Positions 1 through 64,000 of a DNA stretch of 64,000 nt are shown piece after piece (position 1 is the first letter of the stretch; each line of letters begins with the position of its first letter). The position numbers and the translations under genes were made by a program. A model generated the notes under the pieces. The model had not been told where the DNA came from and did no database searches. It saw only the letters and a program-made list of their open reading frames with translations. Source of the stretch: Bryoerythrophyllum caledonicum (lineage: Eukaryota; Streptophyta; Bryopsida; Pottiales; Pottiaceae); assembly GCA_963971425.1 (NCBI GenBank), contig OZ020520.1, positions 6,552,553-6,616,552 of the forward strand. The letters are read 5' to 3'.

Positions 1-2290
1 AAGAGACAAAGGAAGGAGGTTGCGGGTGCAACAACAAAGATGACTCTTGCCCATGTTGGGTTTCTTTTGTTTGTGACAATTTCTTGTTTGTGAGTTTTTT
101 CCTCTCTTGTCTACTGGGGTGACTCCCCGGTAATATCCTCCCCGGTCTAGAGAAAAAGTCCTCCCCGGGGACTTCATCTAGAGCTCATTATGTTGTTTAC
201 ATGTGTAATTGTTGTCGATTGTCCTAGCCTTGTGGCAAGTTGTTATCTTGAGTTGTCTCCCTCCTCCTGTTATTTTAGGTCTTGCCCACAATTCCTATCT
301 TTTTCCTGGTCTTCCCGGTCAACCGGGAAGAACCTCTTTCTAAGTCCTTGTCTCCAAAATCCTCTCCTCGTTACGATTATATGTGACCTTATGTTGTTAG
401 TATGTTGCTAGATGTGTGAGACACCCATATTCACATACTCTAGCAAAGTGTTCCGGAGTTGTCTACCGGCTGACCGGTAGACTTGTGTTTTCGGGCCGGA
501 CCGGAGTTTGTGACAAGTTAATAGGGAGATTGGTGGAAGTACAAGCATTTTGATGATTTTGTCTACCCGGGACAACATGGCTCTCCGGTGAGTTAGATGG
601 ATTCTCCATCCTCTAAAGGTAGGGCTTGAAGGTCTATGAGAGAAAAAGAAGCCTCCCGGTAACTTCTACCGGGAAGGAACCGGTAGACCTCCCTTCCTCA
701 ACCTCGGAGTCTTTGGTGGAGTCCTATGCGGCTATACTAATCGAGCTTAAAGAGACTCCGCATGTATCTATAGATACACCCAACCTTCCGGTGGACACCG
801 CCACTCCACCGGTAGACCTCCCGGTGGATATTTCCAATCTACCGGTAGACCTTCCGGTTGAGACATCCGACCTCCCGCGGGATTCTCTTGACTATGTTGG
901 TACTATCAGACATGGTGACAATCTCTATACGTCTCAACCGGAAGACTCTTCCGGTTGAGTCTTTGTTATATGTTATGTGTTGATTTACCTCACCGGTTGG
1001 TGAGAAGTCGTTTTAAGTTGCTAGAATTACACACTAGAGTGAGAGTAGTGATGTCGATGGGGCCCCATTGCGCACCCGGTCACTACCACTTGAGTGGTTT
1101 GTCCGGCTACTTATTTTTGTTAGGAAAAGGTTCACCGGTTCCGGGACCGCCGGACCGGGAGTCTTCCGGTCTACCGGTCTTCCAGTTTACCGGTCTACCG
1201 GTAATCCGCCGGTGACTAGGCTACCCTTGATTTTAGGATCTAGATGCCGTTTTGTCTCTTAGTGGAGCTACTTTTGGAGGGTAGCTATTGACTTTAGTGC
1301 ACCTTCTTTTCGTCCTTTTGCGGTCTAGTTTTGAAGCGTAGCTATTGACTTTAGTGCACTCTTTAGATGCCATTTCCACCTTTTGGGGATCTAGTTTTGG
1401 AGGGTACCTAGTGGCCTTTGTGTACTTAAGGGCCTTGGGCTCTTGTGTTATGTACTCTTCTCTTTGTTGATCTCCTCGTGTTTTGCCTTCATTACTTGTG
1501 TCTAGAGTCTTTGTTGAGCTTGTGTGAGTGGACCGGGAAAGAGTTGAGTCCTCCTAGTGTGTCTTTGCTAGGTGTGCAAAGTTGTGACTTGTTGTGTGTT
1601 AAGTGATTGAGTGTGAGTAGAGACATCCCGAGGGGCTAGGATATCCGGGTTAGATAGGTAGAGTGAGGTCCGGGACTTGTGCTCTAGACTTTTCACCGGT
1701 GGGACCGGAAAGAGTTGCTTTCCCGGATGGGATCCGAGAAGCCCACGGCTATTTATGATAGCCTCCCTTAAGTGGGAAGTGTTCGGATTGGTGGGGAGTA
1801 GGGGGTGACATCCCCCTTCTCTCGGTACACCGGGAGACATCCCGGTTAAGCATGAGTCCGGAGAATACCGGGATTATTACCCTTGCAGTGGATGAGTTCC
1901 GACGATCCCCGTGGAAGGTTGTGTTGCTCATATGATTTGTTTAGTACTAACTTGTTGTGAGTCTTGTATCTTCTTGCTTTGATTCATTGGGTGTGGTTGT
2001 AGTTGGAACCCGGGCTTGCGTGACCGGTTTATCGGGACAAGTTCCTGGTAGATTGTGAAGACCGGTAAACCGGCTGCGACTTTTATAACTCTTTCAAGGT
2101 GTAGGGTTAGATTGTGGATATTGTGGCCTCTGGACTGCGAGAACGGAGGGCAGTGACTTTCTGGGCACTGTAAAAACTTACCGGAAATCTACTCTGACGC
2201 TCAACAGAGTTTAACTGAAACACATATGGTTACTTCTACCGGTTACTAAGGTACCGGGGAAGCCATCCTCCGGGATGTGCCGAGGTATTA
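1..2290. repeat. CCGG/ACCGGT-rich block of unknown nature
   Basis: The tetramer CCGG, often as ACCGGT or CCGGTAGAC, recurs dozens of times, unlike the AT-rich DNA that follows. A plus-strand reading frame at 626-958 gives a proline/valine/aspartate-rich peptide with repeated LPVD motifs, probably a by-product of the repeat. A 20-bp phrase (gtagctattgactttagtgc) occurs at about 1281 and again at about 1339. No domain is recognisable. It may be the tail or LTR of a retroelement that extends beyond the window. Confidence 0.45.
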
Positions 2291-5200
2291 TGTGTGATTT
2301 GTTGTTAAGATTTAAAGAGTTTGATGCACTTCATAAATTTGGTCGCCCATTAGTTCATGTAATAAAACTCCCCATGGCCTAATTGCACCATGTTTGATTC
2401 TTGCATCGCCTTAAAAAAATTTGGCTTACCAGAAATTATCGCCAATGTTTTTGTTTCCATTTTTTTTCTATGGTGCCTATTTGCTTCGTAGGTTTTTTTT
2501 TTGCCACAAGTTTTTGCCCTTTAAACACAACATAAGCCAAATTGGCTGCCTAATATTATTCCACGCAGCCACTGTGGCTATCCCCTTGATTTAAAAAAAA
2601 AGGGTTGGCCTAGATATTAGAGTTCAATGGTGCATAGCACATGAAATTATTTTATTTCATGCAAACACTCTTAAAATTAAATTAGAATTATGTAAATATC
2701 ACTATAGTAGTTTAATATTTGATTTCAATATGTTATGTTTGTCTTTTTGAGTGTGCACTTTGAGGATTTGATAGGAGAGACACAAAATATGAAAATCTAT
2801 ATTTTTCCATTAATATTATCATGCTTCTTTAAGCCGATCTTGGATAATTCAAACAATTATTAGCAAATTGAAAACAATTGCAAAAGAATAATCATCAACA
2901 ATATTATTGGAAATAGATAGGAGACTTTTACTTATTAAAGAGTCAATAAGAAATTATAAATTTAGAGTGTCTAAGAAAAAGACATGTGGTTACTTTGTGT
3001 CAAATGCAAATTTTGCCGCATTTGAATACATATTTGTATTGCAGGTACAAATTATTGTATTAAGATTACTTGCATGGAAAGGTTTCTTGCATCTAGTGAA
3101 CAACATTGTGTAGAAGAGCAAGGAGTGATGGAGCACTTTTTGAATCAGATAAAGAATCACAAGGAATGACAAGCAAGGTAAGGACAAAAAATTAAGTAAG
3201 CGCAAAAGTTAAAAAAAATTGTTTGTTAAAATAAATGACAGCACAAAGAAACGAATGAGTTGGTACAAGACGACAAATTAACCATTTGCACAAGATTAGT
3301 AGAATTTATTTTAAGCAAAAATTGTTGGCATACATAAAAGAATGTGTGCAAGTAAGAAAGATTACCTAGACAATCAATGTCAAAGATAAGGATGATAGTA
3401 TCTTCTCAAGAGTTAATTGGTGCAATTGTTGTGTAAAGAAATATCGATAACTACAACAAATTGAGAGTCCTAACCAACATCAAATAAACAAAAAACATAC
3501 ACTATTACAAGTATATGTAGTACACCCTCAAGGAACAACTAGTAAATCACAAGCATAGTCAAGCATCTCGCATTCCACAAAGCGAGAATCAACAAGTGCA
3601 AGTAGTATAAGAGAATGCGGAGCCTTTATTAATAATAAACAATCACTTATAAGCAAAGATAATCACTAAACACTCTCTAACTCACTCACAAAGCTTGACT
3701 TGACAAAGACGTCAAACCAAAGACGTGTGCAATGCTATATGCACACACACAACCCTAAGTGGAAGGAAAACATCCATGGATGAATGTGGTGGACAAAGAA
3801 GATAATTCATTATTTAATAGCAAAAAGTGTTTTCTCAAACAAAACCCAAGACTATTCTACAAGTTTATCTAAAACTCACTTTTGTTGCATCCCATAATCA
3901 TAGGGTTAAAAAAGTGATTCGAATGGACAATAACCAAGGTACATCAACCTCAGGCGTTTATAGCCTGGTCAAATATTAGACAACAATTTGGTCCAATAGA
4001 GAGTAGCCATAAATTGAATGCTATTCATTGATTAATCTTAAGCTATCTATATATAAATCAAAGTCTATCTACTTGCATAAAATACAATAAAGAAGTGTAC
4101 TTATCTCAAGCAAACTTCCGCATGTCTTTCCCAAGACATCTCTTGCTCGCTTTCACATTCTTTTCAATTAACTCACCATGGTTTTACAACTATTCTTTGT
4201 TTACTCTTTTATATTATGGATGTAATTCGAGGGCTTCAAAATTCTCCCAATTGAAAGAATCTATAAAAACCATGATTTATGACTCTAAATTCTTATTATT
4301 AGGCAAATAAGAATATATTATCTTGAAAGTGATCAATCTTCAGGATATAAATTTCCTCACAACCAAACACTCGATCCATTCATCATAGTAAGTCTTTGTT
4401 AAAAGATATTGAAATTACATCAAGTCGTCTCCATTCATTCTTGTGACGTGACAAGTAGCTACACTAACTCATCAAGAATAATGGTATAAACACCTTATCA
4501 TTCTTCCAAGGATCCATGAACCTTTCTTTCTCCGAAACCTCTTTCAACTATCAATCCTCATCTTTAAACTACCAACTATAGTACCAAGGTGATACCATTA
4601 CTCTATGTACAAGTATTATATTATCAACTAATATTGTTCTCTGATACTCTTGAAGTCAAGTAGACTAAATCCCAGATGAAGGATGATGATGCGTGCATGT
4701 ATGCATGTTGTACTCGATTACTTGACAATAGACTCAAACAAATTCTACAAGACTACTAAGCAATTGTTATTTTACATTCTATTACTTTTATTGGTTATTG
4801 CAATAAAATTAAGAGACTGTTTTGACACAACTCAGCCTTACTCATTTTATCATGTTAATTTCAATTAATCTTTATTTCAATTTCTTAAGTTGACTTGAAC
4901 ATATTCCACGCTTTCATAGCATACTCAGACTAATTCAACTATCTCAGACTGCAACCAGGGTGATACACACTTCAGATTTCTCAGATTAATAATATGTGTT
5001 GTTTCTTTCTTCTTTTTTCATAATGTACCTATCAATTTCCTAGACAACTATTCAGATCCAAAACTTAATGGTTGTAGCCGCCACACATTTCAATCTGGAT
5101 TGTAAAAGAGACCTTTCTAGTCCAGCTAAGCTACCCTTTTGAATCACAAGTGCAAAGTGTTCACATTCACCTATTATTTCTAGAACAACTTAACAACTTG

Positions 5201-5739
5201 CTCTTTTTATAGATACTAATAAAAAATTAGAGCTCACACATCTTCAATAGGTATCTCAAAAACGCCAACCAAAAATAAGGGGTCGTGACTAACATAAAAC
5301 CTACATTAGGAGTTGAATAGGTGGTAATGGGATGGAAATGGGTTGGATATACCCCAATTTTGCAACTGCTAGTTTTGGGTTTTGGTTGGATTTTGGTTGA
5401 TTGTTGAGAAATCAAAGCTAGAGATGGAATCAAAATCTTTAGAATCCTTTTAGGCTCTATTTATAACAACACCTTTAAAGCATCTTGTTAACCTCTAAGG
5501 GCTACTTTACACTATGATAGAGAAGGCCACCCATCAAGAGTTCTGGAATATGATTGGTTGAGAGTGAGAGACTTGTCAAGCGGAGATTCATATAATAGTG
5601 AATAGTCTACTAGTGGAGAACTTTGCACATGGATGGAAAAAATAACATGGCAACACTTTTTTTGGAGAGTTCTCTAGAAAATAAGTTTCTTGGGCAACCT
5701 CAAAGCCTTAGATAAGAACGTGGGCTATGAAGAACTCAA
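2291..5739. other. AT-rich intergenic stretch, nothing identified
   Basis: Open frames on both strands are shorter than about 75 codons and show no recognisable motif. Scattered poly-A and poly-T runs are present. I see no RNA gene or clear element boundary here. Confidence 0.6.
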
Positions 5740-5747
5740 ACTAGAAC

Positions 5748-5972
5748 GAGGGTTGTCTACATAAACGGATAGAGGCCCAAAGACAGCAGATGGACGAATA
5801 GTTGGATGGATGGACAGGACGGACACCACCCTTATCGGACAAATGACTGGAATATTCCTCAAATATTCATAGGATATTCCCCAAATATTTTTTAATATTC
5901 CTTGGCGGACGGACATCAACCTCTATCGGACGGATGGACACTATTGGACGGACGGATGCCGGAACAACCATG
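5748..5972 (-). mobile_element. Small non-autonomous hAT-type element (MITE)
   Basis: The element starts gagggttgtctacat and ends ccggaacaaccatg. It is flanked by an 8-bp near-duplication, ACTAGAAC at 5740-5747 and ACTTGAAC at 5973-5980. The interior is full of GGACGGA/TCCGTCC runs and AATATTC repeats shared with the copy at 41476-41724, in the opposite orientation. An 8-bp target duplication and AGGGTTG-type ends are hAT hallmarks. The same ends bound the 11-kb element at 18267-29278. Confidence 0.8.
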
Positions 5973-6386
5973 ACTTGAACAAAATAGTAAGACATTTTTT
6001 ATTGTCCTTTTCACCTTCTCCGACACACCAACAACGAGTATGTATCTAATACTATGTGCCCATGGTGACAAAGTCAAAAAGTGTCAATTGCCATCACTCA
6101 TTGAATTTCAAATCAAGTACAGTCCTGTACCATTAATTTTCAACCTCTATCCTTTAGTTGAATGGTTGATCTTCTCTTATAATAAATAGACACTCATGAA
6201 TCGAGCTGGCAGGGACTAATTGGGAACTCAACTAGGGACTGCCCATGCCTCGTTGGAGACAACCGGGAGGCTCACTAGTCAATGGAATAAAAACACTTGC
6301 CCTTTGATGTCCCGGGTTAACTTCAATAAATATAAAAGAGTATCTATTTTGGATGTAGAAGCTTGAAGCGCAAACTCCACTTCTAG

Positions 6387-6641
6387 GGATCTCCTAATTC
6401 ACCCCGGTCTAGCGTGGGTCAGGCGCGAGGCTTGAGTGGGACCATATTTTTGGCCCTGCCCGATTTAGGATTCTAGAGGCTTTTTAGGGATTTTTTTGAC
6501 AAATTTGGGGCCTGCGGCTCCAAGTCATCCTCAGTAGCTCCCCCCTTAGATCAAATAGGGGCCGGTTTTGTCCCTACAATCCGCCACCCTTCCAAGCCTG
6601 AGGCTTAGCGCAACGCTCCACGGGGGTATTTAGGCAAATCC
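6387..6641 (-). mobile_element. Mutator-type MITE, copy 1
   Basis: Terminal inverted repeats begin ggatctcctaattcacccc and, read from the other end, ggatttgcctaaatacccc. The flanks are a 9-bp duplication, CACTTCTAG at 6378-6386 and CACTTTTAG at 6642-6650. A 9-bp duplication is typical of Mutator-like elements. The interior matches the copy at 14466-14745 in reverse. Confidence 0.8.
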
Positions 6642-6804
6642 CACTTTTAGCTGGGGTACTTAGGGGATGAGACACAAGAATTCTACCCGCATTCAAAATT
6701 CAACATCAACCAGGACAAGTGTGAAGTTGATGGTGTCCCTAGGTGACATTCTAGAATTGGCCTCTGTTGTCATGAGACCGAGCATGCTTAATGCTTGTGC
6801 AGAC

Positions 6805-7135
6805 AGAGAATCCTATTTACCCCGGTCGAGAGGTGCACCAAGCCGCATGCCCCAATTTTGGTGAAAAAAATTCCAAAAAAAACCTCTAGGATCCTAAAAC
6901 GGGCAAAAATCATTCTTAAAAAAAAGAGTTTGATCCTGGCTTAGAATGAACGCTAGCGATATGCTTAACACATGCAAGTTGAACGTTGTTTTGGAATAAA
7001 AATGAAAACAAAGTGGCTAACGGGTGCGTACTAACATGTAGGAATCTGCCAAACAGTTTGGGCAGGGCCAGAAAAATGGACCCAGCTGAGGCTGAGGTTT
7101 GGTGCACCCCTCGACCGGGGTCAATAAGGAGATCC
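6805..7135 (+). mobile_element. Mutator-type MITE, copy 2, interrupted by mitochondrial DNA
   Basis: A perfect 9-bp duplication TGTGCAGAC flanks it (6796-6804 and 7136-7144), and its ends match the other two copies. Comparison with the intact copy at 14466-14745 shows about 140 extra bases inserted at the conserved GGGCAGGGCC stretch. Those bases are mitochondrial rRNA. The element also carries the family-specific CCTCTAGGATCCTAAAA segment. Confidence 0.88.
6924..7063 (+). pseudogene. rrn18: Nuclear copy of the mitochondrial small-subunit rRNA 5' end (NUMT)
   Basis: The segment opens with the near-universal SSU start gagtttgatcctggc and continues gctagcgatatgcttaacac then atgcaagttgaacgttgttt. 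It later has a decayed form of the 'aacgggtgcgta ... gggaatctgcc' helix. The gaacgttgttttg stretch is characteristic of land-plant and charophyte mitochondrial rrn18 rather than plastid or bacterial 16S. Conserved CpG positions read TpG or CpA (for example aagttgaac for aagtcgaac, gccaaacagtttggg for gccgaacagttcggg). It is a short, non-functional organelle insertion inside a Mutator-type MITE. Confidence 0.85.
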
Positions 7136-7624
7136 TGTGCAGACCGATGTTTTGGGTTTTTGTGTCACATTTAGCATGCATGATGGAAAATTGCAGTACA
7201 TTTCTGTCTGTTTTTTTCTTCAGCTTGAAAGAATTCTGGCCTTGCTCATTGATAGCTGGAGGGACCATCACATTAATCCGGACCCCAAATGGAGCCTGGG
7301 CAGTGAGCAAGTGAAGTGTGAAGGGCATTTGGCAGAAAAACCCAATCATGATTGTGTCATGTTCTTCATGCTCGTGTCACATAGAGCTCCTCATCAGGCA
7401 CAGACCGCATTTTAAGCAAAATTTGATGATCTCCTAGATCCAACAATTCAGCAATTACCGGTTTATTGACTCCTCAGTATTCTGCACATCTTTTACAGGT
7501 CTAAAATGTGCTCACTGTTATCATCATCATATCTACCATTACTAACAACGAGGTAAACAACGAGGGTTTGAATTTCCGTTTCAATATTGTCTAAATTTCA
7601 GTCCAGTAAAAGATGTACAGTGGG

Positions 7625-7720
7625 GAGGTCATTTCAATATCCAAACCTTATCATGCTCATATACGACACTGAACATGTAGAATATTGTGGCCATTAGTGG
7701 CACCTTTTGATGTTTAAGGA
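7625..7720 (-). mobile_element. Truncated short TTAA-type MITE
   Basis: Only one end is clear: gatgtttaagga followed by TTAA at 7721-7724. The interior phrase 'ggtcatttcaatatc ... atgtagaatattgtggcc' is shared with the elements at 46.7, 50.9-51.1, 58.5 and 60.6 kb. The other end is not recognisable. Confidence 0.6.
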
Positions 7721-7764
7721 TTAAGTCTCATCTCATCATTGATAGCTCGTAATTTTGCATCTAA

Positions 7765-8161
7765 GAGCATCCTCAATCTCGGCCTTAATTTAGGCCTTAA
7801 CCTCAAAGTTTGAGGCCATGCAATAGGGACCCCCCCCTCAATGGGTCCTTTATAAAAGATCCGATAATTTGGGGCTCTCCAAATGATGCCTCCCAGGCTC
7901 CCACTAACCAAGTTTATGAAACATAGAGAGCCCTTCAAACATAGTGACCCTGGTGATCATCTATAATTTGCCTCAAACTTCAATGATTCTTCGCAATCTT
8001 TGTGCCATTAAAGAAGAGGTCCAGTTGTCACATGGCGCAAAATGTTTTAGGGATTGAGGTTGGGGCTAATTTAGAGGCTAGGGGTTGGGGTGCACAAGCC
8101 TTCAAGTGGCCAATAATTTATCTAGACTCGCTAATTAGCCCTTTCTATTGAGGTTGAGAAC
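7765..8161 (+). mobile_element. Harbinger/Tourist-type MITE, copy 1
   Basis: It begins gagcatcctcaatc after TAA and ends in a degenerate inverted copy (tattgaggttgagaac) before TTA. It shares the interior 'gcctctaaat'/'ggcctcaac' phrases and overall length with the better-preserved copy at 44057-44474. A 3-bp TTA/TAA target with GAGCATC-like ends suggests PIF/Harbinger. This copy is diverged. Confidence 0.6.
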
Positions 8162-8164
8162 TTA

Positions 8165-8956
8165 TTTTCAAGGTATAGATTGCCAATGCTTTTAGTCTCC
8201 TTTATGTACTATGCTGACTTTGAGAGCATATGCCATCACAATTTTTTAAGGTATTGTCCTTGAATGCTTTTCAAGAGAATGAAGCTAAAAAGATGCATCT
8301 CTCTATGGCAAAATTCAGAGCTTGGTAGTGTTCTAATCTAGCAAAATCATCCGCAATCTCATGTTCCTCCATTTCCTTTCTAAAGCAAAGTCACTCTACT
8401 TCTGGGTCACACTTTGCAAGATGAAATTAAGAGGTAGTAAAGTTAATTTCTGGGCGAAAGGCAGAAAATGAGTTCTCTTCAAGGCGCCCACGTTTTGCTT
8501 TGCCCAGATCGAGTTTCTGTGAACAACTGAGCAGATATGGATGTATCACGGCAGGTTTATTGTACTGTACTCGTATGGAAAATGTGAATCGGACATGCAC
8601 GGGATTATTAATTCTTTAACGCCTACAAGGTTCTCACCTGGTCGGTTTTGATGCTTTTGCTTATATAACTCTTTCCACATTTGGCCATTCTCTCTCTCAT
8701 CTTCTGTATGGATATAGAGCTACTTGTTAGCTTTTCAGTAGATCTCTTTAATCTCCAATCCATGCATGCATTGGCACACTACAGTGATTTCCGTAAAGAG
8801 GATCACAATGAAATGTATCCATTATATACATGATGTTTTGCCTAATCTATTACGCTCGTCGCTCATAGATTCTTCCAGACCCTCGTGGTCCACTCTGGTG
8901 TTAAAGAGTATAAATATCATATCTGAACTTCAACCCTGTGCCATATTGTACTTATA
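8165..8956. other. Intergenic stretch, no gene identified
   Basis: No convincing coding frame. A TATA-like ctTATATAAct lies near 8662, followed by a CT-rich run (tctctctctcatcttctg) and an ATG near 8708 that opens only a short frame. This could be an old promoter and leader, but nothing downstream supports a gene. Confidence 0.4.
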
Positions 8957-10462
8957 GTGGCGAGCAAAAGTATCCGGACAATGAAGCATCCCTAAAATAA
9001 GTGTTGACTGTTTGTGGGTTGGTAAGGGATATTTTAGGCCAACTTTAATTAGTACACCACATGGCACCTAATTAACATTGACTCCCTCAAAATTTTCCAC
9101 TTGTAGAGATTATACATGCAAAAATCAGGAAGGGGTGTGTACAACTTAATATGCACATAAGTTGTACAATCTCACCACTATCTTCTCATTACAAGTGCAC
9201 TTGTGAGGCTTTTTGTTGTGGTTTTTTTTGTAAGCTTTGGGGAGGTCATAGGTGATATGCTATGGCTCCTAGAAGGTTTGAGAATCAACATAGAGAGTTC
9301 TTGAGATGTATAGGCGAGGCAACTCATATGGCCAAATTTTTGCAATTTCGGGCATTCCTCAAAAGACTTATTTTGACATAGTGCAAAGGTTTAGTGAGGG
9401 AGAAAGCCTAACAGACAAAACTTCATCTGGTAGACGTAGAATTCTTGATGAATGTGATGATCGTGACATTGTGAGGAGATCAAATGACCAAAATACAAGT
9501 ACAACGGTAGCTATAGGAAGAATGTTACGAACTGAGGGCATGCAATTGAGTGATGATACAGTAAAAATGAGTCTTTGGAGGCAAAGGTTGAGCGCATGTG
9601 TAAAGACCAAAAAGCCACTTTTGACAAAGAAACATTGAGTACGATGTTTGTAGTGAGCAAAGAAGTGCAAGTATGTAGATTAGGAGTTTTGGGCTCATGT
9701 CAGTTTTTCTCTAATGAGTCCATATTCAATCTTTTTGGCTTAGATGGACATCAATATTGTTGGAGAAAAAGTGAAGAATGTCTTTTAGATCAACATGTGC
9801 AATCTACAAACAAACATGGAGGAAATATAATGGTTTGGGGTTGTATGAGTTAGCAAGGAGTTGACAAGCTTCATTTGATTGAACGAGAGATGGATAAATA
9901 TGTGTATTGCAATATTTTAGAGATGAAACTTATGGGTATTATGTAAATGCAAGGTTTAAAAGAGGATGAGGTTATTTTCCAACATGACAATGATCTAAAG
10001 CATCCTGGACATTATGTTATAGATTGGTTGTGTACTCAAAAATTTTAGCTTATTGGACACCCTCCACAATCATCCGACCTCAGTCCAATAGAACATCTTT
10101 GGAATGAAGTAGATTGTTGTTTGAGAAGGTCTAAGAGGAAACCCACTAGTAAAACTGACTTGTGGGAGAAGATCCAAAAAATTTGGTACAATATTGAATA
10201 TAGAGCCTGATGTTGTTAGGAAGTTGATACGCTCTATGCCTCAAAGAGCTCTTGATGTCTACCAAGCAAGAGGTGCCTACACACAATGGTAGTGTTTGTG
10301 AGTGCTTATGAGTTGAATCATTGAGTTGTAAATGTATTTTGTACTCTGTAGTCATGTTTTCTGTGGTTGATATGCAATAAAAATTAATTTGAGCATAAAG
10401 AATTGTAAAGGCTTGTCGCACATTTGAATTATTGTGTATTATTCGAGTTCACTTTTTCGTAT
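8957..10462 (+). mobile_element. Tc1-like DNA transposon, decayed
   Basis: The left end tggcgagcaaaagtatccgg lies beside TA and resembles Tc1 termini. The right end near 10436-10462 (attcgagttcactttttcg) is only a weak inverted match. The transposase remnant at 9262-10292 lies between them. Tc1-like elements are widespread in animals and fungi but less usual in seed plants. Confidence 0.7.
9262..10292 (+). pseudogene. Tc1-like transposase pseudogene
   Basis: An N-terminal helix-turn-helix is visible after MAPRRFENQ, including YRRGNSYGQIFAISGIPQ. Then comes a DDE core: the NESIFNLFG stretch around the first acidic residue, the conserved HGGNIMVWGCMS, FQHDNDLKH around the second aspartate, and DLSPIEHLWNE with the third acidic residue (E). 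It ends in YQARGAYTQW and a stop, as Tc1 proteins do. It is split over three frames, with shifts near 9300 and between about 9580 and 9690, plus stops after GCMS and further on. It cannot make an active enzyme. Family assignment is firm; the exact subfamily is not resolved. Confidence 0.85.
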
Positions 10463-10992
10463 GAAACTTTATTTTTGATGCTTGTTGCAACTATATGCGC
10501 TTGTGGTTGTGTTCTTGCTATTTTATGAGAGTTCATGTAGATTTGATAGCTAATTTTCCAAATAATCTCTTCTTGTACGACTATTTCACCTTGCCACTGT
10601 ATATAGAGATAACCACATCAACTTTATTCTACATGCTACTAGACAAGTGTAATATGTCAATGATTAAGGGCACTCAGTGAAGTCATGAGATAAGAATGGC
10701 ATCCATAAGGATCAATTACAGTATCCTTAGGCAAGAGTTTATATAAAACGTTTATATATATCATCAGTACATAATAATCCAAATAAACAGGTCTACTCAA
10801 TGTGCCAACTCGGCAACTGCAGATATGTACTACGCAGTCTCAAAACATTGAGAATTTAATATTACCTACAATATTGTCAGTGAGCGCAACTGAAGTATAT
10901 TGGCACCCGACATATCATAACAAGCTCAAAATATGCGACCTAGAAGGTGTGAAAGCTCTGGTCGATTCCTCGAAATCAACTTGTTCAATGTT
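10463..10992. other. 3' flank of the desaturase gene
   Basis: AT-rich, no coding frame of interest. It lies downstream of the minus-strand desaturase and probably holds its 3' untranslated region and poly-A signal, but no single AATAAA-type site can be chosen with confidence. Confidence 0.4.
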
Positions 10993-13009
10993 TTAAAGGG
11001 AGTGAAGTCGGATTGATGCAGCATCAGCGATTTCCTTGAGGGCCTTCACAACCGCAACAGACGCTCCTACGACGGAAACGTTGTCGTACTCGAGGCCGTG
11101 CTTGGTGCACAACGCCTCCACCTGAGGCGCGATCTTGGGATAGTTGTGTCTGGGCATACTGGGGAACAGATGGTGCTCAATCTGGGTGTCAAGACCTCCA
11201 GTAAACCAGTCATTGAACCAGCTCTGCTTCGTGTTCCGGGTTGTAACAACCTGCAAAAGCAGCATCACATTTGGCAGAAAACTTAACAGCACATCGGCAA
11301 GAGCTTGCTGGATGAGCTACAAGTATGCCTACTGCAGGTTCAAACAAAAACACAGGCCGCCTTCACAGTTGTTTCTTGTCCATTTCACACTACAAGCGCC
11401 GCAGTATCACCAGGATATTAGACCTTTATCATATACATATCGCAAAGTGTCGTGTAAGAATATCAGGAAATCAACGTGCGACTTGTGGTTTTGCGTACCT
11501 GGGCTCTCACGAAGTCCTTGGATTCGTTGTAGACCTCCTTGCCATTGTGACTCAGTGTAAACACGAATCCTAGGAGCAGACCTCCAACGAGCTCAGTGGC
11601 CACCATCCACGCAAGAGGCTTGGCATACCCGGGCAGAAGATGGAACGCAGCCCAGCTGAACCAGATGTAGTGGAAGGCAACGGTTGCCTTCTCCACAAAG
11701 CCCTTGGTGGGGCTCAAGTCAGGGTTGAAAGTGAAGAGCATGCTGCCGAAGGTCCAGCTGTACCGGGCCATGAACAGGAGCGGCAGAATCAGGTAATGCT
11801 GGTACTGTAGGACTCGCAGGATTCGCTTGCTCTCCACAGTGGCCAGAATGCCCTTGCTCCACGCGATGATGGGGAGCGTGTCAATATCCTCATCCAGCGG
11901 TCTGTACTGCTCGTCACACTCATTCGGAGCCGTGTGGTGAATGCTGTGCTTGGTTTGCCACCACGAGACGCTGAATCCGAGAACGCAGTTGCCGAACAAG
12001 TAGCCGAAGAACGTATTGGCCGCACGATTCTCAAAGACCTGTCCATCAATTATCGAGAAATAAGTTAAAACCCATCAGATTTACTTGACAAGAGATAATT
12101 ATAAGGAGAACTACAGTACCTGTTGGTGCAGGAAATCATGGGCTAGCCATCCACACTGTTGGACGAACAGGCCCATCAGACTGGCGGAAAGCAAAATGGC
12201 GAAGTAACTCTTATCGTAGCACAAGGTTGCAATGCTCCCCGCAAAGAGAGCAGCGTTGATGAGAGTCTGGAGGAAGAACCATGCCTTGGAGCTCTTGAAG
12301 AGCCCTTCTCTTGTGTACCGGGCTCTCATTTCTCTGTAGTCCTTCAGCAACTCATCAAGCGGTTCTTCCCTCTACACCAACAATAGGCCGCGCCACATCA
12401 ATCCTCAGCACAGAGTAATATTCCTAGATATTATTTGAATGCGAACGATTATCATAGTACAAACTTTTCACTCACAGCAAGGTCCCCAACGTAGTAGTCA
12501 TTGAGTAGCTTCCATGCAAACGGTGGATGGAACGTTGCGAAAACGTCTGTGCCATCACGTCCGAAGTAGCTGCTGATGACCGTCCCTCCAGGATGGTCGT
12601 CCGCAAAACGGCTCACATCATACACCTGCAACAAAAGTTCAACGAAAGAAACAGGCTCTTAACTGGCCAAAACAGGAACACATCACCGCTTACACACATC
12701 GTAATGATTCTCAGCTGATTGTAACAAGTTCGCAACCATATTGATTACCTTCTCTTTGACAATCATCCAGGAGTCTCCGGGCCTGTCGTGAGAGGCAACA
12801 TCTGCCAGCGAGTAAGTGCCTGGCTTGAATTTCTCCTGCACCTGCCTCTGTCTCAGTGCTGTCTGGGCAGCTGTTTTCCCTTCTAGAGCGGGGGCCTTCT
12901 TAGCGTGTTTCAGAGTTGGCCCGTAGTTTCCAGTGTAGCTCTGGGTGTATACACTGTACTTGCTCCATGTCGTTCCCAAAAAGTTCAGAAAGTCGGTAAC
13001 GAGAGCCAT
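10993..13009 (-). CDS. Front-end acyl-lipid (delta-6 type) fatty acid desaturase, five exons
   Basis: The product is a membrane-bound di-iron desaturase with an N-terminal cytochrome b5 domain, expected in the endoplasmic reticulum making polyunsaturated C18 acids on lipids. Exons on the minus strand are 13009-12749, 12625-12476, 12371-12120, 12038-11499 and 11250-10993. All four introns are GT-AG and phase 0, giving 486 residues with no internal stop. Visible motifs are DDHPGGTVI (heme binding), HDFLH, KHSIHH and the diagnostic third box QIEHH, whose Q marks front-end desaturases. The leader of about 75 residues before the b5 domain and the overall sequence resemble moss delta-6 desaturase closely. 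Regiospecificity (delta-6 versus delta-5) is inferred from resemblance only. The start is the first ATG of the frame and gives a family-typical length. It is the only intact gene in the window. Confidence 0.95.
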
Positions 13010-13392
13010 AATTTAATTACGTCGCAGAATCGCAGGTTGCACCTGATAATACAACCTCAGGTCATCAGTTACAAAGACACATCGTGGCAATAAGCCACAT
13101 AATTTTATGCGTGAACGAAAATGCCATACGCTGGTAACCACAAAAAGCAATACAAGGAAACGTACACAATATTACCGAATTTGATAGATAATATACTTCC
13201 AACTTCTGCCAGCAGTTACAGAGCACCCAGAGAACTCACAAGATAATTGTTTCATTCAGGAGTCACTACATGTGAATCAGCTCAGCGCTAGAGGATTATC
13301 ATTAAACGTCCAAGATAATCATACTGAACACCAAATCAAAAGCTGATTCCATGAAAGCAATCTATGCTATCCAGTAATATTCACTATTAGAA
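13010..13392 (-). promoter_or_regulatory. Upstream region and probable 5' leader of the desaturase
   Basis: This is the sequence immediately before the desaturase ATG. No coding frame is present. No TATA box or initiator can be assigned with confidence. A foldback repeat begins at its far edge. Confidence 0.3.
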
Positions 13393-13510
13393 TTGAGGGG
13401 TCTAAGTAACGTCATAAACAGACCCCTGGTGTTGCTAAAGTTACTTTTATCAAAAAAGTTACAGTTAGCAACACCAGGGGTCTGCTTATGACGTTGCTTA
13501 GACCCCTCAA
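13393..13510. repeat. 118-bp foldback (hairpin) repeat upstream of the desaturase
   Basis: Arms 13393-13438 and 13465-13510, 46 bp each, are inverted copies with two mismatches around a 26-bp loop. The arms start ttgaggggtctaag. It is probably a miniature foldback element. It sits about 380 bp before the desaturase start codon, so it could affect or be transcribed with that gene, but this is inference. Confidence 0.85.
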
Positions 13511-13596
13511 GTAGTGAATGGATGATCGACATGCCGACAGCGTAAAATGATGCAATTCGGTGTTGTCGGTCGCGGATAATATGATTTGTAGCTAAC

Positions 13597-13640
13597 CAGC
13601 AGCTCGCACACGCAGCTCGCACACGCAGCTCGCACACACT
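13597..13640. repeat. 13-bp tandem repeat (gcagctcgcacac)
   Basis: About three direct copies of gcagctcgcacac follow one another in the desaturase upstream region. No function is evident. Confidence 0.7.
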
Positions 13641-13902
13641 ATGACACACACTCAGTCTTTCATCCGATTCTCAAAGAGTCTAATCGACTGCAGTCGATCG
13701 TCTCTGTACGTGCCCCTCTAATGGACCCACCTAGGAGCATACATGCATTACCTGATCTTCAGAGACCAATGCCGGCAAACACAGCAGATTCACGAACCAC
13801 TCCTTCAATCACTCCCGAGATCACCATTCCACAGCTGCGATGATGAGTTATTGATAGAGCTCAAAGACTTGTTCTTATACTGCATGTTCTGAAAACACGC
13901 CC

Positions 13903-13973
13903 TAAACAGTCACTTCACCTAATGCCGGCTTTTTAAATTTTCGTGGTAAAGTCTAGGTGAAGTGACGCTGTAG
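13903..13973. repeat. Imperfect hairpin
   Basis: The segment agtcacttcaccta is answered by taggtgaagtgac about 30 bases later, with partial pairing extending outward (cctaaa...tgtagg). It may be a small foldback element or the stem of an unrecognised transcript. Confidence 0.6.
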
Positions 13974-14167
13974 GGCCGTGGTGGTTGATTGTGGTACCGG
14001 GGCGACGGCACCAATTTGAAGTGATAGGTCCATGCTGTCGCTGCCTTGTTTTTATTCCTTCCACTTGTACACATGGCAATGAACACCTCAGTAACAACCA
14101 GGTGTTAGGCGAGTATCATCTGAGTATCGACCAAATCCACATCTGTGTACACTGTGCACTTCTCCTC

Positions 14168-14282
14168 AGATATGCATATGATACTACTCTGATAACCTGT
14201 AATGCCCGGTTCATACTAAGGCACTCACAACTGATATTTATGTGATACTAGTCTGATACCCTGTAATATCCGGCTCATATCA
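14168..14282. repeat. Two diverged direct repeats, period about 64 bp
   Basis: The phrase 'gatactactctgataacctg' and the related 'gatactagtctgataccctg' are each followed by taat(g/a)yccggytcata. They form a diverged tandem pair with no coding content. Confidence 0.65.
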
Positions 14283-14465
14283 AAAACCACGTTGTTAGCA
14301 TGTGAAGGGTGCTGGTGGTGTTTAAGCTATGGTCAATTTGAAGGGCGGCTGATTGCAGATGGTTTCGTTCATTCTTCTTGTCTCTATGTGTCACGTTTTT
14401 CATGCTAGTGTAGTACTGATCAGAGCTCCCGATTTCTTCAATGTTTGAGGCTGACACATATTTAT

Positions 14466-14745
14466 GGATTTGCCTATTGACCCCGGTCGAGCGTTGAGCC
14501 GAGCAATAGGCTCGGCAGGGCTTGGAAGGGGTGGGATAAAAGCTGCCCCTATTTTTGTGTTGGAGTGGGGCCCTATGTGATCCGTATTGAATACCACAGG
14601 GTAATATGGGGCCACAGGCCCCAATTTTGGCAAAAAAAAATCCAAAAAAAACCTCTAGGATCCTAAAATGGGCAGGGCCAGAAAAATGGACCCACCCAAG
14701 GCTGAGGTTTGGTGCAACGCTTGACCACGGTCAATAAGGAGATCC
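14466..14745 (+). mobile_element. Mutator-type MITE, copy 3 (uninterrupted)
   Basis: A perfect 9-bp duplication CATATTTAT flanks it (14457-14465 and 14746-14754). Ends are ggatttgcctattgacccc and, inverted, ggatctccttattgaccgt. At 280 bp it has no coding capacity. It is the empty-site reference for the copy at 6805-7135 that carries mitochondrial DNA. Confidence 0.88.
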
Positions 14746-14837
14746 CATATTTATTGATTTATGTTCAAGAGCCACTAGGGTTGTAATCCAGTCTATCTGA
14801 TGTTGATTTTTTTTAGAATGAAATCTGCGGCAATGAG

Positions 14838-15275
14838 GGACACCAATGGGGAGTGGGGTTTGGAAAGGCCTCGATCTTTGGAAGTACCGTCGGTAAACCT
14901 CTAGTTTGGCGTTTATTATTTAGGAAAATGCATGCCAAATTTAGTGGATTTTTTCTAATGAAAACACTAAAACTGGAGAAAGTATATATTAGCAAATTTT
15001 GTCAAACGAAGAGACATCAAAGAGAAGTGGAGCTTGGAAAAGCCTTCATCTAGATGTGTTCATGCATAAGGGCTTTGGTTTGAGACCTCAAGGTCTTGGG
15101 TTCAACCCCCGTGGTTGCCAATTGTGTTGAATACAATAAGTTGTGATTTCTTGCCAAAAATTACTTTATTGTTATTTTTGGATGGTGAATGGCCTTTTTT
15201 CACTTTTGAATTAATTATTTCAAACTTGGCATGGAGGTGCCAAACTAGAGGTTCACGGTTCACCGATGGTACATG
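14838..15275. repeat. Inverted repeat pair flanking about 350 bp
   Basis: The segment 'ggtaaacctctagtttggc' near 14890 is answered by 'gccaaactagaggttcacgg' near 15238, with the similarity extending over roughly 40 bases. This suggests a small DNA element, but outer ends and target duplication were not found. Confidence 0.5.
15064..15120 (+). repeat. tRNA-like segment, possible SINE head
   Basis: The stretch contains ggtttgagacctcaagg and then gggttcaacccccgtgg, resembling RNA polymerase III box A and box B spacing in tRNA-derived SINEs. It does not fold convincingly as a full tRNA by eye. It is a weak call. Confidence 0.3.
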
Positions 15276-16146
15276 CATGAAGAAATGGACCAAGCTTATA
15301 TGTGAGCCGTGAGCAGAAAATTCCACCATGGAGAGCTAAAAATATTCAAATATTCTTAGAACATTCGGATATTCAGAGTATATTCCCACAATGTTCAAAT
15401 ATCTTTTTTTTAATATATCTTAAATTAGAAATTTTAGGAACCTCTAATCTCGGAAATATTATCAGTGAATATATCATATTCTTCTGTTCCTAGTACTTCC
15501 TTTCATTTTTGCAATAAATGTTTATTTTTTCAGTTAAAAGTGAGAACTTTTAGGCTAAAATCAACCATAAAGATTGATAGTCATCTACTTATTTTGCGTA
15601 CTCTTAAGGAAGGCAATACTACTTTCATATAGATTGATATAGCTAACTACTTATGTAGAGTTGTTAGCTATATCCAATAAGCGTGGTCAATCTATATGTA
15701 CCTCCAACTATGACTGTATAAATGCTTAATAATGCTTAGTGAGAACCAACAATACTCTTGAACATTGTGACGACCAACCAAGTGCCATCGCAATACCGTG
15801 AAGGCAAGCATCTAAAAAAAGATCACAAGAAAAATATTAAAAAAATTAGACAAGTTTCAAATTCACAAGTGCAATAAAATCCATCAAGAACGGGAAAAAG
15901 AAATCTACAAGTATCTTATCGGCACTGAGGAGGTATGCATTGAAAAAAGAGTCAACAAAAATACTTGGTCAAGGGGTGTCTCAAAATGCCGCTTTCAAGA
16001 ACTAGCTTAACCTCATTGAAGGTGAAGGATGGTGAATGAATGAAGAAGTGAACGTTGGCTTTCAATATGCAGATCTTCAAGAAAATGAAGTAGAGATGCT
16101 TGCAATAGGAGAACTGACCCCATCCCTTGATTCATTTATATTTGTC
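15276..16146. other. Intergenic stretch, no gene identified
   Basis: AT-rich with only short frames. A 12-bp-arm hairpin (gatatagctaac ... gttagctatatc) lies near 15640-15675. Nothing else is supportable. Confidence 0.5.
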
Positions 16147-16150
16147 TTGA

Positions 16151-16935
16151 CCCCTAAAGGACCGAAGTCCCCTCGGAGGACATTTTGAGTTTGGGTAAGG
16201 TACCACGTTCTCAATTCTAGGCATTACTTTCGTAGATTTTTTATTGAATGGACAACTTTTGATTAGCTTTGAAGTTTGCGTAGACACAAATTTCGTAGAG
16301 TTCCAACTCACGGTTCAAAAGTTACAATTTATTTTCACTTACATATCACAAATACTGGCGCTAAACTTTAATTACTTCTAAATTCAATAGAAATTCGAGT
16401 TTTTGTCCATCTAAAAAAACAAAAATGTCCTCTTGGAAAAGAAACTGAGATCTTTGTATCTACAGTATGGATTTGTGAATTTCAAAAAATTGAGAAGGAT
16501 ATGATATATGCAAAATATAAAGTGTATTGTTGATTCTCAACACATAGTTGCATTGCAAGATTTTTTAGGACATCTTCTACACCTCTTCTACTTTTAAAAT
16601 CTGGTGCACATGTCCCTAGCATGATCTTTTCCAAGTAAACATAATAAATTCACGGCCCGTAGTGCAAGAAGTTGCCATAGAAGGTGGTCGAAGTTTGTTG
16701 AAGGTGTTTAGTATGACCTCAAAAAGAGAGTATGTCTCACTTCAAAGGTTGATATCTTTCAATCCGTGCGGTCAAACTTACCAAAATTTTCACCACACAC
16801 TTTCATACAACTCTAGTATAAGATCCTATAGTTAAATTTTCTAGAAAAAACATTTTGTGTAGTTTTGTGTTGAATGCGCTGAAAATGGCAGTTTTGGAGT
16901 GATTTTGAGGAGAAAATGTCTTGGTCCTTTAGGGG
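16151..16935 (+). mobile_element. TTAA-target (piggyBac-like) MITE, short subfamily copy A
   Basis: Left end cccctaaaggacc follows TTGA; right end ggtcctttagggg precedes GTAA. The target is presumably a decayed TTAA. The interior (for example ggaggacattttgag) matches the element at 59456-60249 in reverse orientation. CCC-starting ends and a TTAA site are typical of piggyBac-type elements. It has no coding capacity. Confidence 0.75.
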
Positions 16936-18258
16936 GTAAAGGCACCACATGAACTATGTGGGAAGGAGCTCACCGAGATGGTATACATTGTTATTTGAGG
17001 TGGAACTCCTAAGTTGAGGGTAATAGAGCATCCATAGCTAGGAGGTGGATTCATCCTTTATAAATAGAAGCAACAAGGGACTCAATACTTTGTCTTTGTT
17101 TATGATTGGTTTTATTGGGTGTGCACTTCACCGTCTTTTCAGAATCCCGTTCCTCTTTGGAGGATATTTAATATGACTATCCAAGGACTTAGGCACGCCG
17201 GAGAGGTCTAACGGTGGCTTCGCAGTAGAGAATAGGCTCCAAGTTGGAGAAATCTGTTGCTTCTATGGAGTTGAAAGTTAGCCTTTTACATGTCCGCAAT
17301 CTCACTGTGCGTGAGATTACTGTTTATGATAGCAAGCCAAAAGTATGGGATAGATGATTTGTCCTAGTCCTTGGAGTACTTAACAACCCACTTGCGCCTA
17401 GTTCCTTTCACACATCGTTCAATGTCATTGTTGCAAAAGTAGAAATCCATGGTATTTGTGAGCCTTAAAAGCGGCTCACGGTGTCATTTGGGCTTTAACA
17501 TTAGAAACCGATAATTAGGACAAGTGGTCTAACCAAAACCACCTTTTATGACTAAATGGGCCAAAGATGCCTCTTTAAGGTTATTTCCTAGTTAGAAATG
17601 ACTCATCATCTCCAATTGAGACTAAAAATGATTAAATCAAATCAAACCTTACAATTAAAAGGGACTCTCACCGAAAAAATAAAAATAAAACCAAAACATC
17701 CTCAAATCCATGTGTTTTTTAACACAATTAGATATGGCCTTGTCAAGAAGAGATATTGAATAAGTGAGAGTAGAAGGAAATTGCCTAACCGGCAAAAGAA
17801 ATAAGATTGAGAGAAGGGAAGTAAGAGTACGCAAAAGAAGGACAAAAATTTGAAGTAAAAAGAAAACATTAAAAACCGTGGAATGGTGGCCATGAATGAT
17901 CACTACTTTAGCTAAGCTAAAAACTCCATGCATGAGTAGTGGCATGTGGCTAAGGAAGATTTTAGATAAGCTTAAACAAATTAAAGTGGAAAAAATAGCA
18001 TCAATTATTGGCCATCATGGGCTGCCCTTAGTGGCATGCCCAAATTTACTTTTTAAATTCCATTTTATTTTTTATTTTTTCCTCCTCCAAGTTGGCAAGG
18101 GAAGATTTTGGATTTTTCGGGGAATATTCCCTGTAATCTTGCTGGGGGCAAGGGATTTCCGTTGCTGTGAGGAAGTCCGGAAGTGCTGCCCCGACCCATA
18201 TGAGCTCTCGCGCGCGGAATTAGGAGAAGGACGAATGAGGAGAAGCCGGATTTCCGGC
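16936..18258. other. Intergenic stretch left of the large hAT element
   Basis: No recognisable protein is seen. A long but featureless frame at 17896-18423 runs into the hAT element end and has no known motif. GC content rises after about 18130, close to the insertion point. Confidence 0.45.
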
Positions 18259-18469
18259 GCTCCAACCAGGGTAGTTCGGCCGTCCGTCCGTCCGGTAGTG
18301 TCTGTCCGTCCGGATGTCCGTCCAATAGAGGTTGTTGTGCGTCCGATAAGGGTCAACCCTAGTTTGACCATGACTCGAGGTAAATCAATTTACCCACTGC
18401 CACGAAGGCAACTACGTGGCTGACACGCCATCAACAGGGTCGCGTGTGTGCAGACAGGGAGGCGGCCGC

Positions 18470-18783
18470 GTGAAGGGGTCGGGAGCATACGGATATGGGC
18501 CGGGCGCATACTAAAGGGGCCGGGCACGTGCGGATATGGGCCGGGCGCCCACTGAAGGGGCCGGGCGCATACAGGGGAGGACCNNNNNNNNNNNNNNNNN
18601 NNNNNNNNNNNNNNNNNNNNNNNNNNNNNNNNNNNNNNNNNNNNNNNNNNNNNNNNNNNNNNNNNNNNNNNNNNNNNNNNNNNNNNNNNNNNNNNNNNNN
18701 NNNNNNNNNNNNNNNNNNNNNNNNNNNNNNNNNNNNNNNNNNNNNNNNNNNNNNNNNNNNNNNNNNNNNNNNNNNNNNNNNNN
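18470..18783. repeat. GC-rich minisatellite running into an assembly gap
   Basis: About 41-bp units containing atgggccgggcgc and aaggggccgggc repeat from about 18475 to 18583. Then 200 N bases follow (18584-18783). The gap is probably unassembled repeat of the same kind. Reading frames across the Ns are meaningless. Confidence 0.8.
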
Positions 18784-19272
18784 CGTCCCTTCATGAGTTA
18801 GACTATAGTGTTTAAAGTTACCGTATATTGGTAGTGAAAACAATGGAATTTGGAGGGTGTACTACTTTAACTATCAATAGAGTCTTGCAAGAAATTTTTT
18901 ACTTTGAATTAGAGCGGTTCGCATGTGCACTAGGTTGATAGCTTCGCATTGACATATTATATGTAAAGAAAATATTTATACCCAATTATTGGTGCTTGAA
19001 GAAATGCAAATCTCAGACTGAAAATTTAAGATTTGGACGTATCCAAAATTGATTAAATGAGACGTATGGCAATTGATAAGTACACATACTCTTCTACGAA
19101 GATGTCGTATTTTCTACTTAACCACCACATGCGAAACTTATGCAACTTATTAACAAAAAACAATTGTCGGTGACAACATTGAGGCATAATCCAGCCGTGG
19201 GGGGGTTTCATTAATGTGTCTCACATCGGGCACAGAAGACCGCTCACTCACATCTTTTTTTAGGCCTTCCAA
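18784..19272. other. Non-coding tail beyond the kinase-like gene
   Basis: No coding frame of note. It lies downstream of the minus-strand kinase-like gene inside the hAT element and may be its 3' untranslated region. Confidence 0.4.
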
Positions 19273-20733
19273 TTAAAGCTTCAGGAATACATATTGCTTC
19301 GTGTTTTTGGCAATGAAAAACTGTGTGTCCCATTGTTCTTGCCAAATGCGAGAACAAATCCAACCCACCGCGAATGCATGTGCTGCCTTGGAGTAGAGGT
19401 GTGACCGTTGCATGACTTCAAGCGAGTTGGTGGAGCCTTGCTCCCCAAAAACATAGAACAGTTCTGGTGCCACAAACCGTTGCCGCTCTCTCTCATCTTG
19501 AAGCTGCTCCTTGAATTGATAACCATATTATGATGGCTCATTTTCCACAACCCGACTAGAAAGCTCCCAATTGCAAATTCCTATGTACACCGTATCAGGT
19601 TTCCACTCATCAAAGTGGAGCAAAACATTCGATGGAGAGAGGTCATTGTGTATATAATTCACATCGTGGCATTTCCCCACAATGAAGAGCAACGATAGCG
19701 CAAGGTTTAGTCCATTTTTGCGGAAAGTTCTTACCCACTGAAGCTCTTCCATCGACAACCCTGTATTTGGATTCATCTGAATCTGTTCAAACGGCAATGA
19801 TTCGTCTACTTTCAAGTCATACTTGGACCATAAAGAAGCCAGAGATCCCCCATTCCACCAGAGCGTGTACCCTTCCATAGTTTTCGGGTGGATGTACGAA
19901 AGTCTAATGATCCCTGGATGCACCACCGGACACCCTCTAGCCACGTTAATGATGTCTCGGCGCTTCTCCCTCTCGTAGATGCTGGTCACAGTCTTTCCGG
20001 CGAAGTAAATCCAACTTGGAATGTTTTACAGTTTTGTTATCATCACCTTCCGTACAGCCCCATAGCCATCCACCGCTTTCTGTCTTGGCATTGGAATCAC
20101 TTTAGCGCAACTTTTAAGCCACTTGAATGTTTCACCAACGTAGTGAGCCAAAATTTGGTCCTCAATTGTCGCTTTCCAAGGAACGAGTTTCTTCTTACGG
20201 GAAGAAGAGTATTGTTGAACGAAGATCTAGATCATCTTCATCTTCACTACAAGTAAGTTGTCCTCAATGTTTGAGTTGCTTCCATCCTCTTTCCTCGTGA
20301 CGTTACACCAATTCGCAACAATATTGGTGGTTAGTGCGGTCACTTGTGTGTCCAACCACTCCGAATGCAACCAATACTCTAATAAATCATTAAATTTCTC
20401 AGATTTATCAAGGTTTGACATTAATTCGTGTCGCATGTCAACCATCAACTTATGGTATCCCTCTTCATTGTGCGCCAAATAGCTCCTCATTAATGCATGT
20501 CTCGTTCGGCGGTTGTAAAACTCGACGGCAATTCCTCTACATTCAACCATGTATTCATGCGGGGGCATGTCTAAATTTGGTGTCTTCTTCCGCCTCTTCC
20601 CGCTCGATGACGACGGATTCATTGATCCCAACGTCAACTCCGTGTTGGTGGACGAAAGCACCGTCTCACCAACATCATCCAAATCCATAAATTGGGGGCG
20701 CTTCTCCATCAACCTACTTCCTTCTCCCGCCAT
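19273..20733 (-). pseudogene. Protein-kinase-like gene, broken by three in-frame stops
   Basis: A single frame of 487 codons starts at the ATG at 20733. The N-terminal part has a basic stretch (SGKRRKKT, a possible nuclear signal) and no known domain up to about residue 200. A protein-kinase fold follows: glycine-loop-like DGYGAVRKV (about 222-230), catalytic-loop IHNDLSPSNVLLH (about 361-373, catalytic D and N kept) and APEL (about 422). The DFG position reads CNWEL, so the metal-binding aspartate seems lost. Stops are TAG at codon 169 (20229-20227), TAA at 236 (20028-20026) and TAA at 402 (19530-19528), each one C-to-T step from a glutamine codon. There is no frameshift. It is divergent from the RING-type gene, about 215 bp away. 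It looks like cargo of the hAT element. Confidence 0.75.
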
Positions 20734-20947
20734 ACGTAAAAGTCAACTCCCTACCAAGGTCGAAATTCCAAAATGATGGTTTTAAAAAAAACCGTACAGA
20801 GTTTGAGTGCAATAAATGGGCCAAGCCCGACCACCCACCGAACTCACTTTCAGGCCGCAAAGAAAACTGACACGTGAGGCCTCGGGAGTAGACTTGGCAG
20901 AGAGTAACGTCAAAAGTCTGCTATTTACATGGTTTCCAAGGTTTTAG

Positions 20948-22180
20948 CGAAGACGTCCCCGCCCCTACCTAGGCATTGAAGAGAATTCAAGACAACAAAG
21001 TTGCTTGGATGTGTTGGTAGAACATTACTATCAATGGAAGTTGGCCTGCATCTTCATGGTCGATCGGTCCCGACAATTGGTGGCGGAATTCCAAAAAATC
21101 GACAACAACTATACCGAAAACAACCAGGAGAGGGTGTTTGGTTTGACATCGTGGGCCCTCGTAGATGATCTTTTCAAGATGGACGAAATAGCGATGGTGA
21201 AAACCGTTGGTGGGCAAACAACCATCGATTGGTCCCGTTACAAATGGGATTTCAAAAAGGAGGTTTCATCCACCCTCGACCATCGGGGCAAACCCATGTT
21301 ATTGTGGCCACGACCTTTGAGCTTCGTATCCGACGGTACGACTTGCTCAATTTGTCTAAACCCATTTGGTCCAAAAGGTGGGATGCATCTAGGCACTTAT
21401 GAGCACTTATACCATCCATTTTGCTTGATTAGCTTGATGGTTGTACGCCGGCGGTGCTCATTGTGTAAGGCCCCTTTTCACGAGCGATTGTACGAACTTT
21501 TTGGATTAGTTCCATACATGCCCCCGCATTGGCAGTTCAATGTGACGAACGCTCATGATCAATCACATATGTGGGGAAAGGATTTGGTGTGGAGCTGGAA
21601 ACTGAAGATGCACTCGTTGGATAAGATGCACCTCTCAAACGAGTGGGGTTGGGAAAGAGACCCAGAGCAGATTGTCCGGGTGTGCAAGAATTTGATCCCG
21701 TTAAAGGACAAATACGGTCAAGGAAAACGAAATTTCTTCTAACAATGCTTTAATGGCCATTGGGACGAGAACAGGGAGCAATTTTGTTTTGGACCTCATC
21801 CATGGCAATGGTTGTGGGCCGTTGACGGAATTCGCATCACAGACGACAACGGGGATCGCATTTCTCAAGACGTTGACCAACCGGACCCACAAGAACTAAG
21901 ACAATTATCGGAATCAGAGTGGAAAGAAATTTTCCGAAATTATGGAATCAACTTCTTGCTCGATGTGCACAGTCCAAGGACACGGCAAGCGCTCGACCAG
22001 CTCATGCAATCCCAAATCCTAAGGGCCGTGTTGGATGAAGATGGACCAGCGAGGAGAACACGATCGGCGTCTCGTAGACTTGTATTGGGCTCAGATGAAG
22101 ACCTCCCTATGCACGTAGGGGCACACCACAACAAGGTAGGGGCGAGTGGCACTACTAATAGCCCGATGAATATTAACTAG
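20948..22180 (+). pseudogene. RING-type zinc-finger gene, broken by one in-frame stop
   Basis: The frame is open from 20948 to 22180 apart from TAA at 21740-21742, which lies in a CAA-rich context (TAA CAA). The first in-frame ATG is at 21056, but coding-like sequence begins earlier, so an upstream exon or start may be missing. A RING-H2-like finger is visible: CSICLNPF, then EHLYHPFC, then RRRCSLCKAPF. The third zinc-binding cysteine is replaced by tyrosine (TAT for TGT, near 21397), again a transition. The C-terminal third is acidic and serine/arginine-rich. RING-H2 proteins are usually ubiquitin ligases; that role is inference. It is divergent from the kinase-like gene. Confidence 0.68.
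20952..20965 (+). promoter_or_regulatory. GACGTCCCCGCC motif between the divergent genes
   Basis: GACGTCCCCGCCCC lies between the kinase-like and RING-type genes. The same GC-rich motif, built on the palindrome GACGTC, recurs before the other two genes and after the last gene of the element. It may be a shared promoter element or a transposase-binding subterminal repeat. Confidence 0.45.
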
Positions 22181-22433
22181 GTGTATTTTTTGTTTTTGCG
22201 GTACCAAGAGACATTTTTCTTACAATGCTTCATCTTTTAGTGTTTAATGTATTTTCCCATTTTCGTATTACATTATGGATACTAGAAGAAAATGAATAGT
22301 GGTGTCTACATTCTACTTGATAATAGTGGTGTTAATCCATGTGATTATGGATGTACTTAAGCCTGATAAGGATTTGTGCGTTTGTATAAAAAAAATGGTG
22401 TGGACCAAGTTTTAAACCTCCAAACATTTTTAA

Positions 22434-23060
22434 TCCCTAAAGGACCAAGGCATTTTTGCACCAAAAACACTTCAAAATTGCCCGGCTATAGGATAATGCC
22501 TAAGAAGGGAGACAAAACCTTTTTGTTTCTATAATCGTAGGATGTCAATAAATACTTCTTTGTTAATGTCCCCACAAAATTTCATAAATTTGAACCGCAC
22601 GGATTGAAAGACTTGCATAGCTCCCATGCTATTCACTACTTGGTATAAATTTTTTGCACTACATAAGACCTAAATCCATTACTAATGGTAGTTTAGGATG
22701 ATGTTAGTTCCTTATACACCAATTGTTAGAGGTAGAAAAAGGGTGTACCTTATTCAAGTCAACTATGCTAGTAGTGGAAGCTGAAAAATGGGCAATTAAC
22801 GTTTTAGTTTTTAGATACTTGATATGTTTTAGATTGATGATCCAAACGATCAATATGAAGGTCTACACCACATATTGTTGTGGAAAAAATCAAAAGTATA
22901 AAAAGTTAAAATCTCTAAGTTGTATGTGGTAAGACTTTTTTTTTATGGTACCTTGCGAGTTTTATTTTTGGCAATATGTGAAAATCTTTGAGTTGAGATG
23001 AAGCGTTATTTTCCACTAAAGACAAGATTTTTTTTTTAAAATTTGAATGGAAATCATTTT
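22434..23060 (+). mobile_element. TTAA-target MITE, truncated copy of the long subfamily
   Basis: It starts tccctaaaggaccaagg after TTAA (22430-22433). Its interior (for example caccacatattgttgt and actaaagacaagattttt) follows the same order as the element at 53904-54828. The right end is missing, and similarity stops near 23060. A 'gcatagctcccatgctattc' segment is shared with 24.4-24.6 kb. It is inserted inside the hAT element. Confidence 0.65.
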
Positions 23061-23092
23061 CTACACTCTTATGTTTGCTCCAAAACTAATAG

Positions 23093-23276
23093 AGAGCTAA
23101 TAAAGGTGTTCCTTATTGGAGAGCATGCCGTCAAAGTACAAAAGTTGTACTTTCCATTTTGCCTTCCTCCCTAGAACTAGGGAAAGACATAATTTGCGTG
23201 TTATTTTAAGTGCATTAGGATCTTGTCGGAACCAAAAATAATGCACCCCTTATTTAATTGTGCACCCGCCTCATGG
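23093..23276 (+). promoter_or_regulatory. Upstream block 1, duplicated before two genes of the element
   Basis: About 180 bp beginning gagctaataaaggtgttcc and including ttattggagagcatg and cgaaccaaaaataa-type phrases are repeated at 24618-24790. Each copy is followed by a GACGTC-rich GC block and then an ORF (23570 and 25256). The arrangement suggests duplicated promoters. Confidence 0.6.
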
Positions 23277-23396
23277 AAATGGGGAGTGCCTCGGCCAAGC
23301 AAGAATGGCCTCAAACGCCTCCTTCAAGAGTTTTGTGGGGACGACCCCCTCCCCCGCAAATTTTCAAACAAATGTCCCTGCCCCAGCCTTGGTAGA

Positions 23397-23418
23397 GGGC
23401 GGGGACGTCTCCTCCCCT
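23397..23418 (+). promoter_or_regulatory. GC-rich GGGGACGTCTCC block before the unknown ORF
   Basis: The sequence ggcggggacgtctcctcccc sits about 150 bp before the ATG at 23570. It is a further occurrence of the GACGTC-centred motif. Confidence 0.45.
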
Positions 23419-23569
23419 ACCGGATTACTATTTTAATGGAGAAACTCATCATTTGTCCCCGCCTCGCATACTCCTATCCATCCATCTCTTCATTGATCTG
23501 GATGTTGGCGTCGTGCGAGGTCTTCATTCATCCATCCACGCCAGAATTTTACAAGAACACGTGCACACC

Positions 23570-24157
23570 ATGACTTCACCTGGACAATTGGCCAAGGAGG
23601 AGCGAGATAAGACCCGTGCATGAGCGGGGTACGCCCATCGGAAGCGGTTGCACGTTCTTCATAATCCCGAGAAGTTGGCTTTTCGAGGTTGGGAGGACGT
23701 AGTGGAGCCATGGAGTTTTGATGATTGCCCGAACTACATCGAGTGGTGCCACATCGACAAGGCTTTCCCAGAGGAGCGACACAACTATCACCAGCGCTTC
23801 CACAAGGCAAACTTGAAACATTGCGTTGACGAGGCGTTTAAAAACCCATGCATCGAAGTTTACCAAATGTTGTATGATGTCCCATTCGTCAAACGCAACG
23901 AAGTAAATCTCTTCATTGCGCAGGGTGTTCATGCGGAGGTGAAGTTGGGCAAGATAGTGGATTGGTCCACTTTGAAGTCAATGCCGGGGAAGGTAAAAAG
24001 TCCTCGCCCAAAATATGGAATAATTCCAATGGGATGGCGCAAGTATCCGGAAGGTGGATTGGGCGACACACCTAGCTACGATACTGTGACGAATGACACA
24101 CCTAGCTACGATATAGTCGATACTGACACGTCGAGTTCAGATGCTAACTCCGGCTGA
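23570..24157 (+). pseudogene. Unknown ORF of the hAT element, one in-frame stop
   Basis: The frame runs from the ATG at 23570 (MTSPGQLAKEE) to the stop at 24157, 195 residues, interrupted by TGA at 23621-23623 (CGA by one transition). I do not recognise a domain. The body is rich in aromatic residues and histidine (for example PNYIEWCHIDKAF). The C-terminus has two near-identical DTPSYD repeats and a serine/aspartate tail. It is preceded by a duplicated promoter-like block and a GACGTC motif. Position and decay pattern match the other genes of the element. Confidence 0.55.
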
Positions 24158-24354
24158 ACCCACGTCCAAGTTACGAGCAAAAAGGCACAAGCACATGGTA
24201 GGCTGAGGAGGACCAAACGAGCCGTTCACCAATGTTACTACAGACTACGAGTATTTAAAGGTTTAGGACGTAGCAAAAAAATTTGCGAACAATACTTTTG
24301 CTCTAAACATTATATGATTTTAAATATCCTTTTTGTTTGTAATGGTACAATTTA

Positions 24355-24610
24355 TTTAGAGAACTTGCACATTACATTCTACTAGAGGCTTATACTACCC
24401 GTTATGGATGGGGACTTGTATAGCTCCCATGCTATTCACTACTTGGTTTATTTTTTTCTTTAATGGTATGTGGTACATTCCTAATCTTTTGTGGGAAAAT
24501 TGTGTTTAAATTATATATTTAGAGAACTTGCACATTATATTCTACTCGAGGCTTATACTACCCATTATGGATGGGGACTTGCATAGCTCCCATGCTATTC
24601 ACTACTTGAT
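24355..24610 (+). repeat. Two direct repeats of about 90 bp downstream of the unknown ORF
   Basis: Copies at about 24355-24451 and 24518-24610 share gagaacttgcacatta and tcccatgctattcactactt. A third partial copy lies at 22611-22652. They are probably duplicated 3' untranslated sequence inside the element. Confidence 0.7.
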
Positions 24611-24617
24611 CTAAAAG

Positions 24618-24790
24618 GGAGCTAATAAAGGTGTTCATTATTGGAGAGCATGTGGTCAAACGACAAAAGTAGTACTTTCCCGAAAGCCTTCCTTCGTAGA
24701 CATAATCTGCTTTTTATTTTAAGTGCGTCGCAATCTTGTCCGAACCAAAAATAAGGCACCCTATATTAAAACCTCTACCCTAATCATGGA
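24618..24790 (+). promoter_or_regulatory. Upstream block 2, before the hAT transposase gene
   Basis: This is the second copy of the roughly 180-bp block described at 23093-23276, here leading into a denser GACGTC cluster. Confidence 0.6.
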
Positions 24791-24847
24791 GAGGAGGAGG
24801 GCCTAAGCACCCAAAATGCCCCAAAGGCCTCCTTCTCCTGGGTTGGG

Positions 24848-24957
24848 GAGACGTCCCAGGCTCTGCCCAAGTAAGGACGGGGACGTCTCCGCCCTGCCCT
24901 GGTGGGGCGGAGACGTCCCCGCCATTACCCGGGCAGGGGCGGGGACGTCCCCGCCCT
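24848..24957 (+). promoter_or_regulatory. Cluster of four GACGTC motifs in GC-rich DNA
   Basis: GACGTC occurs at about 24850, 24882, 24912 and 24945, each in a cggGGACGTCcccgcc-like context. It lies 300-400 bp before the transposase ATG. GACGTC is a classic bZIP site, but the motif could equally be a transposase-binding repeat. Confidence 0.55.
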
Positions 24958-25255
24958 TGGCAGGTCAGGTCCCACCCGTTCTGGGCTCTTGTATAGTAGG
25001 TTCGGGGACGGCCGACTGTCCTCACGCTTGTCATCTTGGCCTTTATCCGTTGGACCTCAATTTAGTTTGTGCTCCTTGCGAGTCTACTTGGGTGGCAGGC
25101 GGCACTGGTGTGCGGCTGAGGTGATGTAAAAATTGGTTCAAGCAGTACACCAGCGCTATCAAACCTCACATTTTCACCTAATTCTATACTATAACTAGCC
25201 CCGTATTTTGGCTTAGACGGGACTTGCACATTATTTGGCATAAGCCGTGAATGCA

Positions 25256-28200
25256 ATGGGAAGTCAAAGGAAGCAAACAAAAGAATGGGAACCTTGGTAC
25301 AATTTTGGTGACAACGGGGGCAAAGTGAGTTGTGTTTTCTGTAACTATACTTTTAGCTACAAACGTGAGCGTGCGTTCGCTCACTTTGGATACGGCGCCA
25401 AGTCAGAGAGGTCGATTTGTCGTAGCCTACCTCCCTATGTGCGAAGTCGATTTGCCAATTGTGGAAACATTGTTCCGCAACGAATGACGGGCGGGGACAT
25501 GTATGGCGGAGATTCAGGCCCGAGTGGTCCATCGAGGGCACCAACTATTGACACTTCAAGCCAATCCGACGCTCAAAATAATGTGGCGGGTGGGGTAACA
25601 AGTGGGCCTCAGGAAGGAGTGCCTAATCTCTCTGAAGGAAACGACCGCGAACATGTGTCGGGTGGTCTTACCGCCTCAAATTCCACTAGATCAAGGCAAC
25701 TACATCAACAACGGATGCTTGAAGCTATTAACATTGCAAAGAGGAAGGAACTTGATGAGAAGTGGGCGACCTTTTTCTATCAGGCGAATGTGGCTTTTAA
25801 TGTGGCGCAAAATTAGGCGTTCATCGATGCGGTGAGGGCAACATCTGTGGCAAAGTTTGAGTACACTCCTCTTACATATCACCAATTGAAGACTAGACTG
25901 ATTGAACCTAAGAGGTTGCAAATTGAGAAAGAGATTGAAGCCAAAGTTGGTTTTACAATCAAGAATTATGTGGTGTCGATATGCACGGATGGTTGGCATG
26001 ATGTCCACCGGAGCCCTCTCATGAATTTAATGATGTCGTGCCCCACTGGTGACGTATTCTTGGGAAGCATAGGCACCAGTGGTGAGAAGAAGTCCATGCG
26101 GTACATAGCGGACCAAGTGAAAGTTTACATTGAGAAGGTGGGTTCCAAAAATGTGACACAGATTTGTACAGACAATGCTCCCAACATGCTTGGAGCGATG
26201 GATGATATTGTTCTCACATACCCGCACATTCACAAGTAGGGGTGCATGGCACATGCATTGGATCTCATGTTGGAAGATTGGGCGAAGGTCTAAGAATTTA
26301 AAGATTTAATAGAGAGGGCAAAGAAATTGTGCAAATATATTAGAAACCATCATTCAACAATGGGGACACTTTGTGAGTTGAGTCCAAACTTGCATATTGT
26401 AGTGCCCACTGAAACCCGCTTTGCTTGTAATTTCCTTATGATGGATCGATTGGTGAGACTCAAAGGAATGTTGGAGCAGTTGAAAGACTACCACCGTGTT
26501 GTAAACTACTTTGCAACCCTACGGAATAGACAAAATGGAGAGCAAGCATCAACCGCGTCGCGTAATGTGGTGCGCACCATCGAAGATGTGGCCTTTTGGC
26601 AACGATGTCAGAATTACGTGCACATGACTAGGGATGTTTTGAAGGCATTGCGTGTGTTTGATGGCCGCGAATCATCCATGGATCGTGCGTGGCTTGTGAT
26701 GCATAATTTGCGAGGACACGTGTACTCTTTGAGAGAGTCACCCTTTACTCTACGAGCTGACATAGCATCCACCCTTGAGCAATCTTTTGATGCCCGATGG
26801 CAAATGGTTTTTACCGATGTTCACTACATCACGGCTGTTTTGAATCCGTACCTCAAGGATAATGTGGCGCTTAGGGTTGACGGAATCGCACAAAGAGCAT
26901 TGAATCGGGTTGTTCGCAAAATGATGGAGGTATTGGACATGTCTTAGGACGACGTCCAATATGAGTTAACACAGTACGAGGAGGGCACTGGACCATATGG
27001 CCCTACCGAGGCATCTAACATCCGCCAGACAAAGCTTCAACTCCACCAATGGTGGGCCAGGATCGTAGACAAGGCATTGTCTAAAATAGGTGTTCGTATT
27101 CTAGCCCTTACGTGTTCAACTAGCTCTTGCGAATAAAACTGGAGTATGTACTCGTTTGTCCACAACAAGAGCCGAAATTGATTAGCGGCGGAAAAGGCTG
27201 CGTCATTGGTGTATATTTATACCAATAGCCGATGCCTTCAACAAAGACCAGGGGCCGATCCCGTTCGATGGTACGATGCGAATATTCACTCGGAGGATTC
27301 TGACCCAGATGCCCTGGGGCCGGTCCTGGTGGTTGAACCTAATCGTGAATTTGATGTGTTGATAGCCGAGGAAGAGGAGGAGCACAGTATGGCAGCTCCC
27401 CGCTCTTTGCTGGAATACCGGGGAAACCCTAATCTTTGGGCGGAAGGCGCCGATCACCTTGAAAAAACAAGAAACTATTATGGAGATGATGACGATGTGG
27501 AAGAAGAATTGGCTCAAGGTCGTTGGGGACCTTGGAATCAAAGTCCTCGTCGCAGTCCTTCGCCTCATCTTCCTCAAAATGAGGGCATTCATGAAGTACA
27601 ACCTTTGTCTATTTCCTTAGAGAGCGACATCCCAAATGTGACTAACCTTGAAGAGCCTGAAACGGGCGGAGGCAATGTTGGGAATGTTCACGACGAGGAC
27701 AATTTCCCATCAAACTATGGAGGTGGAAATGGAGATGCCGACAACAACGGAGCGGGAGAGAACGCAATAAATACTACGACTCGAAACAACCAAGGATCGG
27801 TTGTAAACCGGTATGGCCAAGAGAGCCCTATTGGAATGGGTGCATCATTTCATAGCACTGGAGTTGTTCAAGGAGACTCTAATGCAAATGTTGTAAACAC
27901 AACAATTGTAGGGACGACTCCAAGAAATGAAAGGGTTGTTAATCCGTGAAAGCAGTTTGACCCAGAATGTTTAGACCCCTCCGATGCTTTTGCATTCACA
28001 GAGGACTTTGAGCCACAACCATCTCCGGTTGTGGTGTTGCCTATTATTATCAATGACCAGAATGTACCAACGTCGTCTTCCCGGAATTCCTCTTCTCCTA
28101 GAACGGCGAATGCCATGTATGGACCTTTTCAACGAAGTGTAGGCGTTGAGAGAATGGGTCTAAACACTTCCGCTACTACTACCAGAATTATCAGACCCCC

Positions 28201-28771
28201 TTTAGCCGCTACAAGGACGCCTCTTCATCCAATGGGTCAATATCAACAACCCAATGGAAGGACTAATGCTCGTGGAGGGTCTAGAGGGTGTGAACGAAGA
28301 AACAACGGCGAAGCATCATCCTCAAGGCTTCGTAGACGTCTCCTCCTTGGAATAGGGGCACGAGATTCAAACGTGGTTGTACAACCATTTTTGGACACGT
28401 ATGTTCCAGGACGCTCTTCAACAACTCCGGCGTTTGTTGTTCCGAATCGAGCAGTTCGTTCTACCAGCGGCCCAACCATAAATTCCGACGGCGATGATCC
28501 TCACGCACATCAACAAAAGAAATTCAAACGCTCGCGTTGCGGTGGTGAAACAGTCGTGGAGCTTTGCAATGACGACTCTGAAATAGAAGGCTTTTGGACT
28601 ACGGATGGTAGCAATGGAGAATTTGAAGATGAGAGCGATGAAGGAGCTGATGATGACAACCGTCTAGAGTGCAATGAGGCACCAGATGATGATGATATCG
28701 TCCTTCGAGATGCAGTTATGGGTGGCCCGTCCACCGAAGGAGTGCGCAGATCGGGCCGTTTGAATAATTAA
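25256..28771 (+). pseudogene. hAT transposase gene with long C-terminal extension, seven in-frame stops
   Basis: A single frame of 1,172 codons, with no frameshift, starts at the ATG at 25256 (MGSQRKQTKEW). Domains in order: a BED-type zinc finger (CVFCNYTF ... FAHFGYGAKSE, residues about 25-55); a DUF659/RNase H-like core with ICTDGWHDV and ICTDNAPNM carrying catalytic aspartates, and GCMAHALDL; then the hAT dimerisation motif at about 27120-27190 (SSSCE, NWSMYSFVHNKSRN) with the catalytic glutamate. About 520 acidic, asparagine- and serine-rich residues follow, unusual for hAT enzymes. Stops: TAG 25814, TAG 26237, TAA 26291, TAG 26945, TAA 27134, TGA 27179, TGA 27947. Each is one transition from a Gln, Arg or Trp codon. 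It is the presumed mobilising enzyme of the 11-kb element, now inactive. Confidence 0.85.
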
Positions 28772-28990
28772 AGGACAAGAAAAGTAACTACGTATATGTA
28801 TGCGAAATCAAGAGAGTTGTGATAATTCATAGAAGAAGCTAGGAGAGAAAAAGGTTTCTTAGATAACTAGCGCCAATATTACTTCGTTTGGAAGTATTAA
28901 ATTAGGGAATTGTTGTTATATCATGAAACAATTTATTGTAATAAACATATTTTGCTTCCAGACAATAAGGTCTCTCCGCTCAATGATGCA

Positions 28991-29099
28991 GGGGTGGGGA
29001 CGCCTACATGAGGGGCGCGGACGTCTACGCCCTTGGGCGGAGATGTCCTTGCCCCTCATGGAGACGTCCTCGCCCCTCATAGAGACGTCCCCGCCCTAG
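28991..29099 (+). promoter_or_regulatory. GC-rich GACGTC cluster near the right end of the hAT element
   Basis: GACGTC or near variants occur at about 29019, 29062 and 29083 (for example catagagacgtccccgccc). Here it follows the last gene rather than preceding one, which favours a subterminal transposase-binding role for at least some copies. Confidence 0.5.
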
Positions 29100-29289
29100 T
29101 GCCACGGTGGCGTGACACGTCCAAATGTGACGTGGCCATGACAGTAAAAATTTCTTACTTGCAAAAAATTATTGGGCACACTTCGGGCAATTTGTCCAAA
29201 CCGTCTGTCCGTCTGGTCCAAACCGCCTGTCCGGTTGTCCCGTCCGATCACCTCAATCCGTCTATTATGACAACCCCGGTTCCAAGCGC

Positions 29290-29553
29290 ACTTACGGCAT
29301 GTTCCACGAGGCACGCTGTCGAAAGCGCCCCGGATTGACGAGCAGCTAGAGGCTCTACTCGCTGCCATCCCCAATCTGTGCACAACCAAGAAAGGGTCGA
29401 TTCCGGTTGGTGCGTACGAGTACATCGAGAAGCTGCAGAGAGAGGTGTAGGAGCTTCAGTCGGAGCTCAAATTGGAGGAGGAAGGAGCGACCAGATCAAG
29501 GAGTTTTTTTTCAGCGGCAGAAGTTGACGTCAGGTCTCGCCTATGGCATTGAG
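29290..29553 (+). pseudogene. bHLH-like (helix-loop-helix plus leucine zipper) fragment
   Basis: One frame reads PRIDEQLEALLAAIPN, then KGSIPVGAYEYIEKLQREV, a TAG, then ELQSELKLEEE. This matches helix 1, loop, helix 2 and zipper of plant bHLH transcription factors; the basic region before it is not convincing. The TAG interrupts the zipper exactly where a glutamine (CAG) is expected. The fragment begins directly beyond the right end of the hAT element, so the element may have landed in or beside this gene. It ends at the TGA near 29551. Confidence 0.5.
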
Positions 29554-31196
29554 TCGAGGAGTGTGTTTTTTATATGAATTTTTTGTTTCCTTGCGGCAAT
29601 CGAGTATAGAGGGAGATGAGCGCCCGTAGAGAGGGAGATTCAAAAAGAAGATGCAGCTAGGGACCTGGGTGATAAAAAAAAAAAGGTCGAAGGTGGTTCA
29701 GCCATTGGAGTAGAAGACGGCGCCTACCACGGCAGCTGGAGTGCTGGAAGTGAAGAATTCTTCCCACCATGTTAGCGGTCGTCTAGGGTTGCTGGTGCGG
29801 AAGGTGGAGGAAGAGGCGCGTTTGCGTCGGCGAGTGTGGTCTTGCTATCTTGGTCTGTAAGCGCGGAGGAGGAGCTTCAGGGCCCAGTTGCAAAGCTGCA
29901 AGCAACGTTGGGTCAATGGAGAAGTTGCATGTGTCATCTATAGGACGGAGCAGGTGCGTTACAGGCCAATTTTGTTGACTTGCTAGAGTGCGGTTCTTGT
30001 GAAAAGGAGTTGGGGCTGCGCGTGAGAATTTTGGAAAGCTGAGGCGGTGCGGAAGCCCTGTCCGATTTTATGAAGAATTCAGTTTAGTGGTTAAACCATC
30101 CTGTCTACGCAATGAGGTGGCCTCGTAGGTATCCCCTTCCAAGTTCCATGTTGATGTTGTATGGCTGTGTGTATCTAGTGAATGGATCAGAGTTGATCTC
30201 TCTATATCAATCTGAACTTGCTGAATGCTGCTGGTCGTCTGAATGTTGTGATCACCAAGGTCTACACAAAATTCTTGAGGGTCCCAACGTCAAAAACACA
30301 AAAAATCAGTAAGGTTAGGTGGTGAGAACATCCAAAATTTTGGAGTTACCTCCAATAAGTTATGACTAGCTAAAGTTTCCTGAATTGTTGAGAGGTTGTC
30401 TGTTGTTGGCTGTTTGTGGGGGGTTGTACGCTATTGTGATTCAAATTACAGTAGCCTAGTCAAGTTGATATCAAGCTTCTGGTCATGATGAAGGTGAAAA
30501 ATTGGAATTTGGAGTCATTTGCTAAAAGTTATGAGCTGTCAAAGTTGGCCATAGTGTAAGGCAGAAACTTGACCTAATTGCCCAAGCTTAATCAGAAATT
30601 AAGGGGGCCGGGAAAAGTTAAAAGGAATTACATTTTTTATTTTATTTTTAAATGCAATAAAAGATTAAGTAAAAGAAAAGAGTAAAGGAAGATATAGTCA
30701 AGAGAAGGACAAGTAAAAGGAAGGGACGACAGTAAGGGAGATAACTTTAAGGAAGGAAGGGGAAGGATGATCATAATGTACTAACCTAGTTCAATGAACC
30801 CTAATCAAGTTTGGCTCTCTAGACCATGCTGAGGTGAGCTAAATTAACCCACGTGGTGATGATCAGTCAATAACCCAATGATTTCAATTAGTTAGGACTT
30901 GTTGTGGGGGGAAATTGCACACACACTCACACACAAGCTTCATTCTTGCAAGGGCTGAACCCTTGAACTAGGGCCTTGTGTAACGTGTTCAGATTAACTC
31001 TCCTATTAGGGGGGGTTAATTTTTGCTCACAATATTGGAGACATTTCTTTTTTTGTTATGCCAAATATCAGTGTAGGTAGGCGCGGGAGTGGCCTCTCCA
31101 CATCTCACGATCCTTACTTTACATTTTGCCTTTGTAACCGCCCTTTGTGTAAAACAAGACTTTGTTGAAATCTTTGGGAGTCAAGTAATATCCTAC
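29554..31196. other. Intergenic stretch; possible decayed continuation of the bHLH-like gene
   Basis: Between 29600 and 30100 a GC-richer segment has glutamate/glycine-rich frames broken by stops that could be later exons, but no domain is visible. From 30300 on it is AT-rich with no supportable gene. Confidence 0.35.
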
Positions 31197-33015
31197 TCAG
31201 TTGGAATGACATGTGACTCTTGCACAGCTATAACTGCATGAAACACCAATTCTGCAAATGAGAGAGGCTGTTGGAATTGGTGGCGGCTGTGATGGTGGTA
31301 TGTCGTTGATTAAAATGTTGTCATCCTCATCGATAATTGGCAATGGATCTTCAGATGTTCCAAGCCGCCTAAAAGGATACCAGAGGTTGGAGAAGTTGAC
31401 TCGATTCAGACGATGCAATTATTCATTGGCACCAAGTGCTAAAGTTGCCTTGTGCTTGTGCATCCCGAACACGTTCTCCCCTAGCATATAAGAGTCACGG
31501 GTGTAAAATTCCTTTGCACCTAGCATACCCATCATGGGGTCATTAAGGACACGTGGATCGCTTGACCTTTGGGCCCTATGCTCAGCCAAAGTTTGAATAG
31601 AGTTTTGATTCTTCTCGGCTTGGTCTTGTCGCTCCAACGCTACCTTTAAGAACTGATAATAGTTTACTACCTACAGGAATGCCCGGATGTAGTCATCTAT
31701 GGTTGTGGCATATAGGTCCCCACCATTACTACCAGAAGCTTGCTTCCACTTATTGTCGATAGACTCTACCGAGGTTATATCATGGCATCATAGCGAGCTC
31801 CTCCTCTGACATGTTCTCTAATTAAGCATGAATAGTTAGTATGATGATGTGGGAAAATGAAAGCACATTATGTCAATTTTGAGGAGGTACGAGTACCCTC
31901 TTTGATGCTAAGGAGGTATGCAACATGTAAATAACATTTGAGAAATAATTGTTGGAATATAGAAATATGAAATAGAGGATAAAAGAGGGGCAAAAATTTA
32001 TATGGAGTAAAGATAGTAGACAATTCATGTGTCATAAACCCTTCCATTGGCAAAAGCGGATTTGCCAAAAAGCGAGTCAGAGGTCGAGACATTGAAAATC
32101 CAAATCAAAAACCGCTCTAGAGTCTAGATGATGACCACCATGCTTTTATGGCTAGGTAAAGTCTATCATCTTCTCCTATACTAATTGCATTCATGTATCG
32201 TTGACACAGTGCCTTATGTTCATCACGCAATGGTCCTCCCATGACGTACTTGTTAGTGTGTTTGATCATCAATTGTGCCAACTGAAATAGACATGTACGC
32301 TCCCCGTTAACCATTTCGTTCTCTTTGATGCTATTGTTGTATACAAGGTGCACCGCATTCCAGTTTGCTTGAGCACTATCCGCCATGAATCCATTAAATT
32401 GTAGCTCTAGAACTCCGTGTCATGCCACCACTGCGTTGAGGTTCTTCCAGACAAGTTCTTGTACGACGCCATCTTCAAATTGCATGTCACAATATGCAAT
32501 GGTCATCACCCGACAATAGGTAGCGTCGTACACGTGACATGCCATGGTTGTCCAACATTTGACATGCTTGACGTGGTCAAACATCATCCAAGCATTCTCG
32601 AGATCACCACCCTTCTACATTCATTTCACCAAATCCACACAAGAACGAGGTCCCACTTTGGACATTTTGAAGACAAAGACCTTATATGAGTTGTCACCTT
32701 GCCTAGGGAACATATTCTTCTGCACAAAAGCCTAGTTGCTTTGGCCACAAAGTTTTGTGATGTTGTCTACAACACCATACCTTCTAAGATATTGGAACAA
32801 AACCACTTTGTTTCGAATGCTAGGTGAGCCCATGTTTTTGCAAATATCCAACATAGGTACTAATTCCTCAAAACTTAGGACTTTTCTAGGCTCGTCTTCT
32901 TCCCGCAACAAGAACTCTTCTACAAAATCTTTACTGGCCTCTAAGACTATAGAGGGTGGTAACACACTACTCTTGTACAATTTCTTATCCCATGCACAAT
33001 TCAGGATACGGTATA
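31197..33015 (-). pseudogene. Mutator-type (MULE) transposase-like gene, decayed
   Basis: The frame from about 33015 down to 32117 is continuous apart from several stops (TAG, TGA). It contains MTIAYCDMQFED, then VWKNLNAVV and GFMADSAQANWNAVHLVY, with acidic residues spaced as in the MULE transposase core, then an ERTCLF stretch. A second frame at 31637-31197 (GAKEFYTRDSYMLGENVF ... proline-rich tail) is probably its C-terminal part, separated by an intron or a frameshift. Stops again fall at likely Gln or Arg codons. Whether it belongs to the arms-bounded region to its right or to the Mutator-type MITEs at 6 and 14 kb cannot be decided here. Confidence 0.6.
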
Positions 33016-33189
33016 AGTTTGGACTTAATCTTAGACTAGATTATTTTATATTTTAGATTCTTTACTATTCATCACCGTAAACGAGTTTGTATAGTGCGTA
33101 CTTGTTGTATAATATGGACCAATTACAACCTCTTGCGTGGCTTCTAATTTTGGATCTCCAGTATTGTGAAGCTAGTTTAAAACCTCATT

Positions 33190-34175
33190 GTTGAAATTAA
33201 TCTTAATCTAATTTAAAACCCTAATCCAATTAATTCTAATGCTAGAAGATGAACTCTAATCCTAAGTCAAAGTTAAATCCTAATCATACGTCAAAGTGAA
33301 ACCCTAACCCTAATGGATGAACCCTAAACCTAATGGATGAATGGTTTGGATGATATTAGATTAAGAATTTAACCATGCAAGATTAACAAGATAAAATATA
33401 AATGTAAAGGTAAAAACGTACTTGTAGGTAAAAATTGGAAGTGAAGTAAGTATAAGGGTTAAAGTTAAAGATAAAAAGTAAAAGCAAACATGGAAGTAGA
33501 AGTTAAAAGTAAAAAAAACAATAAGTGGTCATAGGATTCCGTCAAGGCCACAGAACCCCGTACAACTAAATTAGTTGTAGCTCCTCTATCTTTGGTTGAC
33601 TTCAAGCAACTTAGATGTCAATAAAAAGCAAACTCCAAGACCTTCTAGTCCACATAAACTTAGCTCGAGATTCGTCACGGTCTGTTGGCAATCGCCATTC
33701 AAAGTTGGCCCTTCAGATTTGCCGGCATCAGACCCCCTAACTCCAAATCCACCACAATCTTCTAAACTTGACCTAGATTGAAGCGCGCCAAATGTCTTCA
33801 AAAATCTAGTTTAATGATCTACAAACAACTTGAATCTCAAGTTCAAGTTTGTTGTTGTTTGGCTGCACTAGCCCGCCAAAGTTGATGCTCTCAATTCGGC
33901 CAACTGCAAACCCCTCAAGAGTCAACTCGCTGTAACCTCCTTGTCATAGCTTGGAATCACGCATGTTTGGTGTCTATTCAAAGCTACCTTGACAATCTAC
34001 AGGCCTTGCAAATCTTGTTATAAGATTTGTCACAATCCATCAGCAATCACCCTCCAAAGTGGGTCCTCTACATCTTCTTGGCAGTAGACCCTCTGACACT
34101 AAAACTATCCTTACTTTTTTGTCCTTGCTTTAAATCAAGCGTGCTTTGTGTATTTTAAAAGGTAATAAAAAGATC
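33190..34175 (-). repeat. Left inverted arm of the 33-41 kb region
   Basis: Read in reverse, this segment shows the same succession as 40345-41172: a gttttagtgtcagagggtct phrase, diverged sub-repeats with ggggtctg, an AT-rich gtaaa/ttttac stretch, and ggrttcatccattag repeats at the outer end. The arms are diverged (by eye well under 80% identical) but collinear. No target duplication was found. Confidence 0.55.
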
Positions 34176-34681
34176 TAAGTATCCTAAGAATATGATGTCT
34201 TGTTAGGCTCGGCAGTGTTATACCCCATTTGGTTCACCTTGGATTTCTGGGAGGAAACAACAAGTTATAGACCAGGATGGCAAGTAGGAGATGGGCGGAA
34301 GGCCCAGCTGCCAGCTTGTTTTGTTTGAATTCTGACTGGCAACCTTGCAGATGTGTTTTCCTTCTCAAGAGATATGGATGTGAAACCACTATGGTTTCAG
34401 GAGGGTGTTGAAGATTTTTCAATGACTACTTCTACACTTAAGGAAGTACATGCCCACGCACTGGGTATACGAGTGGTAGAGATACAGAGAGATATAAACC
34501 TGGTATTGAAGCAGCGTGGAATACCACAACTCAGCTTGAGAAGGATGTTGAACAAGTCATCGAAGATGTTTGGCAGTACTCAATGCTTCCACAAGTGGAA
34601 GATGACTCTAGAGAGGACCAAGAATTAGGACCACCTCTGGATACTTCCACCATTCACTAGAAGTCAGCAGAGGATGGTATT

Positions 34682-35640
34682 GTGTTGTTGAAGCTACTTA
34701 GAAGAATTGAAAGTAGCTTTGCAACACTGCTGCAAGCGGGGATCAAGGTCATACGCTACATCTATGTGGATGTTGATGAGGTAGTGAGGCACGTGGCCAA
34801 GCCACATTCTCGACAATTGAGGACACAATTTCCGGACTTGCTGGCCACTAATGCCATCAAGACTTCCTTCTCTACCCTTGTTGATGATATTGCCTTGCTT
34901 TCGGCAGAGGACATTCACCGTGTTGGCCATGTGGACCTTGTCATTGCGGGTTGGCCCTGTCAAGATATGCCTTTTGCTGGACATCAAAAGGGGTTGAATG
35001 ATACTCGTTTATTGCGGTTTCATGATATGATCCGCATATTGCCTTTGCTTCAGACATCTCAAAAGCGACCACCAAGTTATATTGTGGAAAATGTACCGGT
35101 GGTGAGTAGCTCTACGTCAAGGACCTTGGAGAGCATGCAACGCGTACACCAAACTATGGGCCTGCCCATGTTGCTGGATGCGGTTGCGGAGGGATCGCGA
35201 GCACATTGTCCACGGTTGTGGTGGACAAATATGGCACCTCAAGAGTTGCTACAGTCCGCCGTGGGTCGTATTAAACGGTCGGATGTTTATGTCACTGATA
35301 TTTAAGATCCTCACAGAGGTGCGTTTACCATGACAATCAAACACCTTTGGCAATGGTTAACCGCAAGGAAGAACCACGTAGGGCATTGCCCATGTTGGTT
35401 AGTTTTTCTAGGTTGTATGGCTTAAAAAATAACTGCCATGGCCTTGTTTGACCATGGCCTTGTCTCAAAAGATGGTAGAGCCCAATGCGGATAAACGGAA
35501 GAGAGCCATGGGCTTTCTCACGAGCACTACCAATGCGTCCGACATTTTGGAGAAACAACGGCAATTTTTACTTGGACAAGCAATGGATTTAAATTGCTTG
35601 ATTTGGATCGTTTCATTGCTAGGGGCAGAGCAAAAGCGGT
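34682..35640 (+). pseudogene. Cytosine-C5 DNA methyltransferase (Dnmt3/DRM-like) domain
   Basis: Conserved motifs appear in normal order. A degenerate motif I/II: LLQAGIKVIRYIYVDVDEVV. Motif IV: VDLVIAGWPCQDMPFAG, with the catalytic PCQ. Motif VI: IVENVPVV, with ENV. Motif VIII: CPRLWWTNM. Motif IX/X: ERAMGF-like RAMGFLTSTT then FLLGQAMDLN. The KGLNDTR stretch after motif IV and the late LLGQAMDLN recall Dnmt3/DRM enzymes. The first part ends with TAA at 35305. A short segment in another frame (35353-35449, RRALPMLVSFSRLYGL) probably holds part of the target-recognition region, and the rest follows in a third frame from 35448. The usual motif I glycines are missing. This copy is therefore inactive, but the catalytic core is well kept. 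Confidence 0.8.
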
Positions 35641-36146
35641 TAGCTTCAAGTTTCACTGGTTACATAAAATCTTATGAGTTGCGGGCGGCCATAGAACCAT
35701 TTGTCTCTGTCAGGGTGACAGGAAAAGTGATTGGGGGCGAGAGGGCATTCGCACTTCAGTCATGGAACATGCGAGGTACCGCAAATCTTTTTGCGACGCC
35801 CAAGAGTGAGGATCCTTGGCATGGAGTGGAGGATTGGAACCAAAGTAGGGCATTGGCCCACCAAAAGAGGGATTTGGAGGACGTTGTGGAGAAGATGTTC
35901 ATGGAAGAACACACAACTTACCAAATGAAGGAGATTGGCAAACTAAGCCAATTTGAAGGACTTGGAAGCATGATGAAGATGGGGGAAGAAGAGCTTTTTC
36001 TATCTCGCATTCAATAGCAATCAAGAAAGAAGAATCTTGCTCCAAAAGAACCGAAGGAGGTGGTGACCAAGGAAATTTAGAAACCGATCGTAAGCCTCGT
36101 GGATTGAGCAGTTCAGGTAGAGGAACATGAGTTCCTCAAGGAATAC

Positions 36147-36835
36147 ATGGATTGTTTTGCCTTTAGTCTAGAAGATCTTGGAGTGTTGAAGGGGCAAGAA
36201 GTACATATTACATTGACGGACAAAGCACCAATATACCGGAATTCGTACAAATATAGCGACTTTGAATGGAGGATGATACGCGCTCGTACGGAGGAGTTGA
36301 TGGCTGCAGGGCTAGTGGAGTTGGCTCCACCGGATTGTGAGTATGCATCGGCAACGATTATGCCATCTAAGAAAGATGTCTACGCTAATTGGACCGAAAA
36401 GAGGATGTGCAGGGACTATAGGTGGATTAATAAATTCACCAAGTTGGTCGTTATGCCATGCCAACATCAGAGGAGAACTTTGAAGCTATTGGTCACACCA
36501 GAGTGTTCAGTACGTTGGACTTGCGCTCTGGATATCACTTGATTGGACTGAGAGAGGAAGACAAGGAAAAGACCGCGTTCTGGGGCATTGACAAAGATGG
36601 AAAGGACCGGTTATTCCAATGGAAGTTCTTACCATTTGGATTGAAAAATGCGCCTGCCAAATTCCAGAGTGTTATGGACCGATTATTCTTGGGCTTGGAC
36701 TTTGTGGAATGCTATATTGACGACATTGTTGGCTTCAGCAAGAACTGGATGCAACATAGGGTACACTTGATAGAAGTGTTTGCTAGATTGAGGTTCCACG
36801 GTTTGAAGTTGCACCTTGGTAAGTGCAAATTCTAA
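36147..36835 (+). pseudogene. Ty3/gypsy reverse transcriptase, frameshifted
   Basis: The N-terminal part (LKGQEVHITLTDKAPIYRN, RTEELMAAGLVELA) is in one frame to about 36455. The frame then shifts to PTSEENFEAIG, LDLRSGYHL, LPFGLKNAPAKFQ and the catalytic YIDDIV. After a TAA at 36835 the thumb and connection regions (to 37051) and a short RNase H start (LHTDWSTLEIGVVLTQ) follow in the same frame. The intact YIDDIV next to one frameshift and a few stops suggests moderate age. It belongs to the methyltransferase-bearing retroelement. Confidence 0.88.
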
Positions 36836-37190
36836 TTTGACCACATCGAGTACTTAAGATATGTGATATACCCAAGTGGATTGGGTGTGGTAGCTAGCAA
36901 AATTGAAGTAATGATGTCTATTCTTAGACCAAGGGATGTTAATAGGCTACATGAATTCTTAAGGTTGTATAACTACTGTAGAAAGTTTATGAAGACTTTC
37001 AATGCTATTGCCAAGCCATTGACCATGTTGACAAAGAATAATAAAACTTAGATCTAGGGAGATGAGCTAGAGGCGGCCTTTCAAAAGTTGAAGGACCGCT
37101 TGGCATCGACACATATACTTTGAAGGCCGATAGCAAGAAGGACATACCAGCTACATACGGATTGGAGTACGTTGGAAATCGGCGTGGTGT

Positions 37191-37266
37191 TGACTCAAAG
37201 TTCTTACTTTGGAGGGTAATGAATGCAGCGCAGGCATCAATGGTGAAGCCCATTAAAAACAAAGAT
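37191..37266 (-). repeat. 75-bp fragment repeated at 40257-40330
   Basis: The segment encoding FTIDA and FITLQSKN on the minus strand occurs here, exactly where RNase H is cut off, and again at the start of the GHTHEDID-motif gene. Similarity ends abruptly on both sides. It may be an exon fragment moved by an element or a short repeat of its own. Confidence 0.65.
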
Positions 37267-37279
37267 TTTGGGCTCAGGT

Positions 37280-38330
37280 GATCTTTGTTGAAATGAATGT
37301 AGCTCTAATTTCATTCCGGACAAAGAGATTGAGCTTTACAATAGTCTTCATGGTTCTACATCTATTCCAATGTCAACTAATCTTGAGGATATAGAAGTGG
37401 AGCAATCATCTCTGCCACCAACCGTTCTACAAGACAAAACTTTCATAAAATAGAAACGTCTGACCAAGGCCTAAAAGGCAAAGCTGGAGAAGGAAGAGGC
37501 CCAGAGGGTGGAGGCGGCTAAAAAGGCCAAGATTGAGCAGGTTGTTGCTACTACCGTGGCATCAAAGGCAGATGTCAAAGTCTTCGTCCTACCAGATCCT
37601 ACAGATGTTCCTAGGGATGATGAAATTATTTAAAATCATCACCGATCATGGCATCCTCTCAAGTTGCTCGATCTAGTCTTATTAAAGCCACACGTATGGA
37701 GGTTGGCCAACACAAGAATCGTCAATTTCAACAACATGAATCATCGGTTGCACCAATGCAAATTGTCTCTTCCAACTCCTTAATTCAGAATGCTTCTCTA
37801 TTATCCCTCATGCAATCTCTTTCTCAGCTAGAAGGTCCACGTTAGCCTTGGATTTATCTTCATGACTTCATAGCAAAGGTATCATATTTCTCCTATCATT
37901 TTTGCCCATTGAAATAACTATGTGGCATTGTTTCAAATTTAGAATTTCATTTGCTTTGCAGGTTGGTGCAGATCGATCACGTCAAGTGAAAAGTGAAAAG
38001 TGCAAGCACTCTGGATTGGATCTTATTGTTGCTGACATTCTAGAGAATTCACCGGTTCCAGGGATCTCTGTTTCAAGTTCAGCCATTCCTTTGTGGAATG
38101 TTAGACCAAATAAGTACATTGATACAATTTTTGAGTTTGCTAACAATTATCTCCATGACAATGCAACATTGTTTCTGATTCATGCCAATGACCGGGATCT
38201 GCAATTAGAGACTGAAGATTATGCAATGACGTACGATTTCAAATTACTAATCGATTGATGGGCTTTAAACAAGCTCCTTCTAGTTTTACCTCGAGATCCT
38301 TCTACCATGGTAGTTGTATTTTTTGGATTG
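37280..38330 (+). pseudogene. Unknown intron-containing gene with possible Rossmann-like domain
   Basis: A basic, alanine/lysine-rich coiled-coil-like stretch (AKLEKEEAQRVEAAKKAK) lies at about 37470-37540. A second coding segment runs 37648-37878, then a GT-AG intron at 37879-37961 (83 bp, phase 0), then coding to 38258 and probably to about 38330. The last part contains LDLIVADI and ATLFLIHANDRDLQLE, a strand-loop pattern reminiscent of methyltransferases, but no specific family is recognised. Interruptions are stops at likely Gln or Trp codons (TAG before PWIYLHDF, TGA near 38256) and one frame change near 37640. It lies between the retroelement and the GHTHEDID gene. Confidence 0.45.
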
Positions 38331-38339
38331 AATTCAATT

Positions 38340-39270
38340 CAATTGCTACTGTAAATGTAACAAAACATCATATTCATTAAAATGAGACATTTTGAAGTCT
38401 CAATTTATCATGGTGTCTCATTTTAGTGAGTTTATTATTTCATTAATTTAAGACTATGTATTAAATTGAGACTCAATCTCGATTGAAAATGCTAAATAAT
38501 CTAGCCATATCACGGATTGTTAAATTCATTTCGTATGAAATTGAATATCATATTTAGTTGTGTGTGTAAAGGTAATAGGTTATCAAAAATTTACCAAGAT
38601 ATGGAGCATATTACCTAAGAAAAACTAATACATCCAAAAAATATCATTGCAAGAATAAAATTACTCCATGAAAATATAAGCGGCAATAAATTTGAGAACC
38701 CCTTCGAGTAGGGTTCAAAATTAGACTAAAATACACATATACACTCATTTAAATTCCACCTAGAATGCATACCTTTTCATTTGAAAGAGAAATAATTACT
38801 AATTTCAGGAGATTATACTATTTCCAAATAACAAGGTCGTTGAAATACCTAGCATTGAATGTACAATTAATGACACTCACAATGTGGACCGCCATTTATC
38901 CATCAATAATGAAATAGAATTCCCAGCTTTGTTGTATAATATTGAAAGCAACACAATACATCACTATATGGAACTACAAACACTAATCAAATTCTATCTA
39001 CAAATATGCTATGCGCACATTCAAAGTCTACAATTCCATCATACAGATACAAGTTCACTACATACTTAATAAGATATCTAGTCCGGAAGAACAAAAATTC
39101 AAATAAGAACATGCACCCCCGCCTATTTTATATTGGTAAAATTACTCCAATCCTCAAAAACCACAAACTCCATCGAAATCTAATATTCAGCTAAAGATGC
39201 CTTGATTATGTCCACCTATGATTTGGAATTTTTAACCTAGAGGAGCTTGTGTTTCCACGCAACCTAGGCT
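38340..39270. other. AT-rich non-coding stretch
   Basis: No coding frame or repeat boundary is recognised. It separates two convergent decayed genes. Confidence 0.5.
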
Positions 39271-39274
39271 TTCA

Positions 39275-40330
39275 AGCCGTTAAAATACAATCTATATACA
39301 TCCAGATTAGTTCAAATTCAGTTTCTTCAACCCAATAATTCCCATGACTAGAATCCCACCGTTAGTACGTTTCCAAGTCTACATGATGTTGGGATGTAGG
39401 TTTGAAGTATTGCACTTTAATCTCATGAAAATGTTCACGATCCAGATGTGGATTAGTCAATGCCAAGGCAATCCAAAATGGGCGCAAATCCCCATCAGCA
39501 GAACGCACCACAAGTATATAGCCCTCATATACATCTCTACCAACCCGAAATGATGGAGGGGGGACAATGACGTCGTTGTCCAATGAATGGAGGGTCCTTT
39601 GCATACTCCTCCCTCAACGACCCATCAATCTCATATTCATCTATCATAGATAGAGCATATCTAGATAGTGGCCAGAACCCCTCTCGTAGGAGAAGCGATT
39701 CTTCCAAAAGCACCTCAAGGGCAGCCTTAACACCTCTCCAATAGTACATAATATGCTCGTTCTTCCTCCTATATTCATCTGAGAGATCCTCGTTAGCCAT
39801 AGATTCCCAAAGACTTAGAAACCCAGAGATACGCTTCAGAACCTCATCATAATTCTCATGACGTCGCGGAATGAGAGGAAGCGGTTGTCCACAAGGCAAA
39901 ATTGGAGTACTATCTACCGTCACTTTCCACAGCTGAATTCCTCCATTCTCCTCCGGCAACCAATCCCTATATGTACAAAGAATTTTGTATTGTATCTTTG
40001 GCAAACCATCTGAGCCCTTGTAGAACTTGAATTGTTGGCCCTTCGTGTGACTCGTAAGGGCCTCTTTGCCAATGTAGAAATATCTTTCTATAAAGCCCTT
40101 CAAGTCGGGCACCTCTACAATGAGGTGTGGAATAACTGGCTTATTCTCAGCATCCATGAACGATTTCATCAAGAGTGGGATCGTTGGATAGCTACTTGAC
40201 TTGAGTTTGGAACTCCATCTCCCAAACATTGCATCAATATCCTCGTGAGTATGACCAACAAGTAAGTTCTTACTTTGGAGGGTAATAAATGGAGCGTAGG
40301 CATCAATTGTGAAGTCCATTAAAAACAAAG
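39275..40330 (-). pseudogene. GHTHEDID-motif protein (DUF7869-like, transposon-associated)
   Basis: The frame at 40328-39537 contains VGHTHEDIDAMFGRWSSKL followed by about 200 residues of mixed composition. After one frameshift near 39590 it continues as GRDVYEGYILVVRSADGDLR, PFWIALALTN and a final WDSSHGNYWVEE. The GHTHEDID block is a signature of a widespread family of transposon-associated proteins of uncertain function; I infer DUF7869 from memory. The gene begins about 15 bp inside the right inverted arm, and its N-terminal part seems to be missing. Confidence 0.55.
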
Positions 40331-40344
40331 ATTTGGAACAAAGA

Positions 40345-41172
40345 CGATGGAGTTATGGTGTTTTTAGTGTCAAGGGGGTCTTGCTGCCAGCAAATTTTTA
40401 GCATCAACTTTGACTGGCCACTGCAGGCGGAATACAACAATTTTGGAGCTAAGCTTTGCAAAGCATGAAGACCTGCAAATAAAATTCTCTAAGACTCTTA
40501 GAACGCTTGAATCCAAGCAGAGATAAAGAAGTTGTGGCCCATTTTGTATTTGGGGTCTTGTTGTCAACTAGAGTCGTAGGGCGGATTTTGACAAGGGACT
40601 GCTAGCAGAAATAACGAATCTAAAGCTAAGATATTTAGAGTTTGAAGATTGTGAAGTTGTCTTTCCAAAGAGTCTTAGCACGTTCAAATCAAGTAGATAC
40701 AAAGAAGTTGCGGCCAACTTAGTGACAAGGGGTCTGCTGTGAGGCAGATTCAAACGTCCTACTTTAAAGGGCGATTTCTGTCAAACCACAAAGATTTTGG
40801 AGCTGATAGTTCGGGAGCTTTCCAATGACACTAAGCACGCTGCAAGGAGCTCAAATCTAAAGGAGTTGCGGCCGATTTAGTGACGAGGGGTCTGCTGTAG
40901 GGCAGATTCGGCGTCCCACCTTTTTTACTTTTAACCTTTACATCAATGTTCATTTTTATTTTTTTACTTCAATAATCTTACCTTTGAATTTTATTTATTT
41001 TTCTTATTTTTTTAATTTCATATCCATTTTCACTTCCACTTTACATTGTATGGTTGAAATTTTTAAACTTATCTCATCTAATAAAGTTCATCCATTAGGA
41101 TTAGAGTTCATCCATTAGAGTTAGGGTTCATCCATTTGGATCAGGGTTTGGATTAAATAAATTTAAATTCAC
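40345..41172 (+). repeat. Right inverted arm, with three internal sub-repeats
   Basis: It is collinear in inverted orientation with 33190-34175. Three diverged units of about 160-170 bp (40430-40560, 40610-40750, 40785-40915) each carry ttttggagct or aaagctaag, aagaagttgcggcc-like and ggggtctgctg-like phrases. The outer part has three ttcatccattagg-like repeats. Long arms built of sub-repeats are seen in some Mutator- and foldback-type elements. Confidence 0.6.
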
Positions 41173-41475
41173 AGTGTATAATAACTGTAAAGAGTTGATT
41201 TCAATAATTCTTCAATAACTATAAAGATACCTAAATAGTCATTAGAAAATGCTTGGAATGAGTATAAAACAACTTTAGAACAGCTATTCAATAACCAATG
41301 AATAACTGTGACGTAACTAAAAAATCATTAAAAATAACTAGAGAAAAATTACAAAATAACTAATAAATAACTATGCATTGTGCAATAGATTTTGTCCAAT
41401 CAAACGCCTCCACATAATAGTAAGTGGGTCCCAAAAGAAGTGACACGCAAGCTACCACAAATGACTACACATCAT

Positions 41476-41724
41476 CAGGGTTGTTCCGGCGTCCGTCCGT
41501 CCAGCAGTGTCCGTCCGTCCGGTTGTCTGTCCAATAGAGGCTGTTGTCCGTTCGGTAGAGAATGTTCTAGAATATTCGGGTATATTTGGAAATATTCCTA
41601 TATATTTGGGGCATATTCTCTGGAATATTCTAGGCATATGTCCGGTAAGGGTGTTGTCCGTTTTGTCCGTCCGTCCGTCCGTCCGTTGTCTTTGGGCCCC
41701 TGTCCGTCTATGTAGACAACCCTA
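41476..41724 (+). mobile_element. Small non-autonomous hAT-type element, best copy
   Basis: A perfect 8-bp duplication CACATCAT flanks it (41468-41475 and 41725-41732). Ends are cagggttgttccgg and, inverted, tagggttgtctacat. The interior has TCCGTCCG runs and AATATTC repeats. It provides the family ends used to delimit the 11-kb element. Confidence 0.9.
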
Positions 41725-41732
41725 CACATCAT

Positions 41733-43236
41733 GAAGGGAAACACGTCACCATCCACGTCAACTGCCACCTCAATCTCCACGGCATCGTGAAATCCACCTC
41801 AAATTCCACGTAACACTCAAATCCATGTCATCAGTCACCTCATCATTCCCCCATGATGACGTTCAATGTTAGCAGATGGATGAGAATCCACGTGGAAGAA
41901 AAGAATTACTACAAAAATCAATAACTCACAACAATGATTGTGGCCATTTCAAAAATTTCTACAGTTATTCTTTGGTTTTGCCTCTTAAAACAAATCTTGC
42001 CAATCTATAACTAAACAAAGAGAAAAATCCCTAGTTACTTATCACTGGATTTCTAGTAGTGAAGTGGTGGCAAGGGCACGAGATTATATACAAGAAAGTT
42101 GTGGCAAGAGCCCTTGTTGTTATTTAATGAATTACTTCTATAATGTTACCACAGTGGTTCTACAGTGGTTCCACAATGAAGTTACAGCTGGTGGACGTGG
42201 CTACACTGAGGTGCTTAGTCAAAAATGAAGTTGTGATGAGGACGATGCAGTTTGATACTCCAAGATGATGGCCTCTTGAAGAAGTTTGGGTTGGCTAAAA
42301 TTGACCCAATTTTGACTCAAGAGCGCCAAAACTCTCTAAAAGTGTTGCCATATAGGCACAATGGAGGGAGACAACCTTTGGACTTTGCCCTCTAGTGTGA
42401 AGGCCAAGACGTCAAACTTTGACCATACTCGCAATCTCATTGGCGGAATTTGATGGCCACTTAACCTTTGGTCACTCGACCTTTGGTCACTCGACCTTTG
42501 GTCATAGTGTGTGAAGCGACCCTTTATTGTTCCCTTAGTTTTCTGTTGAAAGATTCATGAATTATTTGGCCATGACATGCTGTGCATGGCTCTTTGCCTC
42601 AGTCATCATGTCCGGTGCTATTATTCTCAATTTGGCTCAGATGTGGGGTAGTTTTGCAACATGCTTGATCTCAATATCTTAATTTATCATCTCTTAATTT
42701 TGCACTGAACAGGGAAATTTTGAGTGATACCAATAGTGGTGTACGAAGAAACTCATGCAGAGAACAATTTGAATCAATTTCTTTGTCATCTTCCTGCATG
42801 CAATAAAGGAGGACGTGCTCCAATTTCGGAGGTAAGTGCATTACGAGATTATGACTAAGTGCATCAGATTGTGCATTGAAGATCATGGCTTTAGGCAATG
42901 AGGTCAATGAATTAGTGCAAGAGGGAGTCAGCATTTCATATCCTTTCTTACGATAATGTTTCTTGTTAACGGCTTTAACTGACTCAGATATTGGTTCATA
43001 TAATCGGTAATCAATGCACGTTTGTTGCTTAATCTTCACTTTTCTCCCGGTTAGCCCTTATTATGGTTGACGCCGCGCCCTAGTTGATCAGTGTCACCTT
43101 GAGTAACTCGTCAGGATTTCATTGACTTTGTTATGGTTTTCAATTCATTCACATGATAGTTTACTTTGATCACAGAATCTGAGATCGATTGATCTCTGTG
43201 AAAAGAAATGCCAATGTTGGATTGAGGGAAGTGAGT
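41733..43236. other. Intergenic stretch before the coiled-coil-like gene
   Basis: It contains a 15-16-bp tandem repeat (cctttggtcactcga, about three copies, 42463-42505). A minus-strand frame at 43039-42671 (122 codons) has no recognised motif and is probably fortuitous. The promoter of the gene starting at 43237 should lie at the right edge. Confidence 0.45.
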
Positions 43237-44056
43237 ATGGCAAATTCTCCACCGACGTCAGGCTCTCCAACTGCTTCGTCGCCACTTGATGTTGTAACTA
43301 CTATGAACCTTGAGGAGGACTTCTCCGAGGAAGAAATATCAAACATGCTAAAAGAATCTGTAAGTCAACCTCCAACTTTAGGTGAACAATAGAGCAGGTC
43401 TTTCTCCTATTGTCACCCTTCTTTAGGACTTGTTTGTTATGTACTAGGCAACGTGCACATTGCTCTCGGACATGAACTGGAAGATTGTAAATTAGTAAAT
43501 CAAGTCATTGGAAGTAGTAAATACTTCTCTTGACCAGCTATTTCCTGGACAAATAATCTCAAAGCAAACTATTTGAATCATTGCCAATGATATTATTGAG
43601 ATTGTAATCTCAACCATGACACGTCTAAAACTCTTCTAAGCATTTGGAGAAGCTCTACGTGAAGTGGATACTCTTCATGTGAAGTGAACACATACAGATA
43701 ATGTACAAGCAGCACGCGGTTCTATTGAATGTAGGATAAAGTGATGCAAGGATTGAACGAGTCGAGATCGGTGCTTTTTAGCCGCGTCGAAGGTTTAAAG
43801 CAGGTGAAATTAGCCATTGCCGTAATCCCAAACTTGAATGAACATGGCGTCATCTGCAAATAGATTCCATGCCCATCTGAACATTTGGATGGTTGTAATT
43901 GCCTATGTAGATCTGATATACCTAGTCTGATTTATGTAGGATCTACAACATTGGAGAGGGAAGCTCGACACAGAGGTCGAATCACACAATGAGGTCGGAT
44001 AGTTGTTTCATCATCTGTGGTAATACATGCATGAATATTGCATGTTTAGACGTTTA

Positions 44057-44474
44057 GAGCATCCTCAATGCATGTTTTGAAAACTAGGCCCTCAACCTCA
44101 ATAGCATTGACAATTAGAGAGTCTCAAAAATTAAGTGGCCATTTGAAGGTTGTTGCACCTCAGACCCTAGCCTCTAAATAGGCCCTCAACCTCGCTCTCT
44201 AAACTTCTTTTGCGACATGTGACAACACCTCCTCATTGATGGCACAAAAGGCCGGAAACATCATTGAACTTTGAGACAAAAGTGCCTCAATTAATGCTCA
44301 CAAAGGCCACTAGAAGAGCTCTCTATACTCCACAAATTTGAAGAGTGGGAGGCATGATATGAAGAGCCCTCAATGAATGGAACCTAGATAAAGAGAGCAT
44401 TGAGGCAGGTTCTCGGTTGCATGGCCTCAACTTTGAGGATGAGGCCCAAACAAAGAGTTGCATTGAGGATGCTC
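44057..44474 (+). mobile_element. Harbinger/Tourist-type MITE, copy 2
   Basis: Ends gagcatcctcaatgca and tgcattgaggatgctc are perfect inverted repeats, with TTA on both sides (44054-44056 and 44475-44477). It lies in intron 1 of the coiled-coil-like gene. It has no coding capacity. Confidence 0.85.
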
Positions 44475-45043
44475 TTAGTATGTGGAAGTGAGCCACACCA
44501 ACTTAGAACTTCTTGCAGGTGTTTCATACCACATAAATCTCAGTTTGTTGCATGGCCGTCATGCAATTAGTTGATTTCCGTGAGAATCACCTTATTTGCA
44601 CTTGACATGATCCTCAAAGAGTAACTCTTTCACCCAATTGTTTGGTTCATACTAAATTCCAAGTCTAGCATAAAATGATGAATACCATTTGTGATTATTG
44701 TCGCAGGACATGGTCGACCTGAATTCATCTCTCAACTTAGATATTGATCAACTTAAGAATGTAAGATCTGAAGTCAACCCAAACACTATTCATTCTCTCC
44801 TCTCCCATATGTAAAAGAATATAACCAATACCTGTCCAATGGTTGATACCCGCTTGGACAGAGTTTTGCGGGACAAGCATTGGGGCCGGGTATATAACGG
44901 ATATCTAAAGTACACAATGGATGTCTAAAGTAAATAATGGATATTTAAATTATATAATGAGTATATAAAAGAATTAAGGGGTATATAAAGTATGAGGGGT
45001 ATAACGGGATATAATAGGTACATTTGATTTTTGCATTTACATA

Positions 45044-45511
45044 CAGTCATTCCTTTCATAAATTATAGCCAACTTTGACGCTGGTGGATGGAGTTGGTAA
45101 GAACTTAGTAACAGTTGAAAGTCAGCTTAGGATTTAGTAGAGGTTTGGTAATTCTAGCCATGAGTTGATGTCAAAGTCTATGATAGCATGTGCGGGCATA
45201 ATTTTGATGAAAAATGTGACATGCATTTAAGATGTCATGATTCATTGGCGCCAGATGAACATGCATGATCATGCCCTTATTCAAGTGCATGCCTCCGTGT
45301 CACACTCTCCAGCCTTAGTGTCAGGTTAGGCCCAATCTCTAGTAAAGTGCTTCCAGAGAGCCTATCAATCCATGCCAAATGTGTACAAGAAATATCAAAT
45401 TCTAAGTTGACATCTACATTTATTTTGATTTGAAAGGTTGTAAGATAGCTAAGGTTGTAAATTAGGGACATTAATACTTATTAGAGGTACAAATTATGAG
45501 AGGGATGACTT
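45044..45511 (+). mobile_element. Stowaway/mariner-type MITE, copy 1
   Basis: Ends cagtcattcctttcataa and, inverted, aagtcatccctctcataa, with TA on both sides. It lies in intron 2 of the coiled-coil-like gene. The interior 'ggtggatgga(g)ttggtaagaactta' is shared with the copy at 46079. Confidence 0.75.
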
Positions 45512-45959
45512 TACATCTACTTAACTAGGAATTGCCCTTTCCTACTTGAGGACAACAGGGATCCACTAGTCTTCATTGTACACACATAGGACATTGTACA
45601 TAATTCAGTGTATTCAAAGATTGGACAACCATCTATTTGTTCTCCAGGAATTCCAAGAACTGCGAGACTAGTTGAAAGAGCAACTGGCAGCTACAACATC
45701 CAAATTGGCTGAACTTGTATGTTCTCTTGTAAATTGCATTGCGAGATTGATGACTTGAGGATTGGTAGAATTCACCTGACATTTCAACAGTTCACTAAGA
45801 TTCTCTCTGAGGATTCATGTGCAGGACACCTCAGTGGCTGATTGTGCGCACTTTCTTGAGGGCATGAATGCAAATTGCGAACTTGAAAAGTCATTGTTTG
45901 ATGATCTCATGGCTGATCTTGAACCTGAGGTCAGAGATTACTGTTCTAAAATTTGTTAA

Positions 45960-46771
45960 CCCTTAAACGTCAGAGGGGAACCATTTACACAAGCATGTAT
46001 ATTATTGTGTAGAATACAATATTATATGTGTTGAAGTTTAGCTAGACTTACACCTTTGGATTGAAGATTCTTCAACTACACTCATCACTCCAATAAGTTA
46101 TAGCCAAATCTAGCACCGGTGGATGGAGGTGGTAAGAACTTAGTGGAGGTCAAAAGTTAGTGGTGGTTTTAGTAGAGGACTTCGTAACTTCAGCACAATT
46201 TCATCTTCATCCATCTATTGTTATTTCCCAAAATGGGCCTAGCATCAAGCGCCACATTAAATGGCATGTGAAAATGTCATATGACCATGCCTACTTGAGT
46301 TGGCCCTCTTGTACCCTGTTCATAGGCAAGTTGGATGGTTGAAAAGCTCAAAAAATGTTTTAAAAAGTCTTGAAAGGAAGATGGGAGTACATGTGAGGAG
46401 TGTAGCACTATTGTAATTGAATAGTGACATGTGAAGGAATAGTAGCACTGTTGAGTGATACAGTGATATAGTAATTGATTGGTCTCAAAAACATAAAACA
46501 ACAACATCATCTACCAATTTTGTGTTTTAATTCTCAGACACGTCAGCACTAGTCACATGGCAGCACTAGTTAGAACTTACTTGAGGTTATAGTTAGCTAA
46601 GGTTATAAGTTAGTGGCATTATAACTTAGCAGAGGTATAACTTATACGAGGAATGAGTGTACCATCTTTCATTTGGAGGTCATTTCAATATCTGAACCTT
46701 CTCATGTTCAAATGTGACACCAATCATGTAGAATATTGTGGCCATCAAGGAATCCTTTCAACGGTTAAGGG
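45960..46771 (+). mobile_element. Short TTAA-type MITE carrying a nested Stowaway-type MITE
   Basis: It starts cccttaaacgtcaga after TTAA (45956-45959) and ends aaggg before TTAA (46772-46775). Compared with the uninterrupted copy at 50895-51120 it holds about 580 extra bases, which are the element at 46079-46659. It lies in intron 4 of the coiled-coil-like gene. Confidence 0.75.
46079..46659 (+). mobile_element. Stowaway/mariner-type MITE, copy 2 (nested)
   Basis: Ends cactcatcactccaataag and, inverted, cactcattcctcgtataag, flanked by TA (46077-46078 and 46660-46661). It is inserted in the TTAA-type MITE, so it is the younger of the two. Confidence 0.78.
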
Positions 46772-46775
46772 TTAA

Positions 46776-48465
46776 CCTCTTAATTCTAAATCTCCATTTT
46801 AGAATTCAATATCTTGATAATATAATAATGCTCAAAATATTTGAATTACCTTCACTTGGAAGAGAATAATAATATTCCAAAGAGTGGATGGATGAGAAAC
46901 ATTGAGCACTTTGTTTGTTATCCAATATGTGATACTTGGGCATGTAGAGGTCTATTCTTGTTCCTTATCTTCAGTTGTTATTTTTGAGTTTGAAAAGTCT
47001 ATTGCAATCTGAATAATATGCCATCTTGTTTTTTTCCAATAATTATCTAAAAATAATTTGTAATTCAATGCAAAGAAAAGAAAGGCATCTAATTCTCATC
47101 TTTGCTCTTATGAATGGCTACCTACTCTGGACATAGGCTGAGTGGTGGAATGAATTTTAACTTTATTCACACCAACCTCCTTTGGAAACCATAATTCTTC
47201 TTCTTTCTTTTATTTTGAATGGCTATTTAAGGTAATAAAATAAAGGACAAGGTATTTTATTCAAAATCCATGTGAATTTACAAATGACTTTGTGCTGATC
47301 ATGGATGATGAAGTGATCTAAATTTTTCTTTGTTCTGATATATTGATTCTCAATTGCAATTTTCTCCACAAACAGGAAAGTTTGGTTAACTGAGAAGATT
47401 TTCAGTTCTTTTTCAGTTAACCATTTTTGGAAATATATCACTCTCTACGCTTCAACACATGTAGTATGTTCATCACTTCAACACATGTAATATGTTCATC
47501 AAATGCAATATCGTAGCACAATAGTATGATTATCAACAAGTGATTCTTGATAAACTACATCAATCTTAGAAATTTGAGATCTTGAAAAACAAAATGAGGA
47601 AAGTTTTCAAGTTCAAAAACTTAGGTGGAAGTCCTCACAAAGTGGATGTTTTAAACAGTATCCCTAAACCTTGTGTAGAAGTCAAAAGAAATAATTACAT
47701 TAGATTACTTCAATACTATTTGCTCCAACATATCTATTCTAAAGAAATCCAATTTTATGACTTCCACAACCTTTCATATAGATTTTTAACAATTGAATGC
47801 ATGTAGTTATGATATATTCTCTATATTTTTTATTTTTTATTTTTTAAATTATAAAGCCACTTAATACATTGTATCCATTTCAAATTCTAATACCCTAATT
47901 TCTCCAAACATGACCACCAATACCTGCACACCTTTCAATCCACGTCACCATTTCCCTCGTGGTCCCATCTTTTAATAAAATGTACAAAAATCGAGGAAAA
48001 TAGAAAAATTCATCATTTGTTACTTCTAAGATAAGTCTAATATTTCTAAGAAAATAGATTATTTCTAAAAGATAGATAATGTAAACAAAAATTAATGTTC
48101 CAAAAAACCAAAAAAACAAATATTTAAGTAAATCTAGAAGAAAAAACTTCAAAAATGATGGTTGGCGGTCCACCGAGAGCTGTCAAAATATCTTATTAGC
48201 AATCTTCTAAAAGAATAATCTACTCAAATATTAACCAAGTTGGGCATATGAGGTGTTTATATATCCACAAAAACTATAGATGTCAAAAAACATATCATGT
48301 GTCTGATTTCAACAAAATCTGTGTGAGTTGCGACCATTGAAAAGTTACAAATCAAATCAATTCATTGGTTCACATTTAACTTTTTTAAATTGTCTAGAAA
48401 TGATCATTTTTCCCAAGATTTTGTTATAAATTTGTTACAACTTGGATGTTTGGTTATTGTTGCAG
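46776..48465 (+). other. Rest of intron 4 of the coiled-coil-like gene
   Basis: AT-rich with no recognised gene. A 26-bp tandem pair (cttcaacacatgta(g/a)tatgt) lies at about 47450-47502. Confidence 0.4.
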
Positions 48466-48683
48466 GCCAAAGACGTCTCAAAAGATTTTGATTATTTGAG
48501 TTCAAACGCACATGTATCCTCAGTGATCATTGAAGAAATCTTGGAGTAGGTAAGGCTTTTACAAAAGTCCAGCATGAATAGAGTATTTGTTCATTTGTCC
48601 ACTTACTCTATATCCATAGGACACATGTTAGTGGAGTCTTAGAATAGATTTTTATCTATGTTTGTACTATTATTTTTTACTGG

Positions 48684-48762
48684 CATAACTTCATTTGATG
48701 AAGTTATTTTAAATTGGATACTAGCTTAACTTCATTTGATGAAGTTATTTTTAATTGGATGG
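48684..48762 (+). repeat. Tandem pair of palindromic units (taacttcatttgatgaagtta)
   Basis: Two copies about 43 bp apart, each containing aacttcatttgatgaagtt, an 8- to 9-bp inverted repeat around a 5-bp core, followed by attttaaattggat-like sequence. They lie in intron 5 of the coiled-coil-like gene. Confidence 0.75.
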
Positions 48763-49410
48763 ATAAGAGAAACCGTGGGCATGTTTCGACCATAATAAAC
48801 ATTGATTCAACTCCACAAACGCATCTTGTTTGAAGGATGAAACTAATGTTACACATTAGGTACCTTCCACCAAATGAGGGTGTTATGAGTAAGTTGCGGT
48901 CCAAATTTTGCGTAGACGCAAATGTATGCCAATGATAATAGTCTATATTTAGGTCCTAAAGTCAAAGCTCTACAGCTCTTACAGAAAATAAATGGATCAA
49001 TTTTTTAAAATATTCATTCAGGTTGCCAATGTGCTCGACCATAGGCATGTGATGGTGTATTAACATGGCTTAGTACAATTGTACATGATGTGTTGGTTCA
49101 TTGGACTTGAATAGAAGAATCATACGGCAAAGCTCTTTGTCTCTAGCTGTTTCATGAATCTCCGTTCTCCATTGTGAACTGGAAAAAATAGTTACAGTGA
49201 CTGCCAAAACTGAGTACGAAATAGTTTAGTCTATCTTTTGCCATTCATATTTTATAATTTAGTTCATTTAATGCAAAATCAGTTGAAGGCTCAAGTATAC
49301 ATGCAAGTAAATGATGTGGCTACCAAATTATAAGTCCAGCAATGTAAAATAATTTCAGAAAAATATAGATCAAACTAAAATAGCTCTAAAACACAGTTGT
49401 ATGTTCACAC

Positions 49411-50767
49411 TTGGATTACGCAATGAATGCTACAAATTTGACATGCACAAGTGGTTTTTTGGGTTTGAGCAAAATGGTTTCATTGAGGTCTCTCTCTCTT
49501 GTTGATAGAAAGCAGATAGAAGAAGCTACTTTAGAGAAGTTGAGGAGGGGTGAAAGTACTAGAAAGGTTGCCAGAGACTTCCAAGTATCCCAAAGTTGGA
49601 TCGCACAAATTCATAAGCAACATTAGAGTGAGTTGAGTGATGTGAATCGCAATTTTGGTGGCAGACCACAGGTGTATAGTGCAATTGATCGCAGGGCTTG
49701 TGTGAGAGAAATCGCTGTAGGTGGCTTAGAAATTGCACACAAAGTTGGAAATTACTTGAGAGAAGAGCTTCATGTTGGTATGAGTGATATCAGCGTGAGG
49801 AGAGTGTTACAAAAAACAGGTTTGAAATGTAAAGTGAAGCAAAAGAAACCAAAGCCCACACTTCTTCAGATTAAGGGACGATTAGAATTTGCTAGACGCC
49901 ATTGCCATTGGACTGATGATGATTGGGATTGTGTAGTATTCTTTGATGAAACAAAAATCAATCGATTTGTTCTGATGGTTGTAGTTGGTGTTGGTTTTGT
50001 GATGAGGAGAAGAGAAGTGCTAAAATGGTGCAACAAACTGTCAAGTTTGGAGGTGGAGGAGTGATGATGTGGAGTTGCATGACTTTGAGTGGCCCTCGTA
50101 TGATGTGTAGGATTGAGGGAAGAATGGATTAATATCTATAAAGAGAAATTTTAAGGGAGAATTGATTCATACACTGCATGCATACAATTTAGATCCTACT
50201 AATTTGATTTTTCAACAAGATAATGACCCAAAATATACATCCAAGAGTGTGCGCTATTGGTTGAATTTGCAAGAATTCACTCTTTTGAAGTAACTGGCGC
50301 AATCTACAAACTTGAATCCAATTGAACACTTGTCGGCAACTTTAAAACGTTGGCTGAACCAATATAAGAGACCTCCCAAAGGAATGTTAGAATTGTGGGA
50401 GCGTGTTCATGATTGTTGGGCTTCAATTACTCCCAATAAATATATGAACTTGTATAGAAGCATGCTTAAGCACATTGCAACTGTTATAATTGCTAAGGGT
50501 AGGTGGACGAATTTGAACTTTGCTCCAACTTGTGTGAGCAAAATTGAGTTTTGGACTAAACTTCACTTTACTTTTTTTTGTACATGCATACTGTGTGTAA
50601 TAGACCTCAATCTCCATGGAAGTATGTTTGATTGCAATAGCAATCCTATGCAACTTATGGTTTCATTTTTGGTGCATCCAATTTCCTTACATTATTTGTT
50701 GAATTTCAATATGGTGTGTTCGTACTCAATTTTTGCAGTCACTGTATACTTGTGTCCACGACATTGA
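49411..50767 (+). pseudogene. Second Tc1/mariner-superfamily transposase, decayed
   Basis: An N-terminal helix-turn-helix (RRGESTRKVARDFQVSQSWI) and a stop after HKQH open it. A second DNA-binding part follows (FGGRPQVYSAIDRRA, SVRRVLQKTGLKCKV). The DDE core shows VVFFDETKINRF, then after a frameshift near 49970 GGGGVMMWSC, FQQDNDPKYTSK and NLNPIEHLSATLKRWL. This places it in the Tc1-like/IS630 group but in a lineage different from the copy at 9 kb. Stops and at least one frameshift rule out function. Inverted ends were not found. Confidence 0.85.
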
Positions 50768-50894
50768 TTGTGGAAAGTTGGAAGAGGATGCCGTAAGATT
50801 GAAGAGTGTTGGCTACAAAAGATTCGTTAAGAACTCAACCTCTGCCATGCTTAACCCTTGTAGTGACCATACAACCATTTTTTGGATGTGTTAA

Positions 50895-51120
50895 TCCTTA
50901 AACATTAGTTGGGAATTGTATATACAAACACATATTTTATGTTGTAGTATATTAGAAATGTATGAAGGTTTAGCAAGACTTACACCTTTGAATTGAAGAA
51001 TCTTCAGCTAACATCTTTCATTTGGAGGTCATTTTGACATCTGAAACTTATTATGTTGAAATGCAATACCATACATGTAGAATATTGGGGTCACCAATCG
51101 CACCTTCTGACGTTTAAGGA
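50895..51120 (+). mobile_element. Short TTAA-type MITE, complete copy
   Basis: TTAA at 50891-50894 and 51121-51124 flank ends tccttaaacattag and, inverted, tccttaaacgtcagaag. At 226 bp it is the cleanest member of this family. It lies just left of the copia 5' LTR. Confidence 0.8.
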
Positions 51121-51300
51121 TTAAGTCACAATTTGCAAGAAATTCGGAAGGAACTAGATTGTGAACTCCGAAGTTCACATTGGCAGACACATCATACGCA
51201 CATTGTTCAAAAGTCATATCATGATTAAGAGTTTTATAACTCTTGGAATACTTTAGAATGCCTTGTAATACATTGCCAATGCCACACTCCATGTTGTACT

Positions 51301-51537
51301 TGTTAGAGATTAGAGTTGCTTGTAGTTATTATGATATCGTGAATAATTGAGGTAGATTTAGAAGAGAAAGTAAAGAGGAGAAAATGGAAAGAGGTGAAAG
51401 GAACTTAAAGTAGTCCAATATGTATTGGCAAAGGTTGTTACCAATTGGTACTACAAGTGAAGGCCTTCAAAAAATGCCATATCTCACTCCAAGCATTGTT
51501 TGTAATACTATGTGTGTTTCATTTGCTTGTGCAATCA
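51301..51537 (+). repeat. 5' LTR of the copia element
   Basis: It begins tgttagagattagag and ends gcaatca (TG...CA). By eye it is more than 85% identical to the 3' LTR. The divergence points to an old insertion. Confidence 0.92.
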
Positions 51538-52031
51538 TTGGATTTGGTGGAAATTGGTTAGAAGGAGATCTTGAGAGTCTTTGAGTGTTGGAGTTGTACA
51601 AGATTCAATTTGCAGCATCAGAGATGTACAAAAGTTGACTCAAGGTTGTTGAAGCATTTGAGGTGCACAAGTATTGATTCAAGGTCATTGAAAGCATTGG
51701 AGGTGACTGAAGATGGCCCAAAGAGTTTCTAAGAGTAGTGGAGGTACACATTCAAAGATGTCAACTTTGTAAGTGTTTACATTTGCACTTTTGAACTTTT
51801 GGACTTTGTCCATACACATAGTACACAATCCGTATGGATAGCTCTAAAATTTGAGTGTTCTATGTGTGTGTGCACTTTGCCCATACATATAATACATAAC
51901 CCGTATGGATAGCCCTGAAATTTGACTGTTGTAGGTGCAGAAGTGCATATAGGAGTCTGAAAGGGCTCATTTAAGTGATTGACGTGCACGAGTGCATATT
52001 GGAAGGTAGGAAATAGTGTTGGAGTGCAAAA

Positions 52032-52418
52032 ATGGCAGCATATGATGGCGAGAATACTAGAGTCATTGACAAGTTCAAAGGTGAAAACTTCAATCTTTGG
52101 AAGTTCAAGATGGAGATGGTGTTAACATCCATAGACCTTTCAGATATTGTGGATGACTCCGAGGAGCCTCCATCCAAAGATGATTACTCAAAGGTAAAGG
52201 AGGAATATGATTGGCGTGTGAAGAAGGACATGTCTGTCATTGGCCTCAACTTGGTGGACAACCAACTTGCCCACATCAACAATTTCAAGGTCATGACCTT
52301 GCTTGAGAGTTTGTCACCTTCATATAAACACTTGATCAGTGCCTTGGAGACCTTGGCAATGAAGAAGCTGACTATGGAGTTTGTGACAGCGTGGTTCATG
52401 CACAAAGTGTGGGTATAA
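52032..52418 (+). pseudogene. copia gag, N-terminal part
   Basis: MAAYDGENTRVIDKFKGENF, NLWKFKMEMVL and a later LLESLSPSYKHLISAL stretch are typical of the copia capsid domain. A central part seems deleted after NQLAHI. The frame is cut at about 52410 by an inserted element; the remaining gag (KKEPNGNNAALVSKQNKWE and the knuckle) resumes near 53270. Confidence 0.85.
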
Positions 52419-53265
52419 GTACGCTAGGGGGGTACAAAATGGGCAAAAATAATATACTACATAGTATGTTAGTTTTGAAGCCCTTTGTTAAATTGTTGTT
52501 GAATGCCAACCGTCCATTTTTTAGGTGGGGAGAAATCATGGCCAACAAAATGTTAGGTGAACTGAAAATCTCTTGAACAAAGTGTTGATTTTTGGGACTT
52601 TGTGTTGTCATAACACATGTTGCTCTATAAGTGGCCGAACCCTTTCCCGAGATGAAAATATTGCATACTACAAAGTCTAAAAATATACTAGAAATACTAC
52701 GTAGTATATCAATTTTTCCAAGGCACCGAAAACTAGGTTTTGAAGAAAATGATGGAAAATAAAAATATTTTTGAAAACTCTTTACATTTTAAGATAGATT
52801 ATTGTATGCTAAAGAAGGTTCGATAAGAATTTGGAGCAAAAATCAACATTTAACCCCCATTTAAAGCATTTTTTACAATAAACCCATTTTTTGCTATTAC
52901 AAGTAAATTTAAGTCTCTGATCATAATTTTTCATTTGGAATGACTGAAAAGAATATATTGTGCATGTAATCTGAAAGTTTTGTAGAATTGTGAACTTCTA
53001 ATCTCCCACAAGAAGTATATTTGTATACTTCTTAAAACTGTGACAAGTATATGGTAATTACAAATATACTTCTTCTCATTGAATTGTAGAGGGTTTTGGT
53101 GAAAATTTATGATATATGTGATGGCATGGAAGTCAACACTCACATTTTGGAGACCAACATCTGAAATCAAAAGCAGATTGGGCATGTGACGCGAAAGAGC
53201 AATTGTGACATGGCAAAAACGGTTTGTGACAGTTTATTCGTACCACCTTAGTCGACTATCACCCG
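52410..53265. mobile_element. Non-autonomous DNA element inserted in copia gag
   Basis: About 850 extra bases interrupt gag. The ends gtgggtataagtacgctagg and, inverted from the right, cgggtgatagtcgactaagg form imperfect inverted repeats. No transposase is present and the family is unknown. The exact target duplication is unclear. Confidence 0.6.
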
Positions 53266-53890
53266 TGTCCAAGCACAACAAGAAGGAGCCCAATGGCAAC
53301 AATGCGGCCTTGGTGTCAAAACAAAACAAGTGGGAGGCTCCTCTTCTTCACGTAGCAAGCCCAAGGTATGTTACAATTGTGGCAAACTGGGCCACATTGC
53401 ACAAAATTGATTTTGAGCCAAAGAAGTGGGAGCAGGACAATGCGAACCAAGCAAAGGAAAAGGAGAATGCCAATAATGCAAAGGAGGATGATGGCTATGC
53501 ATTTGCAACCCAAGGTGGACCACATTCCAAGTCCATGTATAAGTGGATCATGGATTTGGGCGCCACAAAACACATGACACCTCATAAGATGGCATTTGGC
53601 ACGTATAAGGTAATTACTCCAAATAACGTGTATTTGGATGATGATAGTGTTGTGGAGGCCGTTGACGTCAGATCTATAGTTGTCGAAGTGCTTTTGAGGG
53701 GTTGCTCTAAGAGGTTTAGTATCAAAGACGTTTTCCATGTGTCCTAATTGCAAGTGAAATTGCTCTTAGTAAGCAAACTTGTGACAAGTGCAATGAAGGT
53801 GCGTTTCAATGTAGATGGATGTATATTGAAGACACCAAATAAAGAATCATATTCTTGTGGTAGGACCTTGTGAAGGCAATTTGTACGAAA
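53266..53890 (+). pseudogene. copia zinc knuckle and protease
   Basis: The knuckle KVCYNCGKLGHIAQN ends in TGA where the last cysteine (TGT or TGC) belongs. In a second frame MDLGATKHMTPHK is the copia protease motif with the serine of DSGA changed to leucine. The protease continues to FSIKDVFHVS, and the sequence then runs into the next insertion. Confidence 0.82.
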
Positions 53891-53903
53891 CAACCTTCAT
53901 TAA

Positions 53904-54828
53904 CCCCTAAAGGACCACGACCACTTTTGCTCTAAAACCAGTCCAAAACTGCCACTGCCAAAAAGAGACATGAAAATCACATTTTAAAGTGAATTTTGGA
54001 TTTCCAATTGTAAGATCATAAAATAGACTTCTATATAAACATGTTGTTAAATTTTGGTTGCAAATCCACCGCACGGATTGATAGATTTTAGTGTTTAAAG
54101 TCAAAACAATGGTTCATTTTCTTCCTTGTGTTGAGTAGATCAGCAGACTTTGACTTCACTTTGTATCAAATTTTTGCATTGTACAAGGTCTTAATCTCTT
54201 ACCATTGTCTTAAGCATGATGTTGTTTCCCAACACACCAATTTTTAGAGATAAAAAAAGGGTGTAGCATATTCAGAACAAGTGTGCAAGGAGTGGAAGTT
54301 CAAAAATTGCCATTTCACATTTGATTTTTTTGTGAACTACACATGTATTCAAATGATAATACAAACGGTCAATAAGAAGGTCTTCACCACATATTGTTGT
54401 TAAAAAAATAAAAAGTGAAAAATATGAAGATCTCTGGGTTTCATGTAGAAAAGATGAAAAAAAATTCCCCATTGCCCGACAATGTGTGAAAATGTTTGAC
54501 TTGGAATAAAATGCCTTTTTACTCTAAAGACAAGAATTTTTTTTGAAAATTTCCATAGAGGGAAATATTCTTTATATGTGTGAAAAATCTCAATGTCAAT
54601 AGAAACTTTGTCAAAAATTTTGGAGCTGCCCGATTTCCTCACTTTTGGCTTTAAGTGGTACTAACTTTCAAACCACAAATCCAAAAAACAAAATGAAAAT
54701 ATGCCCCCGAAGCTCTTATCAGAGGTAATCTAGAATAAAAAATTCAGAGAAAAAAGATTTTTTTTCGAATTTTAGGAACCTGCCCAAAATGAGAAATCCC
54801 CCCGAAGGAGACTCTGGTCCTTTAGGGG
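53904..54828 (+). mobile_element. TTAA-target (piggyBac-like) MITE inserted in the copia element
   Basis: TTAA at 53900-53903 and 54829-54832 flank perfect 13-bp ends, cccctaaaggacc and ggtcctttagggg. Removing it with one TTAA restores the copia frame exactly across the junction (F-I-K-V-F-E). That proves insertion with TTAA duplication, the hallmark of piggyBac-type transposition. At 925 bp it has no coding capacity. Confidence 0.9.
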
Positions 54829-54832
54829 TTAA

Positions 54833-55500
54833 AGTGTTTGAGGCGGATGCGGCCAACATGGCACAATCATCAACAGAAAGCAATGCATTGAAGTTTTGGC
54901 ATCTTTGACTTGGTCATTTGACGTGAGAAGTGTGCATTTACTTGAAAGAATGGCAAGTGGTATGACTCTTGGCAAAGATGAATTATCAATGTCATTTTGT
55001 GAGAGGTGCGTGCAAGGCAAGCAACATAGGGCACCATTTCCAAAGGATGGAGCGACGCGTGCAACAAAGCCTTTGGACATTGTGCATTCGGATGTGTGCG
55101 GCCCTATGAGGACCAATTCCATAGGTGGTGCAAGGTATTTTGTGACCTTTATTGATGACTTTTTGAGGAAGGTGAAGGTGTACATCTTGAAGACAAAGGG
55201 AGAATGCCTTGAGAGGTTCAAAGAGCTCAAGGCCCTTGCAGAGAAGCAAATTATCGGAGCACAAAATCAAGGTGTTTCGGTCGAACAATGGTGGAGAGTT
55301 CATATTCAAAGGCTTTCAAAGTTTCTTGAAGAAGCATGGCATTGAGAGGCACACGTCAACACCTTACACGTCGGAGCAAAATGGAGTTGTGAAGCGTGCA
55401 AATTGTACCATAGTCGAAATGGCGAGGAGCATGATCCATGCACAACGCCTACAGCTTGAATTTTGGGTCGAAGCGGTGGCCAATGCGGTCTAACATCCGC
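54833..55500 (+). pseudogene. copia integrase
   Basis: The zinc-binding part shows LKFWHL (broken by a stop) and FCERCVQGKQHRAPF. The catalytic core has DIVHSDVCGPM and FVTFIDDF, and after a frameshift FRSNNGGEF (first N where D is usual), STPYTSEQNGVVKRAN with the catalytic E changed in context, then VEMARSMIHAQ. Several frameshifts and stops are present. Confidence 0.87.
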
Positions 55501-55701
55501 AATTGATGTCCGAGGAGGGCTTTCATCACTATCACACCGCAACAAACTTGGAGTGGACGTAAGCCATGCATTGCACATATGCGTGTATATGGATGCATTG
55601 CATACGCCATAGTGCCAAACACAAAGAGGATTAAGCTTGATGCAAAAGGCACAAAGTATTTGTCTTTTGACTATTGTGAGGGCACTAAGGCATATTAGCT
55701 C

Positions 55702-56979
55702 ATGTGCATTGAGACAAAGAAGATCATTAAGAGTCGTGATGTAGTATTTGTTGAAGATACTACTATTATTGGTGATGTTTTGGAGATGAGCCCAAGTGAG
55801 AGAAGCGAGACCCCTACTTTGGTGATCAAATCTTCGAAACCACCAACCTTAAAGAATTGCGATGGTGATACCAAGAAGGAAAAGAAATTGGATGCCAAAG
55901 AAGGTGTAGCATCTTCATCAACACATTCACCAAGCGATGAGGAATTTGGAAACTTACAAGCGCCGCGGTATCCAAGAAGAGAGTGTCGCTTGTCCAGTGA
56001 ATGAAGGAAGAGCCACATTTTACCTCAGTATGAGATGGAGCGTGCCAATGTGGCGTCATTGGAGGATCCTTTAAACATTTGTGAGCCTATGCAATCAGAG
56101 GATGCAAGCAAGTGGGAGTTGGCCATGCAAGAGGAGTACGACCCGTTCATGGCAAATGGTACGTGGGAGTTGGCCATGCAAGAGGAGTACGACCCGTTCA
56201 TGGCAAATGGTACGTGGGAGTTGGCTGCTCTTCCAAAGGATTGCAAGAGGTTTGGATGCAAGTAGGTGTTTCGTACAAAGAAGGATGCTTTGGATCGAGT
56301 AGTGAGCCATAAGGCAAGATTAGTTGCCAAGGGATACTCTCAAGTTTCGGGAGTTGACTTTCTTGAGACATTTACTCTATTTGCCAAGTTTACCACCATT
56401 TGATACATTCTTGCACTTGGGGCGGCCTTGGACTTGGAGATCCACCAAATGGATGTAAAAATTATATTATTGAATGATGAGTTGGAGGAGGACATTTACA
56501 TGGACCAACCCCAAGGTTTTGTACAAGAAGACTTTAATCATCTTCTATGCAAGCTCAAGAAGTCATTGTATGGACTCAAACAATCACCAAGAACATGGTA
56601 CCAACTCTTCGATGTTTTCTTCACAAAAGAAGGTTTTACAAGGAGCCAAGTGGGCCATTCCTTGTACATCAAGCAAACAAGTGAGTACTTGTTGATAGTC
56701 GTCATCTATGTGAATGGCTTAATCATATTGGCTAGCCTTTTGGGCAAGTTAACATGGCTTACAGGTAAACTCAATCCGGAGTTTGAGATGAGCAATCTTG
56801 GTGAGTTAAAGTATTATCTTGGTGTGGAATTTGTGAGAGACCGCAGAGCACGCACCATCACCATAAGCCAAAAGAGGTACGTTGAGGAGGTGCTCAAGTG
56901 CTTCAACATGGAGGAGTGCAAGCCTATTACTACCCCTCTTGATCTGAATGTCAAATTGTTGAAGCTTTTGGAAGAATAG
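55702..56979 (+). pseudogene. copia reverse transcriptase with in-frame 51-bp duplication
   Basis: The linker (TKKIIKSRDVVFVED, LSSE) leads to KWELAMQEEYDPFMANGTW, which is present twice in tandem. Later blocks are IYMDQPQGFV, LKKSLYGLKQSPRTWYQ, and YVNG where YVDD is required, so it is catalytically dead. It continues through MSNLGELKYYLGVEF to KPITTPLDLN. Stops near 56265 and 56402 and a frame change separate the blocks. Confidence 0.9.
56114..56215 (+). repeat. 51-bp perfect tandem duplication inside copia RT
   Basis: A 51-bp unit (17 codons, ELAMQEEYDPFMANGTW) occurs twice in tandem with no difference seen. Identity and frame preservation suggest a recent slippage or unequal-exchange event. 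Confidence 0.9.
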
Positions 56980-57009
56980 TTTGAGACGATTCAAGGTGAA
57001 ATAGAAGGC

Positions 57010-57688
57010 GTGCCATACAAGGGTGGAGTTGGGTCATTAGTTTATGCCATGGTAGGCATACTGCCTGTCCATGCATTTGCCGTGAGTATGGTGAGCCAAT
57101 TCATGTCTAGGATTGGTCCGATTCATTGGAGTGCGGTGAAGCGCATCATGCGGTACTTGCAAGCTACTATAGACCACAAATTGTGCTTTGGTGGTAAGGA
57201 CATTGCTGTGAGGGGATATTACGATGCAGATAGGGTCGGAGATACAAAAGAGCGTTGTTTAACAACGGGATATGTGTTCTTTGTTGGAGTTGGTGCCATC
57301 TCGTGGAATTGCAAGAGGCAACCAACCATTGCCTTAGCCACGACAAAAGCCGAGTACATGGCAACCTGCCAAAGTACAAAGGAAACCATTTGGCTTCACA
57401 AGCTTTTGGCGAATGTGGGATTTATTCAAGAAGCAACCACCATCATGTACAACAACCAAGGGTGCATAGCCCTTGCAAAGAACCCCACGTACCACTCACG
57501 TACAAAGCATATTGATGTCCAACATCACTTCATTTGCAAGAACTTGGAAAGTGGAGAGATAGATATGAAGTATTGCCCGACAGAAGACATGATGGCGGAT
57601 GTGTTAACAAAATCACTTGCAAAAGAGCGACAGCAAAGGTTAACAAGGCAATGGGATTGCGAGAAGGTAACTACTCGCAAAGTGGAAG
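57010..57688 (+). pseudogene. copia RNase H
   Basis: It contains YYDADRVGDTKERCLTTGYV, WNCKRQPTIALATTKAEYMA, NPTYHSRTKHIDVQHHF and ADVLTKSLAKERQ, the standard copia RNase H series, in one open frame running into the 3' LTR. It is the least damaged domain of the element. A purine-rich aaagtggaag just before the LTR serves as polypurine tract. Confidence 0.9.
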
Positions 57689-57926
57689 TGTTAGAGATTA
57701 GAGCTGCTCGTAGTTATTATGATATCGTGAATAGTTGAGGTAGATTGAAAAGGAAAAGTAAAGGAGAGAAAATGAAGAGAGGTGAAAGGAACTTAAAGTA
57801 GTCTCATATGTATTGGCAAAGGTTGATACCAATTGGTACTATAAGTGAAGGCCTTTGAAAAAAGGCCATATCTCACTCCAAGCATTGTTTGTAATACCGT
57901 GTGTGTTTCATTTGCTTGTGCAATCA
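57689..57926 (+). repeat. 3' LTR of the copia element
   Basis: It starts tgttagagattagagctgc and ends gcaatca, matching the 5' LTR throughout with scattered differences. Confidence 0.92.
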
Positions 57927-58543
57927 TTTCTCTACCTTTTTTGAACCTCAATAGTACCTTATACGCATGGAGGTAGTATTTGATCTAATGTCTGATTAGA
58001 ATTTGTTTTCAAGAGACTCTCCAAGTTTTGTAAGATTTGATCTCCCTATTCATTTAAAAAAAAATTGTTATGATTTGTGTAAGTTTTGAAACATCTTTGT
58101 ATATAATCAAGTAGACAAAACAGATGAAAATTCATCAAAATTCATGCATAAATATTTTCTTCACGTAATGAATATCAATGAAAGCTATTCATATATTTCA
58201 CATTCAAACCTCGTCCAACTACTTGATGAATTTTTGTGCAAGATTTTATTGATTGGTACAGTAATACACCCTCTAAAATCTACAATTTTCACTATGGATA
58301 TACGTTGACTTTGAACACTATAATAATCCACTACATCAACTGTTGGATGTTTAGCAATCTATTCCCAAAGTTAAGATCATGGGTTAAGTTCAATCTTGTA
58401 AGGTTAATCACACAAATTAGAAATCCTACTTTCATGAAAAAGAAGAGCTCAAAGAAAAAACACCAAATCTAGGTACCAAATCCATGTTGTCATATGCAAA
58501 AGCAATTGTAACTTAGAATTTGCATATTAACAATCTCCCATCA
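57927..58543. other. AT-rich stretch, nothing identified
   Basis: No coding frame or element boundary is recognised. Confidence 0.5.
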
Positions 58544-58547
58544 TTAA

Positions 58548-58771
58548 CCCTTAAACATCATAAGATGCCACTTGTGACCACAATATTCTACATATATTGT
58601 CTCATATTTGAACATGATAACGATTAGGTGTTGAAATGACCTCCAAATGAAAGTTGTGTGTTGAAGAATCTGTATTCCAAAGGTGTAAGTCTTGCTTAAA
58701 TTTAATACTTTTTGTATTACATAGAGTAGAATACGTGCATGCGTATACGGTTCCCAATTGACGTTTAAGAG
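58548..58771 (+). mobile_element. Short TTAA-type MITE, copy with decayed right end
   Basis: It starts cccttaaacatca after TTAA (58544-58547). The right end reads attgacgtttaagag, with the terminal TTAA lost. The interior 'tgacctccaaatgaaag' and 'ccaaaggtgtaagtcttgct' are shared with 50895 (reverse) and 60557. Confidence 0.72.
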
Positions 58772-59451
58772 TGGAGGAATCTATTGCAGCCAACTAATCT
58801 TATTACATGGAGAATTATTACGATTCTTTTGGCCCAAAAGGGATTGCAGCTTTCCAATTCCTTGCTAGGTTCTGCACATTTTCAAAGTGGAAATGAGTGC
58901 CATACATGGCTCTTGTATAAATTCCATGTCAAGCACTCAAAAACATATATGTACGATATACTTGAGGCATTTGATGCAGTAAATGTAACCATAATATTGG
59001 GTATTGAACTTCAAGCATTTTACCTAGTCTATCATTCTTACTATACAAGAAACACTCTCCTTGTTTTATGTTATTTCATTTTCATTTTACGGGAACACAT
59101 TAGAAGGCAAATGAACATCCGCGTTTCATGTACACATCATTCCTTGTCCTTTCTACACATCACCCTAGCATTTGGAAAAGATTAATCATGGATGGGGTAT
59201 TCAAGAGTGGAACCATGAAGAGAATGTTGCGTACCAGATTGATAGTAATGGTATTTTGATGTTCATTTGTCTTCCACAGTGCTACAGAGTTTCATTTTCC
59301 ACAAAAGTCTCTCTATAACGAGCAAGGCAGTTTGAGTGCCCCAAGTTGTGACTGTAGTGATTCGATAGGTTGGTGGGAAAAGATCTACTCTCAAGATGGG
59401 GAAGTATTAGTTTATAGAAAGTCACTAAACCTATGTGTAGTGGGCATTGGT
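58772..59451. other. Intergenic stretch, no gene identified
   Basis: A plus-strand frame at 58784-59185 (133 codons) has no recognised motif and AT-driven composition. I do not support it as a gene. Confidence 0.45.
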
Positions 59452-59455
59452 TTAA

Positions 59456-60249
59456 TCCCTATTGGGCTGCAACATTTTATCACCCAAACTCACTGAAAAC
59501 TGCCAGTTTCAATGCATTTAATACAAAATGAAATCAAACACACTGTTTACATATCTAATTGGAGGATCTTGTACTAGGATTGTACAAGTGTGTGTGGTAA
59601 AATTTTTGTTCAATTTGATTGCATAATTGAAAGATATCAGCCTTTACATTGAGATATAGACGGTTTTTGAGGTCATACTAAACACCTTCAACAAACTTCC
59701 ACCACCATCTATGGCAACTTTTTGCAATACGGTCCATGATTTTCCAATTTTAAAGTGAAAAGCATCATATTAGACACATGTGCACCAAATTTTAGAAGTA
59801 GAAGAAGAGTAGAAGATGTCCTTAAAAATTGTGCAATGCAACTATGTGCTGAGAATTAACAATACTTTTCCAATTTTGCATATATCATATCCTTTTTGTA
59901 TTTTTGAAATTCAAAAATCCGCATAGTAAATGCAAAGATTTCCATTCCCTTTCCAAGAAGATCTAGTTTTTTTAAATGGACAGAAACTCAAATTCCTATT
60001 GAATTTATATTTAATTAAAGTTTTGCTACAATACTTGTTATATGTCACACTAAACCGCTGCACTATGTGTATGTGCTACGGAAAAATGTTTGTAACTTTT
60101 TAATTGTTAGTCGGATTTTGCGTAAACTATATCTATAGGAAGCTAATAGGAAGTTGCCCATTCAATTAAAAAATCATGCCTAAATTTGAGATGGTGGGAC
60201 CCTATTCCAACTCAAAATGTCCTCCAAGGGGGCATTGGTTCTTTAGGGA
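59456..60249 (-). mobile_element. TTAA-target MITE, short subfamily copy B
   Basis: TTAA at 59452-59455 and 60250-60253 flank ends tccctattgg and, inverted, tccctaaagaacc. The interior matches 16151-16935 in the opposite orientation. Confidence 0.82.
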
Positions 60250-60556
60250 TTAAGTGGTGGAACACACAAACATTCTATTTACGCCACCCTCCTCAAGATT
60301 AAAGTTCTTCTTCTTGGTGGCAAAAAGGAGACACAGTAGGGATTATCATGAGGAAACCATATTAGATACCTGAGAAGAGATTTGACCTCTGTCCTCATTT
60401 TTAATTGTTGAGATCAGCTTTTAATTTGTACAATAATTGGTGAAATAAATGAAAGGTGGCAATAATTGTTAATAACATGAGTTTAGAGACCACCAAGCTC
60501 TTCCTAATAGCTATCTACTAGTAGGATGAGAAACCAAAAGAACATCATCATATTAA

Positions 60557-60773
60557 CCCTTAAATGTCAGAAGGTGTCACTAGCAGCTACAATATTCTAC
60601 ATGATTGTTGTCGTATTTGAACATGATAAGGTTCAGATAAAGAAATGACCACCAAATGAAAGGTGTTAGTCGAAGAATCTTCAATCCAAAGGTGTGAGTC
60701 TTGCTAATTTTAATGCATTTCTGGTATTCTATAGAGTAAAATATGTACCTATATATACGTTCCCAACTGAAGT
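60557..60773 (+). mobile_element. Short TTAA-type MITE abutting a long TTAA-type MITE
   Basis: It starts cccttaaatgtcagaag after TTAA (60553-60556). Its right end (caactgaagtttaa) directly meets the left end of the next element, so one inserted at the end of the other. Confidence 0.72.
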
Positions 60774-60777
60774 TTAA

Positions 60778-61721
60778 TCCCTAAAATCCCAAGAGTCGCC
60801 TCGGGGGACTCTAGAAGGTTCGGGCAGGTTCCTATGGTGTAATTTTCTAATATATTTTTTTAAATATTTTTAATGTAGATGGATATTACTAAAAGCTTTT
60901 TGTGAGTCCAATATTTCCTAAAACCAACATTCAATGAAAAAGTTATAGGGTTTTGAAGTTTAAATGGGGAGAGCGGGCACGTTGGGCAACTCTAGAAACT
61001 TTTGCTAGGACACACTATTGAATGTGAGATTTTCAATACCAGCTAATAATATTATTTCCTTTCATATTGTCAAAAAAAAATTGTTGTCTTTTAGTGAAAA
61101 AAGCATATAAATCCAAGTCAAATATTTTCACACATTATCGCACATTGTCGGGCAAGGTACCAAAAACTTCTTCCTTTCCACATAAAACTTTGAGATCATC
61201 ATGTTTTTTACTTTTTATTTTTTCCGCAGCACTATGTGGTGTAAACCTTCTTATTGACCATTTGGATTCTCATTCTAAAACATACTTAGTTCAAAATATG
61301 TATATATATAACACAAATTGACAATTAATGAACCTCCACTCTTTGCACAATTTTTAGAATATGCTACGCCCATTCTCTACCTCTAAAAATTGGAGTACAA
61401 GGAACTAATATTGTGCCTAACATGATGGAAATTAATTTAGTACCTGTGTAGTGCGAAAATTTGACACCAAGTGAAGTCAGAGTCTGCTGATCCTTGAAAT
61501 GCAGGGAAGAAAATGGACATTTTCTTCACTTCAAACACTATAGTATTACAATCCATGCGGTCAAACTTTATGAATTTTTTAAGTAAGTTACTTAATAAGT
61601 CTCAATTGAAATCCTACGATTAAAAGTAGTAGTTAATTTTTTTGGTTTTGTCCTTACTCATTGCACTAAAACAAGCAAATTTGAAGTGTTTTGTGTGTGA
61701 AATTGTCAAAGAAATTTAGGG
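60778..61721 (-). mobile_element. TTAA-target MITE, long subfamily, inverted copy
   Basis: TTAA at 60774-60777 precedes tccctaaaatccc. The right end reads aaatttaggg before TTTAA. The interior (cacattgtcgggcaaggtac, gtggtgtaaaccttcttatt) matches 53904-54828 read in reverse. The ends are more decayed than in that copy. Confidence 0.7.
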
Positions 61722-62930
61722 TTTAAGGGTCAAATATTTGGGCAGTGACATGATGCAGGTAGAGTGCAATTGATATAAATAGTATATTGTACTGCAGTGA
61801 ATTTGGTATGTGACAAGATGGTTCCTTTTCAGATATTACTGAATACCTTGAAAAAAGGTCTGTAAAGAATGATCTACCAGTTCTGAAGCCATGCCAGATT
61901 CTGGTGAATACAGTTCCATTGTACTCATGTACAGTACTGTACTGTACAATAGGAGCTGTAGTTATAAATATCAAACTACTTCTAGTCAAGCATTTTTTCT
62001 CTTTTTTCCTCAATTGGGTGAACTTGTAGCTCCAGAGCTCAAACTGAGTTCTTGTCCAGCATTCAACCTTTTTCTTGTTAATGCTCCATGGCAACATCTT
62101 CACAATAAAGTAAAGTAGATGTGTCAGCCTTTCGAAAGTGAGCATCCGCATTCAATAGTTCAGAGGGAGTATGTTGCAACAGCAGGTGGGACAAAATAAA
62201 ACGGCACTCCATCTTTCATACATACAGCCTCCATTCAAGGCACATTGTACTCCATGTGAGAGAGCAGCCGGCCCCTCCACCGTCCTGCTCCCGTACAACC
62301 AATCAGCTCCAGAATTTAGCTTTTCATTCACACATCTTCACCAGCAATGGTGGTGTTGCTGACACCTTCATGATATCCATTGCCATGTCTCTCTAGACTC
62401 ACCTTATAGACACCATACAGCAAGAATCCGTTTTCGAACATGACAAGAGATGCAACAATCTTCCTGAAATATCCAATGTTTTCATGATAGGGCTTTGGAT
62501 TTATATGTAGCTAACAAGCATGAAATCCTTTAAGATTTTACACAAGTACACCCAAAAACAAACAAACAAAAAGAAGCTTTCAATAGTGCAATTATTCCTA
62601 AGAGGCAACAAAGTTTACAGGGAGCGTGCAACAAAACTATCATTCTTCTACATAGATAGGCACAACATGTGAGATTTTGCACTTCTTTTCTTTTTTTCTT
62701 TTTTTTTTACTTCAAGAGAAAGTAATCATCTTTATTTTCACGGTTTGCATTAAGATTTATATGATATTGAGATCACAAAAAGATAGAATGTATTTTGTGT
62801 GATTTTAGGTTTTGGATATGCTTAGCACTTTTAACATACCCAAATGTTTTTGGACAAGTACCATACATCATGTATATTGTGATGGTAATAGTGACAACTT
62901 TTCATATTGTAAAAATTTCATTCTATCAAA
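61722..62930. other. Intergenic stretch, no gene identified
   Basis: Short frames on both strands show no motif. A less AT-rich patch at 62160-62360 has an accaatca (CCAAT-box-like) sequence, which might belong to a promoter, but no coding partner is visible. Confidence 0.4.
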
Positions 62931-63181
62931 GAATCTTAGAGTGCAAACCTTATGAAATGAGAATGTAGGAAGGCCATAATACCTCTCTTATTTGCTATAA
63001 TCTTTCAATCTATGCGGTCAAAAATTATATAGAAACATTTGGGATGTTGTTCGAGTAGTAAATAAAAAGAATCAACGGTTAGAAGTGGAATGAGATCATT
63101 ATTTGTAAATTTGTTATGTTGGCAGTGTGAACAATAGTTTTGAAGTTTATTTCTCCAAAACATAGTTGTGGTCCTATAGGG
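62931..63181 (-). mobile_element. Remnant of another TTAA-target MITE (one end only)
   Basis: The right end gtggtcctataggg precedes TTGA (63182-63185), and 'ctatgcggtcaaa' matches the 'gcggtcaaac' of sister copies. The other end was not found. Confidence 0.5.
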
Positions 63182-63185
63182 TTGA

Positions 63186-64000
63186 TACTTTTTATCCTTC
63201 TTTTACACAAAAATCATCATTAATTTAAAAGTGTCATAAGTCTTAAATGGATCACGTGGATTTGATGATCATATCACTTTAATGTCAAAAAATTTATCTT
63301 AAAATTTGGGGGTTAGCACTTTGAAATAGAAAAATTTCTAGGTATTCTAATAAGATGACCTTCAGCTAGAAAGTTGTAATACTTCATCATATTAACTTAT
63401 TTAATTCAAATAACACGTTGAAGATTAAAAACTTGTTCATGAATATGAAAATTGCCTTTCATTGTCACAAAATGATCAAATTTTGGTAAAGGAAAAAACA
63501 TTAAAAACTAGATCTCCATATATTAAACACTTGAATATTTTTCAGAACGTGTTGAATAGAGCTACTATTTTTACATCACAACTTGGGCTACATGAATCCA
63601 GGCCTCCATGAAGGAGGAATGACTCCTCGAGTTTTCAATCATCCAAAGATAAAAATGATACGTGATGTCATTAGAAGCTAATTCAGCCCAAAAGAGAAGG
63701 AGAAGGAGAAAAAATCATGAGCATGTGTGCTTCTATGTAATATGGGACTTTATATGAGCTCCCACTATAAGTGACTGAATACCGGTTCTATAAACCTCCT
63801 GCTAACCTTACAAGGTCAAATTTAAATAGTATTAGTGACGACGTCACATTTACTTGTGACATTTTATAAAAATGATATTAATATATTAACCTTATTGATG
63901 TCTCCAAACCAAGTTGGTGATGTGAATAGTTATCATGTGCACATTACTTGGAACTCCCTCTTTGGGAAATCATCAATTATATCATTTTAATAGACCATGT
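63186..64000. other. AT-rich stretch, nothing identified
   Basis: No coding frame, RNA gene or repeat boundary is recognised up to the end of the window. Confidence 0.5.

What the first reader, a model, noticed from the sequence alone, without database searches (positions are those of the whole stretch)
34353..37196. A cytosine DNA methyltransferase fused into a Ty3/gypsy-type retroelement
Seen: methyltransferase motifs IV (GWPCQDM), VI (VENV), VIII (CPRLWWTN) and IX/X lie immediately upstream of a gypsy reverse transcriptase with intact YIDDIV. From 35448 to 36542 the methyltransferase tail, linker and RT head share one frame. No gag or protease is recognisable in between. Known: methyltransferase capture by retroelements has been reported in charophyte algae and dinoflagellates. 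Inference: this may be a related or new lineage in which the element brings its own methylation enzyme, perhaps to mimic or exploit host silencing. The Dnmt3/DRM-like look of the domain would matter for its origin.
Basis: partly seen in the sequence, partly recalled or inferred. Interest (0 to 1): 0.92.

Follow-up and report, generated by a model that had tools for sequence, protein, structure and literature searches.

The report
Jumping genes carrying DNA-methylating enzyme
The window holds a dead, cut-off piece of a large family of copy-and-paste jumping genes in this plant genome that carry their own DNA-methylating enzyme, a kind known from an alga and said in print to be missing from land plants, yet relatives turn up in mosses and liverworts.

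Summary
A broken DNMT3-type methyltransferase (34460-35639) lies just upstream of a Ty3/gypsy reverse transcriptase (36132-37198). This copy is dead: cut at both ends, four frame changes, many stops, SAM motif I destroyed; it sits between ~850-bp inverted repeats beside a DUF7869 gene piece. The fusion is no one-off. In the window's own genome 150 of 150 scored methyltransferase matches are at least 70% identical; 112 of the 150 best RT copies have one ~1,785 bp upstream, and 8 of 8 unpaired ones checked do too. Layout: gag-protease-DNMT, one in-frame TAG, then RT-RNaseH-integrase-PHD. After that TAG stands CAACCA in 24 of 29 copies, CAATCA in the window and a distant relative: the leaky-stop signal CAR-YYA. 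DNMT and RT head show equal purifying selection (median dN/dS 0.19, 0.20). Repeats mostly lie A-coding-B-A-B, as in the algal KnitGypsy-Dnmt3, with DDE integrase, TGTC/GACA ends and 4-bp target duplications (9 of 10 exact). B meets A at the palindrome GACAGCTGTC, suggesting integration from circular DNA. Relatives occur in Marchantia, Riccia, Calypogeia and Sphagnum, against a published statement about land plants. New member of a known kind; the circle model is inference.

The parts
34190..34352 (+). Remnant of the C-terminal part of the aspartic protease region (YDVLLGSAVLYPIWF...), frame 0, stop at 34326; left breakpoint of the fragment at 34190
   Evidence: tblastn with family proteins; DNA search of own genome: 39 of 40 scored matches begin at query base 131 = 34190
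34460..35317 (+). DNMT3-type cytosine methyltransferase, N-terminal two thirds, frame 2, stops at 34658 and 35303; motif I destroyed (34688-34714), motif IV GWPCQ 34949-34963, motif VI ENV 35087-35095, motif VIII about 35192-35233
   Evidence: Pfam PF00145 E 1.5e-10 on 34661-35305; alignments; stops
35317..35448 (+). Methyltransferase continuation, frame 1
   Evidence: tblastn segments
35457..36014 (+). Methyltransferase C-terminus (motif X region LGQAMDLN) and tail of ORF1, frame 0, ending ...EEELFLSRIQ
   Evidence: tblastn with P0118, P0110 and P0080 reaches 35993; P0118 and P0080 end in ...EEEEPPSPGIQ
36015..36023 (+). Native in-frame stop between ORF1 and ORF2, TAG CAATCA, matching the CAR-YYA leaky-stop consensus
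   Evidence: consensus from a passage of PMC2194720
36024..36443 (+). Linker and head of reverse transcriptase, frame 0, decay stops at 36078 and 36105
   Evidence: tblastn with L031 ORF2, 53% identity over 36132-36443; stops
36449..37198 (+). Reverse transcriptase body (YIDDIV 36713-36730) up to the first residues of RNase H, frame 2, stops at 36833, 37049, 37055, 37121; right end of homology at 37198
   Evidence: PF00078 E 5.2e-23; tblastn 56% identity; stops
33273..34136 (.). Left arm of a long degenerate inverted repeat that brackets the fragment
   Evidence: self blastn: 33273-34136 against 41157-40330, 60.8% over 882, E 1.3e-42
40330..41157 (.). Right arm of the long inverted repeat
39537..40352 (-). 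Piece of a DUF7869 gene inside the same inverted-repeat unit
   Evidence: PF25273 E 6e-15
37198..37268 (.). 71-bp copy of the DUF7869 gene stretch at 40264-40334 (93% identical), starting at the right end of the retroelement fragment

Best explanation
The window holds a dead, twice-truncated copy of a DNMT3-bearing Ty3/gypsy-type retrotransposon family that is large and recently active in this plant genome. SHOWN by sequence: members read gag (CCHC)-protease-DNMT as one frame, a single in-frame TAG with a CAR-YYA leaky context, then RT-RNase H-DDE integrase-PHD finger; DNMT and RT travel together and are under equal purifying selection; repeats lie A-coding-B-A-B (or A-coding-B) with TGTC/GACA ends and 4-bp target duplications; this copy is broken and lies in a unit bracketed by long inverted repeats. 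INFERRED: most ribosomes stop at the TAG and make gag-protease-DNMT, a minority read through and make the polymerase, so the DNMT is made and packaged at capsid level; there it can methylate the element's own cDNA before integration, which would pre-mark new copies with the host's own mark (tolerance or protection) rather than attack the host. Integration probably starts from circular DNA, the integrase cutting at the palindrome where B meets A.
For: Family in own genome: 150 of 150 scored methyltransferase matches (1,547 first-look candidates) at 70-79% identity, self at 100%. Pairing with RT: 112 of 150 (window included), median offset 1,785, none reversed; 8 of 8 checked of the 38 unpaired also paired. 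Layout and Pfam domains in an own-genome copy (CCHC, Asp_protease_2 and Retrotrans_gag below their curated cut-offs for the last two; PF00145; RVT_1, RNase H, Integrase_H2C2, rve, PHD). Same in a foreign contig, L031. Leaky stop: TAG CAACCA in 24 of 29, CAATCA in window and L031; background 3 of 1,842 TAGs on both strands of the window, this one included, followed by CAR-YYA. Selection: median dN/dS 0.194 (MTase, 219 of 276 pairs) and 0.198 (RT head, 217 of 276) in 24 copies. Recent activity: see the full report. Target duplications. Trees. DNMT3 rather than DRM.
Against: No activity, transcript, readthrough or methylation was measured. De Mendoza et al. saw no de novo methylation by KnitGypsy-Dnmt3 in yeast, which they call inconclusive (PMC5890265, passages). 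CpG is not specially depleted in pieces of two own-genome copies (observed/expected 0.56-0.79) or the fragment (0.60) against the window (0.60), so self-methylation has left no clear mark. The copies scored for selection and stop context are the best matches, a sample biased to well kept ones. One of 29 copies (L148) has no stop at the ORF1 end. P0061 has the DNMT before the RT but lies outside the type A clade in both trees.
Confidence: 0.8

Rival explanations
1. One-off nested insertion: a gypsy element fell next to a host methyltransferase gene or pseudogene and the junction is accidental.
For: In this window the piece is broken, shows no LTR and lies inside another repeat unit.
Against: 112 of 150 RT copies in the same genome have the MTase upstream at nearly one offset and none in the reverse order; 8 of 8 checked unpaired ones too; same order in Marchantia and Sphagnum gene models and in L031.
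Confidence: 0.01
2. The DNMT part is a passenger: it is carried along but does nothing for the element, or serves an RNA- or DNA-binding role without catalysis.
For: No activity was measured; the algal relative's domain showed none in yeast, judged inconclusive by its authors.
Against: dN/dS of the MTase equals that of the RT head; motif I and the PCQ motif are kept in most of the 29 copies read, and PCQ, ENV and motif VIII across 24 relatives down to about 33% identity.
Confidence: 0.15
3. The DNMT works outward: it silences competing elements or the host's defence genes, or was kept because it lowers the element's harm to the host.
For: Antiviral or host-serving roles have been proposed for transposon-encoded methylases (PMC6338049 passages; PMC5890265 Discussion).
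Against: Nothing here points outward; fusion to gag places the enzyme with the element's own particle, which fits action on its own nucleic acid better (inference).
Confidence: 0.2
4. The A-coding-B-A-B layout comes from ordinary linear integration followed by recombination between copies, not from circular DNA.
For: A-coding-B could form from A-coding-B-A-B by B1 x B2 recombination; one copy has more B-A units.
Against: A purine tract lies next to B1, so ordinary LTR ends would put B at the left end; yet the integrated ends, with exact 4-bp duplications, are at the palindrome inside that LTR in 9 of 10 copies read at both ends.
Confidence: 0.3
5. This fragment was captured and moved as cargo by a DNA transposon (long inverted repeats, DUF7869 gene).
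For: Inverted repeats bracket it; sharp left breakpoint at 34190; right end at 37198 coincides with a duplicated DUF7869 stretch.
Against: Of 40 scored matches only the window spans the left junction, so there is no sign that the chimera was multiplied; DUF7869 as a transposase is not established; the right junction was not searched and no target duplication of the unit was sought.
Confidence: 0.4

Closest known systems
KnitGypsy-Dnmt3 of the charophyte alga Klebsormidium nitens (de Mendoza et al. 2018, PMC5890265)
   Same: Unpermuted Dnmt3-class MTase inside an LTR Gypsy element; Gypsy domains with repeats arranged as in DIRS (paper's Fig. 4 legend; the Fig. 1 legend writes DIRS as A-coding-B-A-B); several intronless copies; purifying selection (paper: Ka/Ks < 0.2).
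   Different: The paper places the DNMT in the Pol ORF; here it is in the gag-protease frame, before an in-frame TAG. Readthrough context, PHD finger, palindrome and target duplications of KnitGypsy were not mentioned in the passages I read. Sequences of KnitGypsy were not available here, so membership by tree is untested.
SymbioDIRS-Dnmt3 and SymbioLINE-Dnmt of dinoflagellates (same paper)
   Same: Retroelement-borne DNMT; the DIRS version has A-coding-B-A-B repeats.
   Different: The DIRS version uses a tyrosine recombinase and the LINE version has an endonuclease; here a DDE (rve) integrase and 4-bp target duplications.
Metagenome polyproteins with RT-RNase H-DNMT and mostly integrase and PHD (type B here, among P0032-P0060)
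   Same: Related RT, DNMT, integrase and PHD domains.
   Different: DNMT sits after RNase H, before integrase; separate from type A in both trees.
Plant host DNMT3 (Physcomitrium; Yaari et al. 2019, PMC6453930)
   Same: DNMT3-class catalytic domain.
   Different: Host enzymes carry a DUF3444 domain (paper's passage); none was found in P0001-P0006, L031 ORF1 or L153.

Membership tests
Gypsy-Dnmt3 retrotransposons (KnitGypsy-Dnmt3 type) | DNMT3-class MTase and Gypsy pol domains in one element | tested here: met
   PF00145, RVT_1, RNase H, Integrase_H2C2, rve, PHD in L031 and in an own-genome copy; own-genome pairing. The window copy itself keeps only protease end, MTase and RT.
Gypsy-Dnmt3 retrotransposons (KnitGypsy-Dnmt3 type) | DIRS-like repeat layout A-coding-B-A-B | tested here: met
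   12 own-genome copies fetched: 7 A-coding-B-A-B, 3 A-coding-B, 1 with more units, 1 (L150/L151) with no repeat found. The window copy has no ends to test.
[quoted passage not shown]
   Median dN/dS 0.18 (324 of 406 pairs, 29 copies), 0.194 (219 of 276 pairs, 24 copies).
Gypsy-Dnmt3 retrotransposons (KnitGypsy-Dnmt3 type) | One clade with the K. nitens element | not tested
   No K. nitens sequence was among the named hits listed.
DNMT3 | Unpermuted motif order and closest match to DNMT3 among solved proteins | tested here: met
   best PDB matches DNMT3C/3A/3B; motif order I-II-IV-VI-VIII-IX-X in relatives.
DNMT3 | Falls with host DNMT3 genes in a tree | not tested
   No host DNMT3 sequence was at hand.
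DRM | Circularly permuted catalytic domain | tested here: not met
   DRM2 chains match profile positions 5-131 only, with their C-terminal end (about 226-351 of 352-357), i.e. the query is not permuted.
DIRS elements | Tyrosine recombinase instead of DDE integrase | tested here: not met
   rve and Integrase_H2C2 found, no tyrosine recombinase family, in L031, an own-genome copy and six database proteins.
Host plant DNMT3 gene | DUF3444 domain | tested here: not met
   Not found in P0001-P0006, L031 ORF1 or L153 ORF1 part.
Programmed stop-codon readthrough (TMV type) | CAR-YYA directly after the stop | tested here: met
   TAG CAACCA in 24 of 29 copies, TAG CAATCA in window and L031.
Programmed stop-codon readthrough (TMV type) | Measured readthrough | not testable with these tools
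   No expression data or assay.

The most novel reading that the evidence does not exclude
A Ty3/gypsy-type retrotransposon that does not integrate its linear LTR ends but circular DNA: the integrase cuts at the palindrome GACA-GC-TGTC inside the LTR (B.GC.A), so that one-LTR circles give A-coding-B and two-LTR circles give A-coding-B-A-B, both with 4-bp target duplications. The same element makes a DNMT3 at capsid level through a leaky stop and may methylate its own circle before integration, so that new copies arrive already marked; a PHD finger on the integrase may choose the chromatin.
Probability: 0.4. Interest if true: 0.88.

Novelty: new member of a known kind. Interest (0 to 1): 0.72.

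Why it matters
Transposons are silenced by cytosine methylation, yet this family carries the enzyme that writes the mark and keeps it under selection as strict as on its polymerase. A published argument rests on land plants lacking such elements (PMC6338049, passage); named moss and liverwort proteins found here contradict it. A high-copy family with near-identical repeats in a plant makes old questions testable: whether the enzyme marks the element's own DNA, whether a leaky stop sets gag-level dosage, and whether a DDE integrase can use circles.

Tried and rejected
Rejected: chance junction; DRM origin; a host DNMT3 gene (no DUF3444); an open fusion frame over 35448-36542 (three stops).

Led nowhere: viral-contig scans with P0006, P0002 and A2 gave no close relative (2, 0 and 28 loci, 25-43% identity); of the 80 loci kept from the genome-contig scan only L031 was close (51%), the other 79 were 20-41%; Rfam and tRNA scans of the window gave nothing; CpG depletion gave no signal; primer-site and purine-tract guesses in L031 were inconclusive; the host could not be named. 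Structure prediction was never accepted, so no fold search was made. Never answered by the genome search: own-genome PF00145, two patterns (135, 137), right junction.
Full report
WHAT IS THERE. The open frame 34661-35305 matches the cytosine methyltransferase family PF00145 (E 1.5e-10) and 36434-36835 matches reverse transcriptase PF00078 (E 5.2e-23). By sequence the methyltransferase is closest to DNMT3 among solved proteins (E 9.8e-7 for DNMT3C; HhaI 5.2e-5; 4onj, recalled as a DRM, 0.097). A profile of its family gives DNMT3C 1.7e-19, and DRM2 matches only with its C-terminal end to the first third of the profile, as expected if DRM is permuted and this is not. The RT's best solved matches are RT/RNase H 4ol8 and the Ty3 polyprotein.

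THIS COPY IS DEAD. Compared with relatives it runs protease end (from 34190), linker, methyltransferase, ORF1 tail, RT, and stops at the start of RNase H (37198). The frame changes four times, and stops lie at 34326, 34658, 35303, 36078, 36105, 36833, 37049, 37055 and 37121 besides the native 36015. Motif I reads LKLLRRIESS where relatives read LDLFGGISTG or similar. In the own genome, 39 of 40 scored DNA matches to 34060-34320 (402 candidates) begin at the same base, 34190, and only the window spans it: a sharp truncation. The piece lies between inverted repeats 33273-34136 and 40330-41157 (60.8% over 882), with a DUF7869 gene piece (39537-40352 minus) and a 71-bp copy of part of that gene starting where the homology ends. 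Capture by a DNA transposon is one reading; it is not shown.

THE FAMILY. Protein searches found gag/protease/DNMT proteins and DNMT-RT polyproteins: 6 of 1,386 candidates, 61 of 8,000 and 319 of 8,000 (120 listed). The named plant sources are bryophytes: Marchantia polymorpha, M. paleacea, Riccia sorocarpa, Calypogeia fissa, Sphagnum fallax, S. troendelagicum; most of the rest are unnamed metagenome proteins. Domain order with session-made profiles over the 62 proteins: DNMT before RT in 7, RT before DNMT in 19, not both seen in 36. The second order (type B) is RT-RNase H-DNMT, mostly followed by integrase; a PHD pattern was seen in 21 of 62. Trees: the methyltransferases of type A form a clade with the window's (34 of 56 rows, support 100/99), the RTs of type A too (6 of 26 rows, 99/98, the window's row filling only 28% of columns), and three small type B clades recur in both. 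P0061, with DNMT before RT, lies outside type A on long branches in both trees. This is what common descent of the two domains predicts; one capture with a later move, or two captures, cannot be told apart without host DNMT3 sequences.

A WHOLE ELEMENT. L031 (9,285 bp, in a MAG labelled Synechococcales; by content eukaryotic, inference) has identical 127-base ends, so the assembly was circular. It encodes gag with CCHC, protease and DNMT in one frame (running over the contig ends), a TAG, then RT-RNase H-integrase-PHD in the same frame.

OWN GENOME. The window lies in a 437-Mb assembly of 894 contigs. The 214-residue MTase piece found 1,547 first-look candidates; all 150 that were scored match, at 70-79% identity apart from itself; the true number is not known. 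The RT piece found 3,257 candidates, 150 scored. Of these 150, 112 (the window among them) have one of the 150 scored MTases within 8 kb upstream on the same strand, median offset 1,785, and 0 have it downstream. Of the 38 unpaired, 8 were read and all 8 have the DNMT upstream, most in two or three broken segments; 30 were not read. The fusion is stable. One copy read in two pieces (L152, L153) carries, by Pfam, zf-CCHC, a weak protease and gag match below their curated cut-offs, PF00145, and after the TAG RVT_1, RNase H, Integrase_H2C2, rve and PHD.

THE STOP. Seven listed relatives of the window's subfamily end in GIQ (P0080, P0099, P0110, P0118, P0122, P0126, P0180; other listed ones are open-ended pieces), and the window has ...RIQ and TAG at 36015. 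In 29 own-genome copies (L121-L149, the 29 best after the window itself), 24 have TAG CAACCA at this point; of the other five, four are full of stops in the frame read (L145 also holds 200 N) and one (L148) has no stop there. A copy of a second subfamily also has TAG CAACCA. The window and L031, whose methyltransferases share about 41%, both have TAG CAATCA. [quoted passage not shown] In the window 3 of 1,842 TAGs on both strands, this one included, have it.

SELECTION AND AGE. Across 24 copies, median dN/dS is 0.194 for the MTase (219 of 276 pairs with dS > 0.02) and 0.198 for the RT head (217 of 276); over all 29 the MTase gives 0.18 (324 of 406 pairs). These are the best matches, so the sample leans to well kept copies. 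Repeat pairs inside copies differ little: A and B together by 0, 2, 5, 4, 0 and 1 bases of about 600 in copies 152, 154, 156, 162, 164 and 168; in 166 A by 1 of 367 and no difference between its B-A units; in 172 A by about 5 of 373, B not compared. These are recent insertions.

REPEATS AND ENDS. Twelve copies were fetched in pieces. Seven read A-coding-B-A-B, three A-coding-B, one has further B-A units (its right end is outside the piece), and one (L150/L151) showed no repeat. Elements begin TGTC and end GACA. Of ten copies with both ends read, nine have exact 4-bp target duplications and one matches at 3 of 4. Where B meets A the sequence is GACAGCTGTC in 6 of 8 copies, GACAGTTGTC in one, altered in one; L031 has GACAGCTGTC at 7051. 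A purine tract lies directly before B1, so by the usual rules (recalled) the LTR would be B.GC.A; no ordinary tRNA primer site was recognised after A1 (by eye). Integration ends inside that LTR, with target duplications, are what cutting circles at the palindrome would give: one-LTR circle to A-coding-B, two-LTR circle to A-coding-B-A-B. Recombination between B1 and B2 could also make A-coding-B. This model is inference.

WHAT IS KNOWN. De Mendoza et al. 2018 (PMC5890265; outline, passages and Discussion read) describe KnitGypsy-Dnmt3 in Klebsormidium nitens: Dnmt3 in the Pol ORF of an LTR Gypsy element, repeats arranged as in DIRS, Ka/Ks < 0.2, no activity in yeast (inconclusive). Repeat layout and selection match here. 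Morozov et al. [quoted passage not shown] the bryophyte proteins contradict this for land plants, and whether tracheophytes have them is not settled here. [quoted passage not shown] Searches of an open-access library (listings; passages of some papers) showed me no report of a DNMT-bearing gypsy element in a land plant; subscription papers are not covered.

LIMITS. No function was measured, no structure could be predicted, and no host DNMT3 or K. nitens sequence was at hand for the tree.

Noticed in passing
window 33273-34136 and 40330-41157, with 39537-40352 (-): A unit of about 7.9 kb bracketed by long degenerate inverted repeats with internal sub-repeats, holding a DUF7869 gene piece; DUF7869 may mark an undescribed transposon type.
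   Followed up: partly
window 37198-37268 and 40264-40334: 71-bp direct repeat (93%) of a DUF7869 gene stretch, one copy starting where the retroelement fragment ends.
   Followed up: partly
P0032-P0060 (metagenome proteins): A second architecture, RT-RNase H-DNMT, mostly with integrase and PHD behind, in 19 of 62 proteins; hosts unknown.
   Followed up: partly
P0158 (Riccia) with P0031, P0087, P0108 (Sphagnum) in the tree: A liverwort sequence groups with moss and metagenome sequences rather than with Marchantia (99/99), at high identity for such old hosts; horizontal transfer or old subfamilies.
   Followed up: no
L152:3115-3762: An extra open frame (216 aa, no Pfam match) upstream of gag in an own-genome copy, with a similar one in L150:3091-3759; it slightly overlaps the open stretch of ORF1.
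   Followed up: partly
L031 (CADCWO010000201.1): A seemingly eukaryotic retrotransposon contig sits in a cyanobacterial MAG; P0062 is labelled Spirochaetia and P0065 Candidatus Obscuribacterales: probably misbinning.
   Followed up: partly
window 53190-57738: Decayed Copia element (Pol_BBD at 53190-53747; RVT_2 at 56404-56979).
   Followed up: no
window 11463-12074 (-): Fatty acid desaturase gene piece (PF00487), front-end type by recalled resemblance.
   Followed up: no
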